Shown: positions 1-64,000 of the stretch, one piece after another
How positions within the stretch are numbered: position 1 is the stretch's first letter
Layout: each line of letters begins with the position of its first letter
Source of the DNA: Flavobacterium tiangeerense
Lineage (GTDB): Bacteria; Bacteroidota; Bacteroidia; Flavobacteriales; Flavobacteriaceae
Assembly: GCF_007830355.1 (NCBI RefSeq)
Contig: NZ_VLKO01000005.1
Coordinates: forward strand, 124,001 to 188,000
Direction of reading: 5' to 3'
DNA length: 64,000 nucleotides
Notes under the pieces: generated by a model
What the model was told of the DNA's origin: nothing
Seen by the model: the letters and a program-made list of their open reading frames with translations, nothing else
Database searches by the model: none
Translations under genes and position numbers: made by a program

Positions 1-1107
1 TTTTAAATCGCCTTCAATTAAGCGGTATACAAACTCTCCAGACATGGGTAAACTCATAATAGAAGCCCAAAGGGTAAAACGGTCAAGCGTAAGAATGTTA
101 AACGCATTTTCTCCTAAAACCTTAAGCGGTATAGGTGTTGTACCTCCAGTTCCTAGTATGGTGAGCAAAGTGATTGACAATCCAAAACAAATGTATCTTT
201 TGCTGAAATAACGGTAAAATACATAGGGTAAAATAAAAAATAGGATTCCCCAGGGTATGACAAAAAACATTAACCCAGATGAGGTTACTTCTAGAAAATT
301 ATCACGGCTGCCATGAGGTATGGGTACTTGCGTGATAGGATTAGCTTTGGAGTTGACCCAATACGGAAAAATACAAAATACAATAAGCACTAGTGAACCA
401 GCTCCAAAAATAATAATCCTTTTTAAGAGTTTGAACAAGGTCTGTACAAATAATTTGAATCGTATTTCCTTATAGGAGTTTACCTTTTCCCGAGATACAT
501 CCATAACAACAGTACCTATCAAAGGGAAAATAAAGAAAACCATCCCGAAAATAGGGGTTACATGATGGGAGCATATGGTAACTGCAAGCAATGAAAATGC
601 ACTAAGAAGGTTCTTGATTTTTCCAGTTTTTATCCAAAGATAAATTTCTGGCATACAGTGCATTAATATTGAAACACCTACTATGCTGGGCAATTGCCCA
701 AAAATATGCAAGGTCTCAACAAATGATGACGAGAATACGGCTACTAAAGCAGCATAACCAGCTACAGTTCTATCGGCAGTAATCAATAGGGTATAGCGGT
801 AAACTCCTGTTATAAACAAAAGAATACCAATAATAGCCACAGTAAATAAACCAAACTTTAAACCACCTAATAGCGATAACAGCCCTATAGCTTGATGCAC
901 AAGCGGTGGATACCCCATAACGGTAAAACCGGTGTACCAACTGTAATTCCAGGGTTCAAACCAACTTGTAGCATAATGATTGGCAAAAAACATATGAATT
1001 AAAGCATCATACGTACTTTCTAGCGTGAAAAATATAGCGCTACCATGAAAAACCACTCCTATAAGTAGGGCTGCAATTAAATATTTATTTGATTTTTCGG
1101 TAGACAT
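1..1107 (-). CDS. Multi-spanning membrane protein, PTPS-related type (C-terminus cut by window edge)
   Basis: The frame opens with ATG at 1107 (MSTEKSNKYLIAALLIG) and stays open to base 1, giving 369 codons with no stop. It is very hydrophobic, with many predicted helices. The first loop contains YATSWFEPWNYSWYTG followed by GYPPLVHQAIGLLSLLGG. This Tyr-Pro-Pro loop pattern recalls the membrane '6-pyruvoyl-tetrahydropterin synthase-related' family and lipid-linked glycosyltransferases of the GT-C kind. That assignment is by resemblance only, and no catalytic residue can be verified. It diverges from the response-regulator/glycosyltransferase gene at 1252 across about 145 bases. Shared regulation and a role in surface glycan or lipid metabolism are therefore plausible but unproven. 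The C-terminus lies outside the window. Confidence 0.6.
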   Translation of the reverse strand, partial: MSTEKSNKYLIAALLIGVVFHGSAIFFTLESTYDALIHMFFANHYATSWFEPWNYSWYTGFTVMGYPPLVHQAIGLLSLLGGLKFGLFTVAIIGILLFITGVYRYTLLITADRTVAGYAALVAVFSSSFVETLHIFGQLPSIVGVSILMHCMPEIYLWIKTGKIKNLLSAFSLLAVTICSHHVTPIFGMVFFIFPLIGTVVMDVSREKVNSYKEIRFKLFVQTLFKLLKRIIIFGAGSLVLIVFCIFPYWVNSKANPITQVPIPHGSRDNFLEVTSSGLMFFVIPWGILFFILPYVFYRYFSKRYICFGLSITLLTILGTGGTTPIPLKVLGENAFNILTLDRFTLWASIMSLPMSGEFVYRLIEGDLK

Positions 1108-1189
1108 CCAGTTTGTATTGATGTTTTTGTAAATGTATTAATAAAACTGTTAATTTAACGCTAGATGACAGTCATTAACAAAGATTTTA

Positions 1190-1221
1190 TTGTGTATTTC
1201 AAATCAAATTTGATATATTTA
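1190..1221 (+). promoter_or_regulatory. Candidate promoter for the response-regulator/GT2 gene
   Basis: TTG at 1190-1192 is followed after 21 bases by TATATTTA at 1214-1221. This is one base off the Bacteroidota -7 consensus TAnnTTTG and ends about 30 bases before the ATG at 1252. The spacing is slightly long. Confidence 0.35.
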
Positions 1222-1251
1222 CGATAATCAATCTATCATAAACTCATACCT

Positions 1252-2424
1252 ATGAAAATATTAATTATTGACGATCAGGAGTTAGTAATACTCTCTTTAG
1301 AAAAAAGCCTTGTTGATTTAGGTTACGAAGTATTTTCAGCCAATACCATTTCTGATGGAATTAAAAGCTATGATTTACACTTGCCCAATCTTGTTATAGC
1401 TGATATTAACATGCCTTATTCTAATGAAAAGGAAATCACTAAGGAAGAACTTAATGTGTACAATGGTCTTGAAATTGCAAAACACATAAAAGTAGTTAGA
1501 GGGCATAATACTCCCGTTATGATTTTATCGGGTAATACAGAGGAGGATATTATTGTAAAAGGATTTGATTTAGGAGTTGATGATTACATGAAAAAACCAC
1601 TCAGTCTAAGTGAGATAGGAGCGCGTGTAAAAAGGTTGATAGGTGTGGGCGGTAAGCCGGCTAAAATAACGCAAAAAAATCAAATCATTCAAAACAACTG
1701 TATTGGGGTTGTAATTCCATGTTATAATGAGGAACTTCGTTTGTTAGGGGACGACTTCAAAGCTTTTATTAATTCAAATTTAGGATACCATTTGTGTTTT
1801 GTAAATGATGGTAGTAAAGATAAAACCCTTGAAGTTCTTGAAAAATTAAGAGAAGGAAATGAAGATCACATTAGTATTTATGATTGTGAAAAAAATGGAG
1901 GCAAAGCCGAAGCAGTACGATTAGGGATGCTTCACCTAGCTAAACAAGATCAATTTGATTACATCGGTTTTTTAGATGCTGATTTATCTACAGATTTTGA
2001 AGATTTTCATGATTTGGTGACTACCATTTCAACGTCAAGTTTTAAATTTGTCGGGGGCTCTAGGATGGCTCGTATGGGTGCAGATATTACTAAGGAATCC
2101 GCTCGTGCTATTATTAGTAAAATCATTAATTTTATCATTCGAAGAACAATTGGAATGGAATTCAATGACACGCAATGTGGTGCTAAAATCATGAGCAAAG
2201 ATGTGATTGAAAAAACCTTTCAAACCAAGTTTTTGACCAAGTGGTTGTTTGATGTAGAAATTTTAATGCGAATGAAACAAGTGTACGGGGATGAAGAAAC
2301 TAAAAAGCTAGTATGTGAACAGCCCTTAAAAAGATGGATTCATGCTGATGGATCTAAACTTTCTTTTAAAGATTCCTTGAAAATTGTGTTCCAAATAGGC
2401 CAAATTGCCATTCACTATAGATAA
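1252..2424 (+). CDS. Response regulator receiver domain fused to family 2 glycosyltransferase
   Basis: This is a 390-residue two-domain protein. Residues 1 to about 130 form a CheY-like receiver with acidic residues D7/D8, phosphoacceptor D51 in LVIADINMP, a conserved Ser in MILSGN and the Lys in MKKPLS. After a short linker, residues about 150-390 form a GT-A glycosyltransferase. It has VVIPCYNEE, FVNDGSKDKT, NGGKAEAVRLGM, the DxD-like FLDADLSTDFED, and QCGAKIMSK followed by FDVEILMRM. That arrangement is typical of the dolichyl-phosphate glucose/mannose synthase-like branch of GT2. There is no signal peptide, and no clear membrane segment is visible. A receiver fused to a glycosyltransferase is unusual and suggests phosphorylation-controlled sugar transfer. 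No histidine kinase is adjacent. Domain calls are firm; substrate and control are inference. Confidence 0.9.
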   Translation: MKILIIDDQELVILSLEKSLVDLGYEVFSANTISDGIKSYDLHLPNLVIADINMPYSNEKEITKEELNVYNGLEIAKHIKVVRGHNTPVMILSGNTEEDIIVKGFDLGVDDYMKKPLSLSEIGARVKRLIGVGGKPAKITQKNQIIQNNCIGVVIPCYNEELRLLGDDFKAFINSNLGYHLCFVNDGSKDKTLEVLEKLREGNEDHISIYDCEKNGGKAEAVRLGMLHLAKQDQFDYIGFLDADLSTDFEDFHDLVTTISTSSFKFVGGSRMARMGADITKESARAIISKIINFIIRRTIGMEFNDTQCGAKIMSKDVIEKTFQTKFLTKWLFDVEILMRMKQVYGDEETKKLVCEQPLKRWIHADGSKLSFKDSLKIVFQIGQIAIHYR

Positions 2425-2544
2425 TTAACTAAAATTAAATTTTAAAATAAGGAAACAAAAATACACACCTTGAGTGCAGAAAAATAAAATTGGTATTACT
2501 TTTGACAGCGTATTAATACAAAGTCTAAAACCACTGTAAACACA

Positions 2545-3258
2545 ATGATAGATCAAATTAAAAAATTTTTAAACGAAGACCAAGACCCAAAAGCAATAGA
2601 AAAAATTGCTGCTAAACTGAGTGATTTATTAATGAAAAACGAGGAAGTAGGTTATATAGCGGTTCAAAAAAAACCAGCTATTACAGTCTTACCAGACAGT
2701 ATTGTCCTTACTAACAAGCGAATCATTATTTGTCAGCCTAAAAACCTTGGGCTATCTATGAATTTCATTGATTATACTTGGGATGAAATAGAGGGAACTT
2801 TTGTTAAGGAAAACATTTTAGGGTCAGAGTTTTCATTTACAACTAGAACCAACATGGAAGTGTCAATTGATTATATTCCAAAAATACAAGCCCGTAAAAT
2901 TTTTACGTATGCCAAGGAGCAACTTGATATTTTAAGAACAGGCGCGGTAAGTGCTATAACTGTTGAGGAGGCACAATCAGCTGCAGTTGTTCCTGATGCT
3001 GAAATTATTGAGGAGATGGAAACTGAAGAAGTGACTAGTTTTGCCGAAATAATGCCAGTTGCTGTGCTGCCAGCTTATAATTATGAAAAGGAACAAGAGC
3101 CAACAGTGCCGGAGCCAAGTAAAGAAGCAGGACTTGCTAGTTTATCTCAAGACGAATTGTTTGAAAAACTACAGAATTATAAAAAACTACTCGATAACGG
3201 CTTGATCTTACAAGGCGAATACGATGCTTTTAAGAAAGAAATTTTGAGTCACATGTAA
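2545..3258 (+). CDS. PH-domain (YokE-like) protein with C-terminal SHOCT domain
   Basis: This is a 237-residue soluble protein. Residues about 30-135 resemble bacterial PH domains of the YokE type: DSIVLTNKRIIICQPK, then FIDYTWDEIEGTFVKE and a basic strand region. A low-complexity acidic and Pro-rich linker spans about 145-200. The last 35 residues (DELFEKLQNYKKLLDNG, then GEYDAFKKEIL) fit the SHOCT oligomerisation motif, which is normally C-terminal as here. The function of such proteins is not established; PH folds suggest membrane or peptide binding. The gene stands alone between the GT2 fusion and the opposing DUF4407 gene and shares a bidirectional terminator with the latter. The start is the ATG at 2545; no better upstream start is visible. 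Confidence 0.8.
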   Translation: MIDQIKKFLNEDQDPKAIEKIAAKLSDLLMKNEEVGYIAVQKKPAITVLPDSIVLTNKRIIICQPKNLGLSMNFIDYTWDEIEGTFVKENILGSEFSFTTRTNMEVSIDYIPKIQARKIFTYAKEQLDILRTGAVSAITVEEAQSAAVVPDAEIIEEMETEEVTSFAEIMPVAVLPAYNYEKEQEPTVPEPSKEAGLASLSQDELFEKLQNYKKLLDNGLILQGEYDAFKKEILSHM

Positions 3259-3280
3259 ATAGTGTTAGAGTCATAAAGTC

Positions 3281-3332
3281 AAAAGTCCTAAAGCCAAAAG
3301 ATAGTTTACCTTTTGACTTTAGGACTTTTTTT
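3281..3332. terminator. Bidirectional intrinsic terminator
   Basis: A 20-base arm at 3281-3300 pairs with 3310-3329 with a single mismatch across a 9-base loop. A T-run follows on the plus strand and an A-rich stretch precedes it. It lies between the convergent PH-SHOCT and DUF4407 genes and can serve both. Confidence 0.85.
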
Positions 3333-4432
3333 TAAAGTGTTCTTTTCTGTTTTTCTACAAAATTATTAGATTGCAATTCTAGTAAATCAGTGGCGTTTTT
3401 GCGCTGTAAATCATACAATTTTTTATCATCGGCGATGTCAGCATATACTTTATCATGCATCGTAGCACTAGTTTTTACTAGCAAAGAGCGTTGGTATTTG
3501 TCTTGCTCAATAGTTGCTTTTAATGCGGTTTCAAGATCTTCTAATTTAAAATCGTATTCGCCTTTTGGTGCTAATAATTTGGCGATAATAGGAGAAGTTT
3601 CAATGGCTAAAAATAGCAACATGATAAAAAACGATGGCAACCAAGGCAGTTTGTTCAAAGCATTGATTCGAGCCATTAAACCATCAAATCCATCAATAAT
3701 GGGTTGGGTTTCGGTTACTTTTTTGTCTAAATCAGCTTGTAAAGTTTTTGTACTCTTTTCCATATCGGCAATTTTGGCCAAATTGGTTTTTTGTAAAGTG
3801 TCTAGTTCTTTTTTGGCCAGATCATGCTTGGCAATTTTTTCTTTAAAGACAGGACCTTTGCCTAATTTTTTGGTTCCTGCTGTTCCTTCGGCCTCTTTGA
3901 TATAGGTTTCGTATAAAGTATTGACCTCTTTCTCTTTGGTTGTTATTTCTAATTTTAACTTATCAACTTCGGCTTTGTTTTTGTCTAAATCACTTTTGAA
4001 ATACGTAGCTACTTCTTTTTTATTGGCTAGAGCCATCGCATTTTTCTCTTTCAACAAAACGGTATTGATTTCTTTTTCGAAAATTTTAATTTCTAAGGGT
4101 TTTGAGATTACAATGGCAATGATTATCGCTAAAATGATTCGGGGTGTAGCTTGTAAAAATTCGGCACCAAACTGATCTCGTTTTCGAATAGTAGAAACAA
4201 TAAAACGATCCAAATTAAAAATAAGAAAAGCCCATACAACACCAAAAGCGACGGCGGGATAAACACTATCAAATACGGTGAATAGGGCATAAGCACTGGC
4301 TAAAAATGCCATAACGGCTGTAAAGAATACGGTGGCACCTATCCCTACATATTTTGTTTGCTCACCTTCTGAGCACGTTTCTAGAAGGTCTTTGTCTGCC
4401 CCTGAGCATAGAATGAAAAATTGTTTTAACAT
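3332..4432 (-). CDS. DUF4407 family membrane protein
   Basis: This is a 366-residue protein. It opens MLKQFFILCSGADKDLLETC, the signature opening of DUF4407. Three hydrophobic segments follow, at about 32-52, 58-78 and 95-115. Then comes a long charged coiled coil from about 120 to 255 (KNKAEVDKLKLEITTKEKEV and similar heptads). A fourth membrane segment at about 268-288 precedes a soluble C-terminus. The layout suggests two membrane-anchored ends joined by a periplasmic or cytoplasmic coiled-coil arm. The function of the family is unknown. It converges on the PH-SHOCT gene and is not in an obvious operon. The start ATG at 4432 gives the expected family N-terminus. Confidence 0.88.
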   Translation of the reverse strand: MLKQFFILCSGADKDLLETCSEGEQTKYVGIGATVFFTAVMAFLASAYALFTVFDSVYPAVAFGVVWAFLIFNLDRFIVSTIRKRDQFGAEFLQATPRIILAIIIAIVISKPLEIKIFEKEINTVLLKEKNAMALANKKEVATYFKSDLDKNKAEVDKLKLEITTKEKEVNTLYETYIKEAEGTAGTKKLGKGPVFKEKIAKHDLAKKELDTLQKTNLAKIADMEKSTKTLQADLDKKVTETQPIIDGFDGLMARINALNKLPWLPSFFIMLLFLAIETSPIIAKLLAPKGEYDFKLEDLETALKATIEQDKYQRSLLVKTSATMHDKVYADIADDKKLYDLQRKNATDLLELQSNNFVEKQKRTL

Positions 4433-4559
4433 GATTGTAGATTGTTTTGATTGATTTGTGTTTTTGTCACGAGGACGTTTTGATTACTTACAAATTTAAC
4501 GCCAAAAAACGAATCGCATGCTAAAATGTTGATTTCTTTTGTCTTACCACATAAAAAAA

Positions 4560-4588
4560 GTAAAGCCGCTCTTTACGAACGGCTTTAC
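4560..4588 (-). terminator. Terminator of pckA
   Basis: Nine-base arms at 4560-4568 and 4580-4588 are perfectly complementary. On the minus strand the hairpin is followed by a run of T, and it begins about 22 bases after the PEP carboxykinase stop. Confidence 0.8.
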
Positions 4589-4609
4589 AAGTGTTGAATT
4601 ATAATTAAC

Positions 4610-6211
4610 TTATGCTAGTGGAGCACCTGCCATAATCTCTGGATTGGCAAATTCTTCAAATTTCGCAAAATTTTCTTTAAATTTTTGAGCAAGTTCTAAT
4701 GCTTTTTCATCGTAAAGCTCTGGGTTTTCCCAAGTATTTCTAGGATTCAAAATTTCACTAGGAACATTAGGACACGATTGTGGTTTTGCAATTCCAAAAA
4801 CTTTATGGTTTTCATAAGCAACATTATCAAGCTCACCGTTAAGTGCTGCTGTGATCATGGCTCTTGTGTATTTTAATTTCATACGGCTTCCTACTCCGTA
4901 TGCACCACCTGTCCAACCTGTGTTGATCAACCAAACCGTTACATTAGCATCTTTCATTTTTTTGCTTAACATTTCAGCATATTTCGTTGGGTGCAAAGGC
5001 ATAAATGGCGCTCCAAAACAAGCCGAAAAATTAGGCTGTGGTTCTGTTACTCCTGCTTCTGTTCCTGCAACTTTAGCGGTATAACCAGATATAAAGTGGT
5101 ACGCTGCTTGACCTGGAGTCAATTTTGCAATAGGAGGCAAAATACCAAATGAATCAGCCGTTAAGAAAAATATGTTTTTAGGATTGTTACCTATAGATCC
5201 TGGTTGGATATTGTCTATATGTGTAATTGGGTAGCTTACGCGTGTGTTTTGAGTGATGCTTACATCTTCAAAATCTACTTCATTGGTACCTTCTTTAAAA
5301 ACTACATTTTCAAGAATAGCTCCTTTTTTAATAGCTCTAAAAATGTCTGGTTCGTTTTCCTCGCTAAGATTAATTACTTTGGCGTAGCAACCTCCTTCAA
5401 AGTTGAAAACGGTATTTTCATTGGTCCATCCGTGCTCATCATCACCAATTAATTTACGATCTGGATCAGCTGATAAAGTTGTTTTGCCAGTTCCAGACAA
5501 ACCAAAAAATATAGCCGTATCTCCTTTTTCACCCACATTGGCACTGCAATGCATAGGCAATGTGTTTTTGAAAACTGGTAAAATGAAATTCAATGCAGAG
5601 AAAATTCCTTTTTTCATTTCTCCTGTATATCCTGTACCGCCTATTAAAACTACTTTTTTAGTAAAGTCTAATATGGCAAAATTACTTTGGCGTGTACCAT
5701 CTACAGCTGGATCTGCCATAAAACTTGGTACACAAAGTACCGTCCATTCTGGTGCAAAAGTAGCTATTTCTGATGCTTCTGGTCTTAAAAACATATTGTA
5801 GCAAAACAAGTTTGCCCAAGGAGTTTCGGTTACCACACGTACATTTAATCTGTAATTTGGATCAGAACATACGTACGAATCACGTACATAAACTTCTTTA
5901 TTTGATAAGTAAGCAGTTACTTTATTGTATAGTTTTTCAAAAGCAGCAGGCTCAAACGGAATGTTTACTTTACCCCACCATACTTTATCTTCACTGATGC
6001 TATCACGCACAATAAAACGATCTTGTGGAGAACGGCCTGTATATTCTCCTGTATTTACGGCTAAAGCTCCTGTAGAACTCTCAACTCCTTGACCTGATTG
6101 TATTGTAATATTGTGTAATTCTTCTGGAGATAACTGGTAATGAATGTTTACGTTTTCAATTCCTAAATCTGTTAACGAAATCGATTGCGAGAAATGCATA
6201 GTATTATCCAT
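4610..6211 (-). CDS. pckA: Phosphoenolpyruvate carboxykinase (ATP)
   Basis: This 533-residue enzyme converts oxaloacetate and ATP to phosphoenolpyruvate, CO2 and ADP, the first committed step of gluconeogenesis, in the cytoplasm. The P-loop FFGLSGTGKTTLS lies at about residues 235-247. The kinase-2/metal motif LIGDDEHGW follows at about 255. The substrate-binding region GEYTGRSPQDRFIVRD is near residue 55, and the adenine-site region GWTGGAYGVGSRMKL is present. Length and motif order fit the ATP-dependent family exactly. It is a single-gene unit with its own terminator. The minus-strand octamer TACTTTTG at 6246-6253 is a plausible -7 element 35 bases upstream of the ATG. No irregularities are seen. 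Confidence 0.97.
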   Translation of the reverse strand: MDNTMHFSQSISLTDLGIENVNIHYQLSPEELHNITIQSGQGVESSTGALAVNTGEYTGRSPQDRFIVRDSISEDKVWWGKVNIPFEPAAFEKLYNKVTAYLSNKEVYVRDSYVCSDPNYRLNVRVVTETPWANLFCYNMFLRPEASEIATFAPEWTVLCVPSFMADPAVDGTRQSNFAILDFTKKVVLIGGTGYTGEMKKGIFSALNFILPVFKNTLPMHCSANVGEKGDTAIFFGLSGTGKTTLSADPDRKLIGDDEHGWTNENTVFNFEGGCYAKVINLSEENEPDIFRAIKKGAILENVVFKEGTNEVDFEDVSITQNTRVSYPITHIDNIQPGSIGNNPKNIFFLTADSFGILPPIAKLTPGQAAYHFISGYTAKVAGTEAGVTEPQPNFSACFGAPFMPLHPTKYAEMLSKKMKDANVTVWLINTGWTGGAYGVGSRMKLKYTRAMITAALNGELDNVAYENHKVFGIAKPQSCPNVPSEILNPRNTWENPELYDEKALELAQKFKENFAKFEEFANPEIMAGAPLA

Positions 6212-6245
6212 AAATTTAGTGTGTATAGTTACATTTAATAGACTA

Positions 6246-6253
6246 CAAAAGTA
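6246..6253 (-). promoter_or_regulatory. Candidate -7 element of pckA
   Basis: On the minus strand this reads TACTTTTG, matching the Bacteroidota TAnnTTTG form, 35 bases before the pckA ATG. No matching -33 TTG at the ideal spacing is visible. Confidence 0.4.
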
Positions 6254-6275
6254 GAAATTAAATTTCAGTTAGCCT

Positions 6276-6677
6276 TTAATTCTGATGATTTTGTGATTTT
6301 TTATCAAATATTGATGTCAATAGCAGAAACCAAGCAATAATTAGTAGGAGACCGCCTATTGGCGTTACGAATCCTATAATTTTAAAATCGAAAGAAGTGA
6401 TGCTGTTGGTAGCCAAAAGATATATTGACCCTGAGAATAATGCAACGCCCGAAAGCACTAAATAATAAATGGCTTTTTGCTTTTTTTGTGAAAGCGCATC
6501 ATAGTTCCCTATAAAAAGTAAAAACAAAGCATGATACATTTGGTACCGAACTCCCGTTTCAAATGTTGCTAATTGGTCTATTGATAAAACTTTTTTCAAG
6601 GCATGCGCGCCAAAAGCGCCTAAAATAATGGCAATCATTCCTAAAACAGCACCGCTGGCTATGATTCTTTTTTTCAT
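6276..6677 (-). CDS. DUF423 family small membrane protein
   Basis: This is a 133-residue protein with four hydrophobic helices. The N-terminus includes GAVLGMIAIILGAFGAHALK, and FETGVRYQMYHALFLL follows. Together these are diagnostic of DUF423 (YgdD type). The family is an inner-membrane protein of unknown function. It lies upstream of pckA on the same strand with a 64-base gap, so co-transcription is possible. However, pckA has its own candidate -7 element. A second TACTTTTG (minus strand, 6695-6702) sits 18 bases before this ATG and fits as its promoter. Confidence 0.9.
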   Translation of the reverse strand: MKKRIIASGAVLGMIAIILGAFGAHALKKVLSIDQLATFETGVRYQMYHALFLLFIGNYDALSQKKQKAIYYLVLSGVALFSGSIYLLATNSITSFDFKIIGFVTPIGGLLLIIAWFLLLTSIFDKKSQNHQN

Positions 6678-6807
6678 GGATCTTGTATTTAGTACAAAAG
6701 TATTTGATCTAATATGAAAATGAAAGTTTTCGCGGTCTTTGTTTTGGCGAACGCATGTTAAAAAAGAAGCTGTATTTGTAGGTTTTAAATAAAATAATCA
6801 CACTTCA

Positions 6808-6839
6808 TTTGTTATAAATACAACAATTATGTATGTTTG
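6808..6839 (+). promoter_or_regulatory. Candidate promoter of the saccharopine-dehydrogenase-like gene
   Basis: TTTG at 6808-6811 is separated by 20 bases from TATGTTTG at 6832-6839, close to the Bacteroidota consensus. It argues that translation starts at the ATG at 6858. The in-frame TTG at 6837 lies inside the -7 element. Confidence 0.6.
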
Positions 6840-6857
6840 TGTTATAAATATACAAAA

Positions 6858-8228
6858 ATGAGAACAATTTTAATCATTGGCGCAGGAAGATCGGCCTCTT
6901 CTTTAATTCGGTATTTGCTTCAAAAATCGGAACAAGAGCAGTTGCATCTTGTTATTGGTGACTTGTCATTGGCTTTGGCCCAGAAAAAAACCAACAACCA
7001 TCCTAATGCTACCGCAATCGCCCTTGATATCTTTGATGAAAAGCAACGGCAACAAGCCATTCAAAATGCCACCATTGTCATTTCCATGCTGCCCGCACAT
7101 TTGCACATTCAGGTTGCACAAGATTGTATCACGTATAAAAAGCACTTAGTTACGGCCTCATACGTGAGTGATGCCATGCAAGAATTAGATGCTCAGGCTA
7201 AAGCAAACAATCTTATTTTCATGAACGAAATCGGACTTGATCCGGGAATTGATCACATGAGTGCTATGAAAGTGATTGATGAAATTAAGGAGAAAGGCGG
7301 CGAAATGATTTTGTTTGAGTCCTTTTGTGGCGGACTGGTAGCACCCGAATCAGACACGAATTTGTGGAATTATAAATTTACTTGGGCGCCGCGCAATGTG
7401 GTGCTGGCAGGTCAAGGAGGCGCTGCTAAGTTTATTCAAGAAGGCACCTACAAGTACATACCCTATTGCAATTTGTTTCGTAGAACCGAGTTTTTGCAAG
7501 TAGAAGGTTACGGTCGTTTTGAGGCGTACTCTAACAGAGATTCCCTAAAATACCGCTCTGTTTACGGACTAGATGATGTACTTACCTTGTACCGTGGCAC
7601 CATTCGTAGAGTAGGTTTTTCTAAAGCTTGGAACATGTTCGTACAACTTGGCATGACCGATGATAGTTACATCATGGAAAACTCCGAAAACATGAGCTAC
7701 CGTGAATTTGTCAACTCGTTTCTGCCGTATCATCCTACTGATTCGGTTGAAATCAAGACTCGTTTGATTCTCAAGATTGACCAAGACGACATCATGTGGG
7801 ACAAATTATTAGAACTTGATTTGTTCAATCCCAACAAAAAAGTAGGTTTGACAAACGCCACACCAGCCCAAATATTAGAGAAAATATTAACCGATAGCTG
7901 GACCTTACAAGAAGAGGACAAAGACATGATTGTCATGTACCATAAATTTGGCTACGAGATAAACGGAAAAAAAGAACAAATAGATGCAAAAATGGTTTGT
8001 CTTGGTGACGATCAAACCTATACTGCCATGGCCAAAACTGTAGGTTTACCCGTTGCCATGGCCACATTATTAATCCTGAATGGCAAAATCACCACGCCAG
8101 GCGTACAGTTACCTATTCTTAAAGAAGTATACGAGCCTATTTTAAAAGAGTTAGAACAATACGGCGTAATCTTCAATGAAACCGCCATGCCGTATTTAGG
8201 ATACAATCCTGATAAAGAGTTTAGTTAG
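6858..8228 (+). CDS. Saccharopine dehydrogenase family NAD(P)-binding reductase
   Basis: This is a 456-residue protein starting MRTILIIGAGRSASSLIRYL, a Rossmann GxGxxxS dinucleotide-binding loop. IVISMLPAHLHIQVAQDC and MNEIGLDPGIDHMSAMKVID are typical of saccharopine dehydrogenase and carboxynorspermidine-type reductases. The C-terminal half has the catalytic-domain pattern with Trp-rich strands. The ATG at 6858 was chosen because the promoter octamer lies just upstream. Substrate cannot be told from sequence: lysine catabolism (saccharopine to aminoadipate semialdehyde and glutamate) is the usual suggestion in Bacteroidota. It stands alone and ends at a strong terminator. It is the last core-type gene before the repeat-rich accessory region. 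Confidence 0.88.
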   Translation: MRTILIIGAGRSASSLIRYLLQKSEQEQLHLVIGDLSLALAQKKTNNHPNATAIALDIFDEKQRQQAIQNATIVISMLPAHLHIQVAQDCITYKKHLVTASYVSDAMQELDAQAKANNLIFMNEIGLDPGIDHMSAMKVIDEIKEKGGEMILFESFCGGLVAPESDTNLWNYKFTWAPRNVVLAGQGGAAKFIQEGTYKYIPYCNLFRRTEFLQVEGYGRFEAYSNRDSLKYRSVYGLDDVLTLYRGTIRRVGFSKAWNMFVQLGMTDDSYIMENSENMSYREFVNSFLPYHPTDSVEIKTRLILKIDQDDIMWDKLLELDLFNPNKKVGLTNATPAQILEKILTDSWTLQEEDKDMIVMYHKFGYEINGKKEQIDAKMVCLGDDQTYTAMAKTVGLPVAMATLLILNGKITTPGVQLPILKEVYEPILKELEQYGVIFNETAMPYLGYNPDKEFS

Positions 8229-8255
8229 TAGTTTTGTTAGATTTATAGTTGGATG

Positions 8256-8294
8256 AATCCGCTCCTTTTCACTAAGTAGCGGATTTGTTTTTTT
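8256..8294 (+). terminator. Intrinsic terminator after the dehydrogenase gene
   Basis: AATCCGCT at 8256-8263 pairs with AGCGGATT at 8278-8285, followed by a T-rich stretch to 8294. Repeat copy 1 begins about 20 bases further on. Confidence 0.8.
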
Positions 8295-8315
8295 AGATAG
8301 TTTTATTTTCAGTCC

Positions 8316-8573
8316 TTGGGCGTGCCCCTCCGTGAAAAACTTCGGGTCAGGCTGTACACTGCAATCTTTGTGTTTTTAAAGAAAAAACACAAAGGATTTT
8401 CGCTGCCATCCTTCACGCGAGCCCAGTTTTCAGTTGCTGATTTTTTAATAATTTGTAAGATAATTTTAATATATTTGGAAAACGCAAAGCGAAACAAAAC
8501 TTTGATTATCTACTCATGTTTAGTTGTGTGTATGAAGGTTTGTTTTGCTTATATACAAGTTGGTAGTAATTTT
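8316..8573 (+). repeat. Dispersed two-hairpin element, copy 1
   Basis: This is a 258-base intergenic element shared almost base for base with 13062-13317 and 16898-17156. It begins TTGGGCGTGCCCC, then has GGGTCAGGCTGT. Next comes a hairpin (AATCTTTGTGTTTTT pairing with AAAAACACAAAGGATT), then CCATCCTTCACGCGAGCCC. After that come the octamer TATATTTG (8470-8477) and a second imperfect hairpin. It fills the gap between the dehydrogenase terminator and the next gene. I see no transposase, terminal inverted repeat or target duplication. It is open in one frame from a TTG at 8316, but that is a by-product of the repeat and not a coding start. Confidence 0.9.
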
Positions 8574-9257
8574 AAAAAAATACGAAAATTGAAAGATTTT
8601 ATAATTAATTTAATTTGTGGATTTCTTGGAGGTTTGTTCGTTTATTATATTCAAATTAGAAACGAAAAAAATAAAAGAAAAAATCATATTAAAGAAAAAT
8701 TAGAAGACAACAGAAAGATTATTCCAAAAGATTTTATTCATTCTATAACTATTGGAATGTCGATGGTTAAACTTGAAGAATTTATCGGCTTACCATTATT
8801 TGCTTACACGATTGATGAAAATGAATTATTTGGAAATGATTTAATTGTGAATATTAATGAATATAGATTTGAAAATTGTCTTATAAAAATTTTACATCAA
8901 AATAATCAATTATCAGCTATTCTTATTTCAAGTTATTTAGAAAGTAAAATAGAACTAATAAAATACGATTCAGAAATAGAAAATCCAACAATTGGAAATT
9001 TTTGCGTAGACTATACTTTTGAATCAGATAATAATGAAATTATACACGAAACAACTTCGAGAGATAGTTGGTTTGGAATTATTGAATATCACGGAAGAAT
9101 GGGAAATTATAATCATTTTTGCTATTATGGAATGAAATTTTTTGGAATTGATGAAGCGGAAAATTTAAATATTGAAAAATTGAAGGGAAGTGTAATTGAT
9201 GGGTTTGGGATTTCGTCTAATCCAGAACTTTTTAAATATTATTCATCAACATTTTAG
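8532..9257 (+). CDS. Hypothetical membrane-anchored protein (ETEC_3214-like?)
   Basis: The true start is unsure. ATG at 8532 lies inside repeat copy 1, and TTG at 8589, just after the repeat, would give MKDFIINLICGFLGG. Either way there is one N-terminal membrane helix (FIINLICGFLGGLFVYYI), a basic segment RNEKNKRKNH, and a soluble domain of about 190 residues. The domain begins near SMVKLEEFIGLPLFAY and holds RDSWFGIIEYHGRMGNYNHF. The TM-plus-domain layout faintly recalls ETEC_3214 proteins, which I would not rely on. Very AT-rich codon use and the repeat immediately upstream suggest an acquired cassette-type gene. Function is unknown. Confidence 0.6.
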   Translation: MKVCFAYIQVGSNFKKIRKLKDFIINLICGFLGGLFVYYIQIRNEKNKRKNHIKEKLEDNRKIIPKDFIHSITIGMSMVKLEEFIGLPLFAYTIDENELFGNDLIVNINEYRFENCLIKILHQNNQLSAILISSYLESKIELIKYDSEIENPTIGNFCVDYTFESDNNEIIHETTSRDSWFGIIEYHGRMGNYNHFCYYGMKFFGIDEAENLNIEKLKGSVIDGFGISSNPELFKYYSSTF

Positions 9258-9265
9258 AAAAAAAC

Positions 9266-9400
9266 TACTGCCAACAGCCGTTACACGAGATTTGGGCATT
9301 TGGCTGAATTTAAAGATGGTTTTGTATTTGGGATGATTTGGCAAATCCGAAAAAAAAGTAGGCTTAATTTAGTACAAAACTGCGTATAGCACTTGAAAGT
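9266..9400. repeat. Structured post-gene sequence, family B (degenerate copy)
   Basis: It starts TGCCAAC directly after the upstream gene and contains TTTGTATTTGGGATGATTTG, GGCAAATCCG and GGCTTAATTTAGTAC. These segments recur in the same order at 15123-15304 and 20114-20274, so it is a shortened member of that family. Nothing coding was seen in it. Confidence 0.6.
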
Positions 9401-9481
9401 TATGGCTTACTTATTCGCCCAGATCAATCAAAATCAAATGACAACAACAAAAGTTACACCTACGCTTTCCAATTAAAATTA

Positions 9482-9516
9482 ATTAGGGCTATCTAAATTT
9501 ATTTAGGTAGCCTAAT
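9482..9516 (+). promoter_or_regulatory. Leader hairpin before the GLPGLI gene
   Basis: GGCTATCTAAAT (9487-9498) pairs with ATTTAGGTAGCC (9501-9512) with one G-T pair across a two-base loop. The stem can be extended outward to ATTAG/CTAAT. It ends 13 bases before the ATG at 9530. There is no T-run, so a leader structure is likelier than a terminator. Its role is unknown. Confidence 0.5.
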
Positions 9517-9529
9517 AAATACTATAATA

Positions 9530-10297
9530 ATGAAATTAAGATACATTAACCTTTTACTTACTTTGTTCGTTTTTACAACAGCAGTCTCTCAAAACATTAA
9601 TTCCGATTATGTTTGTTTGTATAATTTTAAATATACCCGAAATGACAATTCTTCGGATAATGAACAATTTATTTTATTAGTTGATAGTAAGAGTAATAAG
9701 TCGGCCTTTTTAAGTAGTACCGTATATTCCCTAAATTCCTTAAAAAAAACCAATCCAAACGATTATGCATCATATAGTTCAGAATGTCCTGAGATTGTAT
9801 ATCATAATAACAACAAGATTGATGTTTTTGAAGATATAAAAGAGTTTAAGTACAGGTATATTGAGAACGAAAAACTCAATTGGGAAATAATGAAGGAAAA
9901 AAAGAAAATTGGTAAAGTGAATGCGCAACTAGCTAAATGCAATGCATATGGCAGAACATGGTATGCATGGTTTACAGCTGAAATACCGCTTAATTATGGG
10001 CCATATAAATTCAAAGGATTACCAGGTTTGATAGTAAATATGTACGACTCTGAAAAAAAATTAAATTTTACACTTGAGAGCTATAAAAAGAAAACAGAGA
10101 CATACACACTGCCAAGAATAAAAGATTATACTTTAATAGGAAAAGATAAATATTATAAAAATAGATTTAAAATTTTAACTGCAGATGATGGTGTTGTACT
10201 ATTTAAAACTTCTGAGGAAAGAAAAAAATGGTTTAACGGAGTAAAAAGAATGTATAGAGCAATTGTACTCCTAGATGTTAAATACCCACAAGAATAA
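9530..10297 (+). CDS. GLPGLI family protein, secreted
   Basis: This is a 255-residue protein with a clear signal peptide (MKLRYINLLLTLFVFTTAVSQ). It has the name-giving motif in YKFKGLPGLIVNMYDSEK at about residues 162-179, preceded by AWFTAEIPLNYGP. GLPGLI proteins are predicted periplasmic or surface proteins restricted to Bacteroidota. They are often paired with a CarboxypepD_reg TonB-type receptor, as here with the gene starting 51 bases downstream. The pair probably forms one transcription unit. The biochemical function is unknown; peptide secretion or uptake has been suggested for related pairs. The ATG at 9530 gives a well-formed signal peptide. Confidence 0.92.
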   Translation: MKLRYINLLLTLFVFTTAVSQNINSDYVCLYNFKYTRNDNSSDNEQFILLVDSKSNKSAFLSSTVYSLNSLKKTNPNDYASYSSECPEIVYHNNNKIDVFEDIKEFKYRYIENEKLNWEIMKEKKKIGKVNAQLAKCNAYGRTWYAWFTAEIPLNYGPYKFKGLPGLIVNMYDSEKKLNFTLESYKKKTETYTLPRIKDYTLIGKDKYYKNRFKILTADDGVVLFKTSEERKKWFNGVKRMYRAIVLLDVKYPQE

Positions 10298-10348
10298 GTT
10301 AAACAAGAAAAGGTTAATTTTTATTTGTGGAAAAAAATCGGCGCACTA

Positions 10349-12979
10349 ATGATGAGAATGATAATTCTATTTATTTTGATAGGGAACTATGGATACGCAC
10401 AAACTACCATCAAAGGAAATATATACGACAAAAAAGGATCTCCAATTGCTAACGCAAATATTTTAATCAATAATAAAGCTACGCAAGACATCATTTCCTA
10501 TTCCACTTCAGATGACAAGGGAATGTACAGTCTAAATTTCAATGTAGATCAAAAAGAAATAGATATTCAAATAAGTTCTATAGATTTTGAAACGGTTATT
10601 GAAACACTCAAAAATGAGAATCAAAAAAAAGATTTTGTATTACAAGACAAAGTATTTGAATTAAAAGAAGTTGTAATAAAGTCTTCCCCAATTACTCAAA
10701 AAGGGGATACGATTAATTATGCTGTAAATTCATTTTCTAAAGAGCAAGATAGGAGTATAGCCGATGTTTTGAAAAGAATGCCCGGAATAGAAATTTTATC
10801 AGATGGAAAAGTTTTATATCAAGGCAAGCCTATCAATAAATATTATATTGAGGGACTTGATTTATTAGAAGGGAAGTACAATTTAGCTAATGATAACTTA
10901 TCCTACAAAGCTGTTTCCCAAGTGCAAATCCTTGAGAATCATCAACCCGTTAAGCTGCTGGACAGTTTAAAATTTTCTAATGATGCAGCATTAAATATTA
11001 AACTAAAAAAAGACTACACCTTTACTGGTCAGGCTAAACTAGGTGTAGGTACGGCTCCATTTTTATGGGACATCAATGTTACACCCATGCTCTTTACAAA
11101 AAAAAGACAAGTATTAGTTTCCTATCAAGCTAATAACACGGGTAATAATATAGCCTCTCAACTCAAGACCTTAACTATTGACGATTTATTAAGTCAATTT
11201 GAAAGTAGTAACGAAAAAACAAATTGGTTATCCATTCAAAAATTATCAAACCCTAATTTTTCAGAGAAACGATGGTTAGACAATAACATTAATTTGCTCT
11301 CCATTAACTGTTTGCAAAAAATGAAAAATGATTATGAATTAAGGTTGAACTTGTCCTATTTAAACGACAATCAACGGCAGGAGGGATCTACTAATACTCG
11401 TTTTATAACACAAAATAATACCGTGAATCTTCTGGAAGAAAACAGCAATCTATATGCTACAAATCTGGTACAAACTAACATTACGATACACAAGAATTCT
11501 AAAAAAAAATATTTTAAAAACAGTTTAGATTTTGAAGGGAACTGGGACCGCCAGCGAGGATTTATTGACACTGGAAATCAAAATTTGACACAAAATGTAA
11601 GGAGTGAATATCTTAAAGTATCAAATAGTCATAAATCAATTTTTGGTTTGGGAAAACAATTGTTAACTTTTAATTCTTATGTAGGTTATAATAAAACACC
11701 ACAAAAATTAAAAGTAAATCCGGGACAGTTTGAAGAAATTTTAAACAATAGTAATCCTTATGAGCAAGTAACTCAAGCTGTAGATTTAAAAACGTTTTAC
11801 ACAAACAATTCTTTCAGTTTAACTAAAGGAATCTATCAATTTACATTTGAACCCAAAATAGGTTTTCAATTAGAAAATCAAAATTTGAATAGCCAGATAG
11901 TCACTACGAGTAATGTTCCTTTGGGAGGTGATTTGTCCAATAATTTAGATTGGATGCGATCAAAAATTTATTTTGATCTCCTAACACAGTATCAAAAAAA
12001 CAAATGGCATTTAGACTTGACAACACCCATAAACATGCAAACTTATGCCATAAATGACGAGCCTTTACAAAGAAAAAGGAACTTCAATACGGCAACATTT
12101 GAACCACGACTATCGATAGTTTATGATTTAAATTCCTATTGGAAAATCAACTCAACGGTAAGTTTTAGCAATCAGTTTGGGACAATAAATCAATTGCATT
12201 ATGCCTATATTTTGCAAAATTACAGAAGCATACAAAAAATTGATGCTCCATTGCCGCAAATTTTTAATCAGAATAAATCGCTCGGGTTTGGGTACAGAAA
12301 CCCACTAAAAGCCTTGTTTTGGAATATTGCCTACACGAACACTAAAAGCACAAATAATTTGCAATATGACACACAAATTTTAGCTAATGGAGCAACAGAG
12401 ATAAAAGCGATCGAACAAAAAAACACTGTTTTGGGTCAAAATATTTCATCACGTATCAACAAACAATTCAATGAATTAAAAACTAATGTCACCCTTAATT
12501 TTGGGTACAGCTTAGCAGAGGCACAACAAATATTAAATGCAAATACTACTTCAATAAAAAACAAGAGTTGGAATCTAGGAAACAAAATTGATATTGATAT
12601 CGTTAAAGGGATCAATATTGAATATGAATCTAGAATGAACTTTTCTAAAAATAAAATTCAAGAAAAGTATAATCCCTTAATCATACAGCAAAATCATTTG
12701 CTAAATTTAAATTGCAATAGGTTTGAAAATCAAATTTTTATCGTAAAATCGGAGTATATTAAAAACAATTTATTTTCCGAAGATTCAAAAAATGTATTCC
12801 TGGATTTTATTTATAGATACACCATAAAAAAGAAAAAAATTGATTTTGAATTTCAGGTTAATAATATATTCAACAACTCAACTTTTAAAACCGTTAGCAT
12901 AAGTGATTTCAGTTACATAGAGACTAATTTTAATTTAAGGCCAAGACAAGCCGTTATCAAAGTTGTCTTTGCCTTATAG
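10349..12979 (+). CDS. CarboxypepD_reg / TonB-dependent receptor-like outer membrane protein
   Basis: Starting at the ATG at 10349 this is 876 residues. A TTG 24 bases upstream would lengthen the signal peptide slightly. The signal peptide ends near NYGYAQ. Residues about 20-95 are a CarboxypepD_reg domain (IKGNIYDKKGSPIANANILI). A plug-like domain follows, with IADVLKRMPGIEILSDGKVLY and KPINKYYIEGLDLLEG. The remainder is a beta-barrel rich in alternating aromatic strands, ending PRQAVIKVVFAL with a terminal aromatic near the end. It forms a pair with the GLPGLI gene. The transported substrate is unknown. No TonB box was clearly identified. Confidence 0.85.
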   Translation: MMRMIILFILIGNYGYAQTTIKGNIYDKKGSPIANANILINNKATQDIISYSTSDDKGMYSLNFNVDQKEIDIQISSIDFETVIETLKNENQKKDFVLQDKVFELKEVVIKSSPITQKGDTINYAVNSFSKEQDRSIADVLKRMPGIEILSDGKVLYQGKPINKYYIEGLDLLEGKYNLANDNLSYKAVSQVQILENHQPVKLLDSLKFSNDAALNIKLKKDYTFTGQAKLGVGTAPFLWDINVTPMLFTKKRQVLVSYQANNTGNNIASQLKTLTIDDLLSQFESSNEKTNWLSIQKLSNPNFSEKRWLDNNINLLSINCLQKMKNDYELRLNLSYLNDNQRQEGSTNTRFITQNNTVNLLEENSNLYATNLVQTNITIHKNSKKKYFKNSLDFEGNWDRQRGFIDTGNQNLTQNVRSEYLKVSNSHKSIFGLGKQLLTFNSYVGYNKTPQKLKVNPGQFEEILNNSNPYEQVTQAVDLKTFYTNNSFSLTKGIYQFTFEPKIGFQLENQNLNSQIVTTSNVPLGGDLSNNLDWMRSKIYFDLLTQYQKNKWHLDLTTPINMQTYAINDEPLQRKRNFNTATFEPRLSIVYDLNSYWKINSTVSFSNQFGTINQLHYAYILQNYRSIQKIDAPLPQIFNQNKSLGFGYRNPLKALFWNIAYTNTKSTNNLQYDTQILANGATEIKAIEQKNTVLGQNISSRINKQFNELKTNVTLNFGYSLAEAQQILNANTTSIKNKSWNLGNKIDIDIVKGINIEYESRMNFSKNKIQEKYNPLIIQQNHLLNLNCNRFENQIFIVKSEYIKNNLFSEDSKNVFLDFIYRYTIKKKKIDFEFQVNNIFNNSTFKTVSISDFSYIETNFNLRPRQAVIKVVFAL

Positions 12980-13061
12980 CAATGAAGTTGATATTGTTAC
13001 ATTTTTTTCATAGTTAAGTCTGTATTCTCTACATAAAGAGCTAATTTATTTTTTTAACAAT

Positions 13062-13317
13062 TTGGGCGTGCCCCTCCGTGAAAAACTTCGGGTCAGGCTG
13101 TACGCTACAATCTTTGTGTTTTTAAAGAAAAAACACAAAGGATTTCCGCTACCATCTTTCACGCGAGCCCGGTTTTCAGTTGCTGATTTTTATTAAATAG
13201 TAAGAAAATTTGTTTATATTTGAAAAACGCAAAGCGAAACAAACCTTAGATTATTTCCACATGTTTGGTTGTGTATAAGAAGGTTTGTTTCGTATATATT
13301 AAAGTTAGGTGTAATTT
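13062..13317 (+). repeat. Dispersed two-hairpin element, copy 2
   Basis: This 256-base copy is nearly identical to copy 1. Its right-hand hairpin is the best formed: the 13-base arms 13235-13247 and 13280-13292 are perfectly complementary. TATATTTG lies at 13215-13222. The copy ends AAAGTTAGGTGTAATTT, two bases before the next ATG. It occupies nearly all of the 339-base gap between the TonB receptor and the next gene. Confidence 0.9.
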
Positions 13318-13318
13318 A

Positions 13319-13840
13319 ATGACAGACATTCAAACCATATTGACGAGCAAATTTCCGAAGACAGAAGAACGGGTTGAGGGTCGACTTGTTTTTCTAGACC
13401 AACATGAAATTATTAGACTAGACAGTCCGAAACTTCAGGCAATTACAAAGCTCGACTTTTATAAGACGAAATTTTTTACTGGTTATCGCAAATTTACAAT
13501 AATTGACACTGTAGTTGGAGTCTCAAATGACAACGAAGTGTTTTTATTGACCAACCCACTTTTCTCAGACAAATATTCAGACCTTATCAAAATATTTGAG
13601 AACGTAAAATCCGCACACGTTGACAAAGGCTTCGTTTCTGACTTAGTTGACATGTATCGAGCGACCGGAGCAAAGATTACTGAGATTGGTGCTGACAAGT
13701 ATCAAATTTGGTTTAGCGACAACAAGTGGAGAATACTAGATTTTGAAATAAACGGAACTTTGAAAATAAAAACTACACCTAACAGCACCTTGCCAAAAGC
13801 GGGGCATTCTTGGTGGCAAAAACTACTCGGCTCCGAATAA
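13319..13840 (+). CDS. Hypothetical protein
   Basis: The ATG at 13319 gives a 173-residue soluble protein beginning MTDIQTILTSKFPKTEERVE. I chose it because the longer reading (from 13265) lies wholly inside repeat copy 2. No signal peptide or membrane helix is seen. It is a mixed alpha/beta sequence with KFFTGYRKFTIIDTVVGVSN and a C-terminal SWWQKLLGSE. I do not recognise the family. It is the first of a run of single genes each separated by repeat or structured sequence, and its base composition is a little more GC-rich than its neighbours. Expression may depend on the TATATTTG octamer in the repeat. Confidence 0.6.
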   Translation: MTDIQTILTSKFPKTEERVEGRLVFLDQHEIIRLDSPKLQAITKLDFYKTKFFTGYRKFTIIDTVVGVSNDNEVFLLTNPLFSDKYSDLIKIFENVKSAHVDKGFVSDLVDMYRATGAKITEIGADKYQIWFSDNKWRILDFEINGTLKIKTTPNSTLPKAGHSWWQKLLGSE

Positions 13841-13944
13841 ACTTTAATCGTAGCTTGACAGATGGCGCTCCGAAAGCCCCGCCTTCGGCAAGCAGCAAAA
13901 CGTTGTGTGTAATATTCCCAAAAAAAAACTGAAAAACAGAAAAT

Positions 13945-14835
13945 ATGTTTAATTTCAAGAAAAGTAAATTAGAAAAACTTATTAAGTTTATTAAAAAATC
14001 TGACAATAAACTTTCAGTAGATGATAAAGAAAAAATCATTAAATTAATTAAACCTGCTATTGGAATACTAACAAAAAAAATGGAATCTGATAATTGGAAA
14101 ATTGGAGGTTCGAAAATTGGAGGAAAACCAGATTTGCCTAAAGATGTTTTGTGGCCAAGAGTAAATGATTCTGATTTAGTTTTTTGTGCTCAATATAATT
14201 TTTCAGAAATTAAAAAATTTGATGTTGAAAATTTACTTCCTGAGAAAGGAATGTTGTATGTATTTATTGGAATTAATGGCGAATACAATGAATTTTCTAT
14301 TGAACAAAAAGATTGCAAAATATTCTTTATAGAAAACCTTGAAGATTTAGAACGAAAAGAATATCCAACGACTTTAAAAACAGAAGGAAAAGTTGAGCCA
14401 GCAGAAATTCAATATTTTGAAAGTATAACTATTCCAGATGATGAAAATTATAAACTTATTTATTTTGATGAAAAGTATGAAGATTTCTACTTCCATTTTT
14501 ATCAAGATACAGAGGAATATATTGCGGAAGAATTAAATGGAATTGCAGACAATATGCATCAAATTCTTGGAGAGGATAAATCTATTCAGTCAAGTGTTGT
14601 TTATGAATACAGTAAAAATGAATTGAATATGTCAGATGAAAAATATACAGAAAAGTGGAATGAAATTCTTGATAATTCTAAAACATTCAGTAATTTACTT
14701 CAACTGGATTGTATGGATTCAAATACAAATTTAGATAAATTTGGGGGAAGTGGTGTTTTCTATATTGGGTTAAAAACAAAAGAATTAGAAAATAAGAATT
14801 TTAACAATTTGATGATTTCATTTCAAACAACGTAA
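13945..14835 (+). CDS. DUF1963 (YwqG-like) family protein
   Basis: This is a 296-residue soluble protein. The stretch KIGGSKIGGKPDLPKDVLWP, followed by LVFCAQYNFSEIKKFD and LLPEKGMLYVFIG, is the DUF1963/YwqG signature. That family is broad and of unknown biochemical role, sometimes found near polymorphic toxin immunity genes. The C-terminal YIGLKTKELENKNFNNLMIS replaces the usual closing strand. The ATG at 13945 follows an AACGTTGTGTGTAAT sequence of the kind seen before other accessory genes. The gene is followed by a strong palindromic structure at 14844-14904. No operon partner is visible. Confidence 0.8.
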   Translation: MFNFKKSKLEKLIKFIKKSDNKLSVDDKEKIIKLIKPAIGILTKKMESDNWKIGGSKIGGKPDLPKDVLWPRVNDSDLVFCAQYNFSEIKKFDVENLLPEKGMLYVFIGINGEYNEFSIEQKDCKIFFIENLEDLERKEYPTTLKTEGKVEPAEIQYFESITIPDDENYKLIYFDEKYEDFYFHFYQDTEEYIAEELNGIADNMHQILGEDKSIQSSVVYEYSKNELNMSDEKYTEKWNEILDNSKTFSNLLQLDCMDSNTNLDKFGGSGVFYIGLKTKELENKNFNNLMISFQTT

Positions 14836-14843
14836 AAACACTT

Positions 14844-14904
14844 CCGCTAACAACTAGGGTTTCGTTGCGTGCGAAGCACGAACAATGAAACTCGTGTTGA
14901 ACGG
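14844..14904. repeat. Long imperfect hairpin resembling an integron attC site
   Basis: CCG, AACA, GTTTC and GTGC on the left pair in order with GCAC, GAAAC, TGTT and CGG on the right, around a GAA loop. The right end contains GTTGAAC (14896-14902), which fits the integron core GTTRRRY. The left end has CTAAC instead of a full RYYYAAC. It begins eight bases after the DUF1963 stop. No integrase is in the window, so the attC reading is a hypothesis only. Confidence 0.5.
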
Positions 14905-15122
14905 AACCGGTCATTGGCAGGAACTATGGAGTTATCGAAAAGTGTAAATAAGGCTATTTGAGAAGTGTTTTTATTTCTATTACGGAATTATCAACAATAA
15001 ATTGATAATCAATTAAGTAATACAAATATAAACTTACTTATTCTATTCCAAAAAGTACAAAAAATAGTTTTTGATTTTTTTTTAATGGTTGTTTTTGAAA
15101 GGAATTTATTTTAAGGCTCGCA

Positions 15123-15304
15123 AGCTGCCGTAGGTTTAGTTCAACAGCTAGTAAGCAATAGTTGGGAATTAGGCTTAATCGAAAAGTAGTTTTGTATTTG
15201 AGATAATTTACTTCTTATATTCGCTATCGCTCTAATGGCAAATCAGAAAATAGAGCTTAATTTAGTCTCCAACCCGCCTTTGCAAAGCAGCAGGATGTTG
15301 TGCA
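15123..15304. repeat. Structured post-gene sequence, family B
   Basis: It shares a long segment with 20114-20274, including TTCGCTATCGCTC, TGGCAAATC, AATAGAGCTTAAT and AACCCGCCTT. Outer complementary pieces (GCTGC with GCAGC, GTTGGGA with TCCAACC) allow a large hairpin. It ends GTTGTGC at 15298-15304, 18 bases before the M23 gene. With 14844-14904 it accounts for most of the 485-base gap 14836-15321; the remaining bases are AT-rich with no recognised feature. Confidence 0.65.
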
Positions 15305-15321
15305 ATCATAGAATAACAATC

Positions 15322-16149
15322 ATGAGGAAAAACATCCTATCAATAGTAATACTAGTATTTGCTTCTTGTTCAAGTTTGAGAAAACTTCCAAAAGAACATT
15401 ACTATGAGTTTTTGTACTACTTCAATAGAGAAATCAAAAACGACACAATATCTTTCCACTTAAAAAATCCTCTAAAATGTCCTGTAAATGTTAAATTAGT
15501 AAAAGATTCTCTAAACCCAAATATCGAAAATTTGTTTGGTCATATTACATTAAGAGAATTACAAGACACTGTAATTAGTTTTAAATACCGCGATTTCAAT
15601 CAAGCCAATGAAACAAAATATATTGTTAAATACGGAGATTTAAATAAAAAAATATTAAAAAATCAAGTTTCTTACCCTTTCCCAAAAGGCAAAGAGTATA
15701 AAATCATTCAAGGCTACAACGGGAATTTTACTCATAACACGCTTATTAGTCAATACGCAATAGACTTTGATTTAAAAATTGGAGATACAATAACAAGTGC
15801 TGATAGTGGTTATGTAGTTGGGTTAATTGAAGATTATAAAGATTATGGAACAAGCAAAAAATGGTTAAAAAATGACAAAAGTAATTATATAACCATATAC
15901 CACCCACAAAGCGGAATCTTCACTCAATATGTACATTTAAACCACAAAGGCTCTCTAGTTAAGTTGGGAGATTTTGTAGTTAAAGGACAAGCAATTGCAA
16001 TTAGTGGTATGACAGGCTTTACGACTACACCACATTTACATTTTAATGCAAAAATACCAACAGTAGAACATGGATTAATATCAACAAAAATTGAATTTGA
16101 AAGTGGCGTTAAAGGAGAGGATTTAAAGAAAAAAGATCGCGTGAAATAG
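15322..16149 (+). CDS. M23-family metallopeptidase-like lipoprotein
   Basis: This is a 275-residue protein. The ATG at 15322 gives MRKNILSIVILVFASCSSLR, a lipoprotein signal with Cys at about residue 16; the longer frame upstream runs into repeat sequence. The C-terminal half is an M23 (LytM) fold. It has HNTLISQYAIDFDL, with the His and Asp zinc ligands, then GYVVGLIEDY, YITIYHPQSG, QYVHLNHKGS and the closing TPHLHF. The HxH motif is present, so the fold and zinc site look intact. The likely role is cleavage of peptidoglycan cross-links at the cell envelope. It is a single gene between structured repeats, and the GNAT gene follows after 55 bases. Confidence 0.85.
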   Translation: MRKNILSIVILVFASCSSLRKLPKEHYYEFLYYFNREIKNDTISFHLKNPLKCPVNVKLVKDSLNPNIENLFGHITLRELQDTVISFKYRDFNQANETKYIVKYGDLNKKILKNQVSYPFPKGKEYKIIQGYNGNFTHNTLISQYAIDFDLKIGDTITSADSGYVVGLIEDYKDYGTSKKWLKNDKSNYITIYHPQSGIFTQYVHLNHKGSLVKLGDFVVKGQAIAISGMTGFTTTPHLHFNAKIPTVEHGLISTKIEFESGVKGEDLKKKDRVK

Positions 16150-16204
16150 AAAAAATGCCTCCAAAAGCACTAACACAACGATTCATTACCCGCAAAAAAA
16201 TACA

Positions 16205-16747
16205 ATGACAACAGAATTTCCAATATTAAGAACCGAAAGACTTTTACTGCGACAATTTGTTGATGACGACCTTGAGAATGTTTTCAAAGGACTTTCGCAC
16301 CCATACATTATCAAATATTATGGAGTGAGTTTTCAAACATTGGAAGCAACGAAAGAACAAATGACTTTTTTTGCTGACCTTGAAAAAAATGAAACTGGAA
16401 TTTGGTGGGCTGTTTGCTCAGCTGACAACAAGATATTTTACGGAGCAGGCGGACTCAACAGTTTAAGTAAAGAACATAAAAAAGCAGAAATAGGATTTTG
16501 GTTAATTTCAGACTTCTGGGGTAACGGAATTATGAAAGAAGCGATGCCACTACTTTGTGATTATGGCTTCGACAATTTAGGACTTCATAGAATTGAAGGA
16601 TTTGTAGAGTCTGAAAATAAGAATTGTAAAAATGCAATGGCTAAACTAGATTTCCAACACGAAGGAACGATGAAAGAATGTGAAATTAAAAATGGCAAGT
16701 TTATAAGTCTTGACATTTATGCAAAACTGAAGTCAACTAAATCATAA
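16205..16747 (+). CDS. GNAT family N-acetyltransferase (RimJ/RimL type)
   Basis: This is a 180-residue cytoplasmic protein. It opens with LRTERLLLRQFVDDDLENVF, typical of the RimJ/RimL/SpeG branch. The acetyl-CoA loop region is EIGFWLISDFWGNGIMKEAM, followed by LGLHRIEGFVESENKN. The reaction is acetyl transfer from acetyl-CoA to an amino group; the acceptor (ribosomal protein, peptide or small molecule) cannot be told. It is 55 bases after the M23 gene and may be co-transcribed. It is followed by the first of two long direct repeats flanking the beta-lactamase module. Confidence 0.9.
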   Translation: MTTEFPILRTERLLLRQFVDDDLENVFKGLSHPYIIKYYGVSFQTLEATKEQMTFFADLEKNETGIWWAVCSADNKIFYGAGGLNSLSKEHKKAEIGFWLISDFWGNGIMKEAMPLLCDYGFDNLGLHRIEGFVESENKNCKNAMAKLDFQHEGTMKECEIKNGKFISLDIYAKLKSTKS

Positions 16748-16770
16748 GTGAACTAAAAAGAAATCAACAA

Positions 16771-16847
16771 AAAAATCGCCTTAACGATTTCGTGTTATAA
16801 AGTGTTTTAACATCTAAACCCAGTACATTAAAAAACAAATCCGCTTC
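16771..16847. repeat. Direct repeat flanking the beta-lactamase module, left copy
   Basis: About 78 bases starting AAAAATCGCCTTAACGATTT and ending AAATCCGCTTC match 20879-20956 with roughly ten differences. Both contain CATCTAAA and ACATTAAAAAA. The pair brackets about 4 kb. Confidence 0.85.
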
Positions 16848-16897
16848 AGGTCTAGTCTTGAAGAGGATTTCTTTTTAAAAATCCCTTTGGTTTGAGT

Positions 16898-17156
16898 TCT
16901 TGGGCGTGCCCCTTCGTGAAAAACTTCGGGTCAGGCTGTACGCTGCAATCTTTGTGTTTTTAAAGAAAAAACCCAAAGGATTTCCGCTGCCATCCTTCAC
17001 GCGAGCCCAGTTTTCAGTTGCTGATTTTTATAAAATAGTAAGAAAATTTTAATATATTTGGAAGGTGCAAAGCGAAAAAAACTCTTGATTATCTGCACAT
17101 GTTTGGTTGTGTATACGAAGGTTTGTTTTGCTTATATGCAAGTTGGCGGCAATTTT
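16898..17156 (+). repeat. Dispersed two-hairpin element, copy 3
   Basis: This 259-base copy matches copies 1 and 2. In the central hairpin one arm has changed (AACCCAAAGG for AACACAAAGG), giving one mispair. TATATTTG is at 17053-17060. With the direct repeat at 16771-16847 it fills the 473-base gap between the GNAT and serine hydrolase genes. Confidence 0.9.
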
Positions 17157-17220
17157 ACGAACCGACGTAACCTCAAAACACAAATAAACGAACAAATATT
17201 TAATAATTTTCAGAACCTAA

Positions 17221-18276
17221 ATGGAACAATTTTTTAGACTAATAATACTTGCAACAACAATTTTATTTGCAAGTTGCAATTTATCAGCACAACAAAAAGA
17301 CAACTACTCCACAAAAATTGATAGTTTACTAACAACTAAAATTCCTAGAAGTTTTAACGGAGTAGTTTATATTCAACAAAACGGAGAATTTAAATATGCT
17401 AAAGCATACGGATTTGCTAATTTAAACAAAAAAATACCTCTGAAAATCGACGACAAATTCTCTACAATGTCGATAGCAAAACAATTTACGGCTACGCTTA
17501 TCTTACAAGAAGTTGAAAAAGGAACAATTGATTTGCAGACTCCTATTCGTAAATATTTACCCGATTTAAAATATTCTTGGGCAGACACCGTTTCTGTTCA
17601 TCAATTGCTTAACAACACTTCGGGTTTGTACAGCGAAAGCTTAGACAAGCCTTTAAAATTTAAGCCAGGTACTGCATTCAACTATTCAAATATTGGTTAT
17701 TATGTGGCTGGAATGGTTTTGGAAAAGCAAAGTGGAAAAAGTTTCGAAACCTTAGTAACGGCACTATTTAAGAAATGTAAAATGAACAACAGCTATTATC
17801 CTAACGAAACCAATAGTAATTTTTTGACCAAAGGGCACCTTATAAAAAAAGAGGGAACAATAACGCAATTTGAAAAAATTAGCTTTACACCTGACCAGTA
17901 TTGGGGAAGTCATTTGATTGTTAGCGCACCAGATTTAGCTAAATGGAATGAGTGTTTGCATAATGGAAAGTTATTAAAAACAGCTACTTACAAACTGATG
18001 ACCAATTATTCTATTACTAACACTCATACTCTTTTTGGCAAAAATCCTATTGGTTACGGTTATGGTTTGCGAATTAATGATAAAGCCGACATCTACGAAA
18101 TTGGACATACAGGATTTCATCCAGCCGAAGGGTTTACTGCCGTAAATCTATATTACCCAATGACCAAAACAAGTATAATTGTAATGCAAAATCAAGCCCA
18201 TGAAAACTTTGAAATTGCTTATTATTTTGAGCAGGAAATTAGAAAAATAGTTAAAGAAAGTAAACTTTTGAAATAA
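17221..18276 (+). CDS. Serine hydrolase, class C beta-lactamase/PBP4-like fold, lipoprotein
   Basis: This is a 351-residue protein with a lipoprotein signal (ILATTILFASC, Cys at about residue 19). The active-site triad of the beta-lactamase/D-peptidase superfamily is visible. It comprises S84-x-x-K87 in STMSIAKQF, YSN in FNYSNIGYY, and HTG in IGHTGFHPAEG in place of KTG. This is the broad serine hydrolase (PF00144) family, which includes esterases and D-aminopeptidases as well as class C enzymes, so hydrolysis of beta-lactams is not implied. It is the first of three closely spaced genes, with a 9-base gap to the next. Repeat copy 3 provides a candidate promoter octamer upstream. Confidence 0.9.
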   Translation: MEQFFRLIILATTILFASCNLSAQQKDNYSTKIDSLLTTKIPRSFNGVVYIQQNGEFKYAKAYGFANLNKKIPLKIDDKFSTMSIAKQFTATLILQEVEKGTIDLQTPIRKYLPDLKYSWADTVSVHQLLNNTSGLYSESLDKPLKFKPGTAFNYSNIGYYVAGMVLEKQSGKSFETLVTALFKKCKMNNSYYPNETNSNFLTKGHLIKKEGTITQFEKISFTPDQYWGSHLIVSAPDLAKWNECLHNGKLLKTATYKLMTNYSITNTHTLFGKNPIGYGYGLRINDKADIYEIGHTGFHPAEGFTAVNLYYPMTKTSIIVMQNQAHENFEIAYYFEQEIRKIVKESKLLK

Positions 18277-18285
18277 ATCGCTTCA

Positions 18286-19212
18286 ATGAAAAAAGTACTA
18301 TTGCTGTTTTGTAATATAATCTCATTCATTGCAAATGCACAAACAAATCACACTATTTACTCAAAAACGTATGGACAAAGTGGAAATCCTGCAATCCTAT
18401 TTATTCACGGGGGACCGAGAGGAAATTCGACACTTTTTGAAGGAACAACTGCCCAAAAATTAGCCGAAAAAGGGTTTTATGTAATTGTTTATGACATGCG
18501 TGGCGAAGGTCGTTCCATTGATACAACTGCAACTTTTACTTATCAAGAAGCGATTGATGATTTAAATGAACTATACAAAAACTACAACATTGCAAAAGCA
18601 AACATTATTGCTCACAGTTTTGGTGGTTTAGTTGGAACGCTTTTTACGGAGCAAAACCCTGAAAAAGTAAATGCGCTAATTCTGGCAGGTGCTTTGTTTT
18701 CTCAACAAGAGACGTATAACCATATATTGAAAACATCCCAGAAAAGTTATACAGAAAAAAAAGATAGTTTGATGCTTTCTAAAATTTCTGAAATTGAGAA
18801 GCTTCCTAAAAATTCCGCTGAATACAGAAAGCAATGTTACGAAATTGCAAGCCAAAACAATTATTTCAAAATGCCATTACCCACAAAAGAAGCGAACCAA
18901 CTTAGAGAAAATTATGAGAAAAGTGGGTTTGGGGAAAATAACATCAGAAATGACAATGCACCCATTTTATTCTATAAAAATGAAGTCAAAAACAATATCG
19001 ACACAAAACCAATTTTAAAAAACCTGAAAAAACAAGTAAAGTTATTTGCAATTTATGGACAAGAAGACGGCGTATTTTCAGAAAAACAATTGAATGATAT
19101 AAAGAAAATAGTAAATAATCAAAACTTTAAAATCATTGAAAACTGTTCACATTATTTATTTGTTGATCAACAACAAATATTTATCAACACCATAGCAAAA
19201 TGGTTAAAATAA
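18286..19212 (+). CDS. Alpha/beta hydrolase, secreted
   Basis: This is a 308-residue protein with a signal peptide ending near IANAQ. The oxyanion region is LFIHGGPRGNS, with an HGGP motif as in proline iminopeptidases. The nucleophile elbow AHSFGG gives Ser111. The acid is probably in IYGQEDGVF and the catalytic His in ENCSHYLF, completing the triad. The substrate is unknown; HGGP favours an aminopeptidase- or esterase-like activity. It is the middle gene of a three-gene operon of exported serine enzymes, with 9- and 10-base gaps. Confidence 0.88.
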   Translation: MKKVLLLFCNIISFIANAQTNHTIYSKTYGQSGNPAILFIHGGPRGNSTLFEGTTAQKLAEKGFYVIVYDMRGEGRSIDTTATFTYQEAIDDLNELYKNYNIAKANIIAHSFGGLVGTLFTEQNPEKVNALILAGALFSQQETYNHILKTSQKSYTEKKDSLMLSKISEIEKLPKNSAEYRKQCYEIASQNNYFKMPLPTKEANQLRENYEKSGFGENNIRNDNAPILFYKNEVKNNIDTKPILKNLKKQVKLFAIYGQEDGVFSEKQLNDIKKIVNNQNFKIIENCSHYLFVDQQQIFINTIAKWLK

Positions 19213-19222
19213 TAATTTTATT

Positions 19223-20110
19223 ATGAATAAAATAATATTCCTACTCTGTCTTTCTCTATTTTCGGTTCAACTATTTGGTCAAAACACGAATGAACTTCGG
19301 GAAGAACTGAACAAAATTATCTCCACAAAAAATGCAACCATTGGAGTTTCCATCAAAAGTATTGAAGACAAAGATACGTTGAGCATCAACGGAAAGTTGA
19401 ATGCACCGTTGATGAGTGTTTTCAAATTTCATATTGCTTTGGCAACTTTAAACTTGGTAGACAAAGAAAAACTTACTTTAACACAGAAAATTTTTATAAA
19501 AAAACAAGATTTGCACAAAAATACTTGGAGCCCAATACGAGACGAGTTTCCCGAAGGAAATATGTATTTGACAGTAGACCAATTATTGAAATATACCGTT
19601 TCACATAGTGACAACAATGGTTGTGATATTCTTTTAGACCTGATTGGTGGAACAGAAGCGGTTCAAAAATTTATCAATAATCAAGGAATAAAAGATTTTA
19701 CAATAAAAGTAAATGAACAGGAAATGCAAACTCGGGAAAATCTTTACATAAACACAACAACGCCATTAGCTACAACAGAACTACTTGAAAAATTTTATAA
19801 AGGAAAAATCCTCAAAAAGAAATCAACAAACTATTTGCATCAAATTATGGTAGAATGTTCGAGAGGAAGTACTTGGATGAAAGCAGGACTTCCCGATGGA
19901 ACCGAATTAGCACACCGAACAGGGATTTCAGGAACCAATGATGATAATCTGCGAGTTGCATTGAACGATGTTGGAATTGTAAAACTTCCAAACGGAAAAC
20001 ATTTAATTATTTCAGTTTACTTGAAAAACATAACAGAAACAAAAGAAAATACTGAAAAAATAATTGCAGATATAACAAAAGCAACTTGGCATCACTACAC
20101 GCAAAAATAA
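19223..20110 (+). CDS. Class A beta-lactamase (subclass A2 type)
   Basis: This is a 295-residue protein with a signal peptide (LFSVQLFGQ). The motifs are S65-V-F-K68 (SxxK), S129-D-N131 in SHSDNNGCD, and R232-T-G in AHRTGISG in place of KTG. The region NEQEMQTRENLYIN resembles the omega-loop of PER/VEB/CfxA-like A2 enzymes, with the general-base Glu at about 165-167. A2 enzymes are native to Bacteroidota and often hydrolyse cephalosporins; the spectrum here cannot be predicted. It is the last gene of the three-gene operon. The R for K change at 232 is conservative. A BlaI/M56 cluster lies 0.9 kb downstream on the other strand. Confidence 0.9.
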   Translation: MNKIIFLLCLSLFSVQLFGQNTNELREELNKIISTKNATIGVSIKSIEDKDTLSINGKLNAPLMSVFKFHIALATLNLVDKEKLTLTQKIFIKKQDLHKNTWSPIRDEFPEGNMYLTVDQLLKYTVSHSDNNGCDILLDLIGGTEAVQKFINNQGIKDFTIKVNEQEMQTRENLYINTTTPLATTELLEKFYKGKILKKKSTNYLHQIMVECSRGSTWMKAGLPDGTELAHRTGISGTNDDNLRVALNDVGIVKLPNGKHLIISVYLKNITETKENTEKIIADITKATWHHYTQK

Positions 20111-20113
20111 AAA

Positions 20114-20274
20114 CTGCCACCAACACACTACAAGCAATATGGGTTTTAGGCTTAATTTGAAGTTGTTCTTGTATTTGGGAGATTTACATCGTCTATTCGC
20201 TATCGCTCGAGTGGCAAATCCGCAAATAGAGCTTAATGTAGTGCCAAACCCGCCTTAGTGGCAGAACGTTAATT
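20114..20274. repeat. Structured post-gene sequence, family B (best hairpin)
   Basis: CTGCCAC (20114-20120) pairs with GTGGCAG (20258-20264), and GGGTTT (20141-20146) with AAACCC (20246-20251). Between them lies the segment shared with 15123-15304. It starts four bases after the beta-lactamase stop and ends near GTTAATT. No ORF of note was seen in the 268-base gap. Confidence 0.65.
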
Positions 20275-20378
20275 AGAATGCGACAGAAACTCAGGTAATA
20301 AAAAAAAACAAAGTGAAGTCATCAACTTGACGAATGCCAGGAAACAATCAATATCTAACCCGAAGAGAATAAAACTAA

Positions 20379-20822
20379 ATGAAATTATCCGAATTTATAA
20401 AGAAGAGAAATGGCGTTCCAATCGGACACCCTAACTCGCTTCGTAATAATTTAGAAAGGTCGCTTGGTGCAAATAATTTTTCAATTTTTTGGGATTTCTG
20501 GAACCCAATTTTCGGCTATTATTTAGGAACAAAAGTATTTCGACCGTTAAAAAAAATATTTCCAATTGGATTTTCTTTAGTGTTGACATTTGTTTTTTGT
20601 GGACTCATTCACGATTTAGTAACGACAGTAATAAGAGGTGAAATTTCACTTTTCTTTGCAGTTTGGTTTCTTTTAATGGGGATATGCGTTGTGATTTCAA
20701 AAGAAATTAACTACAACTTATCAAATCGGAAATGGATTTTTAGAGCTTTAATAAATTTATTAATAATTGGTATTTGTTTTTTTCTAACAAAAGGCCTCAA
20801 TGCAATATTCAATTTTTATTAA
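20379..20822 (+). CDS. Hypothetical small membrane protein (MBOAT-like fragment?)
   Basis: This is a 147-residue protein with about three membrane helices (IGFSLVLTFVFCGLIHDLV, LFFAVWFLLMGICVVI, ALINLLIIGICFFL). The N-terminal RNNLERSLGANNFSIFWDFW is amphipathic. The FVFCGLIHDL segment with an intramembrane His recalls the active-site helix of MBOAT acyltransferases. However, the protein is far shorter than that family (over 350 residues), so it may be a fragment or an unrelated protein. It is the last gene inside the direct repeats flanking the module. Codon use is AT-rich like its neighbours. Confidence 0.55.
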   Translation: MKLSEFIKKRNGVPIGHPNSLRNNLERSLGANNFSIFWDFWNPIFGYYLGTKVFRPLKKIFPIGFSLVLTFVFCGLIHDLVTTVIRGEISLFFAVWFLLMGICVVISKEINYNLSNRKWIFRALINLLIIGICFFLTKGLNAIFNFY

Positions 20823-20878
20823 AACTCAAGATTATCTCATTACATATTCCTCGTGGTAAGGAACAAAAGACATTTTAA

Positions 20879-20956
20879 AAAAATCGCCTTAACGATTTTG
20901 TGTAATAAAGTATTTCAACATCTAAAACCAACAACATTAAAAAAGAAATCCGCCTC
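20879..20956. repeat. Direct repeat flanking the beta-lactamase module, right copy
   Basis: This matches 16771-16847 over about 78 bases. The right end runs into the terminator shared with the M56 gene. Its better-formed hairpin suggests this is the ancestral copy and the left one a degraded duplicate. Confidence 0.85.
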
Positions 20957-20974
20957 ATAGAAGCGGATTTTTTT
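20946..20974. terminator. Bidirectional terminator at the M56-TonB gene end
   Basis: AAATCCGC (20946-20953) pairs with GCGGATTT (20963-20970), followed by Ts on the plus strand and preceded by A-rich sequence. It lies right at the 3' end of the minus-strand M56 gene. Confidence 0.8.
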
Positions 20975-20976
20975 AA

Positions 20977-22440
20977 TTATGATTTGGCTGATTGTATAGT
21001 TATTGGTAAACTGTACAGCACTCTCACAGGGACGCCATCTACTTTACCAGGAATCCATTTTGGGCATAAGTTCATCACACGTATCGCCTCGTCACCTGTG
21101 CCAAAACCAATATCACGAAGGTTTTTTACTTCACTAATACTGCCGTCTTTTTCAATGATAAAAGTGATGTAAATTTTCCCTTTTAAATTGGGTTGTTCAG
21201 GAGTTTTGTAATTGTTACCTACGAATTTGTAAAAACTGTTCATACCGCCAGGGAAATCTGGTTTTTCCAGTATTTCTGAGGTATTATAGAGGTCGTTTTC
21301 TCCTTTTTTTACAATCTTATTTTCAAGGCTAAACGGATCTATTTCCATAGTTTCAGGAGCACCTTTGCTTAATTTGGTTAAAAGTTCCTCGTTGGTTGGG
21401 AGTTTTTCTTCTTTTGATAAAATCGATGGGATCGCCCTTTTTTCGGTAGGAGTTAAGTCGTTGTACTTTTTTTCGGCGGCAATTTTTCCCTTTTCATCTT
21501 TTACCTTAAAAGTGGTTTTATTGTAGTAGGTAGTAAACAAACTCCCCACTTTGTTAGGTTGCGCATTTTGTTGGGTACCTATTTGTTGCGCCACTACCTT
21601 GGTGCATAGTGAAAATAGTAACGCTGTTACCGCAGGCAAGAGCAAGGCTTGCTTGGCAATGGCTTTTCTTTTTGATGTGGTTTTAGTCATCATAAGTAAT
21701 CGTTTTTTAGTTATTAAATAGTTCAAATTACTGGCCAAGTAAAAAGTTGGGTTCGCGTTTGCCTTTGAGAGCAACAGGGATTGGTAAAACGGAACATTGT
21801 TATAAGAGTGCACTACTTTCTCATCGGCGAGAAATTCGTGGTTGAGTTGAATGGCTTTTTTATAAAAAATGAAAACGGGGTTGAACCAAAAAACAGTTTT
21901 CAATACTTCAATAAATAAAATATCCAAAGTATGTTTTTGAGTCACATGCGTAAGCTCGTGGGTGTACAATTCGGCCTCAACTTCGCGGTTGTTGTATTCC
22001 ATTTCGTTGATGAAAATGGTATTCAAGAACGTGTGCGGTAACGTTTTTTCGGGAACCAAAATCAGTTGAGCATTCTGGTATGCAATGGGAGTATTGGACT
22101 TCATTTTTTTTGAAATCTGAACCACATTGCGCAGAAATCGAAACCCCAAAACAAGAGTGACCAATCCATACAAACCCCAAAGTGCTATGCCAAAATAGTT
22201 CGTTTCTTCCACCACAACCGCAGTTACCGGTAGGATTTGGATATTTCCCGGTGTTACTGTGGGTTGCGCAATTTCCTGAACAACTTCAATAGTTATAAAA
22301 GGAATCACCATCGAAAAAACCAAAGCAAACAACAAGTAAAACCTATTGAAATGGTGCATTTTTTCCTTTTCTAGCAGCAAGTGATACACTCCTAAAAGTA
22401 CCACAAGGCTAAGAGTCGATTTGATTAGAAAGTCGGTCAT
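20977..22440 (-). CDS. M56 (BlaR1-like) metallopeptidase with C-terminal TonB domain
   Basis: This is a 487-residue membrane protein. Helices at about 5-22, 34-52 and 84-102 precede the zinc motif HELTH (161-165) and NHEFLADEKVVH. A fourth helix lies at about 265-285. The periplasmic tail carries a TonB C-terminal domain (KPDFPGGMNSFYKFV, then GKIYITFIIEKDGSISEVK). In Bacteroidota, BlaI-M56 pairs sense and relay envelope signals by cleavage of BlaI. The TonB tail suggests an additional mechanical or binding role. It is the third gene after blaI and another M56 gene whose first 255 residues are nearly identical. It may respond to beta-lactams given the nearby beta-lactamase, but that is inference. 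Confidence 0.9.
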   Translation of the reverse strand: MTDFLIKSTLSLVVLLGVYHLLLEKEKMHHFNRFYLLFALVFSMVIPFITIEVVQEIAQPTVTPGNIQILPVTAVVVEETNYFGIALWGLYGLVTLVLGFRFLRNVVQISKKMKSNTPIAYQNAQLILVPEKTLPHTFLNTIFINEMEYNNREVEAELYTHELTHVTQKHTLDILFIEVLKTVFWFNPVFIFYKKAIQLNHEFLADEKVVHSYNNVPFYQSLLLSKANANPTFYLASNLNYLITKKRLLMMTKTTSKRKAIAKQALLLPAVTALLFSLCTKVVAQQIGTQQNAQPNKVGSLFTTYYNKTTFKVKDEKGKIAAEKKYNDLTPTEKRAIPSILSKEEKLPTNEELLTKLSKGAPETMEIDPFSLENKIVKKGENDLYNTSEILEKPDFPGGMNSFYKFVGNNYKTPEQPNLKGKIYITFIIEKDGSISEVKNLRDIGFGTGDEAIRVMNLCPKWIPGKVDGVPVRVLYSLPITIQSAKS

Positions 22441-22468
22441 TTTTTCTTTTTTAGAATTTCATTGTCTA

Positions 22469-23833
22469 TTAGGTGTTTCTTTCAACCATCCTAATCAAAA
22501 CGGGATTTGAGAATGTTCCAGCTTTTATGGTTTTTTCAATTACTTTATAAGAAACACTTTTTCTGCTTTTTTTTATAATCATTTCACGTTCAGAGTTGGT
22601 GAATAGAGCATAATGATTTAGATCAATATCATAAGGTTTACCGTTTCGTGATGGACTGTAAAATCTTATATAACCAGCAATTTCTTTTATATCATGTTTT
22701 TTTAGATCAATATTGTTTAATTTTTTTCCTTTAAATAGTCCTGAAAACTTGGGATCTTTAGTCCAACTGTCAAACTCTTTTTGTGTTGGCTTTTTCATTG
22801 AAGTTTCTGGTGGAACATTGCTAATATAGAAACGCTTTTCATTTGGAGTTAGTGCTTCATATTTTTTGTCCAATAGTACTTTTTTCGTATCATCCTTTAC
22901 AATCAATCGAACTCCTTTGTAATAAACGTCTCTTTTTTTAATTTCAGACTGTATGGTAGTGTTGTTGTTTGTGCTGGATTGAGCAATTGTTTGTGTACAC
23001 ATTAAATTTACTAGTCCAGTAAATAACGGAATCAAAATGATTTTCTTCGCAAATGATTTTGAGCTTGATGTGGTTTTAGTCATCATGAGTAATCGTTTTT
23101 TAGTTATTAAATAGTTCAAATTACTGGCCAAGTAAAAAGTTGGGTTCGCGTTTGCCTTTGAAAGCAACAAAGATTGGTAAAACGGAACATTGTTATAAGA
23201 GTGCACTACTTTCTCATCGGCGAGAAATTCGTGATTGAGTTGTATGGATTTTTTGTAAAAAATAAAAATAGGGTTGAACCAAAAAACGGTTTTCAATACT
23301 TCGATAAACAAAATATCCAAAGTATGTTTTTGAGTCACATGCGTAAGCTCGTGTGTGTATAATTCGGCTTCAACCTCACGGTTGTTGTATTCCGTTTCGT
23401 TGATGAAAATGGTATTCAAAAACGTATGCGGTAACGTTTTTTCGGGAACCAAAACCAATTGAGCATTTTGATATGCAATGGGAGTATTGGACTTCATTTT
23501 TTTTGAAATCTGGATCACATTACGCATAAATCGCAACGCCAAAACAAGGGTAACCAAACCATACAATCCCCAAAGCGCTATTGCTGTATAGTTTGTTTCT
23601 TCCACTACAACGGCAGTTGTTTGTAGAATTCGGATATTTCCTGCTGTAACCGTGGGTTGTGCAATTTCCTGAACAACTTCAATAGTTATAAACGGAATCA
23701 CCATCGAAAAAACCAAAGCAAACAACAAGTAAAACCTATTGAAACGGTGCATTTTTTCCTTTTCTAGCAGGAAGTGATACACTCCTAAAAGCACCACAAG
23801 GCTGAGGGTTGATTTGATTAGAAAGTCGGTCAT
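22469..23833 (-). CDS. M56 (BlaR1-like) metallopeptidase, tandem paralogue with a different tail
   Basis: This is a 454-residue protein. Residues 1 to about 255 are nearly identical to the downstream paralogue, including helices, HELTH (161-165) and LADEKVVH. From TTSSSKSFAKK onward the fourth helix (IILIPLFTGLVNLMCTQTIA) and the tail diverge completely. This tail lacks a TonB domain. It has TPNEKRFYISNVPPETSMKK and ends VLIRMVERNT, with no family I recognise. The start overlaps the blaI stop by 4 bases (ATGA-type coupling), so it is the primary BlaR-like partner. The two genes are a recent tandem duplication with tail replacement or divergence. Confidence 0.9.
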   Translation of the reverse strand: MTDFLIKSTLSLVVLLGVYHFLLEKEKMHRFNRFYLLFALVFSMVIPFITIEVVQEIAQPTVTAGNIRILQTTAVVVEETNYTAIALWGLYGLVTLVLALRFMRNVIQISKKMKSNTPIAYQNAQLVLVPEKTLPHTFLNTIFINETEYNNREVEAELYTHELTHVTQKHTLDILFIEVLKTVFWFNPIFIFYKKSIQLNHEFLADEKVVHSYNNVPFYQSLLLSKANANPTFYLASNLNYLITKKRLLMMTKTTSSSKSFAKKIILIPLFTGLVNLMCTQTIAQSSTNNNTTIQSEIKKRDVYYKGVRLIVKDDTKKVLLDKKYEALTPNEKRFYISNVPPETSMKKPTQKEFDSWTKDPKFSGLFKGKKLNNIDLKKHDIKEIAGYIRFYSPSRNGKPYDIDLNHYALFTNSEREMIIKKSRKSVSYKVIEKTIKAGTFSNPVLIRMVERNT

Positions 23834-24204
23834 TTTTTCTTTTTTAGAATTTCACTGTCAATTATTTTCTTGAGTTCTTCCAGTTCCGTTTGCGACAAAT
23901 TAGTTTCTTTGGTAAAGAAAGAAGCAAATTGTGATGCCGAATTGTTGAAGAAATTACTAATCAATCCGTTAACGTGTTTCGAGAAATAGTCGGTTTTTTT
24001 GACCAAAGGATAATATTCTCTTGAGTTTCCATATTCGCGGTAGGCTACAAATTGCTTGTCAATCATGCGTTTTAGCAAAGTAGCAACCGTTGTGGTAGCG
24101 GGTTTTGGCTCTGGATAGGCTTCGAGTAAATCTTTCATGAAGGCTTTTTCGAGTTGCCAAAGGTGTTCCATGAGTTGTTCTTCTGAGTTGGTGAGCTGTT
24201 GCAT
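23830..24204 (-). CDS. BlaI/MecI/CopY family repressor
   Basis: This is a 124-residue winged-helix protein. LTNSEEQLMEHLWQLEKAFM and TTVATLLKRMIDKQFVAYRE form the winged helix typical of BlaI/MecI. A C-terminal dimerisation region (SQTELEELKKIIDSEIL) follows. The family represses its own operon and target genes, and is inactivated by proteolysis triggered by the M56 partner encoded immediately downstream. The 4-base overlap with the first M56 gene indicates translational coupling. Target operators cannot be assigned from the window. The residues usually cleaved (Asn-Phe in BlaI) are not obvious here; NNSASQFASFF is a possible region. Confidence 0.93.
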   Translation of the reverse strand: MQQLTNSEEQLMEHLWQLEKAFMKDLLEAYPEPKPATTTVATLLKRMIDKQFVAYREYGNSREYYPLVKKTDYFSKHVNGLISNFFNNSASQFASFFTKETNLSQTELEELKKIIDSEILKKKK

Positions 24205-24213
24205 GTGTATTTT

Positions 24214-24639
24214 TTAATTGGTGTATGTTTCTTGAACGGGTATTCCTTTTTCGTAGATTTTGGTGCCTAGTAAAACTCCTTCGGAATCATAAAATTGCCA
24301 ATACCCGGTGGGTAGCCATTCTTCTTTTGAGTCGATTAGGTATTTTTTTGAAAATCCTATTTGCTGAATTCTTCCAGTGTTGTGGTATTTAATCACATGG
24401 CAACTGTTCTTTTTAAATTTTTCTTGCGATACTAATCTTTCGCCCAAGAAGTACTTCCACGTTCCGGTTTTGTTTCCTTTATGGTAACGCCCGATAGCGC
24501 TAGATTCAAGTTTCATAAACTCCTTACTTTCTACCCATTTGCCGGTTTTATATCCGTTTTTAGTTTGATTGATGCTGCAACTTGCTACGCTGATGCAGAG
24601 GCTTATAAGGATAATAAGATAGCAATTGTGGTTTTTCAT
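24214..24639 (-). CDS. Hypothetical lipoprotein with MORN-like repeats
   Basis: This is a 141-residue protein with a lipoprotein signal (LIILISLCISVASC, Cys at about residue 21). The body has repeated Gly-Lys-Trp units: NGYKTGKWVES, KGNKTGTWKYFLGE and LPTGYWQFYDSEG. These match the MORN-variant repeats of YwqK-like proteins. A structural or surface-exposed role is likely, with the biochemistry unknown. It lies 9 bases upstream of blaI on the same strand, so it may be the first gene of that operon. The start ATG at 24639 gives a good signal. Confidence 0.75.
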   Translation of the reverse strand: MKNHNCYLIILISLCISVASCSINQTKNGYKTGKWVESKEFMKLESSAIGRYHKGNKTGTWKYFLGERLVSQEKFKKNSCHVIKYHNTGRIQQIGFSKKYLIDSKEEWLPTGYWQFYDSEGVLLGTKIYEKGIPVQETYTN

Positions 24640-24795
24640 ATTCTACAGTTTGAAACATTGCTCTACAAATGTAGAGTAAAATTTGAAATAAACAAATGTT
24701 TTGTAAAAAAATTGTCCGTCAAGGATTTACAGGAGTAATTGAAATAGAGTCTTGATATAGCCATATATCGATTTAACAGTAGACTCCATCTAGCC

Positions 24796-24896
24796 GTAAG
24801 AAATTTGTTTATATTTGAACAAGAAAAATCGAAACATACCATCGAAAATGTAGCTTGACTTAGGTTTGTTTCAAATAAGTACAAGTCCGCAGTAAC
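24796..24896 (+). repeat. Dispersed element, right-half copy 4
   Basis: It corresponds to the right half of copies 1-3: GTAAGAAATTTG, TATATTTG (24810-24817), GAAACATACC pairing with GGTTTGTTTC, and a closing AAGTCCGCAGTAA. The left hairpin is missing. It lies immediately before the LprI-like gene. Confidence 0.75.
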
Positions 24897-24929
24897 GACC
24901 TGTTGAACCAAAATAAAATAACAACTAAA

Positions 24930-25283
24930 ATGAAAATAAAATATTATACCACTGTTCTAATTGCTTTATTTTTTTCTATTAATTCATTTTCTCAAACACA
25001 GTTAGAAATGAATAAAGCGGCTGATGCTAAATTTAAAAAAGCTGATGCCGAACTCAATAAAGTGTACAAGCAATTAATATCAATTCTTGATCAAAATGAT
25101 AAGTTATTATTGATTCAAGCTGAAAAGGATTGGGTTAAATTTAGAGATTCAAGCTGTAAATTTGAATCTTCACAATATGAAGGCGGAAGTATAAAGCCTC
25201 TCATTTATTCAACTTGTTTGGAAGAATTAACAAGGAAAAGAATTTCAGAAATTAGAGTAAGTATAAAAGAAAGAGATAAATAA
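24930..25283 (+). CDS. LprI-like (DUF1311) secreted protein
   Basis: The ATG at 24930 gives 117 residues starting MKIKYYTTVLIALFFSI with a signal peptide ending near FSQTQ. The mature part has the DUF1311/LprI pattern ADAELNKVYKQLISIL, then AEKDWVKFRDSSCKFE and a paired Cys in STCLEELTRKR. The family includes lysozyme inhibitors and many uncharacterised envelope proteins. A four-helix, disulfide-stabilised fold is likely. It stands alone on the plus strand directly after repeat copy 4, which supplies a candidate -7 octamer. The longer frame from TTG at 24903 is less likely. Confidence 0.85.
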   Translation: MKIKYYTTVLIALFFSINSFSQTQLEMNKAADAKFKKADAELNKVYKQLISILDQNDKLLLIQAEKDWVKFRDSSCKFESSQYEGGSIKPLIYSTCLEELTRKRISEIRVSIKERDK

Positions 25284-25416
25284 CGCAATGCTTACACAAG
25301 CCAAATAAAGGCCTTAATCCAATCATAAGCCACGAACAGTAATGGAATCCTAATGAATTGAGCAGAAGCAACTAAACTAGCTATAATTCCTATTGTAAAA
25401 CGTAAAAATAAAAAAC

Positions 25417-25857
25417 ATGGCACTTATTAATCCTCATCTTAACTTTAATGGAAACGCGGAAGAGGCATTCCATTTTTATAAATCAGTTTTTGGCGGAGAA
25501 TTTTCCAAGCTACTGCGCTTTAAAGACTTGGCAAGTCCTGAATTTCTTATTGCAGAAAATGAAGAAAATAAAATAATGCACATTGCTTTGCCTATTGGCC
25601 AAAACATTTTAATGGGTAATGATGTTCCCGAAAGTATGGGGAGCACAAATGAAAATGAACACAGAAGTAAAATTGCTATTAGAGCTGATAGCAAAGATGA
25701 AGCCGATACATTATTTTACGGACTTTCATCAGGAGGAAGTATTGAAATGCCTCTTGTAGATAGCCCTTGGGGTTCCTACTTTGGAATGTTTAGAGATCAA
25801 TTTGGGATAGAATGGATGGTAGAATATGACAGTAATGCTATAAAAGTGCAGCAATAA
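25417..25857 (+). CDS. VOC/PhnB-like glyoxalase-fold protein
   Basis: This is a 146-residue cytoplasmic protein. MALINPHLNFNGNAEEAFHF and YKSVFGGEFSKLLRF are the hallmark opening of PhnB-like VOC proteins. SPWGSYFGMFRDQFGIEWMV is the closing motif. Members are usually small dimers of unknown substrate, often described as bleomycin-resistance- or demethylubiquinone-methyltransferase-like. No catalytic claim is possible. It is 16 bases upstream of the lgt-like gene and probably shares its transcript. Confidence 0.9.
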   Translation: MALINPHLNFNGNAEEAFHFYKSVFGGEFSKLLRFKDLASPEFLIAENEENKIMHIALPIGQNILMGNDVPESMGSTNENEHRSKIAIRADSKDEADTLFYGLSSGGSIEMPLVDSPWGSYFGMFRDQFGIEWMVEYDSNAIKVQQ

Positions 25858-25873
25858 ATAGTAATAATAAAAT

Positions 25874-26701
25874 ATGACAACACTATATATCAATTGGGAT
25901 TTTGATTCCGAAATAATAAATATTTTTGGTTTCCCCTTAAAATATTATGGGCTTTTATTTGCCAGTGGCTTACTTTTAAGCATGTACATTCTTAAAGTAA
26001 TTTACAGAAGAGAAAACTTAACAGATAGCGCTCATGAAGCATTGTTTCTATATGGAATTATAGGGATTTTTGCTGGAGCAAGATTGGGACATTGTTTGTT
26101 TTATGATTTTGACTATTATTCAAAAAACGTATTAGAAATTTTTTTACCCATTCAAAAAACGATAAACGGAGGATATAAATTTAGTGGTTATGCGGGTTTA
26201 GCCAGTCATGGTGGAACGGTTGGGTTGATTGTTTCACTTTTTTTATATTCAAAAAAATATGAAATAAAATACCTGAAAATACTAGATTTGATTGCTATTG
26301 TTGCGCCATTGGGAGCTGCATTTATAAGACTTGCCAACTTAATGAACTCAGAAATGATAGGCAACCCCACAACCTTGCCTTGGGCTTTTATTTTTAGTAG
26401 GATTGATAGTGTTCCTAGACATCCAGCCCAACTTTATGAAGCCATTGCGTATCTGCTCATTTTCGGGATTGTTTTTGCTATTTACAAAACGAAAAACATT
26501 ACGCTAGGAAATGGATTTTTGTTTGGTCTGGCAATAACTTTAATTTTTACGATGCGCATTTTAATTGAGTTTGTCAAAATCAATCAAGTAGAATTTGAGG
26601 AGGGAATGCTATTGAATATGGGGCAATTGTTGAGCCTGCCTTTTATAGCAATTGGGATCTATTTTATGGGAAAGAATGTAACAAGAAAGCGGTCATACTA
26701 A
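25874..26701 (+). CDS. lgt: Prolipoprotein diacylglyceryl transferase
   Basis: This is a 275-residue inner-membrane protein with about seven hydrophobic helices. The Lgt signature is clear: FKYYGLLFASG-like PLKYYGLLFASGLLLSM, GARLGHCLFYD, SHGGTVGL, RLANLMNSEMIGNPT and PRHPAQLYEA. The enzyme transfers diacylglycerol from phosphatidylglycerol to the lipobox cysteine of prolipoproteins. The residues thought essential (His in SHGG, Arg in GARLGH, Asn in LMNSE) are present. It sits in the accessory region behind a VOC gene. It may be an extra copy beside a housekeeping lgt elsewhere, which the window cannot decide. Confidence 0.95.
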   Translation: MTTLYINWDFDSEIINIFGFPLKYYGLLFASGLLLSMYILKVIYRRENLTDSAHEALFLYGIIGIFAGARLGHCLFYDFDYYSKNVLEIFLPIQKTINGGYKFSGYAGLASHGGTVGLIVSLFLYSKKYEIKYLKILDLIAIVAPLGAAFIRLANLMNSEMIGNPTTLPWAFIFSRIDSVPRHPAQLYEAIAYLLIFGIVFAIYKTKNITLGNGFLFGLAITLIFTMRILIEFVKINQVEFEEGMLLNMGQLLSLPFIAIGIYFMGKNVTRKRSY

Positions 26702-26926
26702 AAATCCAGAGCATTGAGGGTTAAACAACAGTTTTGGGAATTGACTTAATGTATAGCTTGTTTCGGATTTGTAAAATAAGGATGAATCAAAACGTTTGAT
26801 TTCAATAAATTATACAATATCAAAACAAGGAATTTCCATCTAGCGAAAAACCTAAATCATGAATTTTTCAAAAGCTACTGTTGATTTCATGGTGTTATTG
26901 ATTTAACGCTAATGATGCAGAGATAC

Positions 26927-27042
26927 GTAAGAATTTTTGTTTATATTTGGAGAGTACATATTGAAACATACTTTTGTTAGCTTAGTAAGATTTAGGTTTG
27001 TTAAGCAAGATTTGTTTTGAAAATATATTAATTGGTAGTAAT
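26927..27042 (+). repeat. Dispersed element, right-half copy 5
   Basis: This is a degenerate right half: GTAAGAATTTTTG, TATATTTG (26942-26949), GAAACATAC, GGTTTGTT and a closing ATTGGTAGTAAT, as in copy 1. It lies within the 378-base gap between lgt and the nuclease-like gene. The rest of that gap (26702-26926) shows no ORF or structure I can name. Confidence 0.7.
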
Positions 27043-27079
27043 CATGCTGTAAACCACTAAAAAAACAAATTTATAATTA

Positions 27080-28093
27080 ATGAATTACACTTTTACAAAT
27101 ACAGAAATTAACAATAAGAAAGCTTCTGATTTTGAAACAAAATCTCTGTTATATTTAATAAGTCGTAAGAAAGAAATAGAATATATTACTTTTGATTGTT
27201 TTAATGATGTAAGTGGTGTGAATAAAAATCATGATAAAATTTGGGATGTACAATCCAAAAATGAAAAGTCATTAACGCCAAAAAAAATCGGGAAATATCT
27301 CTTTACTTTATTTGATAATTATATTTCAACTTTTTCATTTCATGAATTCATTTTTTTCTCACCGATATTGAATGAAAATTACAAAATAAATTCAAAATTA
27401 AATGTCTATAATCTTGACAATATTGAAGAAACAACTTTAAAAAGAATATTGAACGGATTAACAGAAGAAGTTGAAAGAGTAAAAGGAGATTCATTTGACT
27501 ATTCTGAAAAAATTGAACTATTCTTGCGGAAAGTTTTCATTGTAGAAGATAATAGTACAGAAAATGAATATATAAAGTCAGTAACCAAGTTTAAGAAAGT
27601 AGGAATAAAATCTGATGATTTTTATACAAGTATATTTACAGATTTAAGAAATATACAAAGTGCAAAAAAAAACACTTATATCGAAAATGAAATAATTTCA
27701 GAAATCCGTGACGTATTAACTTTTAATCGCCATTTAACGAAGAAGGACATTGAAATTCTAATTATTAGTCGAATTATTGGAGTAGAAATTTTTAATTATG
27801 CTTCGATTCCAATTACTTTTTTTCCAATAATCAAAAGTTTTGACAACGAAGAGATAAAAGATATTTTACAAGAATGTAATTCTAATCTTTCTCGTGCGTT
27901 TTTCAACAAAAACAGTAATAGAGTTTTTTGGAATGTTTGTGAAAAAATAATAATCTTCTTAAATGATAACAAATCTAGCGACGTTGAATATATTTATTCT
28001 GAAACGTTTAAAGATTATACTTTCCGAATTTCTTATTTAAAAGATTTTACAATCAAATATTTAATATCAATAATAATAGAAGGAACGAAATGA
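27080..28093 (+). CDS. Putative PD-(D/E)xK nuclease-fold protein (Cap4/DUF4297-like N-terminus)
   Basis: This is a 337-residue soluble protein. The N-terminal 65 residues fit a restriction-nuclease core. E19 lies in a helix (SDFETKSLLYLISRK), acidic D43 follows a strand (ITFDCFNDVSG), and D56-x-Q58-x-K60 forms the second strand (KIWDVQSKNE). The QxK variant is typical of Cap4/DUF4297-type nucleases of anti-phage systems. The remaining 270 residues are helical and unrecognised. The stop overlaps the ATPase start by 4 bases (ATGA), so the two are translationally coupled. It lies directly behind repeat copy 5. A role in a nuclease-plus-ATPase conflict system is inferred, not shown. Confidence 0.65.
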   Translation: MNYTFTNTEINNKKASDFETKSLLYLISRKKEIEYITFDCFNDVSGVNKNHDKIWDVQSKNEKSLTPKKIGKYLFTLFDNYISTFSFHEFIFFSPILNENYKINSKLNVYNLDNIEETTLKRILNGLTEEVERVKGDSFDYSEKIELFLRKVFIVEDNSTENEYIKSVTKFKKVGIKSDDFYTSIFTDLRNIQSAKKNTYIENEIISEIRDVLTFNRHLTKKDIEILIISRIIGVEIFNYASIPITFFPIIKSFDNEEIKDILQECNSNLSRAFFNKNSNRVFWNVCEKIIIFLNDNKSSDVEYIYSETFKDYTFRISYLKDFTIKYLISIIIEGTK

Positions 28094-29220
28094 TAGTAAA
28101 AGAAGTAGCGTTTGGAAACTTAAATGAAGCTTTCATTGAGAAACGATTTGAAAATAAAACAAATATAATTTTTAGTAACGATAATAATAGAGGAAAAACT
28201 TTGCTAATGCAAAGTTTAATTTATTCAATAGGTTATGAATCAATATTTCCAAATAGTTTCAATCCAAAGAAATATTATTTTTATTCAAAAATAGAATTTA
28301 ACAATTCAATTTTTGAATTCTTAAGAAAAGGAAATTCCATTTTAGTAATAAATAATGAAAGTTTTAATGTTTTTAGTACTATAAGTGAATTCAAATATTT
28401 TTTCGATAAAGAGATATTTAAACTTCCAAAAATTGATAAAAATGGTGAACAAAAATTAGTTGATTTAAGTCTTTTCTATGAATTGTTTTTTCTTGGTCAA
28501 GACAATAGAAATACTTCAAATCTGATAGTTAAAGGTCAAAATAATAAAGTCGATTTTTTAAATATGATTTATTCACTTTTAGGTGTTTCAATTTCAACAA
28601 GTAATAAATATGATATTGAAAATCTAAAAAAAGAAAAAGCAAATGTTGAAACTAGAATAAAAGCTGAAACAAGAAAAATAAAAGTCATTAAACAAAATCC
28701 TCAAATTGCATCTTTTATTAGTTCTGCATCTAATAATTTGGATTTTAAAAACACTTCTAATCAATTAAAAGAATTACACTTAAATATAGCTGAATTAAGA
28801 AAACAGAGAAATAGAGAAGAAAACAGAAAAATAAAATTAGAGAATTTAATAACTGAATTATCTTCACTTAACAGAACCTTAAATGAAGGAAAAGTTAAAT
28901 GTCTTGATTGTGGTAGTAATAAAATTATTTTCTCAAATGAAGATTTTGAATTTGAAGTGAGCAATAATTACGTTAAAAAAAATATTATTGAATCAATTAA
29001 AAATAACATTTCAATAAAATTTGAAATAATAGATGAATTAAATCAAAATATTCATCGAGAACAAATTCAAATAAATAAATTATTAGAAACTTCAACTCCT
29101 GATATTAAAAACTACATTCTCTTTCAAGACGAAATTACAGACTCAAAAGATGTAGATAAAATTATAGCTGAACTTCAAAAAGAATTGGATGAAATAACTA
29201 ATAAAATTCAAAACAACTAG
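28090..29220 (+). CDS. ABC/SMC-type ATPase, N-terminal part ending at an in-frame TAG
   Basis: This is 376 residues. Near the N-terminus is a Walker A variant, NDNNRGKT (residues 30-37, first Gly replaced by Asn). FFLGQDNRNTS then looks like a Q-loop. Coiled coils span about 175-260 and 300-376, with KCLDCGSN between them as a CxxC knuckle that could cap a hairpin, Rad50-like. There is no ABC signature or Walker B here. Both occur after the stop in the same frame (29245-29697). The TAG at 29218-29220 therefore splits one ATPase of about 535 codons. It could be a nonsense mutation, a sequence error, readthrough, or a true two-subunit arrangement. Confidence 0.75.
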   Translation: MIVKEVAFGNLNEAFIEKRFENKTNIIFSNDNNRGKTLLMQSLIYSIGYESIFPNSFNPKKYYFYSKIEFNNSIFEFLRKGNSILVINNESFNVFSTISEFKYFFDKEIFKLPKIDKNGEQKLVDLSLFYELFFLGQDNRNTSNLIVKGQNNKVDFLNMIYSLLGVSISTSNKYDIENLKKEKANVETRIKAETRKIKVIKQNPQIASFISSASNNLDFKNTSNQLKELHLNIAELRKQRNREENRKIKLENLITELSSLNRTLNEGKVKCLDCGSNKIIFSNEDFEFEVSNNYVKKNIIESIKNNISIKFEIIDELNQNIHREQIQINKLLETSTPDIKNYILFQDEITDSKDVDKIIAELQKELDEITNKIQNN

Positions 29221-29244
29221 ATTAAAACTTCATCAAATAAAGAT

Positions 29245-29697
29245 TTGCAAAAAGATATTTTATCAGATATTATTTTGCAAATGAAAAATTATTATTCGAC
29301 AATTGATCCACAGGGGTTAATAATATTTGAAGATTTATTTACAAAAACAGGTGAAACATATTCGGGAAGCGAAGGGCAAGAATATTATTTCAGTAAAATA
29401 TTATCTCTAAATAACATTTTGCAACATAAATTTCCAATAATAATTGATTCTTTCAGAGAAGGAGAATTGTCATCTTCAAAAGAACTCTTAATGTTAAATG
29501 AATATATAAGCCTAAATAAGCAAGTAATACTAACTTCTACCCTTAAAGACGAAGAATACGATGCTGATAAATATTATAATATTGAAAACTTAAATGTTAT
29601 TGATTATTCAATGTTAGCCGATAGTAAAATATTACAAAGTGATTTTGCTTCTGAATTTAAACAAATATTGGCAAAATTTAATGTTGAAAATAATTAA
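29245..29697 (+). CDS. ABC/SMC-type ATPase, C-terminal part in the same frame
   Basis: These 150 residues are in the same frame as the preceding ATPase. The frame is open from just after its TAG, and a TTG at 29245 is the only early start. It carries the missing half of an ABC ATPase: an LSGGQ-like signature (YSGSEGQEYYFSKI), a Walker B strand (KFPIIIDSFREGE) and a downstream strand QVILTSTLKDEEYD where the H/switch loop is expected. The Walker B Asp is followed by Ser rather than the usual Glu. On its own it has no Walker A and cannot form a complete site. It may be expressed separately by re-initiation or not at all. Confidence 0.65.
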   Translation: MQKDILSDIILQMKNYYSTIDPQGLIIFEDLFTKTGETYSGSEGQEYYFSKILSLNNILQHKFPIIIDSFREGELSSSKELLMLNEYISLNKQVILTSTLKDEEYDADKYYNIENLNVIDYSMLADSKILQSDFASEFKQILAKFNVENN

Positions 29698-29894
29698 TAA
29701 AATATACTCAATAAGTAATTAAACATCTGTTATGTTAAAAGAAAAGAACTTGTAAATTCAAATTCTTTTGCGATCCTATGTTTACTTCCAATCATTGGCA
29801 ATATTGTTTAGTTAGCTATTAACCCAACAGGTTAACTACAAATTTTCTACAACTAAAACCATTTTATCTCCTCAAAAAAAAACTATCAACGAGC

Positions 29895-30040
29895 ACTATT
29901 TTGCGTTAAGGATGGAAGTGGAAATCCTTTTTAGGCGCCTTTTTTTGGCGGCTAAAAAGATTAAGAACGAACAGCCTGACCTTGTTGCTTGACGAATGGT
30001 GTTTTTCAAGAAGGATTTTGTGCAACAAGTGAACGCCCAA
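29895..30040 (-). repeat. Dispersed element, left-half copy 7 (inverted, divergent hairpin)
   Basis: On the minus strand it starts TTGGGCGT. It has an insert of about 50 bases, then GGTCAGGCTGT, AATCTTT and AAAGGATTTCC, and CCATCCTTAACGC. The central arms are CTTTTTAGCCGCC and GGCGCCTAAAAAG, different in sequence from copies 1-3 but still complementary. It begins right behind the dipeptidase terminator and fills about half of the 390-base gap 29698-30087. The other half has no recognised feature. Confidence 0.75.
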
Positions 30041-30045
30041 AAAAA

Positions 30046-30067
30046 ATCCGCCCTGTGGAGAGCGGAT
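30046..30067 (-). terminator. Terminator of the dipeptidase gene
   Basis: ATCCGC (30046-30051) pairs with GCGGAT (30062-30067), followed on the minus strand by eight Ts. Confidence 0.75.
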
Positions 30068-30087
30068 GATGTGGGTTTTGACAGCAT

Positions 30088-31476
30088 TTATTTTGACAAT
30101 TCTACAAAATACTTGTAAAACAACGGTATGGTTTCGATTCCCTTGAGGTAATTGAAGATTCCGAAGTGTTCGTTTGGCGAGTGAATGGCATCGCTGTCGA
30201 GACCAAATCCCATGAGGATGGTTTTTGATTTCAATTCTTTTTCGAATAATGCTACAATAGGGATGCTGCCTCCGGAACGCACGGGAATGGCTGGTACACC
30301 AAAGGTTTCGGTATAGGCCATGTTTGCGGCTTTGTAGCCAATGCTGTCTATTGGGGTTACGTAGCCTTGCCCGCCGTGATGCGGTTTTACCAAAACGGTT
30401 ACGCCTGCAGGGGCAATGCTGGTGAAATGTTTGGTGAATAATTCAGTGATTTCTTCCCAGTCTTGATTAGGTACCAAACGCATAGAGATTTTGGCGTATG
30501 CTTTACTGGCAATTACTGTTTTGGCACCTTCGCCAGTGTAGCCGCCCCAAATTCCGTTTACGTCTAGCGTAGGACGGATGGAGTTTCTTTCGTTGGTTAC
30601 ATAGCCTTTTTCGCCGTAAACATCGTTGAGTTGCAAGGCGTTTTTATATTTTTCTAAGCTGAAGGGCGCTTTGGCCATTTCGGCTCTTTCTTCAAGTGAT
30701 AATTCCTCAACATTGTCATAAAAACCCGGAATAGTAATGTGGTTGTTGTCGTCGTGAAGCGAAGCAATCATTTTAGCCAACACGTTGATTGGGTTTGCCA
30801 CGGCACCACCGTACAAGCCAGAATGCAAGTCGCGGTTTGGTCCCGTAACTTCCACTTCTACATAACTCAAACCACGCAAACCAGTTGTGATAGATGGTTG
30901 CTGATTAGAGATCATTCCTGTATCTGAAATTAAAATGACATCGTTTTTAAGTTTTTCTTGATTGCGTTCTACAAACCAACTCAAACTTTTGGAACCAATT
31001 TCTTCTTCGCCTTCAATCATGAACTTTACGTTGCAAGGCAAAGTGTTTGATTGTACCATGTATTCCAGCGCTTTAACGTGCATGTACATTTGGCCTTTGT
31101 CATCACAAGCTCCACGGGCAAAAATGGCGCCTTCGGGATGAATATCAGTTTTTTTAATTATGGGTTCAAATGGAGGAGACGTCCACAACTCCATTGGGTC
31201 TGGCGGCTGCACATCATAGTGTCCGTATACTAAAACGGTAGGTAAATTAGGGTCGATGATTTTTTCGCCATATACGATTGGGTATCCTGGTGTGTCGCAA
31301 ATTTCGACAAAATCACAGCCGGCTTTCTCTAAACTGGCTTTTACGGCATCGGCAGTTTCAAAAACATCGTGCGAATAGGCGGTATCAGCACTTACGGAAG
31401 GAATTTTTAATAATTCGATTAACTCATTGATAAAGCGTTCTTTGTGTTCTTGAACGTATGCTTTTATGTTTTCCAT
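30088..31476 (-). CDS. M20-family dipeptidase / metallopeptidase
   Basis: This is a 462-residue protein from the ATG at 31476. A longer frame to 31536 is unlikely because a -7 octamer lies at 31500-31507. The two-zinc M20 site is visible. VLVYGHYDVQPPDP carries the His and Asp ligands, ARGACDDKGQ the bridging Asp, and MIEGEEEIGS the catalytic and ligand Glu pair. NEHFGIFNYLKGIE near the end holds the last His. A dimerisation insert lies at about 200-310. The enzyme hydrolyses dipeptides in the cytoplasm; no signal peptide is seen. It is monocistronic with its own terminator. Confidence 0.94.
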   Translation of the reverse strand: MENIKAYVQEHKERFINELIELLKIPSVSADTAYSHDVFETADAVKASLEKAGCDFVEICDTPGYPIVYGEKIIDPNLPTVLVYGHYDVQPPDPMELWTSPPFEPIIKKTDIHPEGAIFARGACDDKGQMYMHVKALEYMVQSNTLPCNVKFMIEGEEEIGSKSLSWFVERNQEKLKNDVILISDTGMISNQQPSITTGLRGLSYVEVEVTGPNRDLHSGLYGGAVANPINVLAKMIASLHDDNNHITIPGFYDNVEELSLEERAEMAKAPFSLEKYKNALQLNDVYGEKGYVTNERNSIRPTLDVNGIWGGYTGEGAKTVIASKAYAKISMRLVPNQDWEEITELFTKHFTSIAPAGVTVLVKPHHGGQGYVTPIDSIGYKAANMAYTETFGVPAIPVRSGGSIPIVALFEKELKSKTILMGFGLDSDAIHSPNEHFGIFNYLKGIETIPLFYKYFVELSK

Positions 31477-31499
31477 TAGTTGAATGTTGTTTATATTTT

Positions 31500-31507
31500 C
31501 AAAAGTA
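31500..31507 (-). promoter_or_regulatory. Candidate -7 element of the dipeptidase gene
   Basis: The minus strand reads TACTTTTG, fitting TAnnTTTG, 23 bases before the ATG at 31476. It supports that start over the longer frame. Confidence 0.45.
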
Positions 31508-31542
31508 CAAAAAAGAGTATGAATATTTTTTATCAAAATTGT

Positions 31543-31572
31543 TTTGAATATTCGAAGTTAAGTGTATCTTTG
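31543..31572 (+). promoter_or_regulatory. Promoter of the tRNA-Leu gene
   Basis: TTTG (31543-31546), an 18-base spacer and TATCTTTG (31565-31572) match the Bacteroidota sigma consensus. It ends 15 bases before the mature tRNA 5' end. Confidence 0.8.
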
Positions 31573-31587
31573 CACCCACAATAAGCC

Positions 31588-31669
31588 GCGGATATGGTGA
31601 AATTGGTAGACATGCCAGACTTAGGATCTGGTGCCGCAAGGCGTGTAGGTTCGAGTCCTATTATCCGCA
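31588..31669 (+). tRNA. tRNA-Leu (anticodon UAG)
   Basis: This is 82 bases without an encoded CCA. Acceptor arm GCGGATA pairs with TATCCGC, and the discriminator is A. The anticodon stem CCAGA/TCTGG encloses the loop CTTAGGA with anticodon TAG. The long variable arm (GCC GCAA GGC) marks a class II tRNA. The T-arm is GTAGG TTCGAGT CCTAT. It reads CUN leucine codons. A strong promoter precedes it and a terminator follows. Confidence 0.97.
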
Positions 31670-31673
31670 CGAA

Positions 31674-31702
31674 AAGCCCAAACGAAAGTTTGGGCTTTTT
31701 TT
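31674..31702 (+). terminator. Terminator of tRNA-Leu
   Basis: AAGCCCAAAC (31674-31683) pairs with GTTTGGGCTT (31688-31697) around a GAAA loop, followed by Ts. Confidence 0.85.
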
Positions 31703-31746
31703 GTGGAGTTAGGACGAGAAGTTTATCCCGATTTTATCGGGAAGAA

Positions 31747-31759
31747 CTATTATCCGCAC
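31747..31759 (+). repeat. Duplicate of the tRNA-Leu 3' end
   Basis: The 13 bases CTATTATCCGCAC repeat those at 31658-31670, the 3' part of the tRNA plus one base, 89 bases away. It may be a relic of a second tRNA or of site-specific integration. Confidence 0.6.
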
Positions 31760-31762
31760 TAA

Positions 31763-31793
31763 AAAAGCTTCTCAAATCGAGAAGCTTTTTTTT
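31763..31793. terminator. Terminator at the LytTR regulator 3' end
   Basis: AAAAGCTTCTC (31763-31773) pairs with GAGAAGCTTTT (31779-31789) with flanking A and T runs. It can act in both directions and ends just beyond the LytTR gene's stop at 31799. Confidence 0.8.
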
Positions 31794-31798
31794 GGAAT

Positions 31799-32557
31799 TT
31801 ATTGATTGATCCAGCGTCTGAATTCAGCTGTTGATGAGGTGCTTGTAATGAAACGTTTTTTATAGTTTTTTAACTGAATTGCTAATCGGTCATTAAAATA
31901 ATTTTCTATTTTTAAAATACAATTGATATTAATAATCTCGCCACGGTTGATTTGAAAAAATACTTTTGGATTGAGTTCTTGTATCAATTCGCTTAAAGTA
32001 TCCTTAAAGGCATGTTCTTTTCCTGAGGTGTCAATTGCAACACATTTGCCTGATTCTGCTACTATTGCTGCGATTTCATTTGTGTTCAGCATAGCTATTC
32101 CTTCATTATTTTTAATGATAATTCGCTCTTTGTATTTTTTCTCCTCGCGTTGTAATAATGACATTGCCATTTCATGCCAGTTAACGGTGTTTTCCTCTTT
32201 CTTTTTTAGGTTGAGGAATTTTTGCATGGCTTCGTTAAAGCGATTATAACTGATAGGTTTTAGTAAATATCCAATGCCATTTGTGTCAAAAGCTTCTTGA
32301 TAAAAAGTATTATAGGCTGTCGTAAAAATAATTGGAGCGCTGACGATATTATCTTTTAACGATAAAAAAACCGTTCCATCTAATAGCTCAATATCTGAAA
32401 AAACGACGTCTACAGTTTCCTTTTTTGTGGCCCAATTTCGCAACTCTTCATTGCTTTTAATTTGAGCAAGTATAGTAATGTTTGGGTCAAATTTATGAAT
32501 GTGATTCCTAATGATTTCAGCATTATGATTTTCATCTTCAATGATTATGCATTTCAT
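31799..32557 (-). CDS. LytTR-family response regulator
   Basis: This is a 252-residue protein from the ATG at 32557 (MKCIIIEDENHNAEIIRNHI). The longer frame would overlap the kinase gene. The receiver domain has E7/D8 and the phosphoacceptor Asp in VVFSDIELLDG, then IIFTTAY and the Lys of YLLKPIS. The C-terminal LytTR domain (FFQINRGEIININCILKIEN) binds DNA through beta strands. It is encoded 2 bases after the LytS-type kinase gene, forming a two-component system. Regulated targets are unknown. Confidence 0.92.
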   Translation of the reverse strand: MKCIIIEDENHNAEIIRNHIHKFDPNITILAQIKSNEELRNWATKKETVDVVFSDIELLDGTVFLSLKDNIVSAPIIFTTAYNTFYQEAFDTNGIGYLLKPISYNRFNEAMQKFLNLKKKEENTVNWHEMAMSLLQREEKKYKERIIIKNNEGIAMLNTNEIAAIVAESGKCVAIDTSGKEHAFKDTLSELIQELNPKVFFQINRGEIININCILKIENYFNDRLAIQLKNYKKRFITSTSSTAEFRRWINQ

Positions 32558-32559
32558 AT

Positions 32560-33570
32560 TTAGTAAATTAAAGGAATTGCTACACAATACTCATTTTCTG
32601 TTTTTGTGAAAATGACATCCAAGTTAAACATGAGTTTATAGTGTTTTTTTAGGTATTGGTTTCCTAGTTTAGAGCTGTTTAGTTGTTGTATTGTATTCAA
32701 TTGGTTTTTGATGAATATCGTGTTTTCATTACGATACAATTCAATAATCAGAGGATTTTCTTCGCTTCCCTTATTGTGTTTTATGGCATTTTCAATTCCT
32801 AATTGCAAAGTACAAGGCAATATAAATCCTGATGTGTCATTGATGCTTGAAACAACTTTATAGGCATTATTGAATCTTTTTTTAATTAGATTACGGTATC
32901 GTTTTGTAAATTCAAGCTCTTCAGATAGTGGTACAATTTCCTGTTCGTAATGGTCTAAAAAATAGCGGTACACTCCCGAAAAATCGTCGATAAAGTTTTC
33001 TAAATCTTCTGGATTTTTATGAGTTAAACTAGAAAGCACGCTCAAATTGTTGAATAGAAAATGAGGTTCTAAGTTTTTTTGTAGCATTTTAGATTTAAAA
33101 ATTTCTTTTTCTCGCTCTAATCGTGCTATGTCGAGTTCCAATTTTTTAGAATTATTAAAATAAAGGTAAATAAGCGTAAACCCGCAGGTGTACAAGTGAT
33201 AAGTGGTGACGCCGAAAGCAATATTACCAATCAAAAGCCAGGTTGACGTAGCTAAGCCATGTACTAAATAGCGGTAAGAAATAAAAAATAAACTTGTAAA
33301 AACAGCGAATATTAATAAGGAGAGTGCAAATGAAAGTATGATTTTTTGGGTGTTTTTGAACTGCTTTTTAGAGATGATTTGCCATGATAAGTAGGAGCTA
33401 ATCAAGGCCAGGAAACAAGTAGAGAGCCCAAAAATATGATCTTCGATTGCAAAAAAATTAATGGAACCAAACTTACGTGTTTGGTACAACGTATAAATCT
33501 GTGTAGTGTTGACACCAATTACCACTAGTATTGTGAAGAAAATATTTTTTAGGCTACTTTTTGTTTTCAT
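32560..33570 (-). CDS. LytS-type sensor histidine kinase
   Basis: This is a 336-residue membrane protein with about four N-terminal helices (between 10 and 150) and a short coiled coil. The His_kinase domain follows: LEPHFLFNNLSVLSSL contains the phosphorylated His, and LGIENAIKHN is the N-box of the ATPase. The ATP-binding domain is compact, as in this family. It pairs with the downstream LytTR regulator; the signal sensed is unknown. TATATTTG on the minus strand at 33585-33592 is a plausible -7 element 15 bases upstream. Confidence 0.9.
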   Translation of the reverse strand: MKTKSSLKNIFFTILVVIGVNTTQIYTLYQTRKFGSINFFAIEDHIFGLSTCFLALISSYLSWQIISKKQFKNTQKIILSFALSLLIFAVFTSLFFISYRYLVHGLATSTWLLIGNIAFGVTTYHLYTCGFTLIYLYFNNSKKLELDIARLEREKEIFKSKMLQKNLEPHFLFNNLSVLSSLTHKNPEDLENFIDDFSGVYRYFLDHYEQEIVPLSEELEFTKRYRNLIKKRFNNAYKVVSSINDTSGFILPCTLQLGIENAIKHNKGSEENPLIIELYRNENTIFIKNQLNTIQQLNSSKLGNQYLKKHYKLMFNLDVIFTKTENEYCVAIPLIY

Positions 33571-33617
33571 TCCTGCTGTTTTTACAAATATAATAAAACC
33601 TTGTAAGGAGTATCAGT

Positions 33618-34352
33618 TTACAAATCTTCAGTTATCACATTTTTCATTTCGCCTTTTGTGTTGAATGTTTGAATTTTAGGATTGCCTTTTTCGTCTACAT
33701 AAATCATTAGTTTGGGCTTGCCTGTAGCGTCATTTAAAAACAAACCTTGCGAGTTTGCTCTAGTTTTCCCCAAGAACAAAAGATTGCGCTCACCATGTTG
33801 CTCGTATATTTCATTTATCTTTTTTTTGCGTGTTTCAGGATCGGTTATTTTTTCAGCTTGGGCAAAAAGTTCCATTCTTGTGGTAATATTACTTTCTGCA
33901 GGATAATCATTGATGTTAATGCCACGTTGCGACATGATTTTGCCATTAACAATTGATTCTTGATTGGATAATTGTAAAACTTGATCGTCTTTATAGCGGT
34001 CCATCGTAATTGACATTCCAGAAATCAAGCCGTTCTTTGTTTGCTTTGTTTGATAAATAAGTCCACCACATTCATCGCCTTGATCGTTAAAGAAAATAAG
34101 TCCTGATGGTCTTTCCCTTTTTTCCCAATCTTTGCCATCCATTCTGCCTGAATGTTGCAATTCTTTATTGCTAAGTACCATTCTTAGAGTGCCATCGTTT
34201 TCGATAATATTGATTCTTTTTACGTTGATTTCTTCAAAATTTTCAATCTCTTTTAGTTTGTTAAAGGAGAATAAAAAAAAGCAAAGCATTAGTAAGGTTA
34301 AAAAAGTTGAGTAGCGCGTTAAAAATTTCAATTTTGCATCGGTTGTGTTCAT
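33618..34352 (-). CDS. Hypothetical membrane-anchored protein
   Basis: This is a 244-residue protein. One N-terminal membrane helix (YSTFLTLLMLCFFLFSF) is followed by a soluble domain. The domain has repeated short strands built around IIENDGTLRMVLSNKE, GLIFFNDQGDECGGLIY and GLFLNDATGKPKLMIYVDEK. These look like repeated beta units of similar shape (hydrophobic-Asn-Asp-x-Gly). I have a sense of a conserved family of unknown function but cannot name it. The domain is probably extracytoplasmic. It lies 48 bases upstream of the LytS gene on the same strand, so it may be co-transcribed and act as an accessory sensor. Confidence 0.7.
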   Translation of the reverse strand: MNTTDAKLKFLTRYSTFLTLLMLCFFLFSFNKLKEIENFEEINVKRINIIENDGTLRMVLSNKELQHSGRMDGKDWEKRERPSGLIFFNDQGDECGGLIYQTKQTKNGLISGMSITMDRYKDDQVLQLSNQESIVNGKIMSQRGININDYPAESNITTRMELFAQAEKITDPETRKKKINEIYEQHGERNLLFLGKTRANSQGLFLNDATGKPKLMIYVDEKGNPKIQTFNTKGEMKNVITEDL

Positions 34353-34570
34353 GATATGTTGTCTTAAGGATTTCTATGTTGCTAAAGTAGAAGCTTTACG
34401 CTTGCCTTAAAACGGATTAATTCTCAATCAGGGGAAAATGAACTTGAAACAAGGGAAATTTGAAATGAACTATAAAAGTAAAAGTGATTTTTAAATTAAA
34501 AAGCTGAAGGTGCTTTTACCAATGTATATTAAGGTTGCATCAGTGAATTGTAGTTCAGTAAGGTTCAAAA

Positions 34571-34600
34571 AAAAGCTTCTCGTGGTGAGAAGCTTTTTGT
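34571..34600 (-). terminator. Terminator of the DUF885 gene
   Basis: AAAAGCTTCTC (34571-34581) pairs with GAGAAGCTTTT (34587-34597) with A and T runs on the two sides. The stem sequence is the same as at 31763-31789. Confidence 0.8.
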
Positions 34601-34613
34601 AATATGATTGTTT

Positions 34614-36377
34614 TTATTTTCCTTCAACCCACTCATTTATTTTTTGTTCCAATAAAGCCAAGGGCATTACACCTGACTCTAATACTTTTTCATTGAATTT
34701 TTTAATGTCAAATTTGCTGCCCAATTTAGTTTCGGCTTTTTTACGAAGCTCCATTATTTTTAATTGTCCAATTTTATATGACAAAGCTTGTCCTGGAATT
34801 GCCATGTAGCGCTCTATTTCAGGAATAATACTCGCTTCACTTTCGGCTTCGTTTGCTAAGGAATATTTAATAGCTTGTTCTCTTGTCCAGCCTTTTGCGT
34901 GTAGTCCAGTATCAACTACCAAGCGTACCGCACGGTGCATTTCGTTGCCCAACATCCCAAAATATTGATACGGATCTTGGTACAAACCTAGCTCTTTACC
35001 TAAACTTTCGGTGTACAAAGCCCAACCTTCACCATAAGCGCCAAACCAATTGAATTTTCTAAAATCTGGAAGACTTTTGTTTTCTTGCTGTAATGAAATT
35101 TGAAAATGATGTCCCGGAATGGCTTCGTGCAAAAACAAATCTTCGTCGCCATACATGTTGTATTCTTTTACATTCGGAATCGGAACATAAAAAATCCCCG
35201 GACGCGTTCCATCAGCCGTTCCTTGATTGTATTCGGCGCTAGCGGTTTGCTCTCTAAAAGCTTCGGTGCGTCTTACCTCGAATTTTGTTTTTGGCTGTAA
35301 AGCAAATAGCTTGTCAACATTAGGTTTAATTCGGGTGTAAATACTGTTAAAGTTAGCAATAACCTCTTCTGGTTTGGTAAAAGGTTTTAATTCTTTCTTG
35401 TTTCGTACTTCTTCAAAAAACTCAATCAAAGTACCTTTGAAACCAACTTGGGCTTTTACTTTTTCCATTTCGGCAGTCAGTCTTGCTACCTCTTTCAATC
35501 CCAATTCATGAATTTCCTCAGGAGTTTTATTGGTGGTAGTCCATTGTTTTACATAAGCTGCATATAGTTTTTTTCCAAAAGGTAAACTGCCTATTCCGCT
35601 CGTTGCTCTTGATGCTGGCAGGTATTCTTTGTTCAGAAAATCAGCCATTTTCTTGTACTGCGGAATCAATTTAGTGGTGATTGTAGCCGTATATTTTGCC
35701 GTTAAGTCTTTCTTGATGCTTTCAGGAAACGATGCTGGCATTAACTTTATCGAAGAATAAAACAAATTGTCTTCGATATTTGGAGTTTCCATCGAGGCAA
35801 ATTGAGGAAGTAATTTTACGGTCAACGCTTTTGGTAAAACCACTCCTTTGTCTAATCCTTTTTTCATGTACACCATTGCCGAATCAATCCAAACGGCATA
35901 TTTGTCCATTCGTTTTAAAAAGTTGGTATAATCTTGTTCTGTTTTAAAAGGCTGTGCACCGGTTCCACCTGCAAACTGACCCATGGTTAAGTGTGTTCCC
36001 CAAAATTGATGAACCGGAATTAAATTAGTTGGCTGTTCTAACACTTCTTTTCCAACTTCTAATTCCCATTTGATGATTTCGTAACTGTTTTTTTCTTCTT
36101 CAGATAAATCGGCTACGGCAACATTTTGCAACTCTGTTTGGTATTTGTCAAAAAAAGCCGCTTGCGTTTTTCTGTAACTATCGGTCATTTCAAATTGCAA
36201 CTGATCGTTGTACTCGTTTTGGCCACTTTGGGTTGCACCCAATGGATCTAGTGCATTCTTATCGTCAAAATAGCTTTTTGTTAAGCTAGTAAAATCTTGC
36301 TTTTTATCTTCAGATTTACAGTTCACTAACAGCATTGCAGTAGTTAGTGTAAAAAGTAGAACGGTTATTTTTTTCAT
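34614..36377 (-). CDS. DUF885 family lipoprotein peptidase
   Basis: This is a 587-residue protein with a lipoprotein signal (LTTAMLLVNC, Cys at about residue 20). It has the zinc-peptidase-like motif HEAIPGHHFQ (about residues 417-426), then FGAYGEGWALYTESLGKELG and ESEASIIPEIERYMAIPGQA, which mark DUF885. The family is predicted to be a metallopeptidase, thermolysin-clan-like, with the HExxxGH variant. The site appears intact. Probable location is the inner face of the outer membrane or the surface. It diverges from the M3 peptidase gene at 36558, and the two may form a divergently expressed peptide-degrading pair. Confidence 0.92.
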   Translation of the reverse strand: MKKITVLLFTLTTAMLLVNCKSEDKKQDFTSLTKSYFDDKNALDPLGATQSGQNEYNDQLQFEMTDSYRKTQAAFFDKYQTELQNVAVADLSEEEKNSYEIIKWELEVGKEVLEQPTNLIPVHQFWGTHLTMGQFAGGTGAQPFKTEQDYTNFLKRMDKYAVWIDSAMVYMKKGLDKGVVLPKALTVKLLPQFASMETPNIEDNLFYSSIKLMPASFPESIKKDLTAKYTATITTKLIPQYKKMADFLNKEYLPASRATSGIGSLPFGKKLYAAYVKQWTTTNKTPEEIHELGLKEVARLTAEMEKVKAQVGFKGTLIEFFEEVRNKKELKPFTKPEEVIANFNSIYTRIKPNVDKLFALQPKTKFEVRRTEAFREQTASAEYNQGTADGTRPGIFYVPIPNVKEYNMYGDEDLFLHEAIPGHHFQISLQQENKSLPDFRKFNWFGAYGEGWALYTESLGKELGLYQDPYQYFGMLGNEMHRAVRLVVDTGLHAKGWTREQAIKYSLANEAESEASIIPEIERYMAIPGQALSYKIGQLKIMELRKKAETKLGSKFDIKKFNEKVLESGVMPLALLEQKINEWVEGK

Positions 36378-36557
36378 AATTTAGGTTTGTGATTTAAATA
36401 GCTAATGTATTGATTTTATTTCAATACTTAAATTATGATCTTGAAATCCTTTTAGAGAACTAGCTCTTATTTATCATAAAATTAAGTTAAGGCAAAGCTG
36501 TGATTGGTGTATGAAAAGGATTTAGGTTAAATTTACGTTACTAATTAACAAATTGAA

Positions 36558-38705
36558 ATGAGAAAGAAATCCCTTTTTCTGATGCTAGTCATCGGAAATA
36601 TGCTCACCATCCAAGCACAAGAAAAAAAAGAAAACACCACTATGAATCCATTTTTTCAGGCTTATAACACGCCTTTCAATGTTCCGCCGTTTGACAAAAT
36701 CAAGAACGAACATTTTAAACCCGCTATTTTAGAAGGAATAAGTAAACATCAAGCGGAAATTGATGCTATTGCCAATAATACGCAGCCTGCTACTTTTGAT
36801 AATACCATCCTAGCGATGGAAAATGTAGGCGAATTGTTAGCCAATGTGAATACGGTTTTTTCTAATTTGAACTCTGCGAACACCAACAAGGAAATTCAAA
36901 ATATTGCCAAAGAAACAGCTCCCAATCTATCGGCGCACCGCGATAACATTTACTTGAACGAAAAATTATTTGCTAGAGTAAAGTCGCTTTGGAACCAAAA
37001 AGAAAGTTTAGGTTTGAATTTAGAACAAGCTAAAATTTTAGACAACGCCTATAAAGATTTTGTTCGAAGTGGAGCTAACTTGTCTAATTCAGATAAGGAA
37101 ATATTACGCAAAATCAATGGTGATTTGTCCTTGACAAGTTTAAAATACGGTCAAAACATTTTGGCGCAGACCAATAGTTATGAATTGGTTATTGATTCTA
37201 AGAAAGATTTAGCTGGATTGCCTCTAGGACTTATTGATGCCGCTGCCGCCGATGCTAAAGCAAAAGGCAAAGAAGGCAAATGGCTTTTTACACTTTCTAA
37301 TTCTAGTGTGATGCCGTTTTTACAATACAGTTCAAATAGAGAATTGCGCCAACAAATTTGGAATGCGTATCAAACTAGAGCCAACCATGACGATGCTTTT
37401 GATAATAAAGCAAATGCGGTTGCACTAGCTAATTTACGTGGACAAAAAGCACGTTTATTAGGGTACAAATCACACTCTGATTATGTTTTGGAGGAATCAA
37501 TGGCTAAGACACCTAAAAATGTGAACAAGCTCTTGAATGATTTGTGGAAACCAGCTCTTGAAATTGCCAAAACAGAAGCTGCTGATATTCAAAAAATGAT
37601 GGTGAAGGATGGCATTAAAGGTGCGGTTCAACCATACGACTGGCGTTATTACACCGAAAAAATTAGAAAAGAACGTTTTGATCTTGACGAAGAAGAATTG
37701 AAACCTTATTTCAGTTTGGATAATGTGCGCAAAGGTGTTTTTCAAGTAACCGAAAAGTTATATGGGATTCAGTTTAAAGCCTTAACAGATGTACCAAAAT
37801 ACCATGAAGATGTAACGGTTTGGGAAGTTTTAGAAAAAGACGGAACGCACTTAGGAGTTTTATACATGGATTTTCATCCACGTGAGTCGAAACGTGGCGG
37901 CGCTTGGATGACATCCTACCGCAGCCAAAAAACGGTTGATGGCAAGCGTGTTGCCCCCGTAGTTTCTATTGTTTGTAATTTTACAAAACCCTCAGCAACT
38001 GCGCCAGCATTGTTAACTTTTGATGAGGTGACCACTTTCTTTCATGAATTCGGACATTCATTACACGGTTTATTGTCTAATGTAACGTACAGAAGTCTTG
38101 CAGGAACTAGTGTTCCAAGAGATTTTGTTGAACTTCCATCGCAAATTATGGAGAACTGGGCTGCAGAGCCTGAGGTTTTAAAAATGTATGCCAAACACTA
38201 TCAAACTGGAGCAGTAATACCAGAAACGCTAGTAAACAAACTAAAAAAAGCAGGAACTTTTGATCAAGGTTTTACAACGACAGAATACCTAGCAGCTTCG
38301 CTATTGGATTTAGAATACCACTCACAAACCAAAGACATTACTGTTGATGCTAACGTTTTCGAAAAAGCAGCCATGACAAAAATTGGTTTAATTCCATCGA
38401 TTATTCCTAGATACCGCAGTACGTATTTTAGTCATATTTTTTCTGGCGGATATTCTTCTGGGTATTACAGTTATATTTGGTCGGGAGTACTAGATACAGA
38501 TGCTTTCGAAGCGTTTAAGTCTACTTCATTATTCAATCCAGAGAAAGCTAAATTATTCCGTGAAAATGTGTTAGAAAAAGGAGGAACTGAGGATCCAATG
38601 GTTTTATACAAACGTTTCCGTGGAGCTGAGCCTAGCATTGAACCACTTTTAAGAAAACGTGGTCTGGACAAAAAACAAGAGCCAGTAAAGAAGTTAAAAG
38701 GCTAG
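36558..38705 (+). CDS. M3 family peptidyl-dipeptidase (Dcp-like)
   Basis: This is a 715-residue protein with a signal peptide (MLVIGNMLTIQAQ). The thermolysin-like zinc motif is F-H496-E-F-G-H500 in TTFFHEFGHSLHGLLS. The third ligand Glu follows in FVELPSQIMENWA, and the closing SGGYSSGYYSYIWS carries the substrate Tyr residues. Residues 35-200 are the helical lid typical of M3. The enzyme cleaves dipeptides from the C-terminus of oligopeptides, here probably in the periplasm. It ends at a strong terminator and is monocistronic. Confidence 0.95.
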   Translation: MRKKSLFLMLVIGNMLTIQAQEKKENTTMNPFFQAYNTPFNVPPFDKIKNEHFKPAILEGISKHQAEIDAIANNTQPATFDNTILAMENVGELLANVNTVFSNLNSANTNKEIQNIAKETAPNLSAHRDNIYLNEKLFARVKSLWNQKESLGLNLEQAKILDNAYKDFVRSGANLSNSDKEILRKINGDLSLTSLKYGQNILAQTNSYELVIDSKKDLAGLPLGLIDAAAADAKAKGKEGKWLFTLSNSSVMPFLQYSSNRELRQQIWNAYQTRANHDDAFDNKANAVALANLRGQKARLLGYKSHSDYVLEESMAKTPKNVNKLLNDLWKPALEIAKTEAADIQKMMVKDGIKGAVQPYDWRYYTEKIRKERFDLDEEELKPYFSLDNVRKGVFQVTEKLYGIQFKALTDVPKYHEDVTVWEVLEKDGTHLGVLYMDFHPRESKRGGAWMTSYRSQKTVDGKRVAPVVSIVCNFTKPSATAPALLTFDEVTTFFHEFGHSLHGLLSNVTYRSLAGTSVPRDFVELPSQIMENWAAEPEVLKMYAKHYQTGAVIPETLVNKLKKAGTFDQGFTTTEYLAASLLDLEYHSQTKDITVDANVFEKAAMTKIGLIPSIIPRYRSTYFSHIFSGGYSSGYYSYIWSGVLDTDAFEAFKSTSLFNPEKAKLFRENVLEKGGTEDPMVLYKRFRGAEPSIEPLLRKRGLDKKQEPVKKLKG

Positions 38706-38725
38706 TCCTAGTTATTGCATACAAG

Positions 38726-38766
38726 AAAGCCCTAGAGCAGCACCTTGCTGTTGTAGGGCTTTTTTT
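38726..38766 (+). terminator. Terminator of the M3 peptidase gene
   Basis: AAAGCCCTA and AGCAG (38726-38740) pair with GCTG and TAGGGCTTT, with a small internal bulge, followed by Ts to 38766. Confidence 0.85.
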
Positions 38767-38781
38767 AATATAAAAAAGAGC

Positions 38782-39144
38782 TTATCCGTGGTATACGCGA
38801 GAAGCTATTATTTTGTTGTCTTTAATTTCAAGGACCTCTGCAACTAGCAAATCTTCTACGCCTACAACGGTACGGGTATATTCCATAAAAACACGATCAC
38901 CATTTGCAGTAAGTGATTTTACTTTGTAATTTAAACTCGGTAATCGTTCAAAGGCATCTTGCCACCAAGCGCGCAACGCTTCTTTACCCGTTACAAAACC
39001 GTCACTTTCCGGTTTGTACATTTTTAATTTTGGACTATAATGTATGGCTTCATCATCATACAGAGATAGTAATTTTTCTAATTCTTTAGCATTGAAAGTT
39101 TCAAACCATTTAAAAGCAATAGATTGTAATTTTTCTGGAGTCAT
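38782..39144 (-). CDS. SnoaL/NTF2-like family protein
   Basis: This is a 120-residue cytoplasmic protein. LQSIAFKWFETFNAKELEKL, LLSLYDDEAIHYSPKL and GKEALRAWWQDAFERLPSLN follow the SnoaL-like polyketide-cyclase/NTF2 fold pattern: a helix pair, then a curved sheet. Such proteins range from small enzymes to ligand binders, and no specific function can be given. It is a single gene convergent with the M3 peptidase gene. Confidence 0.85.
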   Translation of the reverse strand: MTPEKLQSIAFKWFETFNAKELEKLLSLYDDEAIHYSPKLKMYKPESDGFVTGKEALRAWWQDAFERLPSLNYKVKSLTANGDRVFMEYTRTVVGVEDLLVAEVLEIKDNKIIASRVYHG

Positions 39145-39167
39145 ACGTGTTTGTTAGTGTATAAAAA

Positions 39168-39197
39168 AATCCCTTTTCGAAAAAACCGAAAGGGATT
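39168..39197 (-). terminator. Terminator of the pseudouridine synthase gene
   Basis: AATCCCTTT (39168-39176) pairs with AAAGGGATT (39189-39197); the minus strand continues into Ts. Confidence 0.8.
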
Positions 39198-39219
39198 AAA
39201 ATGAAATTTTGAAAAACGT

Positions 39220-40128
39220 TTATACGTTTTTCAAATTGATAATTTCTTGTTCAGTAAGCAACCTCCAGTTTCCTCTTGGTAAATTCTTTTTGGTCAAACC
39301 AGCAAAAGCAACTCTATCGATTCGCAATACATCATAGTCAAAATGCTCAAAAATAGAACGAACTACTTTCACATTTGAAGAACGCAATTGCAATCCAATT
39401 TCACTTTTTGCTTCGCCATCAATATAACTTACGTCTTCTACAAAAACACGGTGACCGTCTAGCGTTAATCCTTTTTGGATTTTTTCTAAATCTTCAAATT
39501 TTAGATTTTTGTCTAATGAAACTTGGTAAATCTTAGATGATTTTTGACTTGGCAACGTAAATTTACGAATCATATCTGTATCATTCGTGAACAACAACAA
39601 ACCAGTTGTGTTTTTGTCCATTCTCCCAACCGCACCAATTTTTGCAGTCGTTGAACCTTTAACCAGTTCCAAAACGTTACGGTATTCCTGACCTTCGTCC
39701 ATGGCTGTCGTAAAGTTTTTCGGTTTGTTCAACAAGATGTATACTTTTTTCTCCGGAGTCAATGTAGATCCATCAAAATTCACAACATCGCCAGGTTTTA
39801 CCATGTATCCCATTTCGGTTACAGGAATTCCATTTACTTTTACCGTCCCAGATTGTATGTAAATATCGGCATCACGACGTGAGCACGCACCAGAATTGGC
39901 AATATATTTATTCAAACGAATTTCGTCTTTTACTTTCGGTCTCTTTGGTGCTTGATTTGGTTTTTTCTCTACTTTATCAGTAGCAATATCGGCAACTTTA
40001 GTAGTAACTTTAACTTTTTTCGGCCCTTGAGCGCGCTTCTGCATGGCAGGTTTTGGCTTATTCGAACTTGGTCTTGAGCTGTTTGCTCTTGGACCACTTT
40101 TCTTATTATTGCCTTCCTTGTTATTCAT
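39220..40128 (-). CDS. rRNA pseudouridine synthase (RsuA/RluB family)
   Basis: This is a 302-residue protein. The first 70 residues are a basic, Lys/Pro/Asn-rich disordered tail common in Bacteroidota homologues. An S4 RNA-binding domain follows (IRLNKYIANSGACSRRDADI). The catalytic domain has GAVGRMDKNTTGLLLFTND with the nucleophilic Asp, then the KIYQVSLDK strand. It isomerises uridine in rRNA; RluB (23S), RluF and RsuA (16S) cannot be separated here. The minus-strand octamer TATCTTTG at 40148-40155 with TTG 20 bases upstream fits as promoter. Confidence 0.93.
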   Translation of the reverse strand: MNNKEGNNKKSGPRANSSRPSSNKPKPAMQKRAQGPKKVKVTTKVADIATDKVEKKPNQAPKRPKVKDEIRLNKYIANSGACSRRDADIYIQSGTVKVNGIPVTEMGYMVKPGDVVNFDGSTLTPEKKVYILLNKPKNFTTAMDEGQEYRNVLELVKGSTTAKIGAVGRMDKNTTGLLLFTNDTDMIRKFTLPSQKSSKIYQVSLDKNLKFEDLEKIQKGLTLDGHRVFVEDVSYIDGEAKSEIGLQLRSSNVKVVRSIFEHFDYDVLRIDRVAFAGLTKKNLPRGNWRLLTEQEIINLKNV

Positions 40129-40147
40129 AATATTCCAATAATTTATG

Positions 40148-40155
40148 CAAAGATA
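40148..40155 (-). promoter_or_regulatory. Candidate -7 element of the pseudouridine synthase gene
   Basis: The minus strand reads TATCTTTG with a TTG about 20 bases upstream, 19 bases before the ATG at 40128. Confidence 0.6.
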
Positions 40156-40334
40156 CTATTTATATACTTGGCAATCAATAACCACTAATTATAAAAACAC
40201 TAACTGGCTAGTTAGTAAGCTAATTAATATGTTTAAGTATCGTTTTTTTGGGAGCTATTTAGCTGCGCTGAATCTTCGATGTTCCGCTATCGTTTCAAAT
40301 GGAATTCACTGAACTCCAATAAAAATAAAATATT

Positions 40335-40390
40335 GTGAAGTAATCTTTTATTTTTTAAAGAAAAAAATTAAAGGATTTCCACTACAAACG
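40335..40390 (+). repeat. Dispersed element, degenerate central-hairpin copy 6
   Basis: TAATCTTTTATTTTTTAAAG, an A-run and AAAGGATTTCCACTAC follow the central hairpin of copies 1-3 with altered arms. Neighbouring pieces (GGAATTCACTGAACTCC, TACTGAATTCCGCTG) make the 386-base gap 40129-40514 look like an eroded element. No ORF is seen there. Confidence 0.5.
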
Positions 40391-40514
40391 AAGTTTACTG
40401 AATTCCGCTGAAAGTAGAAATATAGTGAAGTAATCGGGGCTATCTTCAATGAAACATTTGGTAGTCTTTCAGCGTATTCATGCAACCTTTTTATATGCTA
40501 GAACTAGAATAAAT

Positions 40515-41471
40515 CTATACCGTCATCAATAATTTTTTTCCGTGCCACAGTACACTCGGATTAATGAGTACAATACAAAAAACACCTGTAACAATAAGAA
40601 ATTTCAAGACGTTGTGAAGCAATAAATATTGAGATTTAGCATTGGATTTCCACAAGTAAAGCAAGAAAAAAATCAAAACAATAAGGCTGGAGTAAAAGTA
40701 AATATCCATGTACCCCACATCATAAATAGCAATCAAAAGATATACAGGCACTATAGTGAGTAGTGTTAATAAAGTAATGACTTTTTTAGATTGTGATTCA
40801 CCATACACCACAGGAATAGTCTGGTAACTATTGATTAAATCGCCTTTTAAGTTCTCTAAATCTTTGATCATTTCTCGTATGAGCAGTAATAAAAATAAAA
40901 AAGATGCATGGGCAAAAATAACACCAAGTTGTTGTTTGTAATTTTCAATTTCTTCAAATGGAATCCGAGTATAAAAATACAAAAGTATCGCAAAAAAAGG
41001 CATTACAGCCAGTAACGAAGCGGTAAGATTTCCTATTATAGGATGTTTTTTTATTTTATGAGAATAAAACCAAATGAAAAAGATGTATCCTGAAAAGAAT
41101 AAAAATACACGCCAAGATACAAACAACGCCATCAAAGCTACGATAAAGTTTAGTGTAAAATAGACTTGTAATTTGGTTTTTTGACTCACCAAACGATCTA
41201 ACATCGATTTAGTAGGCCTGTTGATTAAATCCTTTTGACTGTCGTAAAAATTATTGATGATGTAACCCGAAGCAATCGTAAGTGACGAGGCAAAAACCAG
41301 TATAAAAAGATTGAAATTGAGAACAATGTCAAGTGCTCTTTTTTCTGGTGCCAATATAAAAATCGCCGAAAGGTATTGTGCGATAATAATGACAGGTATG
41401 TTATATCCTCGCACAACAGAGAACAAACTTGCAATTTTCATTATTAGAAGTTTGTGTTGTCTGCTTAACAT
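40515..41471 (-). CDS. UbiA-family prenyltransferase (geranylgeranylglycerol-phosphate type)
   Basis: This is a 318-residue protein with eight to nine membrane helices. It has the two Asp-rich prenyl-diphosphate motifs: NNFYDSQKDLINRP near residue 80 and REMIKDLENLKGD near residue 205. Bacteroidota homologues are usually annotated as (S)-2,3-di-O-geranylgeranylglyceryl phosphate synthase-like, but the acceptor is unproven. It lies just downstream of the GHMP kinase and mevalonate decarboxylase genes, consistent with use of isoprenoid diphosphates. The start may be ATG 41471 or ATG 41441 (MKIASLFSVV). Confidence 0.88.
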   Translation of the reverse strand: MLSRQHKLLIMKIASLFSVVRGYNIPVIIIAQYLSAIFILAPEKRALDIVLNFNLFILVFASSLTIASGYIINNFYDSQKDLINRPTKSMLDRLVSQKTKLQVYFTLNFIVALMALFVSWRVFLFFSGYIFFIWFYSHKIKKHPIIGNLTASLLAVMPFFAILLYFYTRIPFEEIENYKQQLGVIFAHASFLFLLLLIREMIKDLENLKGDLINSYQTIPVVYGESQSKKVITLLTLLTIVPVYLLIAIYDVGYMDIYFYSSLIVLIFFLLYLWKSNAKSQYLLLHNVLKFLIVTGVFCIVLINPSVLWHGKKLLMTV

Positions 41472-41560
41472 TTTAAATTGGTTAAAGAGTATTTGAGTAC
41501 GTGGTACAAATGAGTGTATTAAGAAACTCCCTGATGAATGAGTCAGGGAGTTTGTATTTT

Positions 41561-42499
41561 TTAAAACTGATAAACTACTTCTAGTTTGTAATCTTTAAGA
41601 GAAGCTTTTGCTTTTTCTAAGTCCTCGGTAAAACCAAGAATGTAACCACCTCCACCAGATCCGCAAAGTTTCAGGTAATAGTCATTACTGTCAATACCTT
41701 GTTGCCAAATGCCGTGAAATTGCTCAGGAATCATTGGTTTAAAGTTATTTAAAACTACTTTTGAAAGTTTCTTCGTGTTCATGAATAGTGATTTCATATC
41801 TCCGCCTAAGAAATTTTCAACGCAAGCATCGGTGTATTTTACAAATTGATTTTTCAACATGGTTCTAAAACCTTTGTCTTTCAGGTTTTCCATAAAGATA
41901 TTTACCATCGGTGCGGTTTCGCCCACAATACCTGAATCTAACAAAAATACAGCGCCTTTGCCATCAAAACTTTGAGTAGGAATTCCAGTTGCTTCGATAT
42001 TATCTTTCGAATTAATCAAAATTGGAATACTCAAATAACTATTTAAAGGATCTAAACCAGAGCTTTTCCCGTGGAAAAAGCTTTCCATTTGAGAAAATAT
42101 ATTTTTTAATTGTAATAATTTTTCACGAGTTAAATTCTCTAAAACCGTGATTTTATTGTGTGCATATTTATCGTAAATAGCTGCAACTAAAGCGCCACTG
42201 CTTCCTACGCCGTAACCTTGGGGAATACTAGAGTCAAAATACATTCCCGTATTAACATCTTCTTTTAATAAGTCAAGGTCAAAAGTAACCAGTTCCGGTT
42301 GCTCCGTTTGCAAGGTTTCTAAATAAACAACAAATCGTTTTAAATGACCGTTTGATTTAATAGCCTCATCAGATGGATTTTCGTCTCTTTTTAAAGCGCC
42401 GTTGTAAAAGTTATAAGGAATAGAAAGCCCTTTTGAATCACGAATGATTCCGTATTCTCCAAAGAGTAATATTTTTGAATAAAATAATGGTCCTTTCAT
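41561..42499 (-). CDS. GHMP kinase, probable mevalonate kinase
   Basis: This is a 312-residue cytoplasmic enzyme. The start GPLFYSKILLFGEYGIIRDS is the substrate-side GHMP opening. The phosphate loop IPQGYGVGSSGALVAAIYD lies near residue 95, and the C-terminal glycine loop is KLCGSGGGGYILGF. Its place between diphosphomevalonate decarboxylase and a prenyltransferase gene supports phosphorylation of mevalonate with ATP. Phosphomevalonate kinase is the alternative. The gene runs in the same direction as its neighbours. Confidence 0.88.
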   Translation of the reverse strand: MKGPLFYSKILLFGEYGIIRDSKGLSIPYNFYNGALKRDENPSDEAIKSNGHLKRFVVYLETLQTEQPELVTFDLDLLKEDVNTGMYFDSSIPQGYGVGSSGALVAAIYDKYAHNKITVLENLTREKLLQLKNIFSQMESFFHGKSSGLDPLNSYLSIPILINSKDNIEATGIPTQSFDGKGAVFLLDSGIVGETAPMVNIFMENLKDKGFRTMLKNQFVKYTDACVENFLGGDMKSLFMNTKKLSKVVLNNFKPMIPEQFHGIWQQGIDSNDYYLKLCGSGGGGYILGFTEDLEKAKASLKDYKLEVVYQF

Positions 42500-42551
42500 A
42501 TGTATTTTTAAATTAACAATTTGGGGTTGGTAATTATACTGTATTTATTTT

Positions 42552-42743
42552 TTATAAATCCAATTGATCACCTCGATTGTCTTCTTGGATTTTAATTTCA
42601 ATTTGTTCTTGCTCTTCAGGTGATAATTCCGTCCAAACAGTTTGTTGTTTTTCAAAAACGTTTCTGACCGCTACTAATAAAGATGCATCAGTAGTTGCGA
42701 GTAACATTTTGATCAATTCTATTTTTTCTGATTGAATATCCAT
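42552..42743 (-). CDS. Small hypothetical protein (addiction-module-component-like)
   Basis: This is 63 residues from the ATG at 42743 (MDIQSEKIELIKMLLATTDA). An amphipathic helix is followed by VFEKQQTVWTELSPEEQEQI and a charged tail. The opening resembles the short helical antitoxins called addiction module components, but no toxin gene is beside it. It sits between the mevalonate kinase and decarboxylase genes on the same strand and is probably co-transcribed. Low complexity is modest and the codon use is normal, so I consider it real. Function is unknown. Confidence 0.6.
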   Translation of the reverse strand: MDIQSEKIELIKMLLATTDASLLVAVRNVFEKQQTVWTELSPEEQEQIEIKIQEDNRGDQLDL

Positions 42744-42784
42744 CAACTTTTTTTTAAGAATGTTTAAAGATACACAAAAAAAGA

Positions 42785-43867
42785 TTAAACAAGCGTTGCT
42801 CCGTTTCCTATTTGATCACAAATGTACTGCCCATTTTGACAATAGCCAACTAATTCGTCTTTAATAAATTGCAGAACTTTTTCGCTAACGTTTTCGGGAT
42901 ACAAAACATGTACATTGGCACCAGCATCTAGCGTGAAACAAACAGGTATTTTGGTCTCATTTCTGAATTTCCAAATAGCATTAATGATTTGTAATGTGTT
43001 TGGTTTCATTAATATAAAGTAGGGCATGGAGGTCATCATCATGGCGTGCAATGTCAAGGCTTCGCTTTCTACAATTTTGATAAAGGCGTCTAAATCGCCA
43101 CTTTCAAAAATAGTAATCAGTGCATCTAAATTTTCATGCGCTTGTGCAAATCGCCTTTCGGCAAAAGGATGGTTGTGCATCAAGTCATGACCCACAGTAC
43201 TCGAGACTTGTTTTTCTCCTTTGTCAACTAGTAAAATTGTATCTTGAAAATTCTTAAAATTAGTATGAATCGCATGCGGAAATTCCACTCCAAATAAGTC
43301 TGAACTTCCAGGAATGTTCGCCTGATTGCCCCAAACCACGACTTGTCCTTTTACACTTCGGCAAGCACTTCCGGAACCCAAACGGGCTAGTAAAGACGCT
43401 TTTTGGTAGAAATAATCTTCAGACATTGCTGGGTTTAACGCTTGTTCTAAACTCATCAAGTTCATTGCCAAAGCAGCCATTCCTGATGCTGATGACGCAA
43501 TTCCGGAACTGTGTGGAAACGTATTTTCGGTATCAATTGTAAAATGATAGTCTTTTAAAAACGGCAAATAGATTTCTATTCGCTCTAAAAACTTTTGAAT
43601 TTTCGGTTTGAAATCTTCTTTGGGCTGCCCTTCAAAAATTAAATTAAAAGAAAAATTTCCGGTGTTTATTTTTTTGGCGAAAGCCAATTTGGTAATCGTT
43701 TTGCAATTATTCAACGTAAAACTCACCGATGGATTCGCTGGAATTTGATTCTCTTTTTTCCCCCAGTATTTTACAAGTGCAATATTACTGGGTGCGCTCC
43801 ATTGAAAATTCCCGCTTTCAACAGTATTTGTATATGATGATGGAATAAAATCGTTTGCTGCAATCAT
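42785..43867 (-). CDS. mvaD: Diphosphomevalonate decarboxylase
   Basis: This is a 360-residue GHMP-superfamily enzyme. It has SAPSNIALVKYWGKKENQIP (N-terminal signature), PHSSGIASSASGMAAL (phosphate loop) and the late CFTLDAGANVHVLY with the catalytic-region Asp. It converts mevalonate diphosphate and ATP to isopentenyl diphosphate, CO2, ADP and Pi. The N-terminal extension of about 20 residues and the insert are typical of Flavobacteriia. It is the first gene of a minus-strand isoprenoid cluster (decarboxylase, small ORF, kinase, prenyltransferase). TATCTTTG on the minus strand (43885-43892) precedes it. Confidence 0.94.
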   Translation of the reverse strand: MIAANDFIPSSYTNTVESGNFQWSAPSNIALVKYWGKKENQIPANPSVSFTLNNCKTITKLAFAKKINTGNFSFNLIFEGQPKEDFKPKIQKFLERIEIYLPFLKDYHFTIDTENTFPHSSGIASSASGMAALAMNLMSLEQALNPAMSEDYFYQKASLLARLGSGSACRSVKGQVVVWGNQANIPGSSDLFGVEFPHAIHTNFKNFQDTILLVDKGEKQVSSTVGHDLMHNHPFAERRFAQAHENLDALITIFESGDLDAFIKIVESEALTLHAMMMTSMPYFILMKPNTLQIINAIWKFRNETKIPVCFTLDAGANVHVLYPENVSEKVLQFIKDELVGYCQNGQYICDQIGNGATLV

Positions 43868-43884
43868 AAAATGAAAAATTTACG

Positions 43885-43892
43885 CAAAGATA
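43885..43892 (-). promoter_or_regulatory. Candidate -7 element of the mevalonate cluster
   Basis: The minus strand reads TATCTTTG, 17 bases before the mvaD ATG; no clear -33 TTG at the ideal distance is seen. Confidence 0.45.
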
Positions 43893-43968
43893 CTTTTTTT
43901 TAGCAACCACTGATTCGTAGTTTTTTTAAATCGGCACCATTTTTAGAGTAAAACCGAATTACTTACCC

Positions 43969-46368
43969 TTACAATCTGTTTTGCTCCTCATTCAGGTCGG
44001 CCTCTTTTACTTCTTTCTTTTTTGCTGTTCCAAAATTGTACGTAAGGGACAACGTTATTTTGCGAGTTTCCCAACGATTGACCCAATTAGTAGTTACATT
44101 ATCTTGTTTGGTACTTTGTATCCATTGACTCTTTCTTAATACATTTTGAGCACTCAAGTTCAAACGAATTTTTTTGTTAAAAAAGTCTTTTCTCATCGTA
44201 AATGACATGTCGTAGGATGGTTTGAAAGTGGTGTTTCCGTAAGCGCCATTTTGGCTATAAAAACTATTCCATGTGGCACTCCAATCTTTAGCCAGAGTAA
44301 ATGATTGATTTAATGCTCCCGAAAATGAGACACCACTATCGTTAAATTTGTAGCCTTCCAAATCAGAAGTTGCTTGACCATACGTAAGCTCGCTACTGAA
44401 CTGTGCTTCCCACCATTTTTTAACGGTAATACTTGTATTGAGTGACAATCCAATAGTTTTTGATTTTCCGATATTGTCAAAGAACATGGTGGTAATTTTA
44501 GTATCAGTATCATAATCAATGATTTGGTACATTTCATCTTTTGAAAAATTAGCAAAAAGAGAAACTGACGTTTTTTGTTTTTTAATCCACACCACTTCAA
44601 AAGCATCTGTAAATTGAGGTGTTAAATTTGGATTTCCTACAGAAACATTATAGGTGTCAATATATTCAAAATATGGATTTAAGTACAAGTAGCGTGGTCT
44701 TTGAATACGGCGGCTGTATGAAAACTTGAATTGATTGTTCTTGAAATTTCCGTTAATACTAAAGGAAGGGAAAAGCGATAAATAGTTGTCTTTGTTGGTG
44801 TTATTTGAGGTTAATGAGGTTGCATTGTAATTGATATATTCTGCTCTTAGTCCGGCTTGAATGTCAAAATTTCCTTTGGTGAAATTGGTAATGCCATAGC
44901 CCGATAGAATGGATTCTTTATAAATTAATTGATTGCTTCTGTTAGTGTTGGTAACGTATTCTCCTTGATCATTTCTATCTTTTAAAATAATGGTGTAGTC
45001 GTTGTTTACGTAACTCAGTTTGCTACCGGTTTCAAAGTTGAATTTGTCATTGATCTTTTTTTCGAAGTCTACCCGTGCGCTGATGATATTGAAGTTTGTG
45101 GGGTTTTGATATTTAACATCTTCGGTGATGCGGTACATTTCATTCGTATCCGATGTGAAGTAGGAGTTGGTCGTTATGCGGTCGCTATCATTTATATAAT
45201 TGGCATAATTAAGTTGAGCATCTATTTTGGTGTCTAAACTATCAGATGCAAAGTTGTAAAATACAGTTCCCGTTAGGGTATTGTTCACCAAGTCGTTTTG
45301 AGTGTTTAAGATCGTGTATCTTTTGTAAACCATATCATCAAATTCGTTGGTACGTCCTTTTGTAAATTCATCACTTTTGTATAAAGAATAATTAGCTGAT
45401 GCACCCATGCTCGCATTTTTATTTATTTTATATCCTGCTCCAAAATTTCCTGAATAATTGTTTGAAACCGGTAGCCAATCATTTTTTTGTTGCAAAGTAG
45501 TTGTAATTGTTGGTGTTACTACGGTTTGGTCTATCGTTCTGCGATTTACACTTTCTACGTAACCGTAATTCATACCCAATTTAAGATTCCATTTTTCGGT
45601 ATTATTGTACAGGTTTAATCCGTTATTACTTTTGATAAATTCAGCATATCCTACTGAGGTTCGTGCATTTCCAGTCAAACCGGTAGCAGCTGATTTTTTT
45701 AGAACGATATTAAAAATTCCTGCACTTCCTGAAGCATCGTATTTTGCCGAAGGATTTGCTATTATTTCAACGGATTTAATGTTGGCGCCATCTACTGATT
45801 TAAGATATTGTTTCAACTCCTCGCCTGATAAAAGGGTTGGTTTTCCATCAATCATAATTTGAAGATTGGCGTTGCCTCTAAAAACCACATTGTCATCTTT
45901 GTCCAATTGTACACCGGGCAATTTACTTAAGGTTTCCAGTCCGTCATTGCCATTCCCAAAACCTGCTTTGTCAATATCTACAATCATCTTGTCTCTGCTG
46001 AGTTTTATAACGCTTTTCTTTTGCAGCACAACTACTTCGTTTAACGCTACCGAATCTTCCTCTAAATCAAAATTTTGAGTTGCATTTTGAGTAGTTGATG
46101 CGAAGGTTTTTGACTGTAAGGTTTTATAACCTAATAACTCGATTTTGATGTAGAATGCTGCAGCAGTAAGAGGAATTTCATACTTTCCATTTTCATCAGT
46201 TGTGGTGAATGCTATAAAAGAATTTTTATTGGCATCAAAAAGGGAAACAGTTGCAAAAGCTACTTTCTCGGTGCTTTTTTTTGTAGTAACTACTCCTGTA
46301 ATTTTTGGGCTTTGTGCAAACAGTAGGCTAATGTTGAAAAATAATAAAAAGGCGATTGTGGTTTTCAT
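43969..46368 (-). CDS. TonB-dependent receptor (CarboxypepD_reg, plug, barrel)
   Basis: This is a 799-residue protein from the ATG at 46368 with a signal peptide (FLLFFNISLLFAQ). A CarboxypepD_reg domain (ITGVVTTKKSTEKVAFATVS) comes first. Next is a plug (LSKLPGVQLDKDDNVVFRGN, then IMIDGKPTLLSGEELKQYL and VEIIANPSAKYDASGSAGIF). A large barrel of the OMP_b-brl_3 type follows. The PSAKYDASGSAGI stretch is diagnostic of that subfamily. The substrate is unknown. A divergent LytS/LytTR system starts 204 bases upstream and could regulate it. TACATTTG on the minus strand (46390-46397) is a suitable -7 element supporting this start. Confidence 0.92.
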   Translation of the reverse strand: MKTTIAFLLFFNISLLFAQSPKITGVVTTKKSTEKVAFATVSLFDANKNSFIAFTTTDENGKYEIPLTAAAFYIKIELLGYKTLQSKTFASTTQNATQNFDLEEDSVALNEVVVLQKKSVIKLSRDKMIVDIDKAGFGNGNDGLETLSKLPGVQLDKDDNVVFRGNANLQIMIDGKPTLLSGEELKQYLKSVDGANIKSVEIIANPSAKYDASGSAGIFNIVLKKSAATGLTGNARTSVGYAEFIKSNNGLNLYNNTEKWNLKLGMNYGYVESVNRRTIDQTVVTPTITTTLQQKNDWLPVSNNYSGNFGAGYKINKNASMGASANYSLYKSDEFTKGRTNEFDDMVYKRYTILNTQNDLVNNTLTGTVFYNFASDSLDTKIDAQLNYANYINDSDRITTNSYFTSDTNEMYRITEDVKYQNPTNFNIISARVDFEKKINDKFNFETGSKLSYVNNDYTIILKDRNDQGEYVTNTNRSNQLIYKESILSGYGITNFTKGNFDIQAGLRAEYINYNATSLTSNNTNKDNYLSLFPSFSINGNFKNNQFKFSYSRRIQRPRYLYLNPYFEYIDTYNVSVGNPNLTPQFTDAFEVVWIKKQKTSVSLFANFSKDEMYQIIDYDTDTKITTMFFDNIGKSKTIGLSLNTSITVKKWWEAQFSSELTYGQATSDLEGYKFNDSGVSFSGALNQSFTLAKDWSATWNSFYSQNGAYGNTTFKPSYDMSFTMRKDFFNKKIRLNLSAQNVLRKSQWIQSTKQDNVTTNWVNRWETRKITLSLTYNFGTAKKKEVKEADLNEEQNRL

Positions 46369-46389
46369 GTTGTTTGGTTTTGTTATCAG

Positions 46390-46397
46390 CAAATGTA
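46390..46397 (-). promoter_or_regulatory. Candidate -7 element of the TonB receptor gene
   Basis: The minus strand reads TACATTTG, 22 bases before the ATG at 46368; it overlaps the longer frame and so favours the shorter start. Confidence 0.45.
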
Positions 46398-46571
46398 TAG
46401 GAGATATCCAAGGCTAAAAGTTGTTTTACACCAGATTGCTTTTCTACTACATGAAACCTGAAAAAAGAATTTTTTTATTGTTTTGGTTAAAAAAAACCTG
46501 TTCGTACAGAGAAATTAGGCGTTCATCCAAAAAAAAATAATAGGTAAAACTAGAATGCGTAAATTCGATTC

Positions 46572-47618
46572 ATGGATATAAATAAAAAACAATGGTACTT
46601 TCATATTGGGCTCGTGCTCATTATTGTATTGATGGATCTTTTTTCGGATTATGTGTATGGAGGCAGCAAGGGCTTTTTGAGGAATTTTCAACTCCCTCTA
46701 AACTACAATCAAATCATCATGTACACAGCAACATTCACAACGTATGCGGTTAATTTTTACTTTGTAAGTCCCTACACTTTAGGAAAGAAACACTATTGGA
46801 GATTTGCTATTGGTGTAGTACTCCTTATCGTTCTTTTTGGACGAGTTCGTTACTTGCTTGAGGAAGTGATACTGTATCATTTTACAGGGAAACACAATTA
46901 TTTTGAAGAATCTCGCAAGTTTTTGTTCTACACTTTTGATAATTCGATTTTTGCTATAAAATCAATTTTGTATAGTACCGTAGTGTATTACTTTTTTGAA
47001 TTTGCTGCCAATCAAAGTAGACTGCACAAACTAGAACTCGACTACAACAAAGCAGAATTGAATTTGCTTAAATCACAAATCGAACCTCACTTTTTGTTCA
47101 ATACGTTAAATACTTTTTATACTGATTTAATTGATGTACAACCCAAGGTGGCCAAAGATATTTATCGGTTGTCACAACTCCTGCGGTATGTAACGTATGA
47201 AGCTGGAAATGAATTTATGCCCCTCAGCAAAGAGATTAAATTCATAGAAGATTATATTTATTTGCACCGAAAACGATTTGAAGATACTTTATTTTTAGAG
47301 TACACCGTTGAAGGAATTGTTGGCGAGCAAAGAGTGCCTTCGCTTGTATTTATACATTTTGTAGAAAACATTTTCAAACATGGCATGATTAATAATGCGG
47401 CCTTTCCAGCAAAAATTAAAATACAAATTACGGAGCGAGAAGTGATTATTGAAACGTCAAATAGTATTTCTTCTTCAGAAAAGTATACCAACACAGGCAT
47501 TGGAAAAGATAATTTAGAACGTAGATTGAGTGCGATTTATAAAGAGGATTTTGTTTTACTTTACACCAATTCAAATGATGTATTTACAACCTTGCTTCAA
47601 TTGCCCTTTAAAATATAA
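46572..47618 (+). CDS. LytS-type sensor histidine kinase
   Basis: This is a 348-residue membrane protein with four helices between about 10 and 150. A short coiled coil is followed by KSQIEPHFLFNTLNTFYTDL (phospho-His in EPHFLFN) and the ATPase N-box VFIHFVENIFKHGM. The closing GIGKDNLERRL is the G-box. It forms a two-component system with the LytTR regulator whose gene starts 3 bases after its stop. It diverges from the TonB receptor gene. The stimulus is unknown. Confidence 0.92.
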   Translation: MDINKKQWYFHIGLVLIIVLMDLFSDYVYGGSKGFLRNFQLPLNYNQIIMYTATFTTYAVNFYFVSPYTLGKKHYWRFAIGVVLLIVLFGRVRYLLEEVILYHFTGKHNYFEESRKFLFYTFDNSIFAIKSILYSTVVYYFFEFAANQSRLHKLELDYNKAELNLLKSQIEPHFLFNTLNTFYTDLIDVQPKVAKDIYRLSQLLRYVTYEAGNEFMPLSKEIKFIEDYIYLHRKRFEDTLFLEYTVEGIVGEQRVPSLVFIHFVENIFKHGMINNAAFPAKIKIQITEREVIIETSNSISSSEKYTNTGIGKDNLERRLSAIYKEDFVLLYTNSNDVFTTLLQLPFKI

Positions 47619-47621
47619 ATT

Positions 47622-48335
47622 ATGAAAGTAATAAAATGCCTAATTGTTGATGATGAACCGCCTGCTATCCGATTGATAGAAAAATATTTGAGTAGAGTTC
47701 CCTTCTTGGAATTAGTTTCTTCGACTACCAGTGCACTTACAGCATTATCTCTTATCGAAGAAGGAGGTATTGACCTCGTTTTTATGGATATTCAAATGCC
47801 CGATTTAACAGGCTTGCAATTGTCTAAACTCGTGAAAGGCAAAACAAAAATTATTTTCACGACTGCTTATCCGCAGTTTGCCATACAAAGTTACGAAGTG
47901 GATGCCGTTGATTATTTATTAAAACCATTTGAATTTGAACGTTTTTACGAAGCGGTTTTAAAAGTGAAAAGTAGTTTTAAAACTGAGGTAAAAGAGGTTT
48001 CAAAAGAAGTGGATGATTTTATTTTTATCAAAACAGATGGTAAAAATAATTTTGAAAAAGTGCAAATTAATGAGATTTGCTTTATTGAAGGGCTTAAAAA
48101 TTATGTTGCCATTCATTTAAAAGACAGACAAGTGATCACCAATAATACCCTAAAAAGTATCGAGGATTTTTTACCAACAAATGACTTCGTAAAAACTCAC
48201 AAGTCATTTATTGTTTCGTTGCGTCATGTCACGAAAACGGATTCTTTAAATGTTTTTATAAACGGAAAAAGTATCCCAATTGGTGATACCTACAAGAAAG
48301 AATTATTTGAAATCATTCAACAAAAAAAACTATAA
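47622..48335 (+). CDS. LytTR-family response regulator
   Basis: This is a 237-residue protein. The receiver domain has CLIVDDEPPAIRLIEKYL with acidic residues, DLVFMDIQMPDLTG with the phosphoacceptor, IIFTTAY and YLLKPFEFE. The LytTR DNA-binding domain is at about 135-237 (FIKTDGKNNFEKVQINEICF, then VKTHKSFIVSL). It is coupled to the kinase gene upstream. A second such pair lies at 31799-33570; their receivers differ clearly, so this is not a recent duplication. Confidence 0.94.
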   Translation: MKVIKCLIVDDEPPAIRLIEKYLSRVPFLELVSSTTSALTALSLIEEGGIDLVFMDIQMPDLTGLQLSKLVKGKTKIIFTTAYPQFAIQSYEVDAVDYLLKPFEFERFYEAVLKVKSSFKTEVKEVSKEVDDFIFIKTDGKNNFEKVQINEICFIEGLKNYVAIHLKDRQVITNNTLKSIEDFLPTNDFVKTHKSFIVSLRHVTKTDSLNVFINGKSIPIGDTYKKELFEIIQQKKL

Positions 48336-48539
48336 CATCTTTAAACTCTCTTGATATTCAAAGCGATTTTTTTGCAATTAATACCCTAGCAAATTTTTTG
48401 GATTTATTTTTAACTGTAATGTTTTGCTTAGAAATAGTTCCAATTGTACTCCATTTTCCGGTTTAGCGAAAGCTTTTATTGTTTTATGAAATCCTACTGA
48501 ATATTTGAGTAAATTTGACTTATATTAAATAAAATAAAC

Positions 48540-49019
48540 ATGAATAAAATCACCCGAATACTAGTCGCAGTTGTTATTTGTCTTGCTATTGGATATACAT
48601 CAGGAATGGTGACCCGCTCTTCTATTACAACTTGGTACCCTACCTTGATAAAACCTAGTTTTAATCCGCCCAATTGGATTTTTGCACCGGTTTGGAGCAC
48701 CTTGTATGCCATGATGGGTGTAGCTGCAGGATTGGTGTGGAACGAAATTAAAAGCAATGAAGAGGTCGTGAAAAAAGCCTTAATTTTCTTTTTGATACAA
48801 CTCGGACTAAATGCTTTGTGGTCGTACTTGTTTTTTGGTTTGCATAACCCAATGCTCGCAGGATTAGAAATAATTGTACTGTGGTTGATGATTTACGAAA
48901 CCTATGTTCAGTTTGCAAAGATTGACAAGATTGCGGGCTATTTGTTTATTCCTTATTTGGCTTGGGTGAGTTTTGCTGCGGTTTTGAACGGAAGTATTTG
49001 GTGGTTGAATAATAGTTGA
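48540..49019 (+). CDS. tspO: TspO/MBR family protein
   Basis: This is a 159-residue membrane protein with five helices. KPSFNPPNWIFAPVWSTLYA followed by MMGVAAGLVW is the TspO signature, with the conserved Pro and Trp residues in the first loop. LGLNALWSYLFFGLHNPMLA and YLAWVSFAAVLNGSIWWLN complete the fold. TspO proteins bind porphyrins and tryptophan-derived ligands and are linked to stress responses in bacteria. The gene is monocistronic; TAAATTTG at 48510-48517 could be its -7 element. Confidence 0.95.
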   Translation: MNKITRILVAVVICLAIGYTSGMVTRSSITTWYPTLIKPSFNPPNWIFAPVWSTLYAMMGVAAGLVWNEIKSNEEVVKKALIFFLIQLGLNALWSYLFFGLHNPMLAGLEIIVLWLMIYETYVQFAKIDKIAGYLFIPYLAWVSFAAVLNGSIWWLNNS

Positions 49020-49049
49020 CAGTTTTCAGTCTGTTTAATCATTAAAATT

Positions 49050-49787
49050 TTATAGGCTTTTGAATTGCAATATTTTGCTACTCATAAATTCTTGCAGTGA
49101 AAGTATATTTTGCTGTGCAGCAATCGTTTTCGACTTGGGGTCTTTGTTGCAAAAGTCTAGAAAAGCAGCTATTTCTTCTTGACGAAGTTGCAAAGTATCG
49201 GTATAAAATTCGGTTTCGATTTGTGTTTTTGCTGCCTCTGTGAACGGTAATACAGGACTTTTTGTCTCAAGGTCGGTATTTTTGTTTTTGAATAATTTAG
49301 CAATCATTCCGCCAATCCTCATTATATCCATGCCGTTTTCAATGGTGCCATCGTAAACCCCTGGATTTTTTAGTTTGCTAGCATTTTTCTCTAATGTGTA
49401 TTGATCTAGTTTGGCTTGTTCCCATTTGGCATCTTTACTTAATTTGATTGAAGGAGTGTTTTGTACCACTACTTCTTTTAGCTCTTCCACTTTGGCGACC
49501 AAAGTCATGTTTATGAAACCTTCTTTTAAAATTGCAGCTGTAACTTTCAATTCTTTTATTTCATGATTTTTGGCTACAAAAACCAATTGATCGTTCGCTT
49601 CGACTGTAATGGTAAATTTACCTTCAGTATCTGTTAAGGCGACATTTTTACTTGTAGCATTGATAACCTCTACTTTGTTTACCACAGTTTTATCAAAAAC
49701 TATTTGCCCTTGAATGCGTTCTGTAACTTGCGAAAATCCACTTTGATAAAGCACAAAAAGAAGTAAAGCGAGTAATTTTGTTTTCAT
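49050..49787 (-). CDS. CarboxypepD_reg-like secreted protein
   Basis: This is 245 residues from the ATG at 49787 (MKTKLLALLLFVLYQSGFSQ signal). Residues about 25-100 form a transthyretin-like CarboxypepD_reg domain (IQGQIVFDKTVVNKVEVINA, then TDTEGKFTITVEANDQLVFV). The tail is helical with LKDAKWEQAKLDQYTLEK-type charged stretches and no recognised domain. Such proteins are common in Bacteroidota, with unknown envelope roles. It is a single gene. The longer frame to 49826 is less likely because it precedes the signal peptide. Confidence 0.85.
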   Translation of the reverse strand: MKTKLLALLLFVLYQSGFSQVTERIQGQIVFDKTVVNKVEVINATSKNVALTDTEGKFTITVEANDQLVFVAKNHEIKELKVTAAILKEGFINMTLVAKVEELKEVVVQNTPSIKLSKDAKWEQAKLDQYTLEKNASKLKNPGVYDGTIENGMDIMRIGGMIAKLFKNKNTDLETKSPVLPFTEAAKTQIETEFYTDTLQLRQEEIAAFLDFCNKDPKSKTIAAQQNILSLQEFMSSKILQFKSL

Positions 49788-49870
49788 AAAGTTCTGATAA
49801 TAGAATGGTAAAGTTATCAGAATCATCTTAAATAAAACTTACTGAAGTTTTAAACTCTTGTTAATTAAAC

Positions 49871-49955
49871 TCAAATGGAGTTCGCCACAATAAACCCACC
49901 TGTCCACGCATTTTGAAAATTGAATCCGTCTGTGATAGCATTTACATCTAATTTA
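49871..49955 (-). pseudogene. Decayed duplicate of the 3' end of the BaiN-like gene
   Basis: On the minus strand the translation reads NAITDGFNFQNAWTGGFIVA, then NSI and a TGA. It matches the last 25 residues of the intact flavoprotein at 50592 (NFQNAWTSGFIVANAIG). The DNA is similar over about 75 bases, displaced by 724 bases. The toxin-antitoxin pair lies between the two copies, so this marks the far edge of an insertion event. Confidence 0.85.
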
Positions 49956-50033
49956 TTGAGGAAAAAAAATAATTTATCTTTGGAGATTAAGAGGAGATCA
50001 TTTGGTTAGATCTTACTGAACTGACTTTTATAA

Positions 50034-50309
50034 TTATGAGTAATGACCCATTGCTGAAACAACATAAACAGTAACCGTACTTTCATGAACTTCATATATC
50101 AAGCGGTCTTTTTTATTAATTCTTCTTGACCAAAAACCTTTTAATTCATGTTTTAATTCTTCTGGTTTTCCGATCCCAGTGTATGGATGGTCCTGTAATT
50201 CGGTCAGTATTTTTATTATTTTTTTTATTGAAGCAACATCGCCCGATTTCTTATGTTTTACTAAATCTCTTTCAGCTGTTTGTTTGATAATTACTTGATA
50301 TTGTCCCAT
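50034..50309 (-). CDS. YoeB/Txe-family mRNA interferase toxin
   Basis: This is a 91-residue protein of the RelE/YoeB fold. ERDLVKHKKSGDVASIKKI, DHPYTGIGKPEELKHELKG and FWSRRINKKDRLIYEV follow the YoeB pattern closely. The C-terminus AMGHYS carries the His-Tyr pair of the active site (usually HYH-like). It cleaves mRNA at the ribosome and is neutralised by the antitoxin whose gene precedes it with a 19-base overlap. The pair has been inserted near the 3' end of the BaiN-like gene. Confidence 0.93.
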   Translation of the reverse strand: MGQYQVIIKQTAERDLVKHKKSGDVASIKKIIKILTELQDHPYTGIGKPEELKHELKGFWSRRINKKDRLIYEVHESTVTVYVVSAMGHYS

Positions 50310-50512
50310 AATTCCTCTGCACTATTCATAACTCTTCCTTTTTCCTTGCTTGCTTTTTTAATTTTTTTTACAAACTCTGGATTATAGGGGCTTTTATTAT
50401 CTTCTTCAATGAGTACAATTTCTTTTGAGTTTTCAAAAAAGACACGAGCCATTTCTAAAAAAGCTTTGCCTTTTTTAGTATTTTCATTGATTTTCAAGGT
50501 TATCGTTGTCAT
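50291..50512 (-). CDS. Antitoxin of the YoeB-type pair (DUF2683-like)
   Basis: This is a 73-residue protein. The N-terminal TTITLKINENTKKGKAFLEM is a ribbon or short strand-helix DNA-binding region. The C-terminal half (YNPEFVKKIKKASKEKGRVM, then NSAEELWDNI) is charged and likely to wrap the toxin. This is the layout of DUF2683-type antitoxins in Bacteroidota. The 19-base overlap with the toxin gene implies translational coupling. Autorepression of the operon is expected from the family but not shown. Confidence 0.88.
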   Translation of the reverse strand: MTTITLKINENTKKGKAFLEMARVFFENSKEIVLIEEDNKSPYNPEFVKKIKKASKEKGRVMNSAEELWDNIK

Positions 50513-50591
50513 AAATTACTTTTTTACAAATTTACAAAAAAATGTCGTATCGTAGATTTTGCTTGGTGTTGATTTTTAATGCGTTATGGGT

Positions 50592-51815
50592 TTAACCGAT
50601 TGCATTCGCCACAATAAAACCGCTGGTCCACGCATTTTGAAAATTGAATCCGCCTGTAATAGCATCAATATTCACAATTTCACCAGCAAAATATAGGTTT
50701 TCATGTAACTTACTTTCCATAGTTTTGAAGTTTATTTCTTTTAAATCAATTCCGCCAGCTGTTACAAATTCTTCTTTAAAAGTACTTTTTCCATTAACTT
50801 GAAAAGTTCCTTTCGTCAATTGATTGGCTAGATTTTGCAATTGTGTTTTCGATAAATCAGCCCATTTGGTCTCCACCTCAATTCCGGAGGCGAGTACGAA
50901 AATTTCCCATAACCTGTTGGTTAGTTCGAAAGGTGATTTTTTTGAAACCGATTTTTTGGCGTGATCTTGTTTTAAGTCTTTTAGTTTTTTCTCAACTCCT
51001 GCGGTGTCTTCATCATTCAACCAATTTACGAAAATGGTAAACTGATAATTTTTGTCATGCAAGATTCGGGCTCCCCAAGCAGAGAGCTTCAAAATTGCTG
51101 GGCCACTCATTCCCCAATGCGTAATTAATAACGGTCCTGTTGAAGTGAGTTTAGTGTCTTTTACGGTTACGGTAACTTGTGCGGCAACGCCAGGTAATTC
51201 TTTTATTCTGGAATCTTTGATGTTGAATGTGAATAGGGAAGGAACCGGGCTGACTACTGCGTGACCAAAATTTTGTAACATTTCCCAAACTTTAGGATTG
51301 CTGCCCGTGGCCAGAATTAACTTTTCGACAAGATAATTTTCGGTTTGTGTTTCTATCTTCCAAACGTTTTCTCCCGAAACTTCGGGATTGAAAATAGATT
51401 GTACACTTTGTCCTGTAAGTACTGCGATTCCCAGTTTTTGCGTTGCTTTCAAGAAACAATCAATAATGGTTTGTGAGGAATTCGAAATAGGAAACATACG
51501 TCCGTCGGCTTCAATTTTTAATTCTACGCCATGTTTTTCGAACCATTCAATCGTATCGCCTGAACAAAACTGATGAAAAGGACCACGCAATTCTTTTTCG
51601 CCTCGAGGATAAAACTTTACCAACTCGTTCGGCTCAAAGCAAGCGTGTGTAACATTGCAACGTCCGCCACCGGAAATACGTACTTTTTGCAATACTTCTG
51701 CACCGCGTTCTAAAATTGCGACTTTCAGTTTTGGATTTTTCTCCACAATATTAATCGCTGTAAAAAAACCTGCTGCGCCACCGCCTACTATTATTATATC
51801 GAAATTCTGATTCAT
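50592..51815 (-). CDS. BaiN/HI0933-family FAD-dependent oxidoreductase
   Basis: This is a 407-residue flavoprotein. The FAD loop IIIVGGGAAGFFTAINIVE is followed by KVRISGGGRCNVTHACF, the family's hallmark. ILATGSNPKVWEMLQNFGHA and the C-terminal FAD motif LYFAGEIVNIDAITGGFNFQ complete it. The C-terminal end is the sequence duplicated at 49871-49955. The physiological substrate is unknown; BaiN itself is linked to bile-acid reduction in Clostridium, which need not apply. The gene overlaps the upstream phosphodiesterase gene by 4 bases, indicating coupled translation. Confidence 0.93.
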   Translation of the reverse strand: MNQNFDIIIVGGGAAGFFTAINIVEKNPKLKVAILERGAEVLQKVRISGGGRCNVTHACFEPNELVKFYPRGEKELRGPFHQFCSGDTIEWFEKHGVELKIEADGRMFPISNSSQTIIDCFLKATQKLGIAVLTGQSVQSIFNPEVSGENVWKIETQTENYLVEKLILATGSNPKVWEMLQNFGHAVVSPVPSLFTFNIKDSRIKELPGVAAQVTVTVKDTKLTSTGPLLITHWGMSGPAILKLSAWGARILHDKNYQFTIFVNWLNDEDTAGVEKKLKDLKQDHAKKSVSKKSPFELTNRLWEIFVLASGIEVETKWADLSKTQLQNLANQLTKGTFQVNGKSTFKEEFVTAGGIDLKEINFKTMESKLHENLYFAGEIVNIDAITGGFNFQNAWTSGFIVANAIG

Positions 51816-52489
51816 ATTCTATTTGGGAAATCAGTGATGATTCCGTTTACGTTGTATGTTTTTATTTTTTGAATGTCTTCTAATTCATTGATTGTCCAAG
51901 GGAACACTTGAAATCCTTTTACTTGTATGTGTGCCGTGTTTTCTTTTGTCAATAAATGAAAATACGGATGAATGGATTTTGCTTGTATCGTTTTGGCGAA
52001 AGCCAAAGCCAAGTCTAAATCGGTTTCTGTTAAAACGCCTATCACAATTTTATCATTTAACAATGCCACTTGCTGCAACGCAATCCAATCGAAACTAGAA
52101 ACTAAAAAATATTCGTATTTCCAGCCTTTTTTGTTTACGTATTTTTCAATTAGCGCCACTACTTTATCTGTTGCTGTATAATTTTTGAGCTCTATATTGA
52201 TGAAACACTTTTGGTTTACTAATTCAAAAACTTCCTCTAGCGTGGGGATTTCGTGTTTTCCTTCTATTAAAAAAGCCTTTAATTCCAGCAAAGATAACGT
52301 GTTTACAAAACCTTTTCCGTTAGTTGTTCTGTCAATAGTTTCGTCGTGAATCACGATTATTTCATCATCAGCACTCAAATGCACATCGAGTTCAATCCCG
52401 TCCACGTATAGGTCTAATGCTTTTTGAAAGGAAACCAAAGTATTTTCGGGTTCGTATCCTTTTGCGCCGCGATGTCCAATTTTGAGCAT
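51812..52489 (-). CDS. Glycerophosphodiester phosphodiesterase
   Basis: This is 225 residues from the ATG at 52489 (MLKIGHRGAKGYEPENTLVS). The catalytic HRGAKGYEPENT segment and ELDVHLSADDEIIVIHDETI supply the Glu and Asp metal ligands and the His pair of the TIM-barrel GDPD family. It hydrolyses glycerophosphodiesters to glycerol-3-phosphate and an alcohol. There is no signal peptide from this start. A -7-like TACCTTTG on the minus strand (52507-52514) lies upstream and argues against the longer frame to 52519. It overlaps the BaiN-like gene by 4 bases. Confidence 0.92.
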   Translation of the reverse strand: MLKIGHRGAKGYEPENTLVSFQKALDLYVDGIELDVHLSADDEIIVIHDETIDRTTNGKGFVNTLSLLELKAFLIEGKHEIPTLEEVFELVNQKCFINIELKNYTATDKVVALIEKYVNKKGWKYEYFLVSSFDWIALQQVALLNDKIVIGVLTETDLDLALAFAKTIQAKSIHPYFHLLTKENTAHIQVKGFQVFPWTINELEDIQKIKTYNVNGIITDFPNRI

Positions 52490-52506
52490 TGATTTCGGTT
52501 TTGAGG

Positions 52507-52514
52507 CAAAGGTA
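52507..52514 (-). promoter_or_regulatory. Candidate -7 element of the phosphodiesterase/BaiN operon
   Basis: The minus strand reads TACCTTTG, 18 bases before the ATG at 52489. It lies within the longer alternative frame, so it helps choose the start. Confidence 0.45.
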
Positions 52515-52525
52515 AACATAAAAAA

Positions 52526-52549
52526 AACGCCTTCATTTCTAAAGGCGTT
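52526..52549 (-). terminator. Terminator of the maltodextrin enzyme cluster
   Basis: AACGCCTT (52526-52533) pairs with AAGGCGTT (52542-52549), followed on the minus strand by seven Ts. It lies behind the last gene of the cluster. Confidence 0.85.
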
Positions 52550-52570
52550 CTAGTGTAATTATTTTTAGAC

Positions 52571-54223
52571 TTATTTTTTTAATTCTAACAAAACAATGTC
52601 AAATTCAGTATCGATTATAACTTTTCCATTAGCCACTACTGATTCTTTTCCAGAATAAGCATCTTTCACTTTGGTATCGTCAGCGAAAATTGTTCCTACT
52701 GAAAGTTCTTTAGTTCCACTTTTTAAATCCAAGCCAACAACTACTTTATCTGAATAATCTCCTTTTGAGAAAGTTCTTGAAAAAGTATAGGGTTGAGCTG
52801 AAATTTGCTTGTGAATTCCAGCACCTACTGAAGGATGGTTTTTTCGGAATTGACCTAATTTTTGCCAATGCAAGAGTGTTTTTTGAGTTTCTGGATTCGA
52901 TGTAATAGCATCCCAATTCATAAACGAACGCAAGGTTGCATCGCCTTGTGTTCCTCTGATTACTAACGAACGAGCACTTTCGTCACCGTAATATACTTGC
53001 GATACTCCTGGCGAAAGCAATAATTTGGTTCCGGTTTCCTTATTTTTAGTACGTTTGGCATCAAACGGTGCGCCATCGTCGTGCGATGACATATAGTTCA
53101 AGACACTAAAGCCTTTTAAGTCATTGTTCAGTTTAGTCGAATATTTTGAAAATATAAATTCGTAATCTTTTTGTGCATCCCACTTGAATTCGAAATTGAT
53201 CATGTTGTTAAAACCATTCTTGAAATAGTTCACTTTTTTATCGCCAAAATCAAAATCTTGACCGCCACTGATGCCATAATTATAGACTTCGGCAATGGTG
53301 TAAAAGGAATTGTTATCTAGCACTTTTGTTGGATTGTTTTTTTTCCAAGTTTCAAAAGTGTAATCACATTGGGTTTTGAAATCGGCCCAAACTGTTTCAT
53401 CAGTATGTTTTACGGTGTCTCCGCGGTATCCGTCAATTCCGTATTCAGTAATATAGTCCGTCAACCATTTGATGATGTAATATTTTGGTGCTCTTGGATA
53501 ACCGGTTCTTGCAAAAAATGCGTCGAGTTCTTTCATTTCTTGTTCGTAACGGCCTTCTTTTTTCCATTTTTCGATTAAAGAAGTAGGCAAAGCCACAGCT
53601 TGATTACTTTCTGTTTTAACATCAGGTAAGTTTGCTACGAGCGTGCAGGCAGTTGTGTTTTCAAATGATTTGTAATCGCAAGTTGGACCAGTTCGAACCC
53701 AATCTTTTGGCCAAACCGTATCAATAGGAGTAACTGGTCCAGTGTGATTGATTACCCCGTCTAGAATGATTCGGATGCCGTGTGCATGAGCCTTTTGAAC
53801 TAAAGCCGCTAAATCTTCTTTCGTTCCAAAGTTTGGGTCTAAAGCCGTCCAATCTTTGGCCCAGTAGCCATGAAAGCCATAACTCAAACCAGTGCCCTCG
53901 TCAACGCCATCGTGAATTTGTTCCACTATCGGCGTAAACCAAATGGCATTGATGCCGAGTTTGTCAAAATAGCCGTCGTCAATTTTTTGAGAGATTCCTT
54001 TGATATCACCACCTTCAAATCCGCGCAGTTTTCCTGTGGTTTTATTTCTGTCAAAGTTTAAGTCGTTGGATGTGTCGCCATTATTAAAGCGATCCGTCAT
54101 CAAGAAGTACACATTAGCTCCTTCCCAAATGAAAGGTGTTTTGTTACTCTCAACAATCGTTTGCGCATTGGAGCAACTGCTTAAAGTTATCATTGTCAAT
54201 AGTAAAAGGGAATATTTTTTCAT
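52571..54223 (-). CDS. GH13 alpha-amylase, lipoprotein
   Basis: This is a 550-residue protein with a lipoprotein signal (TMITLSSCSNAQ, Cys at about 17). The GH13 regions are ordered: NAIWFTPIV, ILDGVINHTG, DGYRGDTVKH (nucleophile Asp, about 269), FYTIAEVYNY (acid/base Glu, about 312) and NYMSSHDDG (third Asp). The C-terminal beta domain is short. It cleaves alpha-1,4-glucans, probably at the cell surface or inner leaflet of the outer membrane. It is the last gene of the minus-strand cluster encoding maltodextrin degradation. All catalytic residues appear present. Confidence 0.94.
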   Translation of the reverse strand: MKKYSLLLLTMITLSSCSNAQTIVESNKTPFIWEGANVYFLMTDRFNNGDTSNDLNFDRNKTTGKLRGFEGGDIKGISQKIDDGYFDKLGINAIWFTPIVEQIHDGVDEGTGLSYGFHGYWAKDWTALDPNFGTKEDLAALVQKAHAHGIRIILDGVINHTGPVTPIDTVWPKDWVRTGPTCDYKSFENTTACTLVANLPDVKTESNQAVALPTSLIEKWKKEGRYEQEMKELDAFFARTGYPRAPKYYIIKWLTDYITEYGIDGYRGDTVKHTDETVWADFKTQCDYTFETWKKNNPTKVLDNNSFYTIAEVYNYGISGGQDFDFGDKKVNYFKNGFNNMINFEFKWDAQKDYEFIFSKYSTKLNNDLKGFSVLNYMSSHDDGAPFDAKRTKNKETGTKLLLSPGVSQVYYGDESARSLVIRGTQGDATLRSFMNWDAITSNPETQKTLLHWQKLGQFRKNHPSVGAGIHKQISAQPYTFSRTFSKGDYSDKVVVGLDLKSGTKELSVGTIFADDTKVKDAYSGKESVVANGKVIIDTEFDIVLLELKK

Positions 54224-54312
54224 TTTTTTAGTAGTAAATGATTGTTTTTTTTTGAAACATATAAGTCATATTAGTTACTTTCAAATTTCTTAAATGACTT
54301 ATATGGTTTATA

Positions 54313-56190
54313 CTATTTCAACTCTAAAATCAAAACCGATTTAGCTTCGATTTTAATTTCATTGGTAACGTCAAAAGTAAGTTCAGAAATAACGTCTTTT
54401 CCTGATTTAAAGTTTTTGATGTTCTCTTTAAAACGATCGGTTTTTATCGTTTTGGTTTCGTTACTGTTGTTTATCACAACCATTACCGTTTCATCATTGT
54501 TGTATCTAAAATACACGTAAACATTGTTCTCCGGAATGTAATGCGTCATTTTTCCGGTATGAATGGCTGTTTTTGATTTCCTCCAATTGAATAATTTAGC
54601 CGTAAAATCAAAATAATCGTTTTGGGCTACAGATCGTCCTTCTTTAGTAAAGGCATTGTTTGGATCACCATTCCAACCTCCTGGAAAATCTTGACGGATG
54701 TCAGCATCACCTTTATCTTTATTTCCGGCCATACCTATTTCGCTACCGTAATACAATTGAGGTATTCCGCGAACAGTTGCAAGAATTGTCATGGCCATTT
54801 TGTATTTCCTAATGTCTTTTCCATAAGTTTCATTGATGCGATTGGTGTCATGATTCTCCGCAAAAATTAAAATATTGTTTGGGTTTGGATACAAGAAATC
54901 ATTTGCGAAATTGTCGTAAAACTTCATCAAGCCTTTGTCCCATCCCGCATCGTCCTCGTTGAATGCTTTGGTTGTGGCTTCGTAAAGTGTAAAATCCATA
55001 ACGCTTGGAAGGTAGGAATTGTAGTTTTGTATGGCCGCAATTTTACTGTCTTTTTGCCAATAGGCCATTTGCGCTTGATTTTGCATCCAAACTTCGCCAA
55101 CGATATTAAAATTGGGGTATTCATCGGTGATAGATTTTGTCCAAGTTGCAATTCCTGCGGGATCGGAATAGTTGTAGGTGTCTACTCTAAATCCATCTAA
55201 ATCGGCAAATTCAATCCACCAAATTGCATTCTGAATCAAGTAATTTAAAGTAAGCGGATTTTTTAAATTTAAATCGGGCATCGATGGAACGAACCATCCG
55301 TCAATAGCTACTTTTTTATCAATTTCAGCTGCGTTGATGTCATGAATAACAGTTCGTTTGTGATTGGTTTGAGTGTATTTTTCAAATTGGTTGATCCAAT
55401 CTTTGGTGGGTAAATCTTTAATCATCCAGTGTTCAATTCCCCAATGGTTGATGACATAATCCATTACCAGTTTCATGTCTCTTTTATGCATTTCAGAAGC
55501 CAATCTAGCATAATCAGCATTAGTTCCATAACGTGGATCAATTTTATACACATCAGATTGTCCGTAGGTGTGATACGAAAATTTAGCATCGTTGTCTTCA
55601 CATAGAGGCGTGCTCCAAATGGTCGTTGCGCCTAAGGACGAAATGTAATCTAGGTTTTTAATAATTCCTTCAATATCGCCACCGTGTCTTCCGCCAGGTA
55701 AATCTCTATTGAATTTTTCTTGAGTTGAATTTTCGCTGTCGTTATTTGTGTTCCCATTCGCAAAGCGGTCTGGCATCAATAAATACATCACATCCGAAGA
55801 ATCGAAACTTTTACGTTGCGCCGCATTTTCTCTTCTTTGCTTCAAAGAATATTTTTGTGTAAACGTTTCTTTGTTTTTATTTTTAAAAGTAATTAGGAAA
55901 TCAGAGGCGGGTACTTTTTTGGTGTCAATGGTGACAAAAATGTAGTTGGGATTCTCAGTTCTTTGTACGTTAGTTATTTTGATTCCATTAGAAACGGTAA
56001 CTTGGCTTTCAGAAATGTCTTTGCCATAAAACAGAATCTGTAATTCTGTATTTTTCATTCCTGCGTACCAAAACGGAGGTTCCATTTTGTCTATTTGAGC
56101 ATGTAACGTTACAGACATAAAAAAAAGGAATAAGGTTATCTTTTTAAAAAATTTCCTGTTAGCGAAAGGTAGAGAAATAATTTTGTCCAT
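54313..56190 (-). CDS. GH13 cyclomaltodextrinase/neopullulanase (SusA-like)
   Basis: This is 625 residues from the ATG at 56190; a TTG six bases upstream is less likely. A signal peptide (FLFFMSVTLHAQ) is followed by an N-terminal Ig-like Cyc-maltodext_N domain (residues 35-120). The catalytic barrel has TTIWSTPLCED, MDYVINHWG, DGFRVDTYNYSD, NIVGEVWMQN and IFAENHDTNR with nucleophile, acid/base and third carboxylate. A C-terminal domain of about 80 residues follows. This layout is that of periplasmic SusA-type enzymes that shorten imported maltodextrins. It is part of the operon-like cluster read from 60797 to 52571. Confidence 0.93.
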   Translation of the reverse strand: MDKIISLPFANRKFFKKITLFLFFMSVTLHAQIDKMEPPFWYAGMKNTELQILFYGKDISESQVTVSNGIKITNVQRTENPNYIFVTIDTKKVPASDFLITFKNKNKETFTQKYSLKQRRENAAQRKSFDSSDVMYLLMPDRFANGNTNNDSENSTQEKFNRDLPGGRHGGDIEGIIKNLDYISSLGATTIWSTPLCEDNDAKFSYHTYGQSDVYKIDPRYGTNADYARLASEMHKRDMKLVMDYVINHWGIEHWMIKDLPTKDWINQFEKYTQTNHKRTVIHDINAAEIDKKVAIDGWFVPSMPDLNLKNPLTLNYLIQNAIWWIEFADLDGFRVDTYNYSDPAGIATWTKSITDEYPNFNIVGEVWMQNQAQMAYWQKDSKIAAIQNYNSYLPSVMDFTLYEATTKAFNEDDAGWDKGLMKFYDNFANDFLYPNPNNILIFAENHDTNRINETYGKDIRKYKMAMTILATVRGIPQLYYGSEIGMAGNKDKGDADIRQDFPGGWNGDPNNAFTKEGRSVAQNDYFDFTAKLFNWRKSKTAIHTGKMTHYIPENNVYVYFRYNNDETVMVVINNSNETKTIKTDRFKENIKNFKSGKDVISELTFDVTNEIKIEAKSVLILELK

Positions 56191-56287
56191 GGTCAATGAT
56201 ATAATTTTAAAAAGCGATGTTGAAATAATTGATGCTATTCCGTGGTGTATCCTACTGTTAAATGTACTTAAGAATCAACATTATGTA

Positions 56288-56319
56288 AACAATCCCAATT
56301 GAAATTGGGATTGTTTTTT
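56288..56319. terminator. Perfect hairpin between the GH65 and GH13 genes
   Basis: AACAATCCCAATT (56288-56300) pairs perfectly with AATTGGGATTGTT (56303-56315) around a two-base loop. The T-run is on the plus strand, opposite to the flanking genes, so in the minus-strand transcript it may instead be an mRNA-processing or stability structure. Confidence 0.5.
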
Positions 56320-56372
56320 CCTAGTAAAGGAATTTTTAAATGATAGGTTGTACTACAAGTTCTAACATTTTT

Positions 56373-58676
56373 TTATACTGCAAGTGCGTTTTCTGGGGAG
56401 ACAACAACCTGCTCTCCGTTTACTACAATTGTCAATTCTGTATTGCCAACAATAGAGAAAGTAGTTTCTTTGTGATTGATATTCACTGTCAAAATTTGAT
56501 TTCTGAAATTGATTTTAAACGAATATGCTGTCCATTCTTTTGGAATTTTTGGCGAAAAATGAAGTGTATTTTCTTTCACGCGCATTCCTCCAAAACCTTC
56601 TACGATACTCATCCAAGTTCCGGCCATTGAGGTAATATGACAACCTTCTTCTACTTCTTTATTGTAATCATCAAGATCTAGACGTGATGTTCTTAAATAG
56701 AAGGTATAAGCCATATCCATTTTGTCTAATAAAGCCGCTTGAATAGAGTGTACGCAAGGCGAAAGTGAACTTTCATGAACCGTAAAGGATTCGTAAAATT
56801 CAAAATTATTTTTTAGTTCTTCTTTCGTAAAATGATCTTCAAAGAAATAAAAACACTGTAAAACATCGGCTTGCTTGATGTATGGCGAACGTAAAATGCG
56901 ATCCCAAGACCATTTTTGATTGATAGGTCTTTGGCTTTTATCCAAATCAGCTACGCGAACCAAATCTTTCTCTAGGAAACCATCTTGCTGTAAGTATACA
57001 TTATGTTCTTCCGAAAACGGAAAGTACATATTGTCCGAAACTTTTTTCCAAGATTGTAATTCTGCATCTGTGATGTTTACTTTTTCAGTAATTCTTTTGT
57101 GATCTGAAGGATATTCCAGGGACACTTTCTGAATTTGCTCGTATGTATATTCTAAACACCATTTTGCAATATAATTGGTATAAAAATTATTGTTTACGTT
57201 GTTCTCGTATTCGTTTGGACCCGTTACACCAAGAATTACATATTGGTTTAAATTAGTCGAGAAATTCGCTCGTTGATGCCAAAAACGTGCAATGCCAATA
57301 AGGACTTCAAGACCTTTTTCAGGAATGTAACTGTAATCTCCGGTGTATCTGTAAAAGTTATAAATGGCAAATGCTATGGCTCCATTTCTATGAATTTCTT
57401 CAAAAGTGATTTCCCATTCGTTATGACATTCTTCACCGTTCATAGTAACCATTGGGTATAAAGCTGCACCATTAGTAAATCCTAATTTAGTTGCGTTTTC
57501 AATGGCTTTGTCTAATTGATTGTAGCGGTACGTCAACAAGTTTCGGGCTACCTCTTGGTCTTTGGTTGCCATGTAAAACGGAATACAGTATGCTTCGGTA
57601 TCCCAATAGGTAGAACCACCATATTTTTCGCCAGTGAAACCTTTTGGTCCAATATTCAAACGAGAATCTTTACCAAGATAGGTTTGGTTCAATTGAAAAA
57701 TATTGAAACGAATTCCTTGTTGTGCTTTGACATCGCCATCAATTGTAATGTCTGACATTTCCCAAATTTTTGCCCAAGCATCAATTTGGTCTTGAAGCAT
57801 CTGGTCATAGCCCAAAGTTAAGGCAGCTTGTATTACTTTTTCGGCTGCAGTAATAGTGTTTTCATGGTTTAAAGAAACCGTGTAACCTCCAATTTTTTGG
57901 ATAGATGTTTTTTGGCCTTGAGCCACTATTACATCGTAGCTAAATTGGATTTTATCTGTAGTGGCATCAATATTTGATGGTGAAATTCCTGTTTTTTCAC
58001 CATTAGTTAAAATGCTGTTGTGCATGAACGTGGTTGCCTTGAAATGGGTTTTGAAGGTTTGAGCTGTTACAAAAGCTTCATTTCCTGATTTTTTTACATC
58101 AGCCGTTTCCCAGAATTTTTCTTCCCAGTTTGCATCTTCATTAGTTACACCAGCATCAATATAAGGTTTGAATACAATTTTAGAATCCTTATTCAAAGGT
58201 GTAATTTCATAATTGATAACACCAATTTCATCCAAAACGATAGACAGGAAACGACGAATATTTACCGAAATTTCAGTTCCATTTTTTAAAGTAGCTTCAA
58301 AAGAACGATGGTACCATCCTTCTTTCATGTTCAATTCTCGACGAAAGTTTTTGACATTAGTACACGCATTCAAATCGAATTTTTCACCGTTGATTTCAAT
58401 GTCAATCCCAATCCAGTTTGGTGCATTTAAAACCTTTGCAAAATATTCTGGATATCCGTTTTTCCACCAGCCTACTTTTGTTTTATCTGGATAATAAATT
58501 CCAGCAATGTAGCTGCCTTGGAAGGTTTCGCCGCTATAATTTTCTTCAAAATTAGCGCGTTGTCCCATAGCACCGTTGCCAATACTAAACAAACTTTCGG
58601 ATGATTTTACACGTTCAGCGTCAAAACCTTCTTCTATGATGGACCAATTGTCTGGTTTTATATAATCTTGATTCAT
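56373..58676 (-). CDS. GH65 family phosphorylase (maltose phosphorylase type)
   Basis: This is a 767-residue cytoplasmic protein without signal peptide. The N-terminal beta-sandwich spans about 1-270. The (alpha/alpha)6 barrel holds YWDTEAYCIPFYMATKDQEV and the general acid Glu in MNGEECHNEWEITFEE (about residue 420). The phosphate-binding KEVEEGCHITSMAGTW lies further on. Family members are inverting phosphorylases acting on maltose, trehalose or kojibiose. Location between GH13 enzymes and beta-phosphoglucomutase favours maltose: phosphorolysis gives glucose and beta-glucose-1-phosphate. Length and domain order match the family. Confidence 0.93.
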   Translation of the reverse strand: MNQDYIKPDNWSIIEEGFDAERVKSSESLFSIGNGAMGQRANFEENYSGETFQGSYIAGIYYPDKTKVGWWKNGYPEYFAKVLNAPNWIGIDIEINGEKFDLNACTNVKNFRRELNMKEGWYHRSFEATLKNGTEISVNIRRFLSIVLDEIGVINYEITPLNKDSKIVFKPYIDAGVTNEDANWEEKFWETADVKKSGNEAFVTAQTFKTHFKATTFMHNSILTNGEKTGISPSNIDATTDKIQFSYDVIVAQGQKTSIQKIGGYTVSLNHENTITAAEKVIQAALTLGYDQMLQDQIDAWAKIWEMSDITIDGDVKAQQGIRFNIFQLNQTYLGKDSRLNIGPKGFTGEKYGGSTYWDTEAYCIPFYMATKDQEVARNLLTYRYNQLDKAIENATKLGFTNGAALYPMVTMNGEECHNEWEITFEEIHRNGAIAFAIYNFYRYTGDYSYIPEKGLEVLIGIARFWHQRANFSTNLNQYVILGVTGPNEYENNVNNNFYTNYIAKWCLEYTYEQIQKVSLEYPSDHKRITEKVNITDAELQSWKKVSDNMYFPFSEEHNVYLQQDGFLEKDLVRVADLDKSQRPINQKWSWDRILRSPYIKQADVLQCFYFFEDHFTKEELKNNFEFYESFTVHESSLSPCVHSIQAALLDKMDMAYTFYLRTSRLDLDDYNKEVEEGCHITSMAGTWMSIVEGFGGMRVKENTLHFSPKIPKEWTAYSFKINFRNQILTVNINHKETTFSIVGNTELTIVVNGEQVVVSPENALAV

Positions 58677-58779
58677 TTTATTTTTTGTTTAAAGTTTTAT
58701 TCCGCTGCGCTCCATACAATTTGGCATCACCTCGGGTAAGGTTTCAAGTAGTCTCGAAAACTTTAAAATATATTTCGTT

Positions 58780-59433
58780 TTATTGTATCAATGCTGCAAT
58801 GAATGCGGTATCAATTTCGGTAAAATCCTTAAAGATATATTTTGCCTCATGCAACATAGATGCTTCTCCAATTCCGATGCTGGTCATGTTTCCGATATTT
58901 GCAGCTTGAACTCCTGCTACTGAATCTTCAAACACGATGGAATTTTCCGGAGAGATGTTTAGCAATTTTGCAGCCATCAAGAAAACTTCCGGATCTGGTT
59001 TTGCATTGGTCACATCATTTCCATCTACGACTGCATCAAAATAGGGTAGCAGTCCTGTTTTTTCTAAAATAGGTCTCGCATTTTTACTGGCTGAACCTAA
59101 TGCTATGGGTTGGTTGTTTTCTTTTAAAAATTGTAAAATTCTAAAAACTCCCGGTAGAATTTCGCTTTCATCCATGTCAACTACATAGGATAAATAATCT
59201 TCATTTTTTTGAAGCAACCATCGGTCTTTATCTTCTTGCGAAGCGGTTACTTGTCCTAATTCTAATATGATATCAAGGGAGCGCACACGGCTTACTCCTT
59301 TTAATAATTCATTGTGTTCGTGTGTAAATTCGATATGTAATTCATTTGCGATTTTTTGCCATGCTAAAAAATGGTATTTAGCCGTGTCAACAATCACTCC
59401 GTCAAGGTCGAATATAAATGCTTTTGTAGTCAT
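58780..59433 (-). CDS. pgmB: Beta-phosphoglucomutase
   Basis: This is a 217-residue HAD-superfamily enzyme. AFIFDLDGVIVDTAKYHF carries nucleophile D9 and acid/base D11. The cap domain starts FLAWQKIANELHIEF and includes LLKGVSRVRSLD. GSASKNARPILEKTGL and KPDPEVFLMAAKLL, VFEDSVAGVQAA complete the HAD motifs. It interconverts beta-glucose-1-phosphate and glucose-6-phosphate, the step after GH65 phosphorolysis. It is 5 bases downstream of the MFS gene and probably translationally close to it; the GH65 gene follows after 103 bases. Confidence 0.95.
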   Translation of the reverse strand: MTTKAFIFDLDGVIVDTAKYHFLAWQKIANELHIEFTHEHNELLKGVSRVRSLDIILELGQVTASQEDKDRWLLQKNEDYLSYVVDMDESEILPGVFRILQFLKENNQPIALGSASKNARPILEKTGLLPYFDAVVDGNDVTNAKPDPEVFLMAAKLLNISPENSIVFEDSVAGVQAANIGNMTSIGIGEASMLHEAKYIFKDFTEIDTAFIAALIQ

Positions 59434-59438
59434 TACTA

Positions 59439-60797
59439 TTATTTTATTACGTCATCAACATCTTTCACTTTTACTACTAAAATTGCAGCAATCAAGAAGC
59501 TGACACCGCTGGTAACTAATGCAAATATGGCATTGTCATTGTATGCATATTTAACTAATGGTCCGCCAATTAAGGCATTGATAATTTGAGGTATAACAAT
59601 AAAGAAATTGAAAATCCCCATGTAAACGCCCATTTTCATTGGAGAAATTGATCCCGCTAATATGGCGTACGGCATAGATAAAATACTTGCCCAAGCTATT
59701 CCCACACCAACCATGGAAAGAATTAACCAGTTTTCATTGGTTACAAAATAGATGGAAATTAGTCCAAGTCCTCCAATAATTAAGGAGATGGCGTGTGTTA
59801 ATTTTCGGCCTATTTTTTTTGCGATGTAAGGCAAAGCAAAAGCATAAAAAGCAGATACTAAATTGTAAATACCAAAAAGAACTCCAACCCAGTCTCCCGC
59901 ATTTTGATATGCTTCACTCTTGCTGTCTGAAATGGGTAAGCCATAAATATGATGGGCTATAGCTGGCGTGGTAAAAACCCACATTCCAAATAAACCAAAC
60001 CACGAGAAAAATTGCACCCAGCTTAATTGTCGCATGGTGGTAGGCATATTTCTAAAATCATCAAAAATGTCTAGTAAACTGGATTCTTTTGGATTTGCAT
60101 CAGTTACCGTAGTTTGCCGATGTGCCATTTCGTCTTCAAATTGTGCTAATTCCTCAGGTGAATATTCTTTAGTTGTAAAGATGGAAACCAAAATAGAACC
60201 CACAAGAATAGCAGCTCCAATGATGAATGATAAGATTAAGTGCATTGGTACTCCGCCATTTTCTTCACGGTTAGAAACGCCAAACCAATTGGTTAATACG
60301 TAAGGTAACCAAGATCCGATTACAGCACCAAACCCAATTAAGGCTGTTTGCACGCTAAATCCTAGCGTACGTTGGTCAGTACGTAAATTATCGCCCACCA
60401 AGGCACGAAAAGGTTCCATGGCAATGTTAAACGAAGCATCCATAATCATTAGCATTCCTGCTCCCACCCAAAGTGCAGGCAAAAACGAAATAAAGATTTC
60501 GGCTTGAGGCATTAATATGAGACCAATAGAAGCTAACAAGGCACCCACTAAAAAGAAAGGTTTTCGTCTTCCGAATTTTCCCCACGTTTTATCACTGTAA
60601 TGGCCTATGATGGGCTGTACAATAAGTCCCATTAGTGGGGCAATAATCCAAAACCAGGATAGTTCATGAACGTCAGCGCCAAAAATTTGGAGAATTCTGC
60701 TGGCGTTAGCATTTTGCAGTGCAAAACCCATTTGAATTCCTAAGAAACCGAAACTCATGTTCCAAATTTCCCAGAAACTTAATCTACGCTTTTCCAT
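59439..60797 (-). CDS. MFS sugar transporter (maltose/sucrose, SLC45-like)
   Basis: This is a 452-residue inner-membrane protein with twelve helices. The opening FWEIWNMSFGFLGIQMGFAL, GHYSDKTWGKFGRRKPFFLV (MFS motif A-like loop) and the later NWFGVSNREENGG loop match bacterial glycoside-cation symporters of the sucrose/maltose type. An extended hydrophilic loop lies at about 210-240. It probably imports maltose or maltodextrins from the periplasm for the GH65 enzyme. It is the first structural gene of the minus-strand cluster, and a palindrome suitable as an operator lies 22 bases upstream of the ATG. Confidence 0.92.
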   Translation of the reverse strand: MEKRRLSFWEIWNMSFGFLGIQMGFALQNANASRILQIFGADVHELSWFWIIAPLMGLIVQPIIGHYSDKTWGKFGRRKPFFLVGALLASIGLILMPQAEIFISFLPALWVGAGMLMIMDASFNIAMEPFRALVGDNLRTDQRTLGFSVQTALIGFGAVIGSWLPYVLTNWFGVSNREENGGVPMHLILSFIIGAAILVGSILVSIFTTKEYSPEELAQFEDEMAHRQTTVTDANPKESSLLDIFDDFRNMPTTMRQLSWVQFFSWFGLFGMWVFTTPAIAHHIYGLPISDSKSEAYQNAGDWVGVLFGIYNLVSAFYAFALPYIAKKIGRKLTHAISLIIGGLGLISIYFVTNENWLILSMVGVGIAWASILSMPYAILAGSISPMKMGVYMGIFNFFIVIPQIINALIGGPLVKYAYNDNAIFALVTSGVSFLIAAILVVKVKDVDDVIK

Positions 60798-60819
60798 TAT
60801 CGTAATTTAATTGTGATAC

Positions 60820-60838
60820 GATAAGCGCTTTGCTTATC
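60820..60838. promoter_or_regulatory. Candidate operator for the LacI-family regulator
   Basis: GATAAGC and GCTTATC form a 7-base inverted repeat around five bases, with an inner AAGCGCTT palindrome of the CG-centred type favoured by LacI proteins. It lies 23 bases before the MFS transporter ATG. No second copy was found near susC. Confidence 0.4.
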
Positions 60839-60997
60839 AAAACTTATCTTTTTTTTCGAAGTAAAAGTTAAAGCTTTGAGGGGTAAATATAAAAAGATAT
60901 TTGGAACAATTGTTTTGCAAATAGAAATATCAGCAATCTTTTTTAACTACAAGGTTGTAGTAATTAATATAATACAAGAATTTTTAAAAAATCAATT

Positions 60998-61050
60998 CAG
61001 TTTTCAGCTGCAGTTTACAAAAAGGGACTAAAAACTGCAGCTGAAAACTG
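60998..61050 (-). terminator. Perfect 19-base inverted repeat, terminator of the lacI-type gene
   Basis: The arms 60998-61016 and 61032-61050 are exactly complementary, containing CAGCTGCAG, with a 15-base loop. On the minus strand the hairpin begins 20 bases after the regulator's stop and is followed by TTGATTTTTT. Confidence 0.85.
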
Positions 61051-61069
61051 CGCCTAAAAAAGGATTAAT

Positions 61070-62089
61070 TTATAAAGTAGACTCTCTTTCGATTAAGTGT
61101 GTTTCTATAATTTCGGTTTTGTAGTTTTCATCCTCTTCATCTTCGGCTTCAAGTCGGTCAATAAGCATTTTAGCAGCTTTATTTCCCATTTTTACACCAC
61201 TTTGACTTACAGTGGTAATAGTAGGAGTAGAATATTTAGAGATAATACCATCTGTAAAAGCAATTACTGCTAGATCTTTAGGTACATTCAAACCTATTTT
61301 ATTGGCAGTTTTGATTATTGTTACGGCAAATAGTTCGTTTACAGCAAAAACCGCATCAATAGCCTTGTCTTCTAAGAGTTTACTAATGGTGATTTCACAG
61401 GTGTTTACGTCTTCAATTTTAATGATTAGATCTTCATTAAATGGAATTCCGTTATCTAGGAGTGCTTTTGTATAACCATCGGTTCTTAATTTCCCCACAC
61501 TAACGTAGTCTACAGTAGTTACTAGGGCTATTTTTTTTCGACCTTTATCAATTAAGCTTTGTACGGCTTCATAAGCTGCTGCTTGATCATCAATAATTAC
61601 TTTATCACATAAAACATCATTGGTAACTCTGTCAAACATGACAACCGGCATTCCTTGATTGATGACTTCAGTAATGTGATGAAAATCAGCTTTAAATTGG
61701 GTTTCTTTTGATAACGATATGATAAAGCCATCAATGCTGCCGTTTGCTAGCATTTCCATGTTTAATACTTCTTTGTCAAAAGAATCATCAGAAAGACAAA
61801 TGATTACGCTGTACCCATGCTCATTTGCAACTTGTTCAACACCATTGATTACAGTGGAGAAAAAATGATGCACTATCTCTGGGATTATGATGCCTATTGC
61901 TTTAGTTTTTCGGTTTTTTAAACTTAGCGCAATGTTGTTGGGCTTGTAATTGTAAAATTTGGCGAAAGCCTGAACTTTAAGTCTTGTCTCTTCGCCTATT
62001 TCAAGACTATTTCTTAAGGACTTGGAAACGGTAGAAATGGAAACGTCTAATTCTTTTGCAATTTGTTTAAGCGTTATTTTCCTTTTCAT
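61070..62089 (-). CDS. LacI-family transcriptional regulator of the maltodextrin locus
   Basis: This is a 339-residue protein. An N-terminal helix-turn-helix TLKQIAKELDVSISTVSKSL (residues 4-23) and hinge helix are followed by a periplasmic-binding-protein-like core. The core has TKAIGIIIPEIVHHFFSTVI, VVMFDRVTNDVLCDKVIIDD, GRKKIALVTTVDYVSVG and LAVIAFTDGIISKYSTPTIT. It probably senses maltose or a derivative and controls the divergent susC and the downstream MFS cluster. This differs from the SusR-type regulators of Bacteroides. It has its own strong terminator before the MFS gene. Confidence 0.93.
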   Translation of the reverse strand: MKRKITLKQIAKELDVSISTVSKSLRNSLEIGEETRLKVQAFAKFYNYKPNNIALSLKNRKTKAIGIIIPEIVHHFFSTVINGVEQVANEHGYSVIICLSDDSFDKEVLNMEMLANGSIDGFIISLSKETQFKADFHHITEVINQGMPVVMFDRVTNDVLCDKVIIDDQAAAYEAVQSLIDKGRKKIALVTTVDYVSVGKLRTDGYTKALLDNGIPFNEDLIIKIEDVNTCEITISKLLEDKAIDAVFAVNELFAVTIIKTANKIGLNVPKDLAVIAFTDGIISKYSTPTITTVSQSGVKMGNKAAKMLIDRLEAEDEEDENYKTEIIETHLIERESTL

Positions 62090-62325
62090 GATAGCATTTG
62101 ATATAATTTAATTCTCAATAAAGATAAAATTAAATTTTTAATATGGTAATTATACTCTCAAAATTTTCAATAAAACAGAAAGTTTTCAACACTATTACGT
62201 TTTCGTAACCTGATATTTTTTTTACCTTGTTGTGTGTATTAAATTTTACATAAATTTAACATTCGAAGTAATTGTTAAAGCTATAACGCAACCAAAACAA
62301 AATTAAATTAAAATAAACAAAAAGT

Positions 62326-64000
62326 ATGAAAACAATTTATAAAAAGTTGTTGATTTTAGTACTGCTACTCCCATTTAGTATTCTGGCTCAGAGTACAGTA
62401 AGTGGAACTGTTGTTGATAAAACCACAGGTCAACCTATTCCTGGAGTAAACGTCAACGTTCAAGGTATTAAAAATGGAGTGTCTACAGATTACGAAGGGA
62501 AATACCAAATTAACAATGTAAAAACAGGTGATAAGATTGTTTATTCTTTTATAGGATATACAACTGCTGTTGTAGAATTCCTAAGTCAAAAAACAGTTAA
62601 TGTTAGCTTGCAAGAAGATTCAAACCAGTTAAAAGAGGTAGTGGTGCAAGTAGGTTACGGAACTGTTAAGAAAAAAGATGCTACTGGGGCAGTAACTGTA
62701 TTAGGTACAAAAGACTTTAACAAAGGAGCAAACGTAACTGCTGAGAATTTATTAAACGGTAGAGTAGCTGGTGTTACTGTGAATACTAGTGGTGCGCCAG
62801 GTTCTGGTTCTCAAATTAGAATTCGTGGTGGATCATCTTTATTTGCAAGTAATGATCCTTTAATTGTTATTGATGGATTACCTATAGAGAATAATTCAGA
62901 TAAAAACTTTGGTTCAACTTCTATTTTAGCTTCAATCAATCCAAGTACTATTGAGTCTATGACTGTATTAAAAGATGCTTCGGCTACTGCTATTTACGGG
63001 TCAAGAGCTTCTAATGGAGTGATTATCATTACTACTAAAAAAGGAAGTAAAAACTTAGCTGTTGATTATAATTTTCAATACGGAAGTGGATCACTTGATA
63101 AAACGATTCCAGTATTTAATGCAGACCAATTTAGAGCATTAATTGCAGATAAGCGTCCGAGTGATTTATCTAAACTAGGTACTGCAAACACGGATTGGCA
63201 AAAAGCAATTTATAGAAAAACTGATTATGTTGATAATAACATTTCTATAAGAGGAAACTTGTTCAACGCAATACCTACTCGATTAACTGTAGGTAATACG
63301 TACCAAGAAGGATTACGATTAACGAATACGTTCAATAGAAATACAGTAGGTTTAGCATTAAACCCTTCCTTCTTGAAAGATCATTTAAGAATAAAATTGA
63401 ATGCCAATTACGCTAACGAGAAAAATAGATTTGCAGAAGGTGTTGAGGGTTCAGCAATTCGTTTTGATCCTACACAACCTATTTACAGCGCAGGTTCTAT
63501 TTATGGTGGTTTCTTTGAATATTACAATCGAAGCAACGGTGAATTGTCTCCTAATTCACCACGTAATCCAGTTGCTCAATTGTTACAAACATTTGATAAA
63601 GGATTAAATAATAGATTTTTTGGTAACTTTGAGGTAGATTATAAATTTCATTTCATGCCAGCTTTACGAGCTGTAGTAAATGCAGGTTTTGACCAAGCGG
63701 ATGGAGAAAGGTCCAAAACAGCTTCGAGATTTGCTGCGAGCTCAGGTGCAAATAACAATACGCCTTTTGGGACAAATGAATTTTCAAAAAGCGAAAGGAA
63801 AAACAAGTTGCTAGATGCTTATTTAGTGTACAACAAAACATTTGATAAACTTGTTTTTGATGCTACAGTAGGATACTCTTATCAAAAATGGGATTCATAT
63901 AATTATGTAACAGGAAATACAAACAATCCAAATTTACTACCAGCCTCTCAGGGTGGTTTCCCGGTAACTTATATTGATATAGATAGAGTAAATGTTGGAT
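62326..64000 (+). CDS. susC: SusC-family TonB-dependent receptor (cut by window edge)
   Basis: The ATG at 62326 opens a frame that stays open to the window end (558 complete codons). The signal peptide is LLILVLLLPFSILAQ. The CarboxypepD_reg domain (VSGTVVDKTTGQPIPGVNVN) is followed by EVVVQVGYGTVKKKDATGAV, the typical SusC lead-in. The plug has IRIRGGSSLFASNDPLIVID and TVLKDASATAIYGSRASNGV. It imports maltodextrins across the outer membrane with a SusD partner expected just beyond the window. It is divergent from the LacI-type gene across 236 bases. No promoter of the TTTG/TAnnTTTG form was recognised in that gap. Confidence 0.95.
   Translation, partial: MKTIYKKLLILVLLLPFSILAQSTVSGTVVDKTTGQPIPGVNVNVQGIKNGVSTDYEGKYQINNVKTGDKIVYSFIGYTTAVVEFLSQKTVNVSLQEDSNQLKEVVVQVGYGTVKKKDATGAVTVLGTKDFNKGANVTAENLLNGRVAGVTVNTSGAPGSGSQIRIRGGSSLFASNDPLIVIDGLPIENNSDKNFGSTSILASINPSTIESMTVLKDASATAIYGSRASNGVIIITTKKGSKNLAVDYNFQYGSGSLDKTIPVFNADQFRALIADKRPSDLSKLGTANTDWQKAIYRKTDYVDNNISIRGNLFNAIPTRLTVGNTYQEGLRLTNTFNRNTVGLALNPSFLKDHLRIKLNANYANEKNRFAEGVEGSAIRFDPTQPIYSAGSIYGGFFEYYNRSNGELSPNSPRNPVAQLLQTFDKGLNNRFFGNFEVDYKFHFMPALRAVVNAGFDQADGERSKTASRFAASSGANNNTPFGTNEFSKSERKNKLLDAYLVYNKTFDKLVFDATVGYSYQKWDSYNYVTGNTNNPNLLPASQGGFPVTYIDIDRVNVG

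What the first reader, a model, noticed from the sequence alone, without database searches (positions are those of the whole stretch)
27080..29697. Candidate defence locus: QxK nuclease-like gene overlapping an ABC/SMC-type ATPase
The first protein has E19, D43 and D56-x-Q58-x-K60 in a PD-(D/E)xK arrangement as in Cap4/DUF4297 effectors. The second has a degenerate Walker A (NDNNRGKT), coiled coil and a CxxC knuckle, with a signature motif and Walker B following. The genes overlap by four bases and lie in the accessory region directly behind a mobile-looking repeat. Nuclease plus SMC-like ATPase pairs occur in Lamassu/DdmABC and ABC-three-component systems. No gene matching a third component is visible here, so this may be a reduced or new variant.
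Basis: inference. Interest (0 to 1): 0.75.

Follow-up and report, generated by a model that had tools for sequence, protein, structure and literature searches.

The report
Broken Lamassu-like phage-defence gene pair
Two overlapping genes encode a DNA-cutting enzyme and a DNA-sensing ATPase of the Lamassu antiviral kind, but in this bacterium the sensor gene carries a premature stop, so this copy is probably a recently disabled member of a widespread, still untested defence family.

Summary
The pair is real. Gene A (27080-28093) folds as a Cap4/DUF4297-type nuclease with a helical C-terminal domain (pLDDT 93). Its best structural match is LmuA of a solved two-protein LmuAB-DNA complex. Gene B is a Rad50/SMC-like LmuB-type ATPase (profile E 4e-15; fold Z 26.8). 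The nearest, a 95%-identical cassette in a Flavobacterium MAG with different flanks, is uninterrupted. The family is already listed in PADLOC as candidate PDC-M22; one library search found no paper naming it. No third gene is shared among the loci examined, as in two-gene (type I) Lamassu, so it is not 'reduced'. Verdict: a divergent member of the two-gene Lamassu kind, carried as a small cassette and most likely inactive in this strain. Anti-phage activity is inferred, not shown.

The parts
27080..28093 (+). Gene A: Cap4/DUF4297-type nuclease with C-terminal helical domain (PADLOC PDC-M22A, LmuA-like), 337 aa, open frame intact
   Evidence: PADLOC PDC-M22A 4.6e-143; model pLDDT 93.1; best folds LmuA/Cap4/DUF4297-type
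27242..27259 (+). Nuclease motif W55-D56-V57-Q58-S59-K60 (D-x-Q-x-K)
   Evidence: D56 77 of 78, Q58 78 of 78, K60 78 of 78 relatives; E19 and D43 likewise
28090..29220 (+). Gene B, N-terminal part (376 aa): N-lobe of the ABC head with Walker A, first coiled-coil arm, CxxC hook, part of the second arm; ends at in-frame TAG
   Evidence: (PDC-M22B)
28174..28200 (+). Walker A, S-x-x-N-N-x-G-K-T (residues 29-37 of B)
   Evidence: partly selected for by the scan pattern
28900..28911 (+). CxxC zinc-hook-like motif (C271, C274)
   Evidence: 83 of 83 relatives
29218..29220 (+). In-frame TAG (codon 377) inside the second coiled-coil helix
   Evidence: '1 TAG'; no internal stop in B of 84 of 85 related loci
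29221..29697 (+). Gene B, severed C-terminal part: rest of coiled coil, signature and Walker B half of the ATPase head, same frame, no further stop (longest listed ORF in it 29245-29697, TTG start)
   Evidence: (PDLC04526 positions 380-533, 2.4e-63)
29362..29373 (+). ABC signature SGSE (residues 425-428)
29437..29457 (+). Walker B IIIDSFR (450-456); D453 in 83 of 83, never followed by Glu or Gln
27032..29693 (+). Cassette shared at 95% nucleotide identity with L013 (Flavobacterium sp. MLJ.10 MAG); similarity stops at both ends
24713..29899 (.). Accessory segment absent from three of five related regions compared; also holds LprI-, glyoxalase- and Lgt-like genes

Best explanation
The locus is a copy of a two-gene, Lamassu-like defence cassette (PADLOC's candidate PDC-M22). 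Protein B, as a hook-joined dimer of Rad50/LmuB-like ATPases, would hold protein A, a Cap4-type PD-(D/E)xK nuclease, inactive. On binding an abnormal DNA structure (ends, hairpins or replication intermediates of phage or plasmid), B would close around ATP and DNA and release A. A would then multimerise and cut DNA, stopping the infection, probably at the cost of the cell. The degenerate Walker B suggests slow or no ATP hydrolysis, that is, a one-way switch. In this strain B is cut in two by a premature TAG that removes the signature and Walker B half of the head. The sensor should not close ATP sites, and the system is most likely dead here while A remains intact. Shown here: sequence family, folds, conservation, gene overlap, absence of a shared third gene, the stop, the cassette's occurrence in different surroundings. 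Inferred by analogy with Lamassu: sensing, release, nuclease activation, abortive outcome, loss of function.
For: Family: PDC-M22A 4.6e-143 for A; PDC-M22B for both pieces of B; LmuB models at 2.6e-12 and weaker for B. A profile of 83 B proteins finds Lamassu LmuB 9ux7_A at 4.4e-15 over residues 19-496; the next hit is a designed helical protein at 3e-4. In that alignment the CxxC hook and the D-S-F Walker B coincide. hhalign of B with two LmuB proteins from the same order: 98.3%, E 1.4e-14. Folds: B best 9ux7_A, Z 26.8 (rmsd 26.6, 478 aligned), then type II LmuB (24.0, 23.2), then condensin/Rad50 (about 21). A best 9ux7_C, Z 12.3 (rmsd 11.3, 263 aligned, 14-335), then HerA-associated DUF nuclease, LmuA and Cap4 chains at Z 10-12 and rmsd 3.5-5. 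Conservation: E19, D43, D56, Q58, K60. Operon: of 85 related loci, 80 have an A-sized ORF, 78 of them with a QxK motif, and 71 of those 78 overlap B. No shared third gene. Of 143 neighbours scanned some match methyltransferases, GajA, PtuA, AriA, BrxL, resolvases and integrases. Cassette: 27032-29693 is 95% identical to L013, the only blastn match between 14 kb of the window and the 17.6 kb locus. Stop. TAG ends 7 other long ORFs of the window, so it is a normal stop.
Against: No activity is shown for this family in anything I saw. A is not found by PADLOC's LmuA models up to E 10, nor by PDB sequence search, nor by hhalign against a shallow two-sequence LmuA profile (probability 1.1), so its link to LmuA rests on fold alone; the full-length fold match has a large rmsd (11.3), and the nuclease half fits Cap4 and DUF4297-type chains nearly as well. 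Neighbour counts have no matched control. The C-terminal fragment of B shows no frameshift or further stop, and its replacement pattern against L013 (13 changed, 18 silent codons) is not significantly looser than the rest (25, 62; Fisher p 0.19), so decay is recent or not proven.
Confidence: 0.68

Rival explanations
1. The TAG is a sequencing or assembly error, or a strain-level polymorphism, and the system is intact and active in most cells of this species.
For: Everything else in B is in frame, and an almost identical uninterrupted copy exists. Only one genome of the species was available.
Against: PADLOC holds a separate PDC-M22B model exactly 376 positions long that scores this fragment at 844 bits, so the truncated protein was probably already in its source data (possibly from this same genome, hence not independent). 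Eight other copies in the family also show damage in A or B, so lesions are not rare; some of those could be sequencing errors too.
Confidence: 0.13
2. B works as two polypeptides: the 376-aa piece and a separately started C-terminal piece reassociate into one ATPase head, so the system is active though split.
For: Same frame, a TTG start codon shortly after the stop (29245), no further lesion. Separately expressed halves of Rad50 heads are known to associate (recalled, no call).
Against: B has no internal stop in 84 of 85 related loci, and the other (L086) is frameshifted. The cut lies inside the second coiled-coil helix (residues 337-405), leaving the C-piece about 28 residues of it.
Confidence: 0.05
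3. The family is not a defence system but a DNA repair or chromosome-processing nuclease of the SbcCD/Rad50 type.
For: B also resembles Rad50/SbcC heads (Z about 20-21).
Against: Sporadic presence (1 of 299 genus genomes; 2 of 395 in the order), a cassette found in different surroundings, plasmid and viral-contig copies, defence- and recombinase-like neighbours (no control), a Cap4-type rather than Mre11-type nuclease, Lamassu as best match for both proteins.
Confidence: 0.08
4. The family is a defence system that arose separately from Lamassu: a Rad50-like ATPase that recruited a Cap4 nuclease on its own.
For: A has no sequence-level match to LmuA.
Against: B is closest to LmuB of the two-gene LmuAB complex by profile and fold, and A's best fold match is the LmuA of the same complex.
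Confidence: 0.06

Closest known systems
PADLOC PDC-M22 (PDC-M22A + PDC-M22B)
   Same: A matches end to end (4.6e-143); B's first piece matches the 376-position model (3.7e-255) and its second piece the end of the 535-position model (2.4e-63); same two-gene order.
   Different: In the window B is in two pieces. PDC-M22 is a catalogue entry; no paper in the searched library names it.
Two-gene (type I) Lamassu, LmuAB (PDB 9ux7; loci L122, L123 here)
   Same: Nuclease gene followed by a Rad50/SMC-like ATPase gene, no LmuC in 9ux7's LmuAB complex title nor next to the pair in L122/L123; CxxC hook; Walker B D-S without Glu; best fold match for both proteins. That 9ux7 is type I is my inference from its title and the companion 'type II' entries.
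   Different: Only 12-17% identity in the structural alignments; A not recognised by LmuA models or profile comparison; B about 535 aa against 562-576.
Three-gene (type II) Lamassu / DdmABC / ABC-3C
   Same: Cap4 nuclease and SMC-like ATPase folds (9hqx, 9uxh, 9nyg).
   Different: No third gene: none in the window's flanks, none shared among related loci; no type II LmuB among the 53 PDB sequence hits of the B profile.
Cap4 (CBASS) and HerA-associated DUF4297 nucleases
   Same: Same nuclease fold (6vm6, 9c1m).
   Different: Partner is an SMC-like ATPase, not HerA; the C-terminal half does not align with the SAVED half of Cap4 beyond about residue 275.

Membership tests
Lamassu, two-gene type (LmuAB) | LmuB: Rad50/SMC-like ATPase with short coiled coil | tested here: met
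   For the family: (uninterrupted relative L013 folded). In the window copy the head is split by the TAG.
Lamassu, two-gene type (LmuAB) | LmuA: N-terminal effector domain plus C-terminal docking domain, encoded next to lmuB | tested here: met
   Fold over 14-335 matches 9ux7_C (Z 12.3, rmsd 11.3, 263 aligned); adjacent, mostly overlapping genes (71 of 78). Docking itself not tested.
Lamassu, two-gene type (LmuAB) | Effector related to LmuA by sequence | tested here: inconclusive
   No LmuA model up to E 10; hhalign probability 1.1 against a two-sequence profile.
Lamassu, two-gene type (LmuAB) | No LmuC | tested here: met
   No ORF of 60 aa or more between 26701 and 27080 or between 29697 and 29896; no shared neighbour among 292 ORFs of at least 120 aa or 492 ORFs of at least 50 aa in 158 flanks of up to 1 kb. 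No LmuC profile was searched by itself.
Lamassu, two-gene type (LmuAB) | Protection against phage or plasmids | not testable with these tools
   Needs experiment.
Lamassu type II / ABC-3C | Third (middle) component LmuC between or beside the two genes | tested here: not met
   Same evidence as the 'No LmuC' row; genes overlap in the window.
PADLOC PDC-M22 | PDC-M22A and PDC-M22B models both matched, adjacent | tested here: met
   (B in two frames).
Cap4/DUF4297 nuclease fold | PD-(D/E)xK core with E, D and QxK | tested here: met
   geometry of the site and cleavage not tested.

The most novel reading that the evidence does not exclude
PDC-M22 is a separate lineage from the known Lamassu types: a Rad50-like sensor that works as a non-hydrolysing, one-way DNA-structure switch and acquired its Cap4 nuclease independently, with overlapping, co-translated genes in place of a third regulatory protein. 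The window copy would be a natural loss-of-sensor mutant that tolerates a free, intact nuclease gene, meaning that A alone is not toxic.
Probability: 0.12. Interest if true: 0.45.

Novelty: new member of a known kind. Interest (0 to 1): 0.3.

Why it matters
It ties an unnamed catalogue entry (PDC-M22), found here on contigs labelled as eleven phylum-level groups, to two-gene Lamassu. It gives the active-site, P-loop and hook residues to mutate. It also warns that a tool reporting 'PDC-M22 present' in this strain would be reporting a probably dead system. The intact nuclease beside a broken sensor suggests that the nuclease alone is harmless, which is easy to test.

Tried and rejected
Reassigned TAG codon: rejected, since TAG ends 7 other long ORFs in the window.

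Reading the repeat as a mobile element: rejected. The exact ends of the accessory segment were not worked out.

Third component: looked for as neighbours of at least 120 aa and then of at least 50 aa; only recombinase-like and small scattered groups clustered.

Neighbour scan: one ORF each side under 900 aa gave 145 of 292 neighbours; I dropped two that are remnants of A (L008, L074) and scanned 143. At least one other A remnant (in L039) stayed in. Only the first 25 of 164 PADLOC and of 117 Pfam families were shown. There is no control set.

Pfam and NCBIfam: nothing meaningful for A or B alone. With 83 B members, AAA_23 matched 9. PDB sequence search with A: nothing relevant.

Phage records: no B relative. 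Viral contigs: 2 relatives out of 317 stretches that matched a pattern.

Selection test on the severed half: not significant.

Papers sought and not held: the 2025 Lamassu structure papers by Haudiquet, by Li M and by Li Y, and the 2024 DdmABC palindrome paper. I know them only from reference lists seen.

Caveat: the relatives were found with two peptide patterns (the P-loop and a QD motif), so invariance of those columns is partly by construction. The hook, signature, Walker B and all of A were not selected on. 80 of 95 relatives were kept by the tool.

Full report
What is there. ORF A runs 27080-28093 (337 aa). ORF B starts at 28090 inside the end of A, but stops at an in-frame TAG at 29218-29220, after 376 codons. 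The same frame is open again to 29697. The whole-genome search describes B as one match over 533 model positions with '1 TAG' inside. The first piece of B holds Walker A, the first coiled-coil arm, the CxxC hook and part of the second arm. The second piece holds the signature and Walker B.

Family. PADLOC names A PDC-M22A (4.6e-143) and both pieces of B PDC-M22B (3.7e-255; 2.4e-63). The next models for the first piece of B are LmuB of Lamassu (2.6e-12 and weaker) and one PDC-M46B model (4.4e-11). One PDC-M22B model is exactly 376 positions long and scores the first piece at 844 bits, so the truncated protein was probably in PADLOC's source data, perhaps from this very genome. Pfam and NCBIfam have no meaningful model for either protein. 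'PDC' stands for phage defence candidate (PMC11514479, passages). No paper in the searched library contains 'PDC-M22'; a search for 'PDC-M' with PADLOC lists papers that mention other such entries (listing).

Distribution. B relatives occur in 1 of 299 genus genomes (this one) and 2 of 395 order genomes (this one and one more). A relatives occur in 1 of 395 phylum genomes (this one). In the species-level genome collection 262 stretches matched a pattern, 95 encode relatives and 80 were kept. By submitters' labels they fall into eleven phylum-level groups, most in Bacillota, Pseudomonadota and Bacteroidota; metagenome bins can be wrong. Two plasmid records and two viral contigs out of 317 pattern matches carry it; phage records do not. 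The B tree (84 rows, quick method) clusters by phylum but needs 16 label changes against a minimum of 10, which is compatible with some transfer and is not proof of it.

Operon. In 85 related loci (L003, L005-L088) 80 have an A-sized ORF next to B, 78 of these with a QxK motif, and 71 of those 78 overlap B (30 by 11 bases, 28 by 4, 9 by 1, 4 by 14). Genes overlapping in this way are usually co-translated (general knowledge). Among 292 neighbouring ORFs the largest shared group has 13 members at mixed positions and includes transposase- and recombinase-like proteins. Among 492 small ORFs in 158 flanks the largest group covers four loci. So there is no shared third component. In the window itself no ORF of 60 aa or more lies between 26701 and A or between 29697 and 29896. 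One gene each side (143 of 292 neighbours) was scanned, without a matched control and with only the first 25 families shown: hits include methyltransferases, GajA, PtuA, AriA and BrxL models, six resolvases and four integrases.

Protein A. The alignment of 76 sequences gives a confident model (pLDDT 93.1, pTM 0.89). The fold is the Cap4/DUF4297 nuclease fold: Foldseek's top hits are LmuA of Salmonella Lamassu (2.4e-5), LmuA of the LmuAB complex 9ux7 (5.6e-4), another LmuA (6.1e-4) and a HerA-associated DUF protein (9.4e-4), then Cap4 chains. The aligner gives 9ux7_C Z 12.3 over 263 residues spanning 14-335, with rmsd 11.3, which may reflect a domain shift. 9hqx_A (type II LmuA in complex) also spans 17-327, at Z 6.8. 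Other LmuA, HerA-associated and Cap4 chains cover mainly the nuclease half at Z 10-12 and rmsd 3.5-5. E19, D43, D56, Q58 and K60 are present in 76 of 76, 77 of 78, 77 of 78, 78 of 78 and 78 of 78 relatives that have a residue there; five of 80 rows lack one or more of these columns or differ. At sequence level A matches no LmuA model, and hhalign against two LmuA proteins found nothing (probability 1.1). That is the weakest link in the assignment.

Protein B. The uninterrupted relative L013 (95.9% identical) was folded (pLDDT 82.3; residues 260-276 around the hook under 50). The best fold is 9ux7_A, LmuB of the same complex (Z 26.8, rmsd 26.6, 478 aligned), then type II LmuB (24.0, 23.2), then condensin/Rad50 (about 21). 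The profile of 83 B proteins finds that LmuB at 4.4e-15; the other 52 hits look like coiled-coil or chance matches. hhalign with two LmuB proteins from the same order gives 98.3%, E 1.4e-14. Those two loci (L122, L123) are themselves two-gene, DUF4297-type LmuA plus LmuB, the architecture seen here. Walker B has D453 in 83 of 83 relatives, followed by S 60, C 9, Y 7, A 2, F 2, G 2, H 1, never Glu or Gln. LmuB of Lamassu likewise departs from the catalytic Glu (to Gln) and is thought to hydrolyse ATP slowly or not at all (PMC10586767, passages).

Mechanism. [quoted passage not shown] type I is the two-gene form, and LmuA is liberated and forms a tetramer on activation (PMC12409362, passages); DNA ends or stem-loops are proposed triggers (PMC12904381, passages). 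The B dimer would hold A inactive, sense abnormal DNA, and release A to cut DNA. Every step after 'A has a nuclease fold and B is an LmuB-like ATPase' is inference.

The broken copy. L013, in a Flavobacterium MAG, carries the same cassette at 95% nucleotide identity over window 27032-29693, with no other blastn match in the surroundings compared, and its B is uninterrupted. Of the 85 related loci, 84 have no stop inside the matched part of B (one of them, L037, runs off its contig); L086 is frameshifted in B. Damage or loss in A was seen in L008, L039 and L072 (frameshift), L082 (N-terminal part lost and a frame change), L005 (first 21 residues, with E19, missing), L057 (short, lacking the D43 region) and L074 (N-terminal part not found; this is a long-branch row, so it may be divergence). 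L021, L048 and L083 are too close to contig ends to judge. Counting the window, 9 of 86 copies show damage. TAG is an ordinary stop here (7 other long ORFs end in it). The severed half carries 13 changed and 18 silent codons against L013, the rest 25 and 62; the difference is not significant (p 0.19), which suggests a recent event. The cut falls inside the long second coiled-coil helix (337-405), so the two halves of the ATPase head are separated and loss of function is the simplest reading. One genome cannot exclude a sequencing error or a polymorphism.

Setting. Of five related regions compared, three place the sequence left of window 24713 within about 15 to 330 bases of that right of 29900; in a fourth the gap is about 1.8 kb and in the fifth the left side does not align. 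The 5.2 kb segment is therefore accessory; it also holds LprI-, glyoxalase- and Lgt-like genes. A second Lgt gene lies elsewhere in the genome. Its right end coincides with a Flavo-1 RNA.

Verdict. It is a real and correctly guessed kind of system, already catalogued as a candidate, close to two-gene Lamassu and probably disabled in this strain. The new points are the tie to LmuAB, the residue map, the two-gene layout across the family and the stop.

Noticed in passing
29898-29985 (+); also 8341-8428, 13087-13169, 16925-17012 (-): Four Flavo-1 RNA matches (RF01705, 58-59 bits) in one 64 kb window; one sits at the right border of the accessory segment.
   Followed up: partly
25874-26701: An accessory Lgt (prolipoprotein diacylglyceryl transferase) paralogue next to the defence cassette; another Lgt gene lies elsewhere in the genome on contig C9.
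   Followed up: partly
24804-24870 and 26936-27002: 72%-identical 67-base direct repeat flanking the LprI/glyoxalase/Lgt genes; contains TTTG/TATATTTG-like letters as in Bacteroidota promoters (motif recalled, not tested).
   Followed up: partly
L005, L008, L039, L057, L072, L074, L082, L086: Other PDC-M22 copies with a frameshifted, shortened or N-terminally incomplete A, or a frameshifted B: disabled copies seem fairly common in the family.
   Followed up: partly
L122:3077-5919, L123:2921-5736: Two further two-gene, DUF4297-type Lamassu loci in the same order, matched by PADLOC LmuA/LmuB models.
   Followed up: partly
20977-24204 (-): Two M56/BlaR1-type peptidase genes next to a penicillinase-repressor-like gene, just left of the accessory segment.
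   Followed up: no
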